DNA of 33,394 bases, from contig VGSW01000023.1 in NCBI GenBank assembly GCA_016874915.1, forward strand, positions 1 through 33,394. Direction: 5' to 3'. The DNA is from Deltaproteobacteria bacterium (GTDB lineage Bacteria; Desulfobacterota; Desulfobaccia; Desulfobaccales; 0-14-0-80-60-11). This document shows, in pieces, positions 1 to 33,394 of this stretch. The notes under the pieces were generated by a model. The model ran no database searches. It saw nothing but the letters and a program-made list of their open reading frames with translations, and was not told the DNA's origin. A program made the translations under genes and the position numbers. Numbering within the stretch: position 1 is the stretch's first letter; each line of letters begins with the position of its first letter.

Positions 1-420
1 AAGGAGCAACAGCTTCAACAGCAGAAGGCCCGGGAACAGCAGTTGCAGCAGCAACGTCAGCAGCAGCAACAGCAAAAAGCTAAGGATCAGCAGCTTCAGC
101 AGCAAAAAGCTCAACAACAGCAACAGCAGCGGGCCAAGGAGCAACAGCTTCAACAGCAAAAAGCTCAACAACAACAGCAGCGGGCCAAGGAGCAACAGCT
201 TCAACAGCAGAAGGCCCGGGAACAGCAGTTACAGCAGCAACGTCAGCAGCAGCAACAGCAAAAAGCTAAGGATCAGCAGCTTCAGCAGCAAAAAGCTCAA
301 CAGCAGCAGCGCGCCAAAGACCAACAGCTTCAACAGCAAAAAGCTCAACAACAACAGCAGCGGGCCAAGGACCAGCAGCTTCAGCAGCAAAAAGCCCAGC
401 AGCAGCGCCTGATTACGTCC
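1..420 (+). repeat. Coding tandem repeats, 186-bp period
   Basis: Bases 1-114 recur at 187-300 with one visible difference (TTG at 43-45 against TTA at 229-231), giving a 186-bp (62-codon) period built from shorter 48-60-bp subunits (GCCAAGGAGCAACAGCTTCA type). The near identity at silent sites points to recent duplication or gene conversion inside the gene. The array begins before the window, so its full copy number is unknown. Confidence 0.9.
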
Positions 421-1833
421 CAACAGCAGCTAAAGGAAGCCCTGGAGCGGCAACGGCAGAAGCAAGCCGGATCACCTCGCCAGGTCCAACAGCAACAGAA
501 ACAACAACAGCAAGAAATGCAACGGGCCTTGGAGCAGCAGCGCCGGCAGCAGCAAGCGCTCCAGCAGCAACTCCAACGGCAGCAACAGCAGGCCCAGCAA
601 CCGCCGCAACAGCTCAAGACCCAGCAAGTAAAGACCCCTCCGTCGGGCGCGCCCCCCCAGGCCCGGGGCCAGGAGCCAAAGACGGCGCTTCCCGGGAAAC
701 CCCAGGCATCCCAAGCTCCCTCCCGGCCCCTGCCGCCGCCCCTTAAGGCCCAGGCTCCCAAGCCCGGCCCCGGACGGCCCGACAGTCCGCCGACAGTAGC
801 CACCGTCCCCAAGAGCAGTGGCTCCCCTTTATCCCCTCCCACGCAAAAGCCTTCCTCCGCGGCCCCAGGGACTGGCAAGCCCATGCCCGCTCCCGTAACC
901 GCCCCGGTGGCCGGCAAAACCTCGACCCCACCGGCGATGCCGCCCTCCAGTCCCGCTCCTATTTGGGGTTCCTCGGAGCGTCCGGTGGCCTTTGAGAAAG
1001 GCGGCCCCGTGGCCCCGCCGGTGCAGCTCCCCAAAGACCTGAACCGCCTGGTGGTGGCGGACCTGAAACAGCGTAATACTGCCATGGAGAAGCTGGCCCG
1101 CAATCTGGATAAGACCTATGTGCCGCCTCCCGGGGTGCCGCCGGTAAAGAAGGCCGACTCCGTCTTGTTTCTAGGAACGGGTAATGACCAGGGTGAAGCC
1201 GACAAGCTCATGGCCAAGCATTATCAAAACCCCGTCACCGGCAAGCCTTATGAGCGCATTCTGGCCTTCGGCCAGGGTTCCGGGGCCGCCAAAGACTTTG
1301 CCAAAGACCTGCCTCGGGTGGTGGCCGACCATATCGGAGCGGAAAAGGCCATGCTCAGCAAGGAAACCATCAGCAAGGTCGGCCCTCTGAAGGGCGCGGA
1401 AATCGATAAGTTGGTGGCTCACAGTAACGGCGCCACCGTGGCCGAAGCCATGATCCGGGCTGATTACATCAAGGTCAAGGACTGGCACATCATGGGCGGG
1501 GACCGGACCCTGTGGAACCTGGACGGTTTGAATCAGCTGGCCAAAGACAAGAATATGGACATCACCGTATATGTGAACCGGGGGGACATCGTGCCCCTGC
1601 TCCCCACCCTGGCCAAAGCCAAGTCCGCCATCAAGGACCCCGAAGGCACCGAAGCCCGCCTGTGGAAGGAATTGCACCAGATCCGGGCCGACGGCCGGGT
1701 GAAACTGGTGGTCTTCGACAAAGGCCCATACATCCACGGATACGACACCGCCCATGACCTTCTTCAAAAGGATCTTTTCCATTATCTGGACAGCTACCAG
1801 TATAACGTCAGGAAATATTACCAGCGGCCGTGA
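1..1833 (+). CDS. Gln-rich repeat protein with C-terminal alpha/beta-hydrolase-like domain (5' end outside window)
   Basis: The reading frame is open from base 1, so the start lies to the left of the window; the in-frame TTG at 43 is inside the repeats and is not a credible start. Three parts are visible. About 210 residues are almost only Gln with Lys, Ala, Arg and Glu in repeats of the type AKEQQLQQQKAQQQQ, likely a long coiled coil. A Pro/Ala/Ser-rich linker follows (about 630-1020). The last ~225 residues (about 1150-1833) form a compact domain that begins with a hydrophobic strand (VLFLGTG), has a nucleophile-elbow-like AHSNGA with Ser at 1423-1425, a later VNRGDIVP that could give the acid, and HGYD near the end that could give the His. 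This order fits an alpha/beta hydrolase (lipase or esterase type), which is inference. The specific family is not recognised. No partner gene is visible. The gene ends with TGA at 1831-1833. Confidence 0.75.
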   Translation, partial: KEQQLQQQKAREQQLQQQRQQQQQQKAKDQQLQQQKAQQQQQQRAKEQQLQQQKAQQQQQRAKEQQLQQQKAREQQLQQQRQQQQQQKAKDQQLQQQKAQQQQRAKDQQLQQQKAQQQQQRAKDQQLQQQKAQQQRLITSQQQLKEALERQRQKQAGSPRQVQQQQKQQQQEMQRALEQQRRQQQALQQQLQRQQQQAQQPPQQLKTQQVKTPPSGAPPQARGQEPKTALPGKPQASQAPSRPLPPPLKAQAPKPGPGRPDSPPTVATVPKSSGSPLSPPTQKPSSAAPGTGKPMPAPVTAPVAGKTSTPPAMPPSSPAPIWGSSERPVAFEKGGPVAPPVQLPKDLNRLVVADLKQRNTAMEKLARNLDKTYVPPPGVPPVKKADSVLFLGTGNDQGEADKLMAKHYQNPVTGKPYERILAFGQGSGAAKDFAKDLPRVVADHIGAEKAMLSKETISKVGPLKGAEIDKLVAHSNGATVAEAMIRADYIKVKDWHIMGGDRTLWNLDGLNQLAKDKNMDITVYVNRGDIVPLLPTLAKAKSAIKDPEGTEARLWKELHQIRADGRVKLVVFDKGPYIHGYDTAHDLLQKDLFHYLDSYQYNVRKYYQRP

Positions 1834-1839
1834 AGAAGG

Positions 1840-1862
1840 GTTTTTCGGTTTTCGGTTTTCTG
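1840..1862 (+). repeat. GTTTTC(G/T)G micro-repeat, copy 1
   Basis: Two TTTTCGG units followed by TTTTCTG lie 7 bases after the stop codon of the Gln-rich gene. The run is T-rich on the coding strand. The same kind of run follows four other genes in the window (9258-9283, 16871-16902, 22043-22074, 23891-23910). Confidence 0.7.
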
Positions 1863-2086
1863 CTTTGCTCTGACAGTATAGCCTCCACTTATGCCTGCGT
1901 CTCAGGTTCCTTCCCTGTATTTGCCTATGGTGGGGCGGGCCTCCGTGCCCGCCAAACCATGCCTGACGCCAGGGGCTAACTGTGCGGCAGACTTGAACTG
2001 CCCGGCCGGCCCCGCCATCCTCAAGGCCGCCACTTTTGTGCCGCTTTGGTGCCGGTTCCGTGCCGCCCCTGGACCGCGGCGGTTTT

Positions 2087-2111
2087 GAAAATGGGGACAG
2101 ACACCATTTTC
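2087..2111. repeat. REP-like hairpin with GGGGACAGACACC core
   Basis: GAAAATGG and CCATTTTC form a perfect 8-bp stem around the loop GGACAGACA. The core GGGGACAGACACC with an AAAAT flank is a sequence I know as widespread in bacterial intergenic repeats, often linked with REP-associated tyrosine transposases (RAYT). That link is from memory of the family and no transposase is present in the window. Confidence 0.55.
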
Positions 2112-2138
2112 CATCTTCAACCGCTGGTTCGCCCATCA

Positions 2139-2402
2139 CTACGTCGCAGGGTCTGACCCTCTGGGTACACTCCGCTTCCCGGACCTGGGTAATTTCTTCA
2201 ACTGCATCACCAGGCGCAGGGCCGTGTTTACGGCCTCATCACTAGGAAACGCCTCGGCTATATCCCGGTCCAAGAGAACCAAGTTGGTGCCTTCCCGAAA
2301 ACGGTCGGCGTATTTGCCCTGGACTCCGTCCTTGAGCAGTTCGCGCAGATCATATTCTGGACGAAGATCGTCAGCCTTTTCGCCTTTGGATTTCTTCTTC
2401 AT
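2139..2402 (-). CDS. Small conserved protein, possible antitoxin-like
   Basis: The 87-residue product starts MKKKSKGEKADDL and contains LLKDGVQGKYADRFREGTN, then VLLDRDIAEAFPSDEAVNTALRL. The pattern YDL...GVxGKYAxRxxEGTN...LDxDxAExFPxxEAVNxALR matches a common family of small proteins of unknown function that I have seen beside toxin-antitoxin-like genes; no function is claimed. The ATG at 2400-2402 is preferred over an upstream in-frame start at 2472, because the residues between do not look like this family and a weak AAGAGCGAG lies ahead of it. The last ~15 residues (RSGKRSVPRGSDPAT) extend beyond the usual end and run into repeat-like DNA, so the C-terminus may have been remade. It lies 89 bases downstream of a HicB-like gene on the same strand. 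Confidence 0.6.
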   Translation of the reverse strand: MKKKSKGEKADDLRPEYDLRELLKDGVQGKYADRFREGTNLVLLDRDIAEAFPSDEAVNTALRLVMQLKKLPRSGKRSVPRGSDPAT

Positions 2403-2491
2403 ATGCCACTCGCTCTTACATGGCTGCCGCGACGACGAACTTTGGTGAATCCATATTTGGTAAGGATTTGACAAACATCTTTTCCGGCAGT

Positions 2492-2713
2492 TTACCCAAC
2501 CGCTACCTCAATCCTGGTAACATAAATTTCTTCGCGCCGGCGATTCTTGATTTCTTCAACTGATGCCGATTCAAAGAAAAGTTCCAACGCTTCTCTGAGA
2601 TTATCCCGGGCCGCCTCGATGCTGTCTCCCTGGCTGGCGATATCCAGTTCAGGACATAGAGCCACAAATCCATCGCCTTCCCGTTCAATGATAGCGGTAA
2701 GCTGAAAGCTCAT
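2492..2713 (-). CDS. HicB-like (UPF0150 type) orphan antitoxin
   Basis: The product is 73 residues. It has the HicB partial RNase-H fold pattern: FQLTAIIEREGDGFVALCPELDIASQGDSIEAARDNLREALELFFE, with the GDGFVALCPELD and GDSIEEA-like signatures. There is no C-terminal helix-turn-helix. In HicAB modules such proteins neutralise a small RNA-cleaving HicA toxin. No HicA is found next to it: the following gene (2139-2402) lacks the GSHxxF motif. TAGGAGAG lies 5 bases ahead of the ATG (2711-2713), so the start is well supported. It begins 20 bases after the stop of the NtrX-like gene and may be cotranscribed with it. Confidence 0.8.
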   Translation of the reverse strand: MSFQLTAIIEREGDGFVALCPELDIASQGDSIEAARDNLREALELFFESASVEEIKNRRREEIYVTRIEVAVG

Positions 2714-2733
2714 TTTTCTCTCCTAATATTCTT

Positions 2734-4116
2734 TTATTCTTCCCTTCCCGCCTGCAAACCATAATCCCGCAGCTTCCGGTACAAATGCGACCGCTCCAGC
2801 CCCACCGCCTCCGCCATCTGCGCCACGTTCCCACTAAATTCGGTCAGCTTGCGCCGCAGGTATTCTTTTTCGAACCTTGCCCGGGCCTGGCGGAAGTCGC
2901 CCTCCTGCATCAGGGAGTTTAGATCGTCCACCGCGGCCAGGGACATGGACGGCTCCGGAACCCCGGCCAGGGCCAGGTCTTCCACATCAATGACCTCTCC
3001 CGGACTGAGAACTGCCAGCCTCCATATAAAATTTTTCAACTCCCGCACGTTTCCCGGCCAGGAGAACTGCGTCAGGGCTTCCAGGGCCTCCGTGGTCATA
3101 GTCTTCACCGGCTCGTCGCTCCCCCGGGCCAGTTCCTGCAGGAAGTGCCGGGCCAGGAGGGGGATGTCTTCTTTCCGTTCCCGCAAGGGCGGCACGGGCA
3201 AGGGAATGACATTGATGCGGTGGTAGAGGTCTTCCCGGAAGGTCCCTTTGGCGATCTCTTCTTCCAGATTCTTGTTGGTGGCCGCCACCACCCGCACCTC
3301 CACCTGGATGGGCCGGCTCCCCCCCACCCGTTCGAAGCGCTGCTCCTCCAGGATGCGGAGGATCTTGGATTGGGTCTTGAGGCTCATGTCCCCGATTTCG
3401 TCCAGGAAGAGCGTGCCTTCGTGGGCCAGGTCGAATTTGCCCCGGCGCTGCTGGGAGGCCCCGGTGAAGGCCCCCTTCTCGTGGCCGAAAAGCTCGCTCT
3501 CGATCAGGTCCTCGGGAATGGCGGCGCAGTTCACTTCCACGAAGGGCTGGTGGGCCCGGCGGCTCAAGTAATGCAAGGCTCGGGCTACCAGTTCCTTGCC
3601 GGTGCCGTTTTCTCCGGTGATGAGCACCGAGGCGTTGGTGGGGGCCACCCGCCGCAGTTGTTCCCGCAAGCGCTGAATGGCCTCGCTCTCCCCGACGATA
3701 TCCCGCACCGGCGCCGCCTGCTGGCGCAGCCTCCGGTTTTCCTCCCAGAGCCGGGCCATTTCCAGGCCGTTGCGCACGGTGAGCAAAATCTTGTCCGCAT
3801 GGGGCGGCTTTTCGATGAAATCGTAAGCCCCCAGGCGGGTGGCCTTCACCGCGTTCTCCACCGACCCGTAAGCCGACACCATGACCACCGGCAGGCTGGG
3901 GTGCCGGTTTTTCATCTCTTTAAGGACTTCCAGGCCGTCCATCCCCGGAAGGGCAATGTCCAGGAGCACCAGATCCGGGGTTTCGGCCGCGGCCATTTTC
4001 AGAGCCGTCTCGCCGTCCCCCGCGGTGAGCACCTCGAGCCCTTCATCCAGGAGGATGCCGGAGATCACCTGGAGAATTTGGGGTTCGTCATCCACTACTA
4101 AGATGGTTGCTGCCAT
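2734..4116 (-). CDS. NtrX-like sigma54-dependent response regulator
   Basis: The 460-residue product has three domains. The receiver (1-120) carries the acidic pair D9-D10, phospho-acceptor D53, S81 and K103. The AAA+ sigma54 activator domain (about 140-380) has Walker A GENGTGKE at 168-175, GAFTGA at 215-220 and Walker B LFLDEIGD at about 236-243. The C-terminus is a Fis-type helix-turn-helix (MAEAVGLERSHLYRKL). When phosphorylated it should open sigma54-RNA polymerase promoters. The ATG at 4114-4116 begins directly at the receiver's first strand; an in-frame TTG at 4270 would add 52 unrelated residues read antisense to the kinase ATPase domain and is rejected. The gene overlaps the 3' end of the upstream NtrY-like kinase by 29 bases, so translation is probably coupled. 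NtrX-type is inferred from that partner. It could equally be called a generic NtrC-family regulator. Confidence 0.95.
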   Translation of the reverse strand: MAATILVVDDEPQILQVISGILLDEGLEVLTAGDGETALKMAAAETPDLVLLDIALPGMDGLEVLKEMKNRHPSLPVVMVSAYGSVENAVKATRLGAYDFIEKPPHADKILLTVRNGLEMARLWEENRRLRQQAAPVRDIVGESEAIQRLREQLRRVAPTNASVLITGENGTGKELVARALHYLSRRAHQPFVEVNCAAIPEDLIESELFGHEKGAFTGASQQRRGKFDLAHEGTLFLDEIGDMSLKTQSKILRILEEQRFERVGGSRPIQVEVRVVAATNKNLEEEIAKGTFREDLYHRINVIPLPVPPLRERKEDIPLLARHFLQELARGSDEPVKTMTTEALEALTQFSWPGNVRELKNFIWRLAVLSPGEVIDVEDLALAGVPEPSMSLAAVDDLNSLMQEGDFRQARARFEKEYLRRKLTEFSGNVAQMAEAVGLERSHLYRKLRDYGLQAGREE

Positions 4117-6343
4117 AATCCGCCCGGTGCAAGGGAATTTCAATGATAAAGCTGGCCCCCTGGGGGTGGTTGTCCTCCACCCGGATGTGCCCCTGGTGCT
4201 CCGCCACGATGGAGTTAACAATGGCCAGGCCCAGGCCGGTGCCGCCCCGCTTGGTGGAAAAATACGGCTCAAAGATGCGCACCTTGTCCCGGTCCGGCAC
4301 CCCCACTCCGGTGTCGGCCACCACCAGTTCCACCACCCCCAGGTCCGGGTCCCCCTTTAAAGTAATGGCGATGGTGCCGGTTCCGGGGATGGAGGCCAGG
4401 GCGTTGTCCAGGAGGTTAAGGAGCATCCTTTTTACCTGCTCCCGGTCAATGAGCAAGGGTGGCAGGTCCGGGTCCGGGTGAAACTCCAGGTTGACCCGGG
4501 GCTGGGCCTCCCGGTAGAGCAGCAGGACCTCCTGGACCAGGACGTTCACATCTTGAGAAGAAAGACTCAGGTGGGGCAGCCGGGCGAAGTGGGAAAACTC
4601 ATTCACCAGGTTCTTCAGGGCGTCCACCTGGCTGATGATGATCTGGGTGCATTCGTCAAAGACCCGGCCATCGTCCTCGAAGTGTTCCAGATAGCGCCGC
4701 CTAAGGCGTTGGGCCGCCAGCTTGATGGGGGTCAGAGGATTCTTCACTTCATGCGCGATCCTGCGGGCCACCTCCCGCCAGGCCGCCAGACGCTGGGCCC
4801 GTTCCAGTTCGGTCAAATCTTCGAAAACTATCACCATCCCCAGGTCCTGGCCGGTCTCCTCGTCTTTCAGGACCGTGGGCTTAAGCAGGAGGTAAACGGG
4901 CCGGTCCCCTAAGATGAGGTGGAGGGGCTTCTCCACGGTCCCCCGGGGCGAACGGCGAGCCTCCTGGATCACCTCGTTCAGGCGGTCGAATTCTCCCGGC
5001 GGCACCAGGATGCGGGCGTCCTGGCCCAGAACCTCCTTTCGGGGCACTCCCAGGAGCTGGGCCGCGGAATCATTGATGGTGATGATGCGCCCTTCTTGGT
5101 CGATGGCGATGACCCCGGCGGCCACGTTCTTTAGGAGAATTTCCATGTCCCGCTTTTGGACGGAGATGAGGGCATGGCTGTCACTCAACTGCCGGTAAGC
5201 CGCGGCTAACTGGGCCTGGCTGTGCTGGAGGTCGTGGGTCATTTTGTTGAAGGACTGCACCAGGAAGGCGATTTCATCCCGGCCCTCCTGATGGATTTTT
5301 ATGTCATAATCGCCCCCGGCCACTTTCAGGGCGCCTTCCGCCAGCTGGCGGATGGGGGTAGTGATCTCCCGGGCCATGTAAAAAGCCAGCCACACCGCGG
5401 ACATCACCGCAATGAGGGTAACGATGATCAGAGTCAGGTAGTGGCTCACTTTCACGGGACTGAACAGGAGCTGCCGTTGCCGCAGATCCTGGAGGTTGCG
5501 GGTGGCCGCGGCCATCTGGAGGAGTTGATTCTGGGAAATCAGATCCCGGATCGCTACGAAGCCTTTTAACGCCCCATTCCGGTCTTTCACGGGCAGCACA
5601 TAGCTCAGCAGCTCACCCTGGTCCGTGGACTGGCGCAGCATCTTCCCTTGCCCGGCTTCATCCGCCTCGGGGAGGGGGAGGTGGGGCAATCGAGGGATTT
5701 TGGGATCATAGCTCCGGGCCAGGGGATATCCCGCGGGATTCAGGATTTCCAGGCCGGCCAGGTGGTAGCTCTCTCGAAACTGGTCCAGCTGAGGCTCCAA
5801 AATCTCTTTGTCTTCCAGGGTTAATTTTTCTTTTCGGAGCAACTCCGGGGCCAGAAGGCGTCCCACCGCCTGGAGCTTGTCTTCCATTTCCTGAGAATAA
5901 TTGCGGCTCAGGTCCAAGGCCCGGTCCAAAGACTCTTCCACCTGGCGGTCCAGGGAGAAGTCGGCCCGGGCGGTGAGCAACTGCCAGGCCATGAAAAAGA
6001 GGAAAATGGCGGGCAGCAAGGTCAGGGTGATGAAAGTGAGCACCAGGCGGGTGCGCAGCCGGGACCCGAAAACCTTGCGGCGCCGTTCCAAAAATAGCTT
6101 GGTGAGGTTGCGGAAAATGAGAAAAGTGAGGAGCAGCAGGAGAAAGGTGTTGATATTAAGGAGTCCGAAGGCCAGGAGACTGTCAGTTACCGGCTGCCCT
6201 CCCTGGCGCACCAGATAAACTTCCAGGGAGGTGATAGCCACCACCAACACCAGGGTGAGGCCCATGAGGAACCGCTCCCACCCGCGCTTGCGCCGGTCTT
6301 TTAAGGTTTCCGGCGTCTGAGCATGCTCCATCTGGTTCATCAT
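4088..6343 (-). CDS. NtrY-like membrane histidine kinase
   Basis: The 751-residue product has the NtrY layout: membrane segments near 25-45, 55-80 and 97-120, a periplasmic region, another membrane segment near 300-325, HAMP, a PAS domain (MEILLKNVAAGVIAIDQEGRI), HisKA with AHEVKNPL as the phospho-His box, and HATPase_c with N box LLNLLDNAL, G1 DTGVGVP and G2 GGTGLGLAI. It should autophosphorylate on His and pass phosphate to the regulator encoded next. Its ATG overlaps the stop of the upstream kinase as ATGA (6340-6343), and its own 3' end overlaps the regulator gene. The stimulus is unknown. Canonical NtrY senses nitrogen or redox state, but nothing here shows that for this protein. Confidence 0.95.
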   Translation of the reverse strand: MMNQMEHAQTPETLKDRRKRGWERFLMGLTLVLVVAITSLEVYLVRQGGQPVTDSLLAFGLLNINTFLLLLLTFLIFRNLTKLFLERRRKVFGSRLRTRLVLTFITLTLLPAIFLFFMAWQLLTARADFSLDRQVEESLDRALDLSRNYSQEMEDKLQAVGRLLAPELLRKEKLTLEDKEILEPQLDQFRESYHLAGLEILNPAGYPLARSYDPKIPRLPHLPLPEADEAGQGKMLRQSTDQGELLSYVLPVKDRNGALKGFVAIRDLISQNQLLQMAAATRNLQDLRQRQLLFSPVKVSHYLTLIIVTLIAVMSAVWLAFYMAREITTPIRQLAEGALKVAGGDYDIKIHQEGRDEIAFLVQSFNKMTHDLQHSQAQLAAAYRQLSDSHALISVQKRDMEILLKNVAAGVIAIDQEGRIITINDSAAQLLGVPRKEVLGQDARILVPPGEFDRLNEVIQEARRSPRGTVEKPLHLILGDRPVYLLLKPTVLKDEETGQDLGMVIVFEDLTELERAQRLAAWREVARRIAHEVKNPLTPIKLAAQRLRRRYLEHFEDDGRVFDECTQIIISQVDALKNLVNEFSHFARLPHLSLSSQDVNVLVQEVLLLYREAQPRVNLEFHPDPDLPPLLIDREQVKRMLLNLLDNALASIPGTGTIAITLKGDPDLGVVELVVADTGVGVPDRDKVRIFEPYFSTKRGGTGLGLAIVNSIVAEHQGHIRVEDNHPQGASFIIEIPLHRADYGSNHLSSG

Positions 6344-8157
6344 GCCACCGGTAGTTTAATGGTGAAGGTGCTGCCTTTGCCGGAAGCGCTCTCCACCGTG
6401 ATGGACCCGTGGTGGTCGGTGACGATCTTGTGGATTACCGCCAGCCCCAGGCCGGTGCCTCTGGCCTTGGTGGTGAAGAAGGGATGAAAGATCTTCCCCA
6501 GAACTTCATCGGACATGCCTTTGCCCATATCCCCGACGGCAAACCACACCTGCCCCTCTTTAAAGCCTGAAGATAGATAGATGCGGCCATGGGGCTCCGA
6601 GGCCTCAATGGCGTTTTTGATAAGGTTCACCAGGACTTGCTTCATCTGATTGGGATCGGCCTCTACGGCCGGCACATGGGTGGCCAGGTGGTCGATCAGG
6701 TTCACCCCCTTTTCCTGGGCGGCTTCCTTCATCAGAGCTTCCACCTCCAGGATCACCTTGTTCAAGTCGATCTCCTGAAATTGGGGCTGCACCGGCCGGG
6801 TGAAGTCCCGCAGATCCCCCAAAAAATTTTCCAGACGCTTCACTTCCGTCTGGATGATATTCAATTTTTCCTGGGCGCCGGGCTCCGCGGCCAGGCACCG
6901 TTCCACCTGCCGGGCCAATCCGCCGATGACCATGAGGGGGTTTTTAATCTCATGGCTGACAAAGGCCGCGGCTTCCCCCACCGCGGCGAAACGCTCGGAA
7001 TGGACCAGGCGCGCCTGGGACTCCAGCAGTTCCCGGGTCTTTTTATCGATTTCGCGGTTTAAAGTCCGGTTCCACAATAAGGCCGCCAGGGTAAGGCCGC
7101 CGCCAGCCAGGAGGATCACCCCGAAAAACAAACCCACCAAAAACAATTCCTGGTGCAGGACTTCGGCCACCGTACCAGAGACTTCCTCCACCGGGGCCAC
7201 CACGCAGACTCCCCAGAGATTGCCCTCCTCCACTTCAGTGACCCCCAGCACCAGTCCGGTATTAAACCGGATGGGGGTATAGGCCGCCAGCTTGGGCATT
7301 TGGCCCAATTTCTGCCGGTGCCAGCCCGAGTCGTACTCCCCGATGCCTTCCTGGCCCTGGAGTAAACGCGCCTGAAGCTCCCTCAACCCCCGGAAGACGA
7401 TCTGGGGATTTCGGGTGATGCGCACCTGGAGGGCATCCTCACCGACAAAATCTTTTTCATAATGGGCCAGGAAGACCCCATCCTGGTCAATGATCCAGGC
7501 ATATCCGGTCTTCCCCGACTTGACGTCCTCCGTTACCATGTTGGCGATGAAAAAGGGGTTGATGAGGAGTTCCAAGGCCCCGGCAAATCGTCCAGGTTCG
7601 GGGCCGCCCCAGTATAAGGGGGTGATGAAACGCATCACCCGCCGGCCTTGCCAGGGGTGATTGGGATAAACAAAATCTTTGGTTAAAAACAGCTGCCCCT
7701 TTTTCTCCGGATTCCTGGCCCATTCCAGATAAGGCGACGGCAGAGTGAGACTGCCCGGGGCCGGGGCCGCCGCCTCTTGCTGGCTTAAGGCGGACTTCAA
7801 TACTCCCTGGGGATCATAAAGGCGAAGTTCCAGAACTCCGAAATGTTTGTGCCTCCCGAACCTCTCCGACAGGGCCACGCTGATTTCCGGTCCCTCCGGG
7901 GGGCTAGTGGCAAATAAGCCGGCATACCCCGACATGGCGTTTTCCAGGAAATCAATATAGGCTTCCACGTTGTCGGAAATCTTTTTAGCCAGCATCAACT
8001 GCTGCTGGTTGAACTGCTCCCGTAAAATCCTTTCCACCTCGCGGTTCAGCCGCTGCCAATAGCTGTAAAACAGGATGGAAAGAATAATCGCACCGGCTAG
8101 AATGATAGGGATTGAGACGGAGAGGGACAGCAGTTTAGTGGCGCGGCCAGAATTCAT
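6340..8157 (-). CDS. Cache-domain sensor histidine kinase
   Basis: The 605-residue product starts with a membrane segment (about 10-30), then a ~290-residue extracytoplasmic region with double-Cache features (GYAWIIDQDGVFLAHYEKDFVGED and a second FRGLRELQ...GEYDSGWHRQ half). A second membrane segment lies near 335-360, followed by a short coiled linker, HisKA with FVSHEIKNPL, and HATPase_c with NLIKNAIEA, DMGKGM and GTGLGLAV. Such proteins sense small extracellular ligands and phosphorylate a response regulator. No receiver is fused, so the NtrX-like regulator in the same operon is the obvious acceptor (inference). CCAGGGGGCGATGG lies ahead of the ATG. It is the first gene of a three-gene operon with overlapping ends, and a candidate promoter is described at 8185-8214. 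Confidence 0.93.
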   Translation of the reverse strand: MNSGRATKLLSLSVSIPIILAGAIILSILFYSYWQRLNREVERILREQFNQQQLMLAKKISDNVEAYIDFLENAMSGYAGLFATSPPEGPEISVALSERFGRHKHFGVLELRLYDPQGVLKSALSQQEAAAPAPGSLTLPSPYLEWARNPEKKGQLFLTKDFVYPNHPWQGRRVMRFITPLYWGGPEPGRFAGALELLINPFFIANMVTEDVKSGKTGYAWIIDQDGVFLAHYEKDFVGEDALQVRITRNPQIVFRGLRELQARLLQGQEGIGEYDSGWHRQKLGQMPKLAAYTPIRFNTGLVLGVTEVEEGNLWGVCVVAPVEEVSGTVAEVLHQELFLVGLFFGVILLAGGGLTLAALLWNRTLNREIDKKTRELLESQARLVHSERFAAVGEAAAFVSHEIKNPLMVIGGLARQVERCLAAEPGAQEKLNIIQTEVKRLENFLGDLRDFTRPVQPQFQEIDLNKVILEVEALMKEAAQEKGVNLIDHLATHVPAVEADPNQMKQVLVNLIKNAIEASEPHGRIYLSSGFKEGQVWFAVGDMGKGMSDEVLGKIFHPFFTTKARGTGLGLAVIHKIVTDHHGSITVESASGKGSTFTIKLPVA

Positions 8158-8184
8158 TTTTCCATCGCCCCCTGGATTTGAAAA

Positions 8185-8214
8185 ATATTAACATTTAAAG
8201 CAGGGGGTTGACAA
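8185..8214 (-). promoter_or_regulatory. Candidate sigma70 promoter for the kinase operon
   Basis: On the minus strand TTGTCA (8209-8214) and TAATAT (8185-8190) are separated by 18 bases. Transcription would begin near 8178, about 20 bases ahead of the first kinase gene. The match is good in position and sequence, but unproven. Confidence 0.5.
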
Positions 8215-8330
8215 GGCAAGTCAGTTCACGGTTCAAAGTTGGCAGTTGGCAGTAGTAGGGACAGAACTAAAGCCGGGGCGGCGGAAATTCATTTTACCCA
8301 AAAATGTCCGCATTATCTTTACCGTCACTG

Positions 8331-9140
8331 TCAAATATCACCTGTCGAATACTCCTTCCCGTCTTTACATGACTGCCAGACGGCCTCCATCTCTTCCAGG
8401 GTGGCGGTTTCCGGGGTCTTGCCGGCCTTGGCCAGGGTGCGCTCCACCACGTGAAAGCGCTTGATGAACTTGTAAACCGTGCGGCGCAAGGCCCCTTCCG
8501 AGTCAATGTTAAGAAAGCGGGCCACGTTCACCAGGGAAAACAGGAGGTCCCCCAGTTCCTCTTCCCGGGCGGCGCCGGGCGGCCCGGCCAGAGCCTGGCG
8601 GAACTCCTGCCACTCTTCTTCCACCTTTTGCAAGGCCCCCTGGATGTGGGGCCAATCGAAGCCCCGCCGGGCCGCGGCCTCCCCCAGCCGCTGGGCCCGG
8701 ACCAGGGCCGGCAGGGCCGGCGAAATCTTGCCCAGGCTGGTGGGAGGCTTCCCTTCCCGGACCTTGGCCTGCTGCCAGAGGCGCTTCAAATCCTCATAAG
8801 TGTCCGCTTTTTCCCCTTCAAAGACATGGGGGTGGCGGCGGATCATCTTGGCGGCGATCCCGGCCACCACCTGGGCAAAATCAAAATCACCCCGTTCCTG
8901 GAACAGATCGCTCAAAAAAACCAGGTGCAGCAGCAAGTCCCCCAACTCCTCCTTGATTTTGTCAGGGTCGCCACCATCCAGGGCTTCGATCAATTCATAG
9001 GCTTCTTCCAACACGTAGGTTTTCAAAGTTTCCGGGGTCTGTTGGCCGTCCCAGGGACAGCCCCCGGGACCCCGCAGGCGCTTGACGATGGCCACAAATT
9101 CCGAGATGACCGCGCCCACCTCGGATTCCGGGTCGGACAT
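8331..9140 (-). CDS. mazG: Nucleoside triphosphate pyrophosphohydrolase MazG
   Basis: The 269-residue product has the two tandem MazG domains expected of the full-length enzyme. The first (about 15-125) has GGCPWDGQQTPETLKTYVLEEAYELIEA followed by KEELGDLLLHLVF. The second (about 150-240) has VEEEWQEFRQAL and EEELGDLLFSLVNVARF. The EExxE and ExxD acid clusters bind Mg2+. The enzyme hydrolyses NTPs to NMP and pyrophosphate, a house-cleaning role against aberrant nucleotides, and in E. coli lowers ppGpp effects. Length is as usual for the family (about 260-275). ACAGGAG lies about 8 bases ahead of the ATG at 9138-9140. The next upstream gene on this strand encodes a CvpA-family protein, 145 bases away. 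Confidence 0.97.
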   Translation of the reverse strand: MSDPESEVGAVISEFVAIVKRLRGPGGCPWDGQQTPETLKTYVLEEAYELIEALDGGDPDKIKEELGDLLLHLVFLSDLFQERGDFDFAQVVAGIAAKMIRRHPHVFEGEKADTYEDLKRLWQQAKVREGKPPTSLGKISPALPALVRAQRLGEAAARRGFDWPHIQGALQKVEEEWQEFRQALAGPPGAAREEELGDLLFSLVNVARFLNIDSEGALRRTVYKFIKRFHVVERTLAKAGKTPETATLEEMEAVWQSCKDGKEYSTGDI

Positions 9141-9257
9141 GGGGAAAAACTCCTGTGGGAAGTGTTAAGGATGAATTTAGTGAGAAATTATTAACCAGGG
9201 CTGGCATTCTAGCCGGCCCCTTCGCCCTGAAAATTATTGATGCCCCGATCTTCTTAA

Positions 9258-9283
9258 CTGAAAACAGAAAACACCGAAAACTG
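9258..9283 (-). repeat. GTTTTC(G/T)G micro-repeat, copy 2
   Basis: On the minus strand the run reads CAGTTTTCGG, TGTTTTCTG, TTTTCAG and begins 2 bases after the stop codon of the CvpA-family gene. Same type and orientation rule as the run at 1840-1862. Confidence 0.7.
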
Positions 9284-9285
9284 TT

Positions 9286-9885
9286 TTACTTGCCTATTTC
9301 ATCCACCAGGCCTTTGAATGCCTTCTCCATCTCATGCAAGTCCATGCCGCCCCGGGGGCTACCGGCCTGGCCTTTGTCCTTCTTCCAGCCTTTCAAGAAG
9401 TCGTTGACCCGTTCCTTAAATTCCGGGGGCAGCAGTTCCAAGGCCTGGCGGGAAATATACATGAGTTGCGGCGCGGTGCGGGATTCCCGAAACAGGCGGG
9501 AGTCCTTAGGCAAAACCACTCCCAGGAACATCAAGGCGAATCCCAGGATCAGGGCCCCCTTGGCCAGAGCGAAAAAGGCCCCCAGGAGCCGGTCGAACAG
9601 GTCCAGGTAAAGATGATATAACAGGCGCTGCAAAAGATAGGCTCCCAGCCGGGTGAGCCAGTAAACCGCCACCAGCACCACCGCAAACGCCGCAATGCGG
9701 GCGTGAAGGGGATCTTTGAGCCACGGCTGCAGAAATAACGCCAGCCGCAGGTAAGTGTGGGCCGCCACCAGCACGCCTCCCACCACCCCGGCCAGCACCG
9801 CCAGCTCCTGGAAGAGGCCGCGGTAGTAACCCCGAAGGGTGATGAGGGCCAACAGCAGGACAATGCCCAGGTCCAGTAAATTCAT
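9286..9885 (-). CDS. CvpA-family membrane protein
   Basis: The 199-residue product has four predicted membrane segments in the first ~135 residues (LDLGIVLLLALITL, ELAVLAGVVGGVLVAAHTY, RIAAFAVVLVAVYWLT and a fourth in LGAFFALAKGALILGFALMFLGVVL), with RGYYRGLFQEL between the first two, a hallmark of CvpA. A polar cytoplasmic tail follows. CvpA proteins were named for colicin V production, and their general role is poorly defined. The ATG at 9883-9885 is chosen because GCAAGGAG lies 8 bases ahead and the protein then starts at MNLLDLGIVL like its family. An in-frame start 33 bases upstream lacks a ribosome binding site. Confidence 0.9.
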   Translation of the reverse strand: MNLLDLGIVLLLALITLRGYYRGLFQELAVLAGVVGGVLVAAHTYLRLALFLQPWLKDPLHARIAAFAVVLVAVYWLTRLGAYLLQRLLYHLYLDLFDRLLGAFFALAKGALILGFALMFLGVVLPKDSRLFRESRTAPQLMYISRQALELLPPEFKERVNDFLKGWKKDKGQAGSPRGGMDLHEMEKAFKGLVDEIGK

Positions 9886-9994
9886 GCCGCCGCTCCTTGC
9901 TTTTAGCACTCCTATCAAAAATGCCCTTCCCCGTCAACCCTGGGGGCTGCGGGAGTGAAAAGGGAAGAGAGGAAGGAAATGAGAGGAATTCGAT

Positions 9995-10022
9995 TTGAGG
10001 CCCCCCACTATTCGGTTATAGA
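9995..10022 (+). promoter_or_regulatory. Weak candidate promoter for the thioredoxin-like gene
   Basis: TTGAGG (9995-10000) and TATAGA (10017-10022) are 16 bases apart, about 150 bases ahead of the thioredoxin-like ATG. It would give a long leader, so support is modest. Confidence 0.3.
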
Positions 10023-10174
10023 GCGCATTCCCTCCCTACCCTTAACGGATGAGGCGGCTTTCCGGCTCCTAACCCCGCAACCGGAGCTGAGGCAACTTAT
10101 TTATTCACGAAAATGCAGGAAGCCATTGACTCCGGGCCATTTACCGATTATTCAAGAAAAATAGAGGAAAAATA

Positions 10175-10579
10175 ATGAGTAAAAGCAAATGTTGCCTTGG
10201 ATGGATGGCGGGATTAATTTTGGTGGCGACCCTCCTGGGGCTGGCCGGGCTTGATTTGGTCTGGAGCCAGCCGCCTCCGCCTCCCGGTCCCGCACCCACC
10301 CGGCCGGTGATTCTGGAGTTCAGCCGCAAGGTCTGTCCCATATGCCGGGAAACGGAGCAGGTACTCTTAAGACTCCAGAGTGAGAAGGGTAATCAATTCG
10401 AAGTGAAAATCCTGTATATCGACGAAGACATCAAGCTTTTCCGCCAGTACCAGGTGGCCATTGTCCCCACCCAGGTTTTTCTGGATGCCGGGGGGAAAAA
10501 AGTCTTTCGACACGAAGGCCCTTTATCCCGGAAACAATTGATTCGGGAACTCCGGAAGCTCAAATTTATTAGCGATTAA
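10175..10579 (+). CDS. Exported thioredoxin-fold protein
   Basis: The 134-residue product starts with a positively charged tip and one hydrophobic segment (WMAGLILVATLLGLAGLDLV) that acts as signal peptide or anchor, then a short Pro-rich spacer (PPPPPGPAPTRP). A thioredoxin fold follows: VILEFSRKVCPICRETE carries the CxxC redox pair (CPIC), VKILYIDED the second strand, and VAIVPTQVFLDAGGKKV the cis-Pro loop (IVPT) with the following strands. The family uses the two Cys for thiol-disulfide exchange, here most likely in the periplasm or at the membrane. The role may be to supply reduced thiols for cytochrome c assembly, since resB and ccsA lie 1.6 kb downstream; that is inference. AGAGGAAA sits ahead of the ATG. 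Confidence 0.88.
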   Translation: MSKSKCCLGWMAGLILVATLLGLAGLDLVWSQPPPPPGPAPTRPVILEFSRKVCPICRETEQVLLRLQSEKGNQFEVKILYIDEDIKLFRQYQVAIVPTQVFLDAGGKKVFRHEGPLSRKQLIRELRKLKFISD

Positions 10580-10587
10580 AACCTCTT

Positions 10588-10605
10588 AGCTGTCAGCTGA
10601 CAGCT
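10588..10605. repeat. Perfect 18-bp palindrome after the thioredoxin-like gene
   Basis: AGCTGTCAGCTGACAGCT equals its own reverse complement and starts 8 bases after the stop codon at 10579. It can form a hairpin but has no T-run, so it is not a classical terminator. Micro-repeats of CAGCTGACAGC type recur in intergenic DNA of related genomes (from memory). Confidence 0.7.
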
Positions 10606-10659
10606 TGAAAATCAGAATCCATCCTCGTTTATTCTCGGATCCATTTAGTTGAAACCTCA

Positions 10660-10785
10660 CAGAACACGAAGTTCATCCGAAGAATCCCCAAGAGAAAAAT
10701 TTGGGAGGCGGCGCTGGCGCCACCTCCCGAATTTAAATTCTTCGTGATTTTAGTGCGACCTTCGTGCTCTTCGTGATTAAGCCTT
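10660..10785. repeat. Hairpin element with CACGAAG arms
   Basis: A strong hairpin at 10703-10728 (GGGAGG-C-GGCGC paired with GCGCC-A-CCTCCC) is bordered by AAATTT and by the 12-base palindrome at 10729-10740. On the left lies ACACGAAGTTCA; on the right, inverted, lie CTTCGTGCTCTTCGTG units (10750-10778). The CACGAAGAGCACGAAG motif is a known widespread intergenic repeat that yields false 'HEEHEG' peptides. The layout of outer inverted arms around an inner hairpin resembles the element at 14617-14712. Confidence 0.55.
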
Positions 10786-11226
10786 GGCGGGATTGATGGC
10801 GATGACCGGGCAGGACGCCTTGCGGATGACTTTTTCACAGACGCTGCCGAAAATGGCATGCTCCAGGCCCTTGCGGCCATGGGTTCCCATGACGATTAAA
10901 TCCACCCCTTCTTTGTCCGCCACCTCCACGATTTTGTCCGCCGGCGCCCCGGCCATTACTAGGGTTTCCACCTTGGGAATGGCCTTGAAATACTCCTGGG
11001 ACACCGCGCCCATCTTCTCCTGGGCCGCCTTCAAAACCTCTGTCTGAAATGCCTGGATATTGCCGTGGGGAACGTGGAACGAAGAAAAGTCCGCCAGGTC
11101 CTGGGCCACGAACAGGACATAGACCGTGGCTCCAAACTTCTCGGCGAAGGTAGAGACCCAGGGCAGCAGGGCCTCGAAATTCTCGGCAAAATTAATGGGA
11201 AAGAGGATTTTTTCAACTTTCTTCAT
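10777..11226 (-). CDS. Universal stress protein, UspA family
   Basis: The 149-residue product is one Usp domain. It begins KKVEKILFPINFAENFEALLPWV and has VDLIVMGTHGRKGLEHAIFGSVCEKVIRKASCPVIAI, which contains the GxxGx9GS ATP-binding motif. Ligand-binding Usp proteins are cytoplasmic and are induced by starvation or stress; the exact activity is undefined. AGGGAGG lies about 9 bases ahead of the ATG, and a good sigma70 promoter is found at 11280-11308. The gene is divergent from the GcvH-like gene and convergent with the thioredoxin-like gene. Confidence 0.95.
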   Translation of the reverse strand: MKKVEKILFPINFAENFEALLPWVSTFAEKFGATVYVLFVAQDLADFSSFHVPHGNIQAFQTEVLKAAQEKMGAVSQEYFKAIPKVETLVMAGAPADKIVEVADKEGVDLIVMGTHGRKGLEHAIFGSVCEKVIRKASCPVIAINPAKA

Positions 11227-11279
11227 TTAGGTTAGCCTCCCTTAGGCCTGATGTGCTTTGAGATTGTGAAATTTTGGGT

Positions 11280-11308
11280 AAACTACCAATGCCCCCGGTT
11301 CTTGTCAA
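11280..11308 (-). promoter_or_regulatory. Sigma70-type promoter for the UspA gene
   Basis: On the minus strand TTGACA (11303-11308) and TAGTTT (11280-11285) are 17 bases apart. The expected transcript starts near 11273 with a ~47-base leader. CCCGG and CCGGG (11294-11320) form an inverted repeat around the -35 box, which could bind a regulator. Confidence 0.6.
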
Positions 11309-11396
11309 GTCAAAAAGCCGGGTTAACTGAAAGGGAGACAGCAAGAGGCTGAAAAACCAGGTAAAATTAGAACCGGGAATTTTCCGCAAAAAATTC

Positions 11397-11425
11397 TTGC
11401 CAAAAAATATTTTGATTATTATATT
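11397..11425 (+). promoter_or_regulatory. Candidate promoter for the GcvH-like gene
   Basis: TTGCCA (11397-11402) and TATATT (11420-11425) are 17 bases apart within an AT-rich stretch. Transcription would start near 11432, right at the leader hairpin at 11433-11454. Confidence 0.5.
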
Positions 11426-11432
11426 TCCGCAG

Positions 11433-11454
11433 CATCTTCCCATGCGGGGAGATG
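11433..11454 (+). promoter_or_regulatory. Leader hairpin ahead of the GcvH-like gene
   Basis: CATCTTCCC and GGGGAGATG form a 9-bp stem (one G-U pair in RNA) around the loop ATGC. It would sit at the very 5' end of the message if the promoter at 11397-11425 is used, and could stabilise the transcript. Confidence 0.4.
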
Positions 11455-11473
11455 GATTCTGGCATGAAATGAG

Positions 11474-11878
11474 GTGAGGATCATCGGCGAAATACGTTTC
11501 AGCCCGAACCACGTATGGGTCCGGATGGATGACCATGCCCGGGCGACCATCGGTTTGACCGACTTCTTCCAGGAGAAGCTGGGAGAAATTTACAGCCTTC
11601 GCTTGCCCGAAGAAGGCGAAGAAATTATCAAGGACGAAAGTTTCAGTGTGGTTGAGGCCAAAAATGGCCGCCGTGAGCTCACCGCCCCCATCACCGGGGA
11701 GGTAATCGAGATCAATTACGAGGCGATGGAGGTCCCGGAAATCATCAACGAGGACCCGTTGTCCGAAGGCTGGCTTCTCAAAGTGGAAATGAGCTCCGCC
11801 ACCGAATTCGACGACCTGCTCACCGAGGAGGAATACGCCGAACACTTGAGCGAAGAGGAGGAGTTGGAAGAAGACTAG
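11474..11878 (+). CDS. GcvH-like (lipoyl-carrier-type) protein with shifted lysine
   Basis: The 134-residue product aligns along its whole length with glycine cleavage H protein: FSPNHVWVRMDD, ATIGLTDFFQEKLGEIYSLRLPEEGEEI, then SVVEAKNGRRELTAPITGEVIEIN and DPLSEGWLLKVEM. In true GcvH the lipoylated Lys is the last residue of ESVK. Here the same stretch reads EAKN, so Asn64 holds the canonical place and Lys63 is one residue earlier. It may still be lipoylated or may have lost the cofactor. No gcvT, gcvP or lipoate ligase is nearby. A GTG start at 11474 gives a family-like N-terminus. The upstream ATG at 11464 meets a stop at once. The ribosome binding site is weak. A terminator follows at 11995-12029. 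Confidence 0.85.
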   Translation: MRIIGEIRFSPNHVWVRMDDHARATIGLTDFFQEKLGEIYSLRLPEEGEEIIKDESFSVVEAKNGRRELTAPITGEVIEINYEAMEVPEIINEDPLSEGWLLKVEMSSATEFDDLLTEEEYAEHLSEEEELEED

Positions 11879-12213
11879 TTTTTTCGGCCATTAAGTCTTT
11901 CCTCTCTCAATCATCACCCGGCCCCACCCTCCGGCCTTTCAGACCTTGGGGTGGCGGCCCCGGTTTCTCTGCCGGATCATTACAGTCAACCCATGCCCGG
12001 GCACGACACCCGCGCCCGGGCTTTTTTTTAGCCTCCGGCCGTCAGCGGCCTTCGACTGGCTGCCGGCGGCTGACTGCTTAAACCGTCCCCCGGCCCCATA
12101 CCCCCAAAACTTTTTAGCCCAGGGGGTGACTTACCGAATAAACATGGTTACATTAAAACGCTAAGGTGCCAAGGGCGCACCATATATAAAGTTAAAGGGC
12201 AAATTTCATTTAC
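11879..12213. other. Intergenic region between GcvH-like and resB genes
   Basis: This 335-base gap holds a strong terminator (11995-12029) and, close to resB, an AT-rich TATATAAA stretch (12183-12190) preceded by a GGTGC/GCACC inverted repeat (12165-12181). No coding frame with a start signal is seen. Confidence 0.6.
11995..12029 (+). terminator. Rho-independent terminator
   Basis: GCCCGGGC (11995-12002) pairs perfectly with GCCCGGGC (12014-12021), and eight T residues follow at 12022-12029. It would end transcription of the GcvH-like gene. Confidence 0.85.
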
Positions 12214-13677
12214 ATGGCCAAAGGAAAAGTCCAAAAAACTACGCCCAAGACCGACCTGGAGGATGTGAAACCGGCTGCCCGGGGGAATAAAACCTCGAAG
12301 CTGGCGCCCAAGAAGCCCAAACCGGGGCTACGGCCCGCGGCCCCCCTGCCCGCTCCTCCCGCCAAATCCTGGCTGTGGGGGACCTTGACCTCCATCCGCT
12401 TTACCGTCTTTCTGCTTTTGATCCTGGCGGCGCTGGCCATTGTCGGAACGGTGATTCCCCAGGACCAGGCCTTGGGCCATTATATCCGGCACTATGGCGA
12501 AGGTCTGGGGATGTTCCTGTACCGCAGCGGCCTTACCAGCATGTATTACAGTCCCCTGTTCCTGATACCTATCACCTTGCTGGCCCTGAACATTTCCGCC
12601 TGCCTGGTCAACGGGCTGCCCCAGGCCCTCCGCCGGTCCTTGCGTCGGCTCACTCCGGAGGCGGCCGCGGCTTTACCGGAGCGGGGCCATAATTACTGGC
12701 CGGCGGGGACCGACCCTCACCCCGCGGTGGAAGCCGTGCTGAAACAGGAACTGGGACGCAGCCGGCGGGAGACCTTCCAGGATAAAGACCTCTATTTCTG
12801 GGAACAAGGCCGCTTCCGCCCTCTGGGGCCTTATTTGGTGCACCTCTCCCTGCTGCTGATTCTGGCCGGGGGGCTTATCGGCAAATTCTGGGGCGTGGAA
12901 GGCCGCCTTCCTCTGGGAGAAGGCCAGGAAACCGACGCCTTTGTTCTTGCCTCCCGGGAGGAGCAGCCTCTGGGTTTTCAGGTGCGCCTGGACAAGTTCC
13001 AGGTGAGCTTCTACGGCAAAGGCCAGGCTCCCAAGGAGTTCCGCTCCGACCTTACCTTCTTGCGGGACGGCAAGGAAGTGGGCCAGGCGGTTTGCCGAGT
13101 CAATGACCCGGTGACCTTCGGGGATTACACCCTGTATCAGTCCAGCTACGGCGCCCAGCCCGCGGGGCCGGTGGTGCTTCAGATAAAGAAGGATGAGATT
13201 ACCCAAACCGTGGAAGTGCCCCTCCGGAAGATGGTGGACCTCCCCGGCGGCCAGGCCCAGGTCATGGCCATGCAAGTCCAGGGAGACCTGGAAGGGTACG
13301 GCCCGGCGGTACAGCTGGCCATCCGGAGCGGCGCCGGTCATCCCCAGGTTTTGTGGGTGCTCAAAGATCATCCCCAAATGACGGAGAGAATCGGTCCTTA
13401 TCAAATATCGGCGGCCTCCCTTCCCTTCAAGTGGTATTCCGTCTTCCAGGTAAAGTACGACCCCGGGGTCTGGTGGGTTTATGCCGGTTTTATCCTGTTG
13501 CTGCCGGGATTCTTCCTGGCCTTTTTCCGCCCCCCCCAGCGCTGGGCGGTTATTCTGGAGCCAACTCCCCGGGGCTGGAAAGGACGCCTATTGGGGGCCA
13601 GCCCCCGATCCCGGGATATCTTCCTGGCCCGGCAAAACCGGATTCTGGAACTTTTGAAGAAAGGAACGGAACAATGA
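12214..13677 (+). CDS. resB: Cytochrome c biogenesis protein ResB
   Basis: The 487-residue product begins with a ~50-residue Lys/Pro/Ala-rich cytoplasmic tail, then three membrane segments (SIRFTVFLLLILAALAIVGTVIP, LFLIPITLLALNISACLV, YLVHLSLLLILAGGLIGKFWG). A large periplasmic domain (about 240-415) follows and a fourth segment lies near the end (VWWVYAGFILLLPGFFLAFF). The TVIPQ motif and the pattern GHYIRHYGEGLGMFLY are typical of ResB/Ccs1. In system II cytochrome c maturation it works with CcsA to carry heme across the membrane and attach it to CXXCH motifs. Its stop overlaps the start of the ccsA gene (ATGA). The ribosome binding site is weak (AAAGGG 14 bases ahead), so the start is fairly but not fully certain. 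Confidence 0.95.
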   Translation: MAKGKVQKTTPKTDLEDVKPAARGNKTSKLAPKKPKPGLRPAAPLPAPPAKSWLWGTLTSIRFTVFLLLILAALAIVGTVIPQDQALGHYIRHYGEGLGMFLYRSGLTSMYYSPLFLIPITLLALNISACLVNGLPQALRRSLRRLTPEAAAALPERGHNYWPAGTDPHPAVEAVLKQELGRSRRETFQDKDLYFWEQGRFRPLGPYLVHLSLLLILAGGLIGKFWGVEGRLPLGEGQETDAFVLASREEQPLGFQVRLDKFQVSFYGKGQAPKEFRSDLTFLRDGKEVGQAVCRVNDPVTFGDYTLYQSSYGAQPAGPVVLQIKKDEITQTVEVPLRKMVDLPGGQAQVMAMQVQGDLEGYGPAVQLAIRSGAGHPQVLWVLKDHPQMTERIGPYQISAASLPFKWYSVFQVKYDPGVWWVYAGFILLLPGFFLAFFRPPQRWAVILEPTPRGWKGRLLGASPRSRDIFLARQNRILELLKKGTEQ

Positions 13678-14534
13678 CCGGCCTGCTTCTCGGTTGGGTG
13701 ATGTTGGCCTACCTGGCGGTGGGCTTCTTATATCTGGCCGGGGGATTGTGGGATTCGCCCCGTCTCACCCGGGGAGCGAAATGGCTCTTTTGGACCGGAC
13801 TGGGAGTGCACAGCTTTGCGCTTTTGGCCCGCTGGTGGGAATCCTACCATATGGCCCTGGGTCACACTCCCGTAGCCGGTTTTGCCGGAATGTTGCAGTT
13901 GATCGTTCTCCAGGCGCCCCTGTCCAACTTTTACGAGTCCCTGGTCTTCTTCGCCTGGTGTGTGCCCTTCCTGGCCTTGGTGACTTTTCGCCGCTATATG
14001 CAGGGCTACCTGGGGACCGTAGTGGCTCTTCTGGCCTGCATCATCCTGGCGTACGCCTCTTTGGGGGGGGTTGACAGCCGCATCAAACCCCTGATGCCGG
14101 CCCTAAAGAGCAACTGGCTGCTCATCCACGTGGTCACCTGCTTCCTGGGCTACGCCGCGTTCACCGTGGGTTTCGGCACCGCGCTCTTGTATCTCAAACA
14201 ATCCCGGCGGCCCACGCCGTCGCTGCCCCCGGCCGCCAACTTGGATCATCTCATCTACCAGTCAACCATTATCGGGTTTTTGTTCCTGACTCTGGGAATT
14301 CTCACGGGCGCGGTGTGGGCCGAATCCGCCTGGGGCCGCTATTGGAGTTGGGACCCCAAGGAGACCTGGTCCCTCATCACCTGGTTCGTCTATGCCACCC
14401 TGCTCCATGCCCGGTTGGTCAAGGGCTGGCAGGGTCGGCGCATCGCCTGGCTGGCGGTGCTGGGGTTTGCCGCGGTGATGTTTACCTACTTCGGGGTGAG
14501 CTTTCTCTTAACGGGGCTGCATTCCTACCTGTAA
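13674..14534 (+). CDS. ccsA: Cytochrome c biogenesis protein CcsA (heme handling)
   Basis: The 286-residue product is an integral membrane protein with about eight hydrophobic segments. It carries the WWD-type heme-binding loop AVWAESAWGRYWSWDPKETW and the flanking His of LLIHVVTCFLGYAAF and of LLHARLVKGW, all typical of CcsA/ResC. NFYESLVFFAW is also family-typical. It forms the heme export and ligation complex with ResB. The ATG at 13674 overlaps the resB stop and has AGGAACGG ahead of it; an upstream in-frame start at 13353 would add ~107 residues read out of frame through resB and is rejected. Confidence 0.95.
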   Translation: MTGLLLGWVMLAYLAVGFLYLAGGLWDSPRLTRGAKWLFWTGLGVHSFALLARWWESYHMALGHTPVAGFAGMLQLIVLQAPLSNFYESLVFFAWCVPFLALVTFRRYMQGYLGTVVALLACIILAYASLGGVDSRIKPLMPALKSNWLLIHVVTCFLGYAAFTVGFGTALLYLKQSRRPTPSLPPAANLDHLIYQSTIIGFLFLTLGILTGAVWAESAWGRYWSWDPKETWSLITWFVYATLLHARLVKGWQGRRIAWLAVLGFAAVMFTYFGVSFLLTGLHSYL

Positions 14535-14558
14535 TATTTCCTCTCGCCCAGACGCATA

Positions 14559-14604
14559 GGGGCGAATCTCGTATTCGCCCCAGGGCGAACACAAGGTTCG
14601 CCCC
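14559..14604. repeat. Tandem REP-like hairpins, AGGGGCGAA type
   Basis: Two hairpins lie side by side: GGGGCGAA (14559-14566) with TTCGCCCC (14574-14581), and GGGCGAAC (14583-14590) with GTTCGCCC (14596-14603). The outermost arms also pair with each other (TAGGGGCGAA against TTCGCCCCTA), so the whole can fold as a cruciform. The motif TAGGGGCGAANCTNGTNTTCGCCC is a type of intergenic repeat known from many environmental bacterial genomes. Confidence 0.75.
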
Positions 14605-14616
14605 TACCAGACTTCA

Positions 14617-14712
14617 CGCCAAGACGCAAAAAACGCAGAGAGAAATAAAACTTATGGGGCGCGGCATTCGCTGCGCCCCAAATTTTTTTTCTTTGCGCTT
14701 TGCGTCTTGGCG
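14617..14712. repeat. CGCCAAGACG element, copy 1 (full, with inverted ends)
   Basis: The ends CGCCAAGACGCAAA (14617-14630) and TTTGCGTCTTGGCG (14699-14712) are perfect 14-bp inverted repeats. The centre holds the hairpin GGGGCGC/GCGCCCC (14656-14679), followed by T8 at 14683-14690. The 96-bp design is like a miniature inverted-repeat element. Partial relatives lie at 26646-26704 and 27714-27772. The inner hairpin plus T-run may also serve as terminator for ccsA. Confidence 0.75.
14655..14690 (+). terminator. Probable terminator after ccsA
   Basis: The GGGGCGC-GGC/GC-GCGCCCC stem is followed by AAATTTTTTTT. It lies inside the repeat element at 14617-14712 and between two convergent genes. Confidence 0.6.
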
Positions 14713-14727
14713 AGAGATAAAAATTAA

Positions 14728-15717
14728 TCAGGTCAGTTTAAACACCGGCTGGATGCGGCCCACTTCCTCTTTTCGGTGGTTCAGGATGGGGGGGCTGAAA
14801 TAGGACTTCAGGGCTTCTTGGGCCTCGGCGGTCAGGTATCCCAATTGCTCCAGGACGGCGACCACGGCGGGGTTCATGGCCCGGGCCTGGCCGTCCTCTA
14901 TCTTCAGGGCCACCCCCAGGCCCCGGTCCGCCAGGGCCATGGCATATCCCCCTTCAGCCCCGGACTTGGCAAAGACCCGGCCCGGCAGGGCCAGCATCAC
15001 CTCCGTGTCCAGGCGGCCGTCGCCCGCGATGTGGCGGGGATGGGAGAAAATGGCCTCCATCAATTTCCCCGCAGGGGAGCCCTTTTCGGCCGCGGCCAGG
15101 CGGGCGTATCCCAGGGCGATATTTTTCAAAGGCACATAAAAAACCGGCGCGCCGCAGCCGTCAATGGCCACCGATATCCTATCCGGCGGCACCCCCACCA
15201 TCCGGGCCACGGTGCCCAAAATCAATTGCTGCACCGGGTGGTCCATGTTCAGATAATTCTCCAACGGCCAGCCGTGGTGGACGCACAAGACCAGCATACA
15301 GGCGTGCTTGCCGGCGCAGGTGTGGTGAAGCGCCGTAGGCTTGAGGCCCCCTTTGTTCAAGGATTGGGCCGTGCCCCGGTGCAAGGGGGGATGGCTGCCG
15401 CACTGCAATGCCTCCACCGTAAGCCCCAGGCGGGCCAGCACCTGGGTCACCAGCTCCGTTTGAAAATCCTGGCCGCTCAAGGAACCGGAAAACAAGGCCA
15501 GCACCTCCGGCCCCAACTCAAAGGCCTGAGCCGCGCCGGAGGTGATCACCGGCAGCGCCTGAAAGGGCTTGGCCAAAGAGCGCATGCATACCTGGATCTC
15601 CACGTCCCCCAGATGGCCCTGGAGATTCCCCTGCGCGTCCACCACGGCAATCAGCCCCCGGTGCCGGGACTCCACCAGCGCCCCCCTTGTCACATCCACC
15701 AAAACCGGCGTGGTCAT
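14728..15717 (-). CDS. Class 3 (rhizobial-type) L-asparaginase
   Basis: The 329-residue product belongs to the Asparaginase_II family, which converts L-asparagine to aspartate and ammonia. Residues known in the Rhizobium etli ReAV enzyme are all present with a one-residue offset: S47 and K50 in RSLAKPFQ, S79 in FSGSLSG, C134 and K137 in CAGKH, D186 and C188 in DGCGAP. The Cys-Lys-Cys set binds zinc in ReAV. The ATG at 15715-15717 is chosen because CGGAGATC lies ahead and the protein then begins at MTTPVLVDVTRG; an upstream in-frame start at 15802 adds 29 unconvincing residues. There is no signal peptide, so the enzyme is cytoplasmic. It stands alone between repeat-bearing gaps. Confidence 0.9.
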   Translation of the reverse strand: MTTPVLVDVTRGALVESRHRGLIAVVDAQGNLQGHLGDVEIQVCMRSLAKPFQALPVITSGAAQAFELGPEVLALFSGSLSGQDFQTELVTQVLARLGLTVEALQCGSHPPLHRGTAQSLNKGGLKPTALHHTCAGKHACMLVLCVHHGWPLENYLNMDHPVQQLILGTVARMVGVPPDRISVAIDGCGAPVFYVPLKNIALGYARLAAAEKGSPAGKLMEAIFSHPRHIAGDGRLDTEVMLALPGRVFAKSGAEGGYAMALADRGLGVALKIEDGQARAMNPAVVAVLEQLGYLTAEAQEALKSYFSPPILNHRKEEVGRIQPVFKLT

Positions 15718-16118
15718 TTTGATCTCCGAAAGTTTCGTGTTTTGAGTTTTTTGATATTGCCTTTGCTCCGGAAAAGAACAGAACTTAGATTTATCAATGC
15801 TCAAGGGTGAACAAACTCTCCCTCCCCCTGGAGGGGGGAGGGCTGGGGTGGGGGTGGCGAAATTATTCAGGGTGGTGGATGCATATTTTCACCACCCTCC
15901 CCCAAACCCCCTCCCCTCAAGGGAGGGGGTTTTTCTGTGGTCCTCGGCCTACCCTGTTTGTTAGGGATATGCACTGAGGGCTGATTTCCAAATCCGGAGC
16001 TAAGGCAATAATCGAATTGAGTTTTTAGGGGAGGCTCTTGCAAAAATGGTTGTTTGTCATCCCGCCCCTTGCCCCCTCCCCCAACAACAACTTTTCAGGA
16101 CAGCTATTCATCCGATTA
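15718..16118. other. Intergenic region carrying a C/G-rich element
   Basis: This 401-base gap holds the double-hairpin element at 15819-15929 with a T5 run behind it. The remaining bases (15940-16118) show no gene, promoter pair or RNA that I can support. Confidence 0.6.
15819..15934. repeat. C/G-rich double-hairpin element, copy A
   Basis: The order is hairpin 1 (TCCCTCCCCC with GGGGGGAGGG), then GGGGTGGGGGTGG (15845-15857) which pairs with CCACCCTCCCCC (15892-15903), then hairpin 2 (CCCCCTCCC with GGGAGGGGG, ending 15929) and T5. The two hairpins sit at the base of a longer stem, a cross-like fold. Copies B and C (18621-18733, 32326-32440) have the same order and orientation. Confidence 0.8.
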
Positions 16119-16787
16119 CTATTTTGATCCCTTGGCAGCAGCCTGGTAGATATCCGTAATTATCTGCGCGGATAATTGTTGCATGGCCCGGCTCATCCCC
16201 TGAACCAAGCCCTGCGGCGTCTTCTCCGTCAGCGGCTCCAAGGCTCGATAATTCTTTTGGAACACCACCCTCTCGGTCAACTCTGGGCGGCTCAAGTCCA
16301 GAAGGGTGATATTCAAGGCCAGAGCTGCTTTCCAGCCATCCGGCTCATCAATTTCCTGAATCTCCTCTACGCCCCCCTCCAGGAGAAATCTGCTTTTACC
16401 GGCGCTGCCGGCGGGGAGCGCTGCTTTAAACAGGCCGGAATTTCTCAGGTCCCGGAGCAGGTAGTCGGTAACCATGTTTCCCGGGTTGACGCGCCAGCGG
16501 TGGTAATGATAGGTGTCACTTTTGAAGGGGTTCGGCTGATAGACCATGGCCGGACTGTTAAATGCCTGGGCCACGGAAAACAGCTCCACCTTGATCACCT
16601 CCCCGAACTGTGGGGAAGCGGGAATCACCGGAGACGGATATTCCAGGATGTATCGGTGCACCAGGGTGGGCGGGTGGCCGCAACCGGCAAGAAGAAAGAG
16701 CAGTAAGAAAACAGCATAGGAATTTGCGGGGAGACCGGTCAGAAGCCGGAATAACCCTCGCCTCTTGATGAATCGCGGCTTTTTCAT
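16119..16787 (-). CDS. ABC-type transport auxiliary lipoprotein (Mla/Pqi-associated)
   Basis: The 222-residue product has a lipoprotein signal: a charged tip, then YAVFLLLFLLAGC with Cys at the lipobox. The mature part has LVHRYILEYPSP, IKVELFSVAQAFNSPAMVYQ, RWRVNPGNMVTDYLLRDLRNSGLF and a C-terminal MSRAMQQLSAQIITDI. This is the pattern of the ABC_trans_aux (PqiC-like) family, which pairs with MCE-type lipid transporters in the periplasm. It is the last gene of the mla run, 117 bases after mlaD. GGTGAAGAG lies ahead of the ATG. Confidence 0.88.
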   Translation of the reverse strand: MKKPRFIKRRGLFRLLTGLPANSYAVFLLLFLLAGCGHPPTLVHRYILEYPSPVIPASPQFGEVIKVELFSVAQAFNSPAMVYQPNPFKSDTYHYHRWRVNPGNMVTDYLLRDLRNSGLFKAALPAGSAGKSRFLLEGGVEEIQEIDEPDGWKAALALNITLLDLSRPELTERVVFQKNYRALEPLTEKTPQGLVQGMSRAMQQLSAQIITDIYQAAAKGSK

Positions 16788-16870
16788 CTCTTCACCGTAC
16801 AGTTTATTCTGTTTTCACTGTCAAATACTACAAACTCGTCATGTAACTTATTGATAATCAAGAACATTTA

Positions 16871-16902
16871 ACCGAAAACTAAAAACTTAAAACTTAAAAC
16901 GG
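16871..16902 (-). repeat. GTTTTC(G/T)G micro-repeat, copy 3 (degenerate)
   Basis: On the minus strand the run reads CCGTTTTAAG, TTTTAAG, TTTTTAG, TTTTCGGT and begins 2 bases after the mlaD stop. The units carry AAG or TAG in place of CGG or CTG, so it is a weaker member of the family. Confidence 0.55.
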
Positions 16903-16904
16903 TA

Positions 16905-17780
16905 TTATTCATTCCACCTTTTTGGGGGCGGCTTGCCGAAGAGAAGATCGGGAGGACGGTCGGATATTCTTTCCAAGAATTTATCCAGGGCCTCCGAAGC
17001 CCGGCGCAGGTTGGCGGTGGCAGACTCGGCCTCCCGGCCGATTTCCGAAAGTTTCATGGCCTGAATCTCCTCCTTGACATTGGCCACTAGGGTCCGAAGA
17101 ACCTTTAAAGTTTCCCGGGATTCCACCAGGACATCTTCCGCCTTCCCGCTGGCGATGATCTTATCCACCCGTTTGGTAAGATCGTCCAGATTAGCCGCGG
17201 TCGCCCCTAGTTTCACCAGAATTTTTTCCATTTCTTTGCCTTTAAACAAATCTTCTACAGCCTTACCGGTGGCTTTAAGCTGGTCGGAGATCCCCCGGGT
17301 GTCAATCTGCTCAAGTTTGGCCACCACGCCGTCGATCTTGGAAAGTATTCTCTGGATCTCGGAGGGGCGGGACGGGATTACGGGATATTCCGAGGGGAAG
17401 GTTAACTTGGGGGAAAGGTCCGGTTCGTCGGGTTTCCGGCGGTCCAGTTCGATGAACATAATGCCGGTGATCCCCGCAGCCTTCAATTGGGCCACGGTCT
17501 TGCCGGCCAGGTCGTCCCTCAAATTCACTTTGATTACTACGCCGATGAGTCTATTATCGGGGGCCACCCTGATCTTTTCCACCCGGCCCACATCCACTCC
17601 CCGGTACTTGACGTTGGAATCCCCTTGCAGGCCCTGCACCGACTCATCAAAATAGGTGATATAGGTTTGGCCCTTCTGAAAGAAGCTGGTGGCGCCCACC
17701 CAGATGATGGCGGCCACTCCCAGGAAAAAACCCAGGATCACAAAGAGGCCCAGCATAAAGTTGGCGGTTTTTTTGGCCAT
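16905..17780 (-). CDS. mlaD: MlaD-like MCE-domain protein
   Basis: The 291-residue product has one N-terminal membrane anchor (FMLGLFVILGFFLGVAAIIWVGAT), then one MCE domain (about 38-115) with YFDESVQGLQGDSNVKYRGVDVGRVEKIRV and the family's GIMFIEL strand. A long helical, coiled-coil tail follows (about 145-275). MlaD-type proteins form a hexameric periplasmic ring that binds phospholipid and sits on the MlaE permease. Its ATG follows the mlaF stop by one base, so the two are translationally coupled. AGGGGAAC lies ahead of the start, inside the mlaF end. Confidence 0.93.
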   Translation of the reverse strand: MAKKTANFMLGLFVILGFFLGVAAIIWVGATSFFQKGQTYITYFDESVQGLQGDSNVKYRGVDVGRVEKIRVAPDNRLIGVVIKVNLRDDLAGKTVAQLKAAGITGIMFIELDRRKPDEPDLSPKLTFPSEYPVIPSRPSEIQRILSKIDGVVAKLEQIDTRGISDQLKATGKAVEDLFKGKEMEKILVKLGATAANLDDLTKRVDKIIASGKAEDVLVESRETLKVLRTLVANVKEEIQAMKLSEIGREAESATANLRRASEALDKFLERISDRPPDLLFGKPPPKRWNE

Positions 17781-17781
17781 C

Positions 17782-18567
17782 TCAGTTCCCCTGGGGCTGA
17801 CGCCCCGTGCCGGGCCTTCTATTGAAGAAGTCAGCCACCCGGGGGTCCGGTGAGTGGTCCTTAAGTTCCCGGGGGTCCCCCTGGGCGATGATGCCCCGGG
17901 CGCTCTTATCCAGCATAATCACCCGGTGGGCGATACTGAAAATCGACTCCAGTTCATGGGTAACCACCACCATGGTGGTCCCCAATCCGGTATTGATGCT
18001 TTTAATCAAGATGTCCAGTTCCGCCGCGGATATGGGGTCCAGGCCGGCGGAAGGTTCGTCGAAGAAGAGCACGCGGGGGTCCAGGGCCATGGCCCGGGCC
18101 AGCCCCGCCCTTTTCTTCATGCCGCCGGAGATCTCCTCGGGCAGATGATTCTCATAGCCGGCCAGGTTCACCAGGGCCAGCTTCATCCTGACGATGAGAT
18201 CGATTTCCCGCTGGGAAAGATCGGTGTATTCCTGGAGGGGCAGGGCCACGTTTTCGGCCAGAGTCATGGAGCCGAAGAGGGCCCCGGATTGGAAGAGCAC
18301 TCCCATCCCCATTTTTACCTGCCGCAATTCCCGCCCATCATCGGTGCGCATATCGATACCGCTCAGGATCACCTTGCCGGCCGCGGGTTGATAAAGCCCG
18401 ATCAAGTGTTTCAGCAGGGTGGACTTGCCGCAGCCGCTGCCGCCCAGGATCACCAGGATCTCTCCCGGGTTCACCTGGAAACTCACCCCCTCGAAAATGG
18501 TATCGTCCCCAAAGCGGGCCGTGAGGCCATCCACTAGAATGATGGGAGCCTGAAGAGAACTTGCCAT
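17782..18567 (-). CDS. mlaF: MlaF-like ABC transporter ATPase
   Basis: The 261-residue product is a complete ABC ATPase. It has Walker A GGSGCGKST (42-50), the Q loop in VLFQSGALFGSMTLAENVALPL, the signature ISGGMKKRAGLARA, Walker B RVLFFDEPSAGLDP and the switch His in VVVTHEL. The FQSGALF and SGGMKKRAGLARA forms are typical of MlaF/Ttg2A. It drives phospholipid transport with the MlaE permease and MlaD. The permease gene lies 3.5 kb upstream, separated by a restriction-modification gene. TAGGACG lies ahead of the ATG. Confidence 0.94.
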   Translation of the reverse strand: MASSLQAPIILVDGLTARFGDDTIFEGVSFQVNPGEILVILGGSGCGKSTLLKHLIGLYQPAAGKVILSGIDMRTDDGRELRQVKMGMGVLFQSGALFGSMTLAENVALPLQEYTDLSQREIDLIVRMKLALVNLAGYENHLPEEISGGMKKRAGLARAMALDPRVLFFDEPSAGLDPISAAELDILIKSINTGLGTTMVVVTHELESIFSIAHRVIMLDKSARGIIAQGDPRELKDHSPDPRVADFFNRRPGTGRQPQGN

Positions 18568-18620
18568 TGATGCGTCCTAGTATTGCTCAAGCATTACTTA
18601 CATAAATAAAAGCCATAAAT

Positions 18621-18739
18621 TCCCTCCCCCTTGAGGGGGGAGGGTTAAGGTGGGGGTGGCATATTTTTCTCATTTCCGCTATTTGCTCAAGTCGCCCCCC
18701 TCCCCCCAACCCCCTCCCCCCGTGGGGCGGGGGAGTTTT
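18621..18739. repeat. C/G-rich double-hairpin element, copy B
   Basis: TCCCTCCCCC with GGGGGGAGGG is followed by TTAAGGTGGGGGTGG, a 35-base AT-richer centre, CCCCCCTCCCCCCAACC, and then the second hairpin CCCCCTCCCCC with GGGGCGGGGGAG and TTTT. Core length is 113 bases (18621-18733). It sits 45 bases after the restriction-modification gene stop and 53 bases before the mlaF start. Confidence 0.8.
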
Positions 18740-18783
18740 CATTTGTCTCTATTTTGCGAATTATTTTGGCGATACGACATTAG

Positions 18784-21700
18784 TTATGGTCTCCAAACTT
18801 CATCGATTTCATGCATTCGGTCGATGGTGAAGCGCAATACCTTGACCACGGCGATGATGTTTTCTTTTTCATCCAGGGTAAGTTCGCGGCCCCGGCGCGA
18901 TTTCAGGTATTTGTCCAGCACCTGATAGCCGCCGATGTGAAAGTTCCAGACGTCTTCGGGCACCGGCGCGAAATACTGCTCGGCATTGAAATAAAGTCTT
19001 TGTTGCGGGGCGGCATAAACCGGTTTACCCACCGTATCGGGGCCTTTGGTGATGTCCACCTTCAGGGTGGCCGGGATATCTTTCAGCAAATGCGCCTGCA
19101 CCAGTTGCCAGCCCAGCTTGGAAAGTTTTTCAAATAGCTGACGCTCATCCACAAAGGGAATCCGGGGAAAGTCGGTTTTCAGAAACTCGGCATATTTACG
19201 GCGATAAGTCGGGCTGTGCAGCACGGCATAGATATAGCCGAGAATTTCTTCCGGCTCGTAATGATGGTCGTATTTCAGGTCCATGAAGGCGCGAAACTTG
19301 GGAGCGAAGTTTTCTCTCCGCCCGTTGTACTGAGCCTGAGGTTCCTTGACGAAAAGATGGTTGTTCCGGTTTTTGTTCGGATTATTGTTTCTGGGGTTGT
19401 TGTAGAGGTAAAGGGGGAAAACCACGCCACCTTCCTTAGTCCTGGTAGATATAAAATGTTGATCACATAAGATTGAGGTGATGAAAACATGGTTAAAAGG
19501 TAATGAAGCTAACTGTCTAACCGTAACCAATCCTGTATTATCCATTTTTTCAAAATGTCTAAATATCCTCTGATTCAAGCGCGCTACTATCTTTTCGTGA
19601 TAAAATATCCATCGTTTTTCAAAAGGTCGAAAATTTTCCTCTTTGAAATATTCGATCAATGAGTCTTTTAAAGCTAACGCCGTTCGCGCAGATTTCAAGT
19701 CCCACATATCCTTGTCTATAAATTCCAATTCAAAATCTTGTGCAACCTGATGATCACTTTTTGATTGGTCGATGAATGATCTGATTTTTTCCTTTAATTC
19801 ATTTTTTGAAAATCCTATGGCCAATCTATCTCTCTTTGTTAAACTGCCGAGAGAGTATTCGGGCATAATATCTATTATTTTCCACCAATTCTCGTATTCG
19901 GCGCGCAGAGATTCATCCTGGGGAATAAACAGATAAAAAGGGCTTTGGGGCTGCACTTCAAGCCAGGGAGTTTGATCGAAAACCAGCTCCAGGCAGGCGC
20001 GATATTTTTCCTGGCGTTTGCCCCACAAATCGGCATGACAAATTTTCCGCTCCAACCCCGGTTTTCGAACCATAATAGAAATACACACGCCCTGCTCAAT
20101 GTCGAAGACGTTTTCATCCTTGCCGCCGTCCGGGGTTTTTTCCTTTTTCTTGGCGTTGCCGTGCAGGTCCATGACATAAATCTGGTTGAAAGTCTGCATC
20201 AGGCTTTGGCGCATGCCCCGGAAAGTGGGGTTGTCCAGAAAGGAATGGTTGGTGATGACGCCCACCACGCCTTCCTCCACCTGATCCATTTTCCATTGGG
20301 CAAAACGGATGAATTTGACGTAATCATCCTGGAGCCACTTGGGATTTTTCTCGCCCAAGGGACGGCCGTCAACCCGCTTGTAAGATTCAATCAGCCCGCC
20401 GATAAAGGTGGAAATTCTCTTTTTTTGGAATTTCCCGTTGTTTAATGGAAATATGGTCTCACGGTAACTTGGGTTCAGCGAGTGGCCTTTATAGGGCGGA
20501 TTGCCCGTAATTACCAGAATCGGCTTATTCTTGACGTTTTGGGCCAGTTCCACCTCTTTGGACAACGCCGGCAACAGCCAGTTCTGCTGCGGTTCAATGG
20601 GCTCCAGGGTGTTGGTAAGATAAATTTGCAGCCGCTCCTTGGGCTTCATCCGGAAGCCTTTATCATGCAGATACTGGGACAGCTTCAGATGGGCAATGGT
20701 GTAGGGGGCAATCAGATATTCAAAGCCGTACAAATTTTTCAGGGCATGCTCGGAAATCAGTTGATCCCGCAAGCCCTCGGGCGCGACCTCCAAAATTTGC
20801 TGCAACACCTCCAGGAGGAAGGTGCCGGTGCCGGTGGCGAAGTCCAACACGGTGACGCGCTTGCGATCGGCAAAACCATCTTTGATGCCAAACGTGCTCT
20901 TTAGGATGTCGTTGACCGAACGCACGATAAAATTGACCACCGGCGGCGGGGTGTAGTAAACCCCGCGGCTTTTGCGCATGTCTTTGTCGTAAGCCTTCAA
21001 AAACCCTTCGTAGAAATAAACATAGGGGTCTTTGGCAAACAACAGCCGTTCTTCCTCGGTCTGCAAAAACAGTCGGCCCTGGCGTTTGCTGAAGGCCAAA
21101 TCCTCCTGGAGCGCGGCCAGGTCCAGCGTATTCATAATGCTCAGGATTTCTTCAATCAGCCACTTGATTTGCCGGTATTCCTCCTGGTCCAATTCGTCCA
21201 GAAAATCCACCAGCTCGCGGATGAGTTCAAAATTCGTGGGAATGAACTGCCTGGCATTGTTAAGGCTGATGGGCGCGCCGTTGCCGCTGTTCAGGCGCGC
21301 CAAAAACAGGCCATAGCCGAGCATTTGGGCAAAAGCGTCGGCAAAGCCCGGGATGTCCAGCTGGTGAAAAACGTCTTTCTTGAAAACTCCGAACAGGCCG
21401 AAGAGTTTGCCTTGCTGATGCTCCCGCTCTTGCCGGAGCAATTCTTCCGTGAGAAATTCCCGCAAATCATGGCAGCGGAGCGCCAGGGCCAACGCCAAAT
21501 CCTTGGCCCGGCCGATGCCTTTGGGCGGAGTGGATAAAAACGCGGCGATTAACGCCTCAACCCATCTCGCCTTATCTGAGTCAAGGCGGGCCTTGGGATT
21601 GCCGACATCGCTGAGATAGCCCAGGGTTTCGCGCTTGAGGATGACACCATCCTTCAACCAAATCCATTCCAGGTAGTTGGTCAGGATCAGGTTGCCGGAC

Positions 21701-21987
21701 AATCGGTTGTATTTGGCGATTTGCTCGGACTTGAGAACCTGGTCCAGGTTTTCCCCGATCTGCTTGTTTTCCAGATAGCCGAGGATGCGCTCGTCGTGGG
21801 TCTTGAATTTGAAATCCGGGGCGCCTTTTCCGGTCTTATCGCGCGTTGGTTCGTGAATGACTTTGACTTTCTTTCCTGCCAGCGCGTTCAGAAGAGTGTC
21901 CAACGCCGGGCGCAAGGTGTGCTCGGTGGACTCTTGGACATCGAGCTTTTTAATTTGCTCAAAATATACTTTGAAGTCTTTGATCAT
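18784..21987 (-). CDS. Single-chain restriction-modification enzyme (type IIG-like, 'type ISP' related)
   Basis: The 1067-residue product carries a PD-(D/E)xK-like nuclease site near the N-terminus (P57-D58 and E73-N-K75 in YLENKQ), a helical linker, and then an N6-adenine methyltransferase core: DFATGTGTF (382-390) binds SAM and NPPY (496-499) is the catalytic motif IV. The last ~450 residues would hold target recognition. It likely cuts unmodified DNA and methylates adenine in its own site. Type ISP enzymes are longer (about 1,500-1,600 residues) because they include a helicase; I see no helicase motifs here, so it fits type IIG better. It lies between mlaE and mlaF. The stretch at about 19,440-19,870 is clearly more AT-rich than its neighbours. 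AAGGGTG lies ahead of the ATG. Confidence 0.88.
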   Translation of the reverse strand: MIKDFKVYFEQIKKLDVQESTEHTLRPALDTLLNALAGKKVKVIHEPTRDKTGKGAPDFKFKTHDERILGYLENKQIGENLDQVLKSEQIAKYNRLSGNLILTNYLEWIWLKDGVILKRETLGYLSDVGNPKARLDSDKARWVEALIAAFLSTPPKGIGRAKDLALALALRCHDLREFLTEELLRQEREHQQGKLFGLFGVFKKDVFHQLDIPGFADAFAQMLGYGLFLARLNSGNGAPISLNNARQFIPTNFELIRELVDFLDELDQEEYRQIKWLIEEILSIMNTLDLAALQEDLAFSKRQGRLFLQTEEERLLFAKDPYVYFYEGFLKAYDKDMRKSRGVYYTPPPVVNFIVRSVNDILKSTFGIKDGFADRKRVTVLDFATGTGTFLLEVLQQILEVAPEGLRDQLISEHALKNLYGFEYLIAPYTIAHLKLSQYLHDKGFRMKPKERLQIYLTNTLEPIEPQQNWLLPALSKEVELAQNVKNKPILVITGNPPYKGHSLNPSYRETIFPLNNGKFQKKRISTFIGGLIESYKRVDGRPLGEKNPKWLQDDYVKFIRFAQWKMDQVEEGVVGVITNHSFLDNPTFRGMRQSLMQTFNQIYVMDLHGNAKKKEKTPDGGKDENVFDIEQGVCISIMVRKPGLERKICHADLWGKRQEKYRACLELVFDQTPWLEVQPQSPFYLFIPQDESLRAEYENWWKIIDIMPEYSLGSLTKRDRLAIGFSKNELKEKIRSFIDQSKSDHQVAQDFELEFIDKDMWDLKSARTALALKDSLIEYFKEENFRPFEKRWIFYHEKIVARLNQRIFRHFEKMDNTGLVTVRQLASLPFNHVFITSILCDQHFISTRTKEGGVVFPLYLYNNPRNNNPNKNRNNHLFVKEPQAQYNGRRENFAPKFRAFMDLKYDHHYEPEEILGYIYAVLHSPTYRRKYAEFLKTDFPRIPFVDERQLFEKLSKLGWQLVQAHLLKDIPATLKVDITKGPDTVGKPVYAAPQQRLYFNAEQYFAPVPEDVWNFHIGGYQVLDKYLKSRRGRELTLDEKENIIAVVKVLRFTIDRMHEIDEVWRP

Positions 21988-22042
21988 AACGGCACACCCT
22001 TAACGTCCTAATACCTTATTTTGAGACATTCCGTTCCTTTTT

Positions 22043-22074
22043 ACCGAAAACAGAAAACAGAAAACAGAAAACTG
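22043..22074 (-). repeat. GTTTTC(G/T)G micro-repeat, copy 4
   Basis: The cleanest copy: on the minus strand CAG is followed by three TTTTCTG units and TTTTCGG. It begins 2 bases after the mlaE stop codon (22077-22079). Confidence 0.8.
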
Positions 22075-22076
22075 CA

Positions 22077-23228
22077 TCAGATGCCCAAATAGTGAAAAGC
22101 CAGGGCAAAGGCCGAGTCCGTGACGATGATGAGAAACAGGGCCGCGACCACCGCGGAGGTGGTGGCGGACCCCACCGCTTCGGCTCCCCCTCGCACCTGA
22201 AAGCCTCGCTGGCAGCCGATGCCGGCGATGAGCACGGCAAAGACCGCCGCTTTGATGAGGCTGGGGATGATATCCATGAGGGTCAGGCTCGCCTGGGTAT
22301 CCTTCAAGTAGGTGTAGGCCGTCAAATCCAGCCCCACGACCCCCACCACCAGGCCGCCGGCGATGCCGAAGATGTCGGCGTATAGGGTGAGGATGGGCAC
22401 CACCACCATGGCCGCCAGGACTTTGGGAAGGGCCAGGAAGCGGATGGGGTCAAACCCCATGGTGATGAGGGCGTCCACTTCCTCGTTGACCTTCATGGTG
22501 CCGATTTCCGCGGCAAAGGCCGACCCCGAGCGCCCGGCCACCAGGATGGCGGTCATTATGGGTCCCAGCTCCTTGACCACCGCGATGGCCAGGAGGGGGG
22601 CCACGTAAACGTTGGCCCCGAATTGCTTGAGCTGCAGGGAGGACATGAAGGCCAGGATGAGACCCAAAAGGAAGCTGATGAGGCCCACAATGGGCAGCCC
22701 ATCCACGCCGGCGCGTTTCATATAGAAGGCCACATCATCCCAGCGGACGGACCGGGGATGCAGAAAGGCGTAAGCCAGGGCTCTCAGGAGTTCTCCCAGA
22801 AACGTCGTCACCTGCAACAGGTCTTCGGCGAACCGGCGGCCGGCCGCCCCCAACTGCTCCAGGAGGCCGGCTTCATCCCGGCCGGCGATGAGAGGGGGCG
22901 CCGCGAGGTCTTTCCGGTCCAGCAATTCCATGATCCCCCGGGCCATTTCCGGGAGATGGGCGAATTGAAAACCCATGGACCGGGATAGCGCCTCCTGCTT
23001 CAGTTTTAAGAGCGCCAGGGCGCCGGCGCTGTCCAGATAATCCACTTGGGACAGGTCCACGATGAGCCTGGCCGGGGCCATCTCCTTGAGGCGCGCCTCA
23101 ACTTCGGAGTTCAAGGACCTCAGATTCTCCAGGGCTATCCGGCCCGAAAGGGAGAAAATGACTTCCTGACCTTTCTCGCCAGCAAGCTTCAAGGAATAGT
23201 GGAGGGGAGGGGCAGCTCTTCTCTTCAT
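22077..23228 (-). CDS. mlaE: MlaE-like permease with N-terminal STAS domain
   Basis: The 383-residue product has a STAS-like domain (about 1-105) with LIVDLSQVDYLDSAGALALLKL, then the MlaE/YrbE permease (about 140-383) with five to six membrane segments. Typical family stretches are VGLISFLLGLILAF, VVKELGPIMTAILVAGRSGSAFAAEIGTMKVNEEVDAL and GGAEAVGSATTSAVV. In E. coli the STAS protein (MlaB) is separate; fusion with the permease is common in other phyla. It would be the membrane core of the phospholipid transporter with MlaF and MlaD. TTAGGCGGAG lies right before the ATG. Confidence 0.94.
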   Translation of the reverse strand: MKRRAAPPLHYSLKLAGEKGQEVIFSLSGRIALENLRSLNSEVEARLKEMAPARLIVDLSQVDYLDSAGALALLKLKQEALSRSMGFQFAHLPEMARGIMELLDRKDLAAPPLIAGRDEAGLLEQLGAAGRRFAEDLLQVTTFLGELLRALAYAFLHPRSVRWDDVAFYMKRAGVDGLPIVGLISFLLGLILAFMSSLQLKQFGANVYVAPLLAIAVVKELGPIMTAILVAGRSGSAFAAEIGTMKVNEEVDALITMGFDPIRFLALPKVLAAMVVVPILTLYADIFGIAGGLVVGVVGLDLTAYTYLKDTQASLTLMDIIPSLIKAAVFAVLIAGIGCQRGFQVRGGAEAVGSATTSAVVAALFLIIVTDSAFALAFHYLGI

Positions 23229-23305
23229 CTCCGCCTAAAGCAGACCGGATCGCCATGGTCATGAAGGCGCCGGACCTCAGAAATCAATGGTCCTGGATAT
23301 GGATA

Positions 23306-23869
23306 TTATCGGTTAAAGTCCAGGGCCACAAACTCTTTTTCAGTCAGGCCCCAGCGGTTCTGAGCGTCGGCGGCGCTCAAGGCTATGGCCAGTATGCCCA
23401 TCGGTTCTTCCCGGATGAGAGGCACACAGATGACATAGAGGCTGGACCCGTCCTGCAGAAACAGCCGCTGATGTGAGATTTTCCGGCTCTTGAGGGCCTG
23501 CTGCACCACCTCATAATTATGAAAATCTAGGTGGGCGTTCTTTTGCGGTGGGTAAACCGCCAGAGTGTCCCCGTTCTGATCCACGACGCCTATCCGGAAA
23601 GGACACATCCGGCAGAGCTTGATGGCCTCCGGCTCAACTTTCTTCAGGGTTTCATTGATGCCCGCAGTATCTCTTTTTAATACCGGTTCCATGAGAGGCT
23701 TGACCAGCCTGTCGATGCATTCTTTGATCTCCTGTTTGAAGGCGGCCGCGGCCGGGCTCAAAGGAGGTTCTTGGGCCTGACAACCATAGATGAGCCCTAG
23801 GAGCAGGATGCAAAGAACGACCCGGAACCGGATAGATTCCGGCATTTTCTTGACATAGAGGTTTTTCAT
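23306..23869 (-). CDS. Cache-like sensor lipoprotein
   Basis: The 187-residue product has a lipoprotein signal (RFRVVLCILLLGLIYGC, lipobox Cys). The mature part resembles a single Cache (PAS-like sensor) domain: a long N-terminal helix (AAFKQEIKECIDRLVKPLMEPV), then IGVVDQNGDTLAVYPP, YEVVQQALKSRK, SLYVICVPLIREEPMGILAIAL. The pair CRMC is a possible metal or disulfide site. It has no output domain, so it may bind a ligand for a partner protein (inference). The ATG at 23867-23869 is chosen because GTGAGGAAG lies just ahead and the signal peptide then has normal length; an upstream in-frame start at 23933 lies inside the prenyltransferase gene. It lies between ubiA-like and mlaE genes on the same strand. 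Confidence 0.75.
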   Translation of the reverse strand: MKNLYVKKMPESIRFRVVLCILLLGLIYGCQAQEPPLSPAAAAFKQEIKECIDRLVKPLMEPVLKRDTAGINETLKKVEPEAIKLCRMCPFRIGVVDQNGDTLAVYPPQKNAHLDFHNYEVVQQALKSRKISHQRLFLQDGSSLYVICVPLIREEPMGILAIALSAADAQNRWGLTEKEFVALDFNR

Positions 23870-23890
23870 TTCTTCCTCACCGAGTTTAGA

Positions 23891-23910
23891 ATCGAAAACC
23901 GAAAACCATC
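23891..23910 (-). repeat. GTTTTC(G/T)G micro-repeat, copy 5
   Basis: On the minus strand GATGG is followed by TTTTCGG and TTTTCGAT. It lies 5 bases after the prenyltransferase stop codon. Confidence 0.6.
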
Positions 23911-23915
23911 TCTCC

Positions 23916-24827
23916 TCAACGCCACCAGGCCGCATACAGCAAGGCCAAAGTGAGGGTCAGGCCCATGACCGCGTGGGTCTGGATGGTCAGCGCTTGGGCC
24001 GGGATGAATTCCGGTTCCGTGGGCGTGGCGCGCCAGGAGATGCTGATGGCCTTCAGGGCCAGGGGGAGGGCCGCCAGCCCCGCCAGGATGAGGTCCGGGA
24101 GCCGGAAGACTTCCATCAGGAGAAAAAGGCTGGCAAAGGGCGCCAGCATTAAGGCGGCAAATACCTGCCGGGCCCGGGCCAGGCCCAGGCGCACCACTAG
24201 TTGGCGCTTGGCCGCGGCCGCGTCCGCCTCCAGGTCGGGAAATTCGTTGATCCAGAGGATGGCGGTGATGAGAAAACCCAGAGGCAGGCCCACGGCCAGA
24301 CCCATAGGGCTGAGGCTGCCGGTCTGGACATAATAGGCCCCCCAATGGAGGGGAGGGCCGAAAGCCATAAAAATGGTGAATTCCCCCCATCCGGCGCTCA
24401 TGAGCTGCATGGGCGCGGCGGAATAAAGATACCCGGCGGCCAGACCCACCAATCCCAGGAAGGCTACCCCGGGGCGTCCCAGGTAGATGAGGGCCAGGCC
24501 GCAGGCCACCCCCAGCCCCAGGAAGAAGTAGGCCAGGTTGCGCACCGCGGCGGCGCCCATTTCCTGGTTTTGAATGACCCGGCTGCCACCGCTGAAGGGA
24601 GTGAAGTGGATATTGAGAGGGTCGCTGCCAAAGGAGTCGTAATAGTCATTGAGCAGGTTGGCCCCCAGGTGCAAAGCTCCCACCCCTAACACGGTGAGGA
24701 GAAAAAGGCCGGGACGCCAGGACCCCTGGGTCCAATAGGCCAGGGCCGTGGCCACTGCCACGGGGAAGAGCGACCCGGTGAGGAATGGCAGGCGCAAGGC
24801 CCGGATGTTAATGCTTAGAAACCCCAT
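23916..24827 (-). CDS. UbiA-family prenyltransferase, MenA-like
   Basis: The 303-residue product is a membrane protein with about eight to nine hydrophobic segments. It has the two Asp-rich motifs of the family: NLLNDYYDSFGSDP (about 58-71) and NEFPDLEADAAAAKRQLVVRLG (about 194-215). The first matches MenA, which adds a polyprenyl chain to 1,4-dihydroxy-2-naphthoate in menaquinone synthesis; the HFTPFSGGSRVIQ segment also fits MenA-type enzymes. Substrate cannot be fixed from sequence alone. No other quinone genes are in the window. A consensus sigma70 promoter lies at 24861-24889. Confidence 0.85.
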   Translation of the reverse strand: MGFLSINIRALRLPFLTGSLFPVAVATALAYWTQGSWRPGLFLLTVLGVGALHLGANLLNDYYDSFGSDPLNIHFTPFSGGSRVIQNQEMGAAAVRNLAYFFLGLGVACGLALIYLGRPGVAFLGLVGLAAGYLYSAAPMQLMSAGWGEFTIFMAFGPPLHWGAYYVQTGSLSPMGLAVGLPLGFLITAILWINEFPDLEADAAAAKRQLVVRLGLARARQVFAALMLAPFASLFLLMEVFRLPDLILAGLAALPLALKAISISWRATPTEPEFIPAQALTIQTHAVMGLTLTLALLYAAWWR

Positions 24828-24860
24828 GAGAAATCCACCATTTAAATAAAAATTAGGAAA

Positions 24861-24889
24861 ATTATAGGGTTATTGTCCCAGGGTGTCAA
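24861..24889 (-). promoter_or_regulatory. Consensus sigma70 promoter for the prenyltransferase operon
   Basis: On the minus strand TTGACA (24884-24889) and TATAAT (24861-24866) match consensus exactly with a 17-base spacer. Transcription would start near 24854, giving a ~27-base leader. It may drive the genes down to mlaE or beyond. Confidence 0.85.
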
Positions 24890-24961
24890 CCTTACGCGGG
24901 TGGCGCCCAAACCGCCCGCCCTAATTTCCACCAAACCTTCCGCCGGATACCGAAATAATAG

Positions 24962-24967
24962 TATAAT
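24962..24967 (+). promoter_or_regulatory. Possible -10 box for the GT-C-like gene
   Basis: TATAAT matches consensus, but the -35 position (24939-24944, TCCGCC) does not. If used, transcription starts near 24974 and gives a ~120-base leader to the TTG start at 25093. Confidence 0.35.
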
Positions 24968-25001
24968 TTTACCAAAGAATGTTGCATTATAAGAGCTTTG
25001 A

Positions 25002-25034
25002 GGAGAAGGGCTCGAGCAAGGCAATACCTTCTCC
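25002..25034 (+). promoter_or_regulatory. Inverted repeat in the leader of the GT-C-like gene
   Basis: GGAGAAGG (25002-25009) and CCTTCTCC (25027-25034) are perfect 8-bp inverted arms with a 17-base loop. The left arm resembles a ribosome binding site, so the fold could hide or mimic one. Confidence 0.4.
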
Positions 25035-25092
25035 ACTCCCCGAAGGCTCTGCTAAAATTTCAAATTATCCTTTCTCTCCAGGAGGTTTTTTC

Positions 25093-26640
25093 TTGGTCCA
25101 GCCCCAGGAAAGTCAGGTTCCCGCCAGGCGCCACCGGATATGGGCAAAATTACCAGATAACAACTTTCGCTGGCAAGCCGGCATAATCGTCTTAATGCTG
25201 GCGGCCGTCCTGAATAACCTGGGCCTCACCGTGGCCGACCTCGACCTCTGGGGCTACATGGCCTTTGGCCGCCTGTTTTGGGAGGGAAAACAGTTTCCTT
25301 ACCGGGACGTGTTTGCCTATGTGCCCACCCTGGACCCCTGGGTTTATCACGAATGGCTCACCGGGGTGATTTTTTATCCCATCTACCAGGCCGTGGGGCC
25401 AGCCGGGCTGCAACTCCTGAAATACATCCTGGGCGTGGCCACTGCAGCTCTCATCTTTTTCACCGCCCTCAGCCGGGGTGCCCATCCGTTGAGCGCCGCG
25501 GTGGTGCTGTGGATGATCCAGTTTTTCACCCGCATCGGATATAGTCCGGTGCGGGCCCAGGTGTTTACCTATTTCTTTTTTGCGCTGTACGTCTATCTCC
25601 TGGAGCAAGCCCGGCTTAAGGGCCGCTACCGGGGCTTGTGGGCTCTGGCCCCCATCCAGGTTTTATGGTGCAACCTGCACGGCGGTTTCCCCGCCGGACT
25701 GGGCCTTATCGGGATTTATGGCGTGGGGGAAGCCCTTTCCCGCCGGCGCTTTCTCCCGTTTTTCCTGGCCTTGGGGGCTGCCACGCTGGCCACTTTAATC
25801 AACCCTTACGGTCTGGAGTACTGGACCTATGTTATCCGGGCCGTTACCATGCCCCGGCCGGAGATTACCGAATGGGCTTCTATGATAACCGCGTACAAGC
25901 GGGGAATTGTCTCCTTGCCCGAAGTTCTCTACCTGACGGTGATTGCCGCATTTGTCATCCTGTCGGCGGTGTGGGCCAGATGGCGGGAATTAACGCCCAT
26001 CCTGGCGTTGGGGGTCACTCTCTACCTGGCGGTGTCACACATCCGCCACCAGGTTTTCTTTTTGCTGTTGGCCGGGGCCTATCTACCCCAACTCTTTACT
26101 GCGTATTGGGAGGCGGTGATTCAACCCCGTTTTCCCAAAGCGGACGAGTGGCCGCGATGGGTCTGGCTAGTCCCGGCCCTGACCATAGCGGTGTGGAGCA
26201 TCGTTTTTTTCGCTGAGTTCCTCAACAAAAAACCTTTGCAGCTCAGAGTCCCGCCGTATCCTGAAAAACCCGGCCAAATCTACTATCCGGTGGGCGCGGT
26301 GGATTATATCCAGAAACACCGGCTCTCGGGAAACCTGGTGGTGGACTTCAATTGGGGGGAATACGCCTTGTGGCGCCTGTACCCCCAGTGCCGGGTGGCC
26401 CTGGACGGGCGTTATGAGACGGTTTACCCTGACGCCGTCTGCCAGGAATTTTTTGATTTTATTTACGGACGGGAAAAATGGCGGCAGTTCCTGGAGCATT
26501 ATCCTCCGGACCTGGCGCTCATCGATCCCAATGCCAAGATATATCCCCTGCTCCTAGAAGAACCCGGCTGGCGCCAGGCCTACCGGGACACGGGCTGCGC
26601 CCTATTTGTCCGGGCGGAGACTTTGGTATCCCCACCATAA
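25093..26640 (+). CDS. GT-C-like polytopic membrane protein (putative glycosyltransferase)
   Basis: The 515-residue product has about ten hydrophobic segments. In the first loop D49-L-D51 is followed by LWGYMAFGRLFWEG and later H86-E87-W-L, as in GT-C enzymes that use lipid-linked sugars. The C-terminal ~120 residues are soluble (YYPVGAVDYIQKHRLSGNLVVDFNWGEYALW, CRVALDGRYETVYPD). Substrate is unknown. The start is set at TTG 25093 because CCAGGAGG stands 7 bases ahead, a near-perfect ribosome binding site. The alternative ATG at 24979 has no such site and would add 38 residues. A hairpin terminator follows at 26670-26704. Confidence 0.75.
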   Translation: MVQPQESQVPARRHRIWAKLPDNNFRWQAGIIVLMLAAVLNNLGLTVADLDLWGYMAFGRLFWEGKQFPYRDVFAYVPTLDPWVYHEWLTGVIFYPIYQAVGPAGLQLLKYILGVATAALIFFTALSRGAHPLSAAVVLWMIQFFTRIGYSPVRAQVFTYFFFALYVYLLEQARLKGRYRGLWALAPIQVLWCNLHGGFPAGLGLIGIYGVGEALSRRRFLPFFLALGAATLATLINPYGLEYWTYVIRAVTMPRPEITEWASMITAYKRGIVSLPEVLYLTVIAAFVILSAVWARWRELTPILALGVTLYLAVSHIRHQVFFLLLAGAYLPQLFTAYWEAVIQPRFPKADEWPRWVWLVPALTIAVWSIVFFAEFLNKKPLQLRVPPYPEKPGQIYYPVGAVDYIQKHRLSGNLVVDFNWGEYALWRLYPQCRVALDGRYETVYPDAVCQEFFDFIYGREKWRQFLEHYPPDLALIDPNAKIYPLLLEEPGWRQAYRDTGCALFVRAETLVSPP

Positions 26641-26645
26641 AAATC

Positions 26646-26704
26646 TCACGCCAAGACGGTAATAAATTTGGGGCGCGGCCAAGGCCGCGCCCTTAAAATT
26701 TTTT
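26646..26704. repeat. CGCCAAGACG element, copy 2 (left flank of hicAB)
   Basis: TCACGCCAAGACGGTAATAA leads to GGGGCGCGGCC (26670-26680), AA, GGCCGCGCCC (26683-26692) and a T-run. The 46 bases from ACGCCAAGACGG to the end of the hairpin match copy 3 (27715 on) with few changes, in the same orientation. The right inverted end seen in copy 1 is missing. Confidence 0.75.
26670..26704 (+). terminator. Probable terminator after the GT-C-like gene
   Basis: A 10-bp GC stem with a 2-base minimal loop (in practice 4-6 bases) is followed by TTAAAATTTTTT. It lies 29 bases after the stop codon. Confidence 0.65.
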
Positions 26705-26761
26705 CCCTCGGGCCTTTGCCCGGTAACACTCTTTCTCGTCTGTGTCTCTGCCGATTAAAAT

Positions 26762-26790
26762 TTGATTAGCGGACAGTTTTGTCCTATAGT
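26762..26790 (+). promoter_or_regulatory. hicAB promoter with operator-like inverted repeat in its spacer
   Basis: TTGATT (26762-26767) and TATAGT (26785-26790) are 17 bases apart. The spacer ends with GGACA-GTTT-TGTCC (26771-26784), a perfect inverted repeat that abuts the -10 box. It is well placed for repression by the HTH-bearing HicB encoded by the operon. Transcription would start at about 26797, at the hicA ATG. Confidence 0.65.
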
Positions 26791-26797
26791 AAAATTA

Positions 26798-26998
26798 ATG
26801 AAAGCCAAAGAACTGCTCAAGAAATTGAAACGCGCCGGGGCCACTGTTATTCCCCAACGCGGCAAGGGCAGCCATTGTTTGGTGAAATTTCAAGGAAGAA
26901 GCGCCACTGTGCCTTTTCACGGAGATACAGATATCGGCTCCCATTTAATTAAAAAAATCTGCCAGCAGCTTGGCCTTGACTCCAAAAATATTCTTTAA
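26798..26998 (+). CDS. hicA: HicA-family toxin (mRNA interferase)
   Basis: The 66-residue product has the HicA double-stranded-RNA-binding-like fold: KAKELLKKLKRAGATVIPQRGKGSH, LVKFQGRSATVPFHG and LIKKICQQLGL. His26 in GKGSH is the family's catalytic residue. HicA toxins cleave mRNA in the cytoplasm and are held by HicB. The ATG at 26798 is preferred over a TTG at 26762 that falls in the promoter. No ribosome binding site precedes it and the predicted transcript starts at or one base before the ATG, so translation may be leaderless. hicB begins 11 bases after its stop. Confidence 0.92.
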   Translation: MKAKELLKKLKRAGATVIPQRGKGSHCLVKFQGRSATVPFHGDTDIGSHLIKKICQQLGLDSKNIL

Positions 26999-27008
26999 GA
27001 GTAAAATT

Positions 27009-27440
27009 ATGTTGACGTACCCGGTAATCTTAACCCTCGATGACAATGGCACCATTATGGTGGAATTCCCCGATGTGCCCGAGGCCCTCACCTGCGGGCG
27101 GGATGACGCCGAAGCCCTGGCCATGGCGGAAGATGCTTTATTGGTTGCCCTCGCGGGGGCCTATATGGACGAACACCGCCCCCTCCCTCAACCCTCATCC
27201 CCTGCTCCTGACCAACCCACGGTGACCGTCCCCCCTCTGGCCACTGCCAAATTAGCCATCTACCAGGCTATGCTGGACCAGGGGGTCTCCCAAACCGAAC
27301 TAGCTGCTCGTTTAGACTGTGACCCGCGTCAGGTGCGCCGCCTCCTGGACCTGAATCACCGCTCCCGCCTGGACCAAATGGAAAAGGCCCTTCAGGCCCT
27401 GGGGCGCCAACTGGTCATCGAAGTGCACCAGGCCGCCTGA
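27009..27440 (+). CDS. hicB: HicB-family antitoxin with helix-turn-helix tail
   Basis: The 143-residue product has the HicB N-terminal fold (YPVILTLDDNGTIMVEFPDVPEALTCGRDDAEALAMAEDALLVAL, about 4-50), a short Pro/Ser-rich linker (PQPSSPAPDQPT) and a C-terminal Xre-like helix-turn-helix (KLAIYQAMLDQGVSQTELAARLDCDPRQVRRLLD). The first part should bind HicA; the second should bind the operator and repress the operon. The ATG at 27009 has TTTAAGAG ahead and follows hicA closely; an in-frame start at 26970 overlaps hicA and adds 13 residues. Confidence 0.93.
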   Translation: MLTYPVILTLDDNGTIMVEFPDVPEALTCGRDDAEALAMAEDALLVALAGAYMDEHRPLPQPSSPAPDQPTVTVPPLATAKLAIYQAMLDQGVSQTELAARLDCDPRQVRRLLDLNHRSRLDQMEKALQALGRQLVIEVHQAA

Positions 27441-27457
27441 AATCGGACACCATCCCT

Positions 27458-27483
27458 AGCGACGCTCCTCCCTTTGCGTCGCT
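27458..27483 (+). repeat. Hairpin 17 bases after hicB
   Basis: AGCGACGC and GCGTCGCT pair perfectly around a 10-base loop. No T-run follows, so it is at best a weak or factor-aided terminator of hicAB. Confidence 0.5.
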
Positions 27484-27713
27484 TACCCAGAGGCTGCTGC
27501 CCCAAATTTCCCCTAATAATTCTCTACTAAATTTTAATATCTTTAAAATTTCCCTTTTTTTTGAATTAGCATGGTTGCGAAGACTTGGCGGCGGCGTTAC
27601 CAGCTAACGACCTACTCCCGCTCTATTCCGAGCATTCTTACTCCCTGCTGTTCCTCCTAACCGCTCCTTCACAAGAAAATTTTCACGGCTTCCTTTAACT
27701 CCATAACGACCCC

Positions 27714-27772
27714 ACGCCAAGACGGCAATAAATTAGGGGCGCGGCCAAGGCCGCGCCCCTAAAGGTTTTTTT
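27714..27772. repeat. CGCCAAGACG element, copy 3 (right flank of hicAB)
   Basis: CACGCCAAGACGGCAATAAA leads to TTAGGGGCGCGGCC, AA, GGCCGCGCCCCTAA (stem 27733-27762) and T7 (27766-27772). It is a direct repeat of copy 2, about 1,067 bases apart, with hicAB between. TTTGCGGCTTTGCGGG (27779-27793) may be a remnant of the right end seen in copy 1. Confidence 0.8.
27733..27772 (+). terminator. Strong hairpin with T-run in copy 3
   Basis: A 14-bp perfect stem ends before AGG and T7. In the plus direction it can stop read-through from hicAB toward the convergent tad genes. Confidence 0.65.
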
Positions 27773-27831
27773 GCTCTTTTGCGGCTTTGCGGGAAGATTC
27801 TCTTTGTCCTTCATGCCTCCAACGTTATTCA

Positions 27832-28749
27832 TTACTTGAAGAAGTTGCTGCTCACCCGGATAATGGCCGGTCCCAGGATCACCACCAGGATGGCTGGGAA
27901 AATAAACAGAATCAAGGGAAAGACCAGCTTTACCGGGGTTTTGGCCGCCTGTTCCTCCAGTTTCAGCCGCCGGGTGGTGCGCAGGGCCTCTGACTGGACT
28001 TTCAGGGTTTGAGCAATGCTGGTGCCAAAACGTTCACTCTGGATGAGGATGTTGCACAAAGAGGCCACTTCCTCCACCCCGGTGCGTTCCGCCAGGTGGC
28101 GCAGGGCCTGCTCCCGGTCCTGGCCGGCGTTGATCTCCAGGTTGACCTTGAGCAGTTCCCCGGGCAAATGGGGACTGCTGGCCATGAGCTCATCCGCCAC
28201 CCGTTTGATGGCGGCATTTAACCCCTGTCCGGCTTCCACGCACACCACCATCAAGTCCAGGGCGTCGGGCAGCTCTTCTCTGATCTTTCTCTTCCGCACT
28301 TCCCCCAGATGGCTCAGGACCAACAGAGGAGCAAAATAACCCGCGGCGAACAGAACGTATTCGGCCAGGAGAAAGAAGCCGGTGGAGACAGGAGGACGCA
28401 GCAAATAAGGCAGGGCCAGAATGGGCAGGGCCAGGCACAAACCCAGCCTGATTCCCATGAACCCGGTGACGGCGCGGTCGCTGTCAAACCCTGCCTGGGC
28501 CAGGGACTTTCTCACTTCCTTAATTTTGAGACTGTCTTTGGTCAGACCCAGGAGGTCCTCCAACTTTTTCACCATCCCGGACGGCAAAAAACTGGTCTTT
28601 TTTTCCGTAATAATTAAGAGCTGTTCCGCCTTTTTCTGGGTCTGAAGCCGCTTGCGGATTCTGGCGCTCCGGGTTTGAGCGTAAAATCCCACCAGAGAAA
28701 TCACCGAGGCCATGACCAACAAGCCGAAAATAATGGGGACAAGATTCAT
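27832..28749 (-). CDS. tadC: Tad pilus assembly platform protein TadC
   Basis: The 305-residue product has an N-terminal membrane segment (IIFGLLVMASVISLVGFYA), a short paired-segment region (about 100-150), a T2SSF domain (about 165-290) with ELPDALDLMVVCVEAGQGLNAAIKRVADEL and LCNILIQSERFGTSIAQTLKVQSEALRTTRR, and a C-terminal membrane segment. It forms the inner-membrane platform of the Flp/Tad pilus with TadB. It is the last gene of the visible tad run, 10 bases after tadB. AGGGACG lies ahead of the ATG. Confidence 0.93.
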   Translation of the reverse strand: MNLVPIIFGLLVMASVISLVGFYAQTRSARIRKRLQTQKKAEQLLIITEKKTSFLPSGMVKKLEDLLGLTKDSLKIKEVRKSLAQAGFDSDRAVTGFMGIRLGLCLALPILALPYLLRPPVSTGFFLLAEYVLFAAGYFAPLLVLSHLGEVRKRKIREELPDALDLMVVCVEAGQGLNAAIKRVADELMASSPHLPGELLKVNLEINAGQDREQALRHLAERTGVEEVASLCNILIQSERFGTSIAQTLKVQSEALRTTRRLKLEEQAAKTPVKLVFPLILFIFPAILVVILGPAIIRVSSNFFK

Positions 28750-28759
28750 CAGGGCGTCC

Positions 28760-29734
28760 CTACATCTTGATGTTCACGATGTTGCGTATGACAAAAATTC
28801 CCAATAATTGAAGGAACAGGGCGGTGAGAGCCATGGTGCGCCCCAGGGGATTTTCCGCCAGGAGCAGGATATGTTCGGGCGCCCGGGAAAACAGGACTAT
28901 GGCCGTAGCCGGGGGCAGAAATACCAGGATCAGGCCGGAGAGCCGCCCTTCCGCGGTCAGGGCCTTGATCTGGTTGCGCAGCTTAAAGCGCTCCCGGATC
29001 AGGGATGATATTTTCTCCAGGATTTCTGCGAGGTTGCCCCCGGTCTCCCGTTGAATCATCACCGCGATGGTGAAAAAACTCAAGTCCCGCAAAGGAATCC
29101 GCTGGCAGAGATTGTTCAAAGCCAGGTTGAGGTCCAGGCCGTGGTTGTACTCCTTGAAGGTCTTGAAAAATTCCCCGCCGATGGGATTGGCCATCTCCAC
29201 CGCCACCAGTTGGAACCCGGTGGTGATGGCATGTCCGGCCCTCATGCCCCGGGCCATCAAGTCCAGGGCGTCAGGAAGCTGCTTTTCAAATTTCCGGAGA
29301 CGGTATTTCTTTTTGAGCTGCAACGCTTTGTACGGCAGGAAGAGGCCCAACGCGGCGCCGGCCACCCCGCCGGGAAAACCCCATTGGGTAAAGCCCAGGC
29401 CCCCCAGCCCCGCACCCAAACAGGCCATCAGGGCAAGAAATGTTTCCAGTCGCCAGCGCAAGTTGGCCTGCAACAGCAAAGTATGTAGGGATTCCAGGAA
29501 ATGAAACTTTTTAAAGAGGTTGATGATGGATTTTTCGCTCCAGCCTTTGTCTTGCAGAAGGGATTCTTTAGAGGCCGGGCGGCCCTCTCCGTGGAGCGCT
29601 GTCAAACGCTTTCGCAGCCGCTGCTGATAACGCCGGCCCTGATCCAGGAAATACCAGCAACCCAGCACCGTCAGCACGAAACAGAAGAAGAAAATGGCTA
29701 AGGTCGCCGTATCCGGGAAGAACCAGAGCCCCAT
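28760..29734 (-). CDS. tadB: Tad pilus assembly platform protein TadB
   Basis: The 324-residue product has the same build as TadC: an N-terminal membrane segment (LAIFFFCFVLTVLGCWYFL), two segments near 105-150, a T2SSF domain with QLPDALDLMARGMRAGHAITTGFQLVAVEM and FFTIAVMIQRETGGNLAEILEKISSLIRERFKLR, and a C-terminal segment pair. It partners TadC as platform. The stop codon of tadA (TAG) is part of the TAGGAGG ribosome binding site used by this gene, so the two are translationally coupled. Confidence 0.94.
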   Translation of the reverse strand: MGLWFFPDTATLAIFFFCFVLTVLGCWYFLDQGRRYQQRLRKRLTALHGEGRPASKESLLQDKGWSEKSIINLFKKFHFLESLHTLLLQANLRWRLETFLALMACLGAGLGGLGFTQWGFPGGVAGAALGLFLPYKALQLKKKYRLRKFEKQLPDALDLMARGMRAGHAITTGFQLVAVEMANPIGGEFFKTFKEYNHGLDLNLALNNLCQRIPLRDLSFFTIAVMIQRETGGNLAEILEKISSLIRERFKLRNQIKALTAEGRLSGLILVFLPPATAIVLFSRAPEHILLLAENPLGRTMALTALFLQLLGIFVIRNIVNIKM

Positions 29735-29742
29735 CCCCCCTC

Positions 29743-31104
29743 CTAAGTGTTTTGGCGGAAGAGATGGGTGGGGAGCTTGAGCCCCATGGCTTCCAGGCGC
29801 TTCATGAAGCGGGGGCGGATGCCCGAGGCCACGAACTCGCCTTTCACTTTGCGGTCCTCGGTGATCCCCAATAGTTCAAAAGAAAAAATCTCCTGCATGG
29901 TGATGGTATCCCCTTCCATGCCCACGATTTCATGGAGGCTCATCATCTTTCGGCTGCCATCGCTGAGCCGGGCCAACTGCAGGACAATATGGATGGCGGA
30001 AGAGATCTGGTGCCGGATGGCCTTATCGGGAATATTCAATCCGACCATGGAGACCATGGTCTCCAACCGCGTCAAGGCGTCCCGGGTGGAGTTGGCGTGA
30101 ATGGTGGCCAGGGACCCATCATGCCCGGTGTTCATGGCCTGTAGCATGTCCAGGGATTCACCCCCCCGGACCTCGCCCAGGATAATGCGCTCCGGCCGCA
30201 TTCGCAGGGCGTTCCTGACCAGATCCCGCTGAGTCACCTCCCCCAGGCCCTCCAGGTTGGGAGGCCGGGTCTCCAACCGCACCACGTGTTCCTGCTGGAG
30301 TTGGAGTTCCGCCGAATCCTCAATGGTGATAATCCGTTCGTCGTTGGGAATAAAGCTGGAAAGCACGTTGAGAAAGGTGGTTTTGCCGGTGCCGGTGCCC
30401 CCGGAAATCAGGATGTTCAGGCGGGCCTTGACCGCAGCCTCCAGGACCTGGGCAATTTCCGGGGTAATGGATTCAAACGCGATTAAATCCCGGACTTTAA
30501 TGGGATCCTTGGAAAATTTGCGGATGGACAGGGCCGGACCATCCAGGGCCAGGGGGGGAATAATGGCGTTGACCCGGGAACCGTCCGGCAGCCGAGCGTC
30601 CACCATGGGGGTGGACTCATCGACGCGCCGCCCTACCCCCGCGGCGATTTTTTCGATGATTTTCAAAAGGTGGCTGTTGTCATTGAAACAGACGGAGGTG
30701 AGTTCCAGCTTGCCCTGGCGTTCCACGTACACTTTGTTGTAGCCGTTGACCAGGATGTCGCCCACGGAATTATCCCGGAGCAGGGGTTCCAGGGGACCAT
30801 AACCTAGGAGTTCATCCCGGATATCCTTGCACAGCCGGTCTTTTTCCGGATATGGCAGGACCAGGTTCTCTTCCGCCAGGATAAAATCTACCCCCCGGCG
30901 CAGGTCCTCCTGAAGGACATTATCCGGGGCCTCGGCCAGTCGGGCCAGGTCCAAAAGATTAAGCAGGCGGAAGTGGATCTTGGCCTTCAACGCATTGAAG
31001 GCGCTTTCCTTTTTAAGGTCCCGTTGCTCCTTTTCCCGGCTCAGGACCACAACCTGACCCTGGTCCCCCTGACCTCGGTCACGGATCCTGGTAATTAGGC
31101 TCAT
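29743..31104 (-). CDS. tadA: Tad pilus secretion ATPase TadA/CpaF
   Basis: The 453-residue product is a type II/IV secretion-type hexameric ATPase. The N-terminal all-helical part is followed by [20 protein letters not shown], a family hallmark. Walker A is GGTGTGKT (235-242), then [23 protein letters not shown] (Asp box), Walker B-like [16 protein letters not shown], and the His box [13 protein letters not shown]. It powers pilin assembly from the cytoplasm. GGGGGAGA lies ahead of the ATG. The upstream gene encodes TadZ. Confidence 0.96.
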
Positions 31105-31127
31105 GGCTTATTTCTCCCCCCCAACCC

Positions 31128-32300
31128 TTATTTTCTCCCCCGCAACCCTGCCATCCAGCTCCACAGAAAAAAGCCGGTTTCCTTTAGATTTTCTCCCATA
31201 AGAAAGGCCGCCACCTTTCTCAAGTCCTGGCACACGGGATGGCGGGGCGAGGTCTCCGCCAGGAGCTTGCCTTCATTGATGCTGCGCCCCACCTGAGGGG
31301 AGGCGGCCACCGTAGCCATAACTTTCCGGCCCAGGAATTTATCAATTTCCTCCTGGGAAAGGTCGCCCTTTGGGTCCCAGCAGTTCAGCACCACTTCGAA
31401 ATTGGTCCCTTCCAGCCCCAGGAGATTCAACAATTCCAGAAGCTTCTTGGCATTGGAAAGGGCCGGAATCGACGGCGAGGCCACCAGGATGACGAGTTCA
31501 GACAATTCCAGAGGTTTCAAAGTGATTTCGTCTATCCGATCCCCCACATCCACCAGCCCCCAGGAATATCCACTCTGCAGCCGGATGAACCGCAAAATTT
31601 TGTCCAGCTGCCCCGGAGTGACAGTCTCCGCCTCCTCAATGCGAGTGGGGGCCGGCAGCAGTTGGAGATTTTCCTGACAGATATGCAGGACGCTTTGCAA
31701 ATAATGGCTGTCCAGATTTCCCAGATTTTCCACCACGTCCAGGATGGTGTACCGAGGCTGCGCGTCAAAGAGGTAACTCTGTTCGCCGTAACGTAAGTCC
31801 AGATCCACCAAAAGGACCTTTTCTTTGGACTCCTTGGCCAGGAGGTAAGCCACATTGGCAGCCACAAAAGAGGTTCCCACCCCGCCCTTGCATCCCAGGA
31901 AAGAAACCATGCGGGTGGCTCCGGCCTCTCCCTGATCCGCAAAGGTGGGCAAGCGTTCCAAGGCTTCCTGGAGGAGTTCATGAGTGATGGGATAGGAAAG
32001 GCATTCCCGAACTCCCAAACGCAAGGCTTTGCGCAAGTGCTCGGTGGAGACTTCGGGAAGAAAAAGAAAAACGGGTGGGCTTTTGGAATCAGAGGTGGCT
32101 CTCTGAATCCAACGGTCCAATAAAGGATTATCTTCCTGGTATTCCAGCAACACCACATCTGTCTCGGAGTTGAGACGGGCCGGGAGATGCGCCAGATTCT
32201 CCGAGGTTACCAGGGTGCTGTCCGGTATGGTCTTGATGACCTTCTGGAGATACTCTTCCTGCTCCGGAGTATGATAATAAATGGAAAACCGCGTCTTCAC
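31128..32300 (-). CDS. tadZ: TadZ/CpaE-like localisation ATPase
   Basis: The 390-residue product has a receiver-like N-terminal domain (about 1-120) that lacks the usual phospho-Asp pattern, then a MinD/ParA-type ATPase domain. The deviant Walker A region reads CKGGVGTS (137-144): signature Lys138 is kept but the P-loop Lys is Thr143, as in many TadZ proteins. VLLVDLDLRYGEQS is the switch I/Walker A' region. TadZ places the Tad machine at the cell pole. The start is GTG (32298-32300) with CCAGGTGA ahead. Copy C of the C/G-rich element lies 26 bases upstream. Confidence 0.9.
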   Translation of the reverse strand: MKTRFSIYYHTPEQEEYLQKVIKTIPDSTLVTSENLAHLPARLNSETDVVLLEYQEDNPLLDRWIQRATSDSKSPPVFLFLPEVSTEHLRKALRLGVRECLSYPITHELLQEALERLPTFADQGEAGATRMVSFLGCKGGVGTSFVAANVAYLLAKESKEKVLLVDLDLRYGEQSYLFDAQPRYTILDVVENLGNLDSHYLQSVLHICQENLQLLPAPTRIEEAETVTPGQLDKILRFIRLQSGYSWGLVDVGDRIDEITLKPLELSELVILVASPSIPALSNAKKLLELLNLLGLEGTNFEVVLNCWDPKGDLSQEEIDKFLGRKVMATVAASPQVGRSINEGKLLAETSPRHPVCQDLRKVAAFLMGENLKETGFFLWSWMAGLRGRK

Positions 32301-32325
32301 CGAAATTCACCTGGGGCCGCATTGT

Positions 32326-32444
32326 TCCCTCCCCCGTGATGGGGGAGGGTGAGGGTGGGGGTGAGTGGTTTTTCCATAATTTCAATAGTTTTCCCCACTC
32401 TTTTCCCCCTCCCCCTGCCCCCTCCCACCCGGGGAGGGGGAAAA
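32326..32444. repeat. C/G-rich double-hairpin element, copy C
   Basis: TCCCTCCCCC with GGGGGAGGG, then GAGGGTGGGGGTGAGTGG, an AT-rich centre, CCACTCTTTTCCCCCTCC, and a second hairpin (CCCCCTCCC with GGGGAGGGGG, ending 32440). It is 115 bases long. The inner stem GAGTGG/CCACTC is a compensated variant of GGGTGG-type arms, hinting that the fold is kept. It lies between cpaB and tadZ. Confidence 0.8.
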
Positions 32445-32509
32445 GAGGCGGATTCCTCCTGTTCCAACTGACTTTTTCAGGGCTCTCAAACTTATAAAAA
32501 ACCGACTCA

Positions 32510-33361
32510 TCAACCGCCCACCGCCTTGCCGCCGCTTCCGGGACCCCGGGAGCCGGGGATGGGCTGCTGATCCACTTTGAGCTTACGGATGATCTCCACC
32601 ACCCGCCGGGATTCGGGACCCGGGCCCAGAGTCTCTCCGGCGGCGGGACCCGGAGTTTCCATGGCCGTGGCCCCCAGCAGCTGGGCGAGGTTCACTCCGG
32701 TGGTCACCACTTTGCCCCGGTCCTCCTGGTTCCGCAGCACCAGGGCAATGTGGCCTTCATGCACCGCCAGGGCCAGGCGTTCCGCTTCTTCCGGGGTCAC
32801 CTCCAAAGTGATGGTAGTCACAACCTGGGGTTTATCCCCCGCCTTTTTCTCAATGCTGCTACCGTGGCTCAGAATGGGGAGATTCTGGAGCACGGTTTCC
32901 GCCCGGCTTTTCTGGGCGGCTTCACCATGTCTGCTGGTCATCACCACATCCACCCGGTTGCCGGGACTGGGGAACCCCGCCAAGCCGGCGACCTCATCAA
33001 CCTTTACGGTCATGGCCCGTCTGCCGGGGTGCACCCGGGCCGCCAACCCCTGGCTCCGGGGGCGGATCTGGGTTTTGAGAATGGGCGTTCCCTCTTTAAT
33101 GGCGGCAGCGGCCTCGAAATGGAGCAGTTCCTCTTTGTGGGCAAAGGAGCCTTCCGGCCGGACGTTTAGCGCCTCTACACGCATGGTGGGACCGTCCAAA
33201 GGCATCCCTGGGTCCAGGTCTCGGACCGCCACCACCACCGGCGCCTGCTTGGCGGCTTGAGGCGGGGGGGGGCCTCTGAACCAGCTCATGGCCAGTATGG
33301 TGGCCGCCAGCCCTGAGGCCGTGGCCAGCAACAACCAGGCCCACGTAGGTAAACCGCGCAT
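32510..33361 (-). CDS. cpaB: Flp pilus assembly protein CpaB/RcpC
   Basis: The 283-residue product has an N-terminal membrane segment (WAWLLLATASGLAATILAMSWF), a Pro-rich spacer, a SAF domain (about 40-105: VVVAVRDLDPGMPLDGPTMRVEALN, IKEGTPILKTQIRP) and the RcpC domain (about 110-225: RAMTVKVDEVAGLAGFPSPGNRVDVVMT, VTTITLEVTPEEAERLALAVHEGHIALVLRN). The C-terminal ~60 residues are Pro/Gly-rich. CpaB helps the secretin part of the Tad pilus in the periplasm. GGAGTGAGGTGAG lies ahead of the ATG. Only 33 bases remain to the window edge, so upstream partners cannot be seen. Confidence 0.93.
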   Translation of the reverse strand: MRGLPTWAWLLLATASGLAATILAMSWFRGPPPPQAAKQAPVVVAVRDLDPGMPLDGPTMRVEALNVRPEGSFAHKEELLHFEAAAAIKEGTPILKTQIRPRSQGLAARVHPGRRAMTVKVDEVAGLAGFPSPGNRVDVVMTSRHGEAAQKSRAETVLQNLPILSHGSSIEKKAGDKPQVVTTITLEVTPEEAERLALAVHEGHIALVLRNQEDRGKVVTTGVNLAQLLGATAMETPGPAAGETLGPGPESRRVVEIIRKLKVDQQPIPGSRGPGSGGKAVGG

Positions 33362-33394
33362 CGTCTCACCTCACTCCAAACGCATCACCGTCTC

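Follow-up and report, generated by a model that had tools for sequence, protein, structure and literature searches.

What are the short runs of T-rich 7-nt units that lie just past five stop codons in the 33,394-nt stretch of DNA analysed here (the window)? The five runs named by the first-pass annotation were all present, each at 2-6 bases from the stop codon of the called ORF that it follows, and in all five the T-rich strand was the ORF's own strand, for ORFs on both the + and the - strand. These runs and a sixth heptamer array of a different unit are given below.

1840 to 1862, + strand: array (TTTTCGG)2-TTTTCTG, 6 nt past the TGA stop at 1831-1833
8237 to 8253, + strand: (AGTTGGC)n heptamer array of a different unit, mid-spacer between 8157 and 8331
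9258 to 9283, - strand: degenerate array GTTTTCGGTGTTTTCTGTTTTC, 2 nt past the stop of a CvpA-like (Colicin_V) gene (9286-9918)
16871 to 16902, - strand: array GTTTTAAGTTTTAAGTTTTTAGTTTTCGG, 2 nt past the stop of an MCE/MlaD-like gene (16905-17780) in an mla operon
22043 to 22074, - strand: array (TTTTCTG)3-TTTTCGG followed by TAAAAAGG, 2 nt past the stop of an MlaE-like permease gene (22077-23228)
23891 to 23910, - strand: two-unit array GGTTTTCGGTTTTCG, 5 nt past the stop of a UbiA/MenA-like gene (23916-24827)

The array at 1840-1862 lay in the setting of a convergent gene pair. The 7-nt register was imperfect at 9258-9283, the units at 16871-16902 were mostly TTTTAAG and not TTTTCKG, and 23891-23910 comprised only about two units. 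No known RNA family was found in the window. Separately, the first ORF of the window starts within a coding tandem repeat (positions 1-406, periods of about 51-54 bp and 186 bp, CAGCAACAG-type), which is unrelated to the heptamers.

The genome of the window (G000) is a 3.73-Mb draft of 302 contigs, and a sister genome (G001) was used beside it. The TTTTCKG doublet (TTTTCKGTTTTCKG) was detected at 400 sites in G000 (228 + 172), whereas the reversed control pattern gave 0 + 0, an excess beyond chance. One searched sister species of the genus contained 439 matches, the rest of the family usually 16-143, and the doublet was present in two families of the order Desulfobaccales, with few or none in some genera of the family and in the second family's single-contig genome G024. 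When 297 genomes of the phylum were scanned, counts outside the Desulfobaccales were near the control level; other Deltaproteobacteria showed a weak period-7 excess (11 vs 0-2). The nearest named relatives of the MlaE-like protein were from Desulfobaccales, Desulfobacca, Syntrophales and further deltaproteobacterial MAGs, and the genome was placed in the Desulfobaccales on the strength of these relatives.

The placement of the arrays was analysed in 20-kb stretches amounting to 0.8 Mb of G000 and 0.66 Mb of G001, with genes from our own gene caller; 10 of 78 arrays fell "inside" called genes, which may reflect mistaken gene prediction. Within 10 nt of a stop codon, 19 arrays in G000 had the T-rich strand as the coding strand, compared with 2.7 expected from random placement and strand (at most 10 in 1000 placements), and 13 in G001 compared with 1.8; the opposite orientation was found 0 times in either genome. 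Enrichment within 10 bases 3' of stop codons, together with a strand bias, had been proposed as the test of the placement claim, and as both were found in G000 and G001, the claim stands.

Mirror-image arrays, with the A-rich strand coding, were also located just upstream of start codons. Within 30 nt of the start codons, whose calls are approximate, 10 arrays in G000 and 12 in G001 had this orientation, and 1 and 0, respectively, the other. With the pattern GTTTTCNG, 38 arrays pointed inward to the spacer and 4 outward in the first 40 nt after stops, and 23 and 3, respectively, in the first 40 nt before starts. When the related copies in G000 and G001 were merged, 60 independent clusters remained, with 39 inward and 6 outward at stops and 14 and 1 at starts (P ~4e-10). 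The arrays before starts thus indicated that the rule concerns the gene edge, from which the T-rich strand with its C-N-G phase runs into the spacer. A signal specific to stop codons was ruled out as the whole story by these mirror arrays; the stop-codon reading is too narrow, and the polarity rule holds at both gene ends.

In a test made irrespective of unit, 84 of 193 arrays were no more than 15 nt from a gene edge (48.8 expected). Stop edges were preferred over start edges (65 vs 19 arrays), and at some genes a role in the 3' UTR is therefore conceivable. Adjacent arrays formed convergent (><) pairs in 18 of 25 cases in G000 and 13 of 18 in G001, and the spacing of the arms was irregular, from touching up to 858 nt. 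The two arms of one spacer shared unit sequence above chance in G000 (P 0.0017), but this was not reproduced in G001 (P 0.17).

Tandem repeats in the spacers of G000 comprised 144 of period 7, while periods 4-6 and 9-12 gave 0-5; G001 contained 99 of period 7 vs 0-9 for the other periods, and period 7 exceeded the other periods among 4-12 in four genomes. Period-8 spacer repeats were over-represented in G000 too (27, with units such as AAAAGGTT), far below period 7. TTTTCKG was the commonest among many heptamer units. The dominant units were TTTTCGG, TTTTCTG, TTTTCAG and CAGTNNN, and the others included CAGTGAG, CAGTGAT, CAGTAAT, CAGCTTT, CAGCTAT, CAGGTTT, CAGGTGT and TTAGCGG; single arrays often mixed several units, with the C-N-G phase retained. 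Units without T4 or A4 also followed the inward rule, with 35 inward to 2 outward in G000 and 22 to 1 in G001, the latter being the cleaner test because the C[AG]G phase was derived from G000. The motif TTTTCNGTDAAAA was rejected as an ancestral seed, as it showed no excess in array-free relatives.

Exact TTTTCKG runs of two, three, four and five units numbered approximately 150, 40, 54 and 2 in G000, and the drop past four units was seen across most of the family. Arrays were located at 6 of 120 contig termini, compared with 1.2% of internal windows, and part of this drop may stem from an assembly limit near 35 bp. A biological ceiling of four units is suggested by the counts, yet it is confounded by short-read assembly.

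The arrays at 22043 and 16871 were surrounded by genes of an mla-type operon, namely those for an MlaE permease, a large protein, an ABC ATPase, an MCE protein and an ABC_trans_aux lipoprotein. Two of the five window sites thus probably sit within one transcript, and their position inside the operon argues against terminators. No G+C-rich hairpin with a U-tract was listed at the 16871, 22043 and 23891 arrays, and folding of all five window sites was no better than that of shuffled sequences. The intrinsic terminator was rejected on the basis of the hairpin scan and the two operon sites.

Comparison with relatives detected changes in place. At L060 11923, among few orthologous pairs, the array was two units longer than that of the G001 orthologue while the adjoining core was conserved, and at L071 3526 the position of the array was conserved and its units differed from those of the orthologue. 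After the mlaE stop preceding the 22043 array, the relative L080 carried an array of other units. In the relative L081 this spacer measured about 10 bp and contained no array, and the junction was likewise short and array-free in several relatives at a greater distance.

Some of the arrays are part of a dispersed element. Family A is a non-coding element of about 105 bp with terminal inverted repeats TAATACC...GGTAT(T/A)A, present in 16 copies in 800 kb of G000, and an array was located just inside the left end in 15 of these 16 copies. The window contains one diverged example.

16814 to 16873, - strand: diverged family A MITE-like core, 74.6% identity over 63 nt, E 0.003, directly inside the 16871 array

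This core and the array together begin TAATACCG, whose TAA is the stop codon of the MCE/MlaD-like gene. Approximately 15 arrays in 800 kb belong to family A, including 16871-16902, and most lie outside; the terminal inverted repeats of a MITE were found in family A only and not at most arrays. No consistent target-site duplication was seen by eye in the family A flanks. The earlier suggestion of a targeted insertion product was consequently borne out for these approximately 15 arrays and not for the majority.

Two other dispersed elements were observed, a second MITE-like family of about 110 bp (copies 90-100% identical, long inverted ends TATTACTCGGAGC...GCTCCGAGTAATA, a GC-rich hairpin inside) and an element of about 250 bp (ends TCGATTATTGCYTTYGCTCCGG...GGCAATAATCGA, CCCTCCCCC palindromes inside).

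L168 8081-8453, L063 13547-14290, L069 2425-2728, L077 4395-5004 and others: copies of the second family of about 110 bp
Window 15718-16118 (upstream of 15717), L169 3544-4311 and L177 14374-14681: copies of the element of about 250 bp

RAYT-like Y1 transposase genes were also found, at L291, L295 and L296 in G000 and at L303 and L305 in G002 and G008, with REP-type palindromes in their flanks (e.g. GTGGCACAGGCCTCTGGCCTGTG). Twenty RAYT-like loci were examined, and among those with a called gene a period-7 array flanked only two, with atypical units. The Y1_Tnp counts loosely tracked those of the heptamer arrays across relatives, and Y1 genes numbered zero in three genomes of one array-free genus. 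A REP/RAYT origin was rejected, as the RAYT-like genes adjoin palindromes and not heptamer arrays, and no transposase family linked to the arrays was found among the RAYT-like genes examined.

What, then, produced the arrays? Bacteria possess a class of heptanucleotide short simple-sequence repeats, STRR/LSSR, and both the excess of period 7 and a copy change by a 7-nt step between relatives (L060 11923) were found here. The arrays are probably, with moderate confidence on our part, repeats of this class that grow and change as 7-nt units are duplicated and lost at the borders between gene and spacer. Units would be gained and lost by slippage-type duplication, and the growth zone may be the few unconstrained bases that separate the gene edge from the conserved spacer core, such as a promoter, a leader or an inserted element. 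Arrays would persist at the edges since this zone is tolerant, mostly they would not be functional signals for the preceding gene, and the MITE-like element of about 105 bp would spread part of the set. Two observations stand against this explanation. Pure slippage predicts no gene-relative polarity, while the observed polarity was strong, and it predicts a smooth fall in copy number, which differs from the counts of two- to five-unit TTTTCKG runs. The likeliest source of the polarity would be a polar spacer element with inverted ends, or a hairpin, with the units growing on its arms, and not transcription termination.

The inverted ends could also be the whole explanation, with the arrays forming the ends of MITE-like elements ("array > core < array") and the lone arrays being remnants. 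The position inside the left end of family A, the predominance of convergent pairs and the unit sharing between arms in G000, though not in G001, are consistent with it. We nevertheless consider this unlikely, given that most arrays had no recognisable adjoining element, the arm spacing was irregular, orthologous arrays change unit sequence or number in place, and neither a consistent target-site duplication nor a linked transposase family came to light. The 3'-end signal offered by the first-pass annotation, in which U-rich (UUUUCGG)n past the stop would terminate transcription, bind an RNA-binding protein or protect the mRNA 3' end, fared similarly. Its premises held, as the enrichment near stops with 0 arrays on the opposite strand was seen both in the 0.8-Mb sample of G000 and in G001, and stop edges exceeded start edges by about 3:1. 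The signal was not the best reading of them, however. Mirror-image arrays precede start codons, heptamers that are not T-rich obey the same inward rule, arrays occur within the mla operon, no terminator hairpin was listed at the scanned sites and folding did not surpass shuffles, only about 3% of genes have a TTTTCKG array within 10 nt of the stop, and arrays are missing from some genera of the same family. A 3'-end signal is therefore judged improbable.

Still more improbable in our estimation is a DNA or RNA structure selected at gene borders, either hairpins of convergent arms or pairing of (CCGAAAA)n with (UUUUCGG)n between UTRs. The arrays of the 5' and 3' sides are complementary by construction, copy number drops sharply past four units, four being also the commonest size in Xanthomonas, and the geometry equals that of the Xanthomonas and Nostoc repeats, for which G-quadruplexes were proposed (PMC4692102). 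On the other hand, a quadruplex requires G-tracts, which TTTTCNG and CAGTNNN units do not have, folding at the five sites of the window did not surpass that of shuffled sequences, and many arrays are solitary.

The arrays were compared with repeats known from other bacteria. The STRR of Calothrix and Nostoc are tandem heptanucleotides scattered over intergenic regions, and one genome contains several unit sequences; the Desulfobaccales arrays resemble them in being dispersed heptanucleotides of multiple units, and the lineage and the unit set differ. REPs are palindromes adjoining a tetranucleotide, and the arrays share with REP/BIME their shortness, their dispersal over intergenic positions near gene ends and the frequent inverted pairing; besides the heptamers, G000 also contains true palindromic repeats and RAYT-like genes.

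The closest description is that of Rehm and colleagues, who reported the heptamers GGGAATC in Xanthomonas and GGGGA(C/T)T in Nostoc/Anabaena, present in few units, mostly intergenic and dispersed over the genome, and who also mentioned the Calothrix heptanucleotides (PMC4692102). Those repeats are closer to the ORF on the array's 5' side whatever the ORF orientation, and they occupy the coding strand past stops and the non-coding strand ahead of starts; in Xanthomonas they form convergent inverted pairs, four units is the commonest size, and the location is conserved between species while length and sequence vary (PMC4692102). The Desulfobaccales arrays share the placement and polarity rule, the 7-nt unit, the small number of units and the intergenic position with both, and the convergent pairs with Xanthomonas. 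The approximately 54 runs of exactly four units vs 40 of three and 2 of five or more in G000 could reflect a preference for four units, but short-read assembly may truncate arrays of at least 35 bp. The Xanthomonas and Nostoc units are G-rich, form G-quadruplexes in vitro and were discussed as such, with the function left open (PMC4692102), whereas the Desulfobaccales units (TTTTCGG, TTTTCTG, TTTTCAG and dozens more) are mostly unable to form them, and the arrays differ further in being partly embedded in a MITE-like element of about 105 bp. The Desulfobaccales arrays are a non-G-rich version, new here, of the heptamer repeat known from Xanthomonas and Nostoc.

MacGregor described TAACTGA direct repeats in Beggiatoaceae, some cyanobacteria and Bacteroidetes, with 2-6 copies in intergenic positions near gene edges; in Beggiatoaceae TAACTGA is dominant and lies upstream of starts, and related heptamers are rare (PMC4679880). 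Where that paper cites earlier work, 7 nt is named as the most frequent of the long repeat periods in most prokaryotes, with polymerase slippage suggested (PMC4679880). TAACTGA before starts corresponds to TCAGTTA running inward on the antisense strand, the same polarity as in the Desulfobaccales. (TAACTGA)n also occurs among the arrays analysed here (L164 18937-18956) but is rare, and the many units and the favoured stop edges are unlike the Beggiatoaceae.

Bacterial heptamer repeats have so far been treated one lineage at a time and explained separately, by G-quadruplexes, translational regulation or polymerase slippage. The same geometry with T-rich or mixed units that cannot form a quadruplex, and with dozens of units in one genome, uncouples the placement rule from sequence or structure, and raises a general and testable question: why seven, and why always away from the gene? 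It is conceivable, if doubtful, that one process independent of the unit makes or maintains the polar 7-nt border arrays of Desulfobaccales, Xanthomonas, Nostoc and Beggiatoaceae, with the C/T-N-G phase inward and a ceiling of about four units. Such a shared process would amount to a general mechanism, either building borders or linked to replication, that explanations specific to G-quadruplexes or translation have missed.
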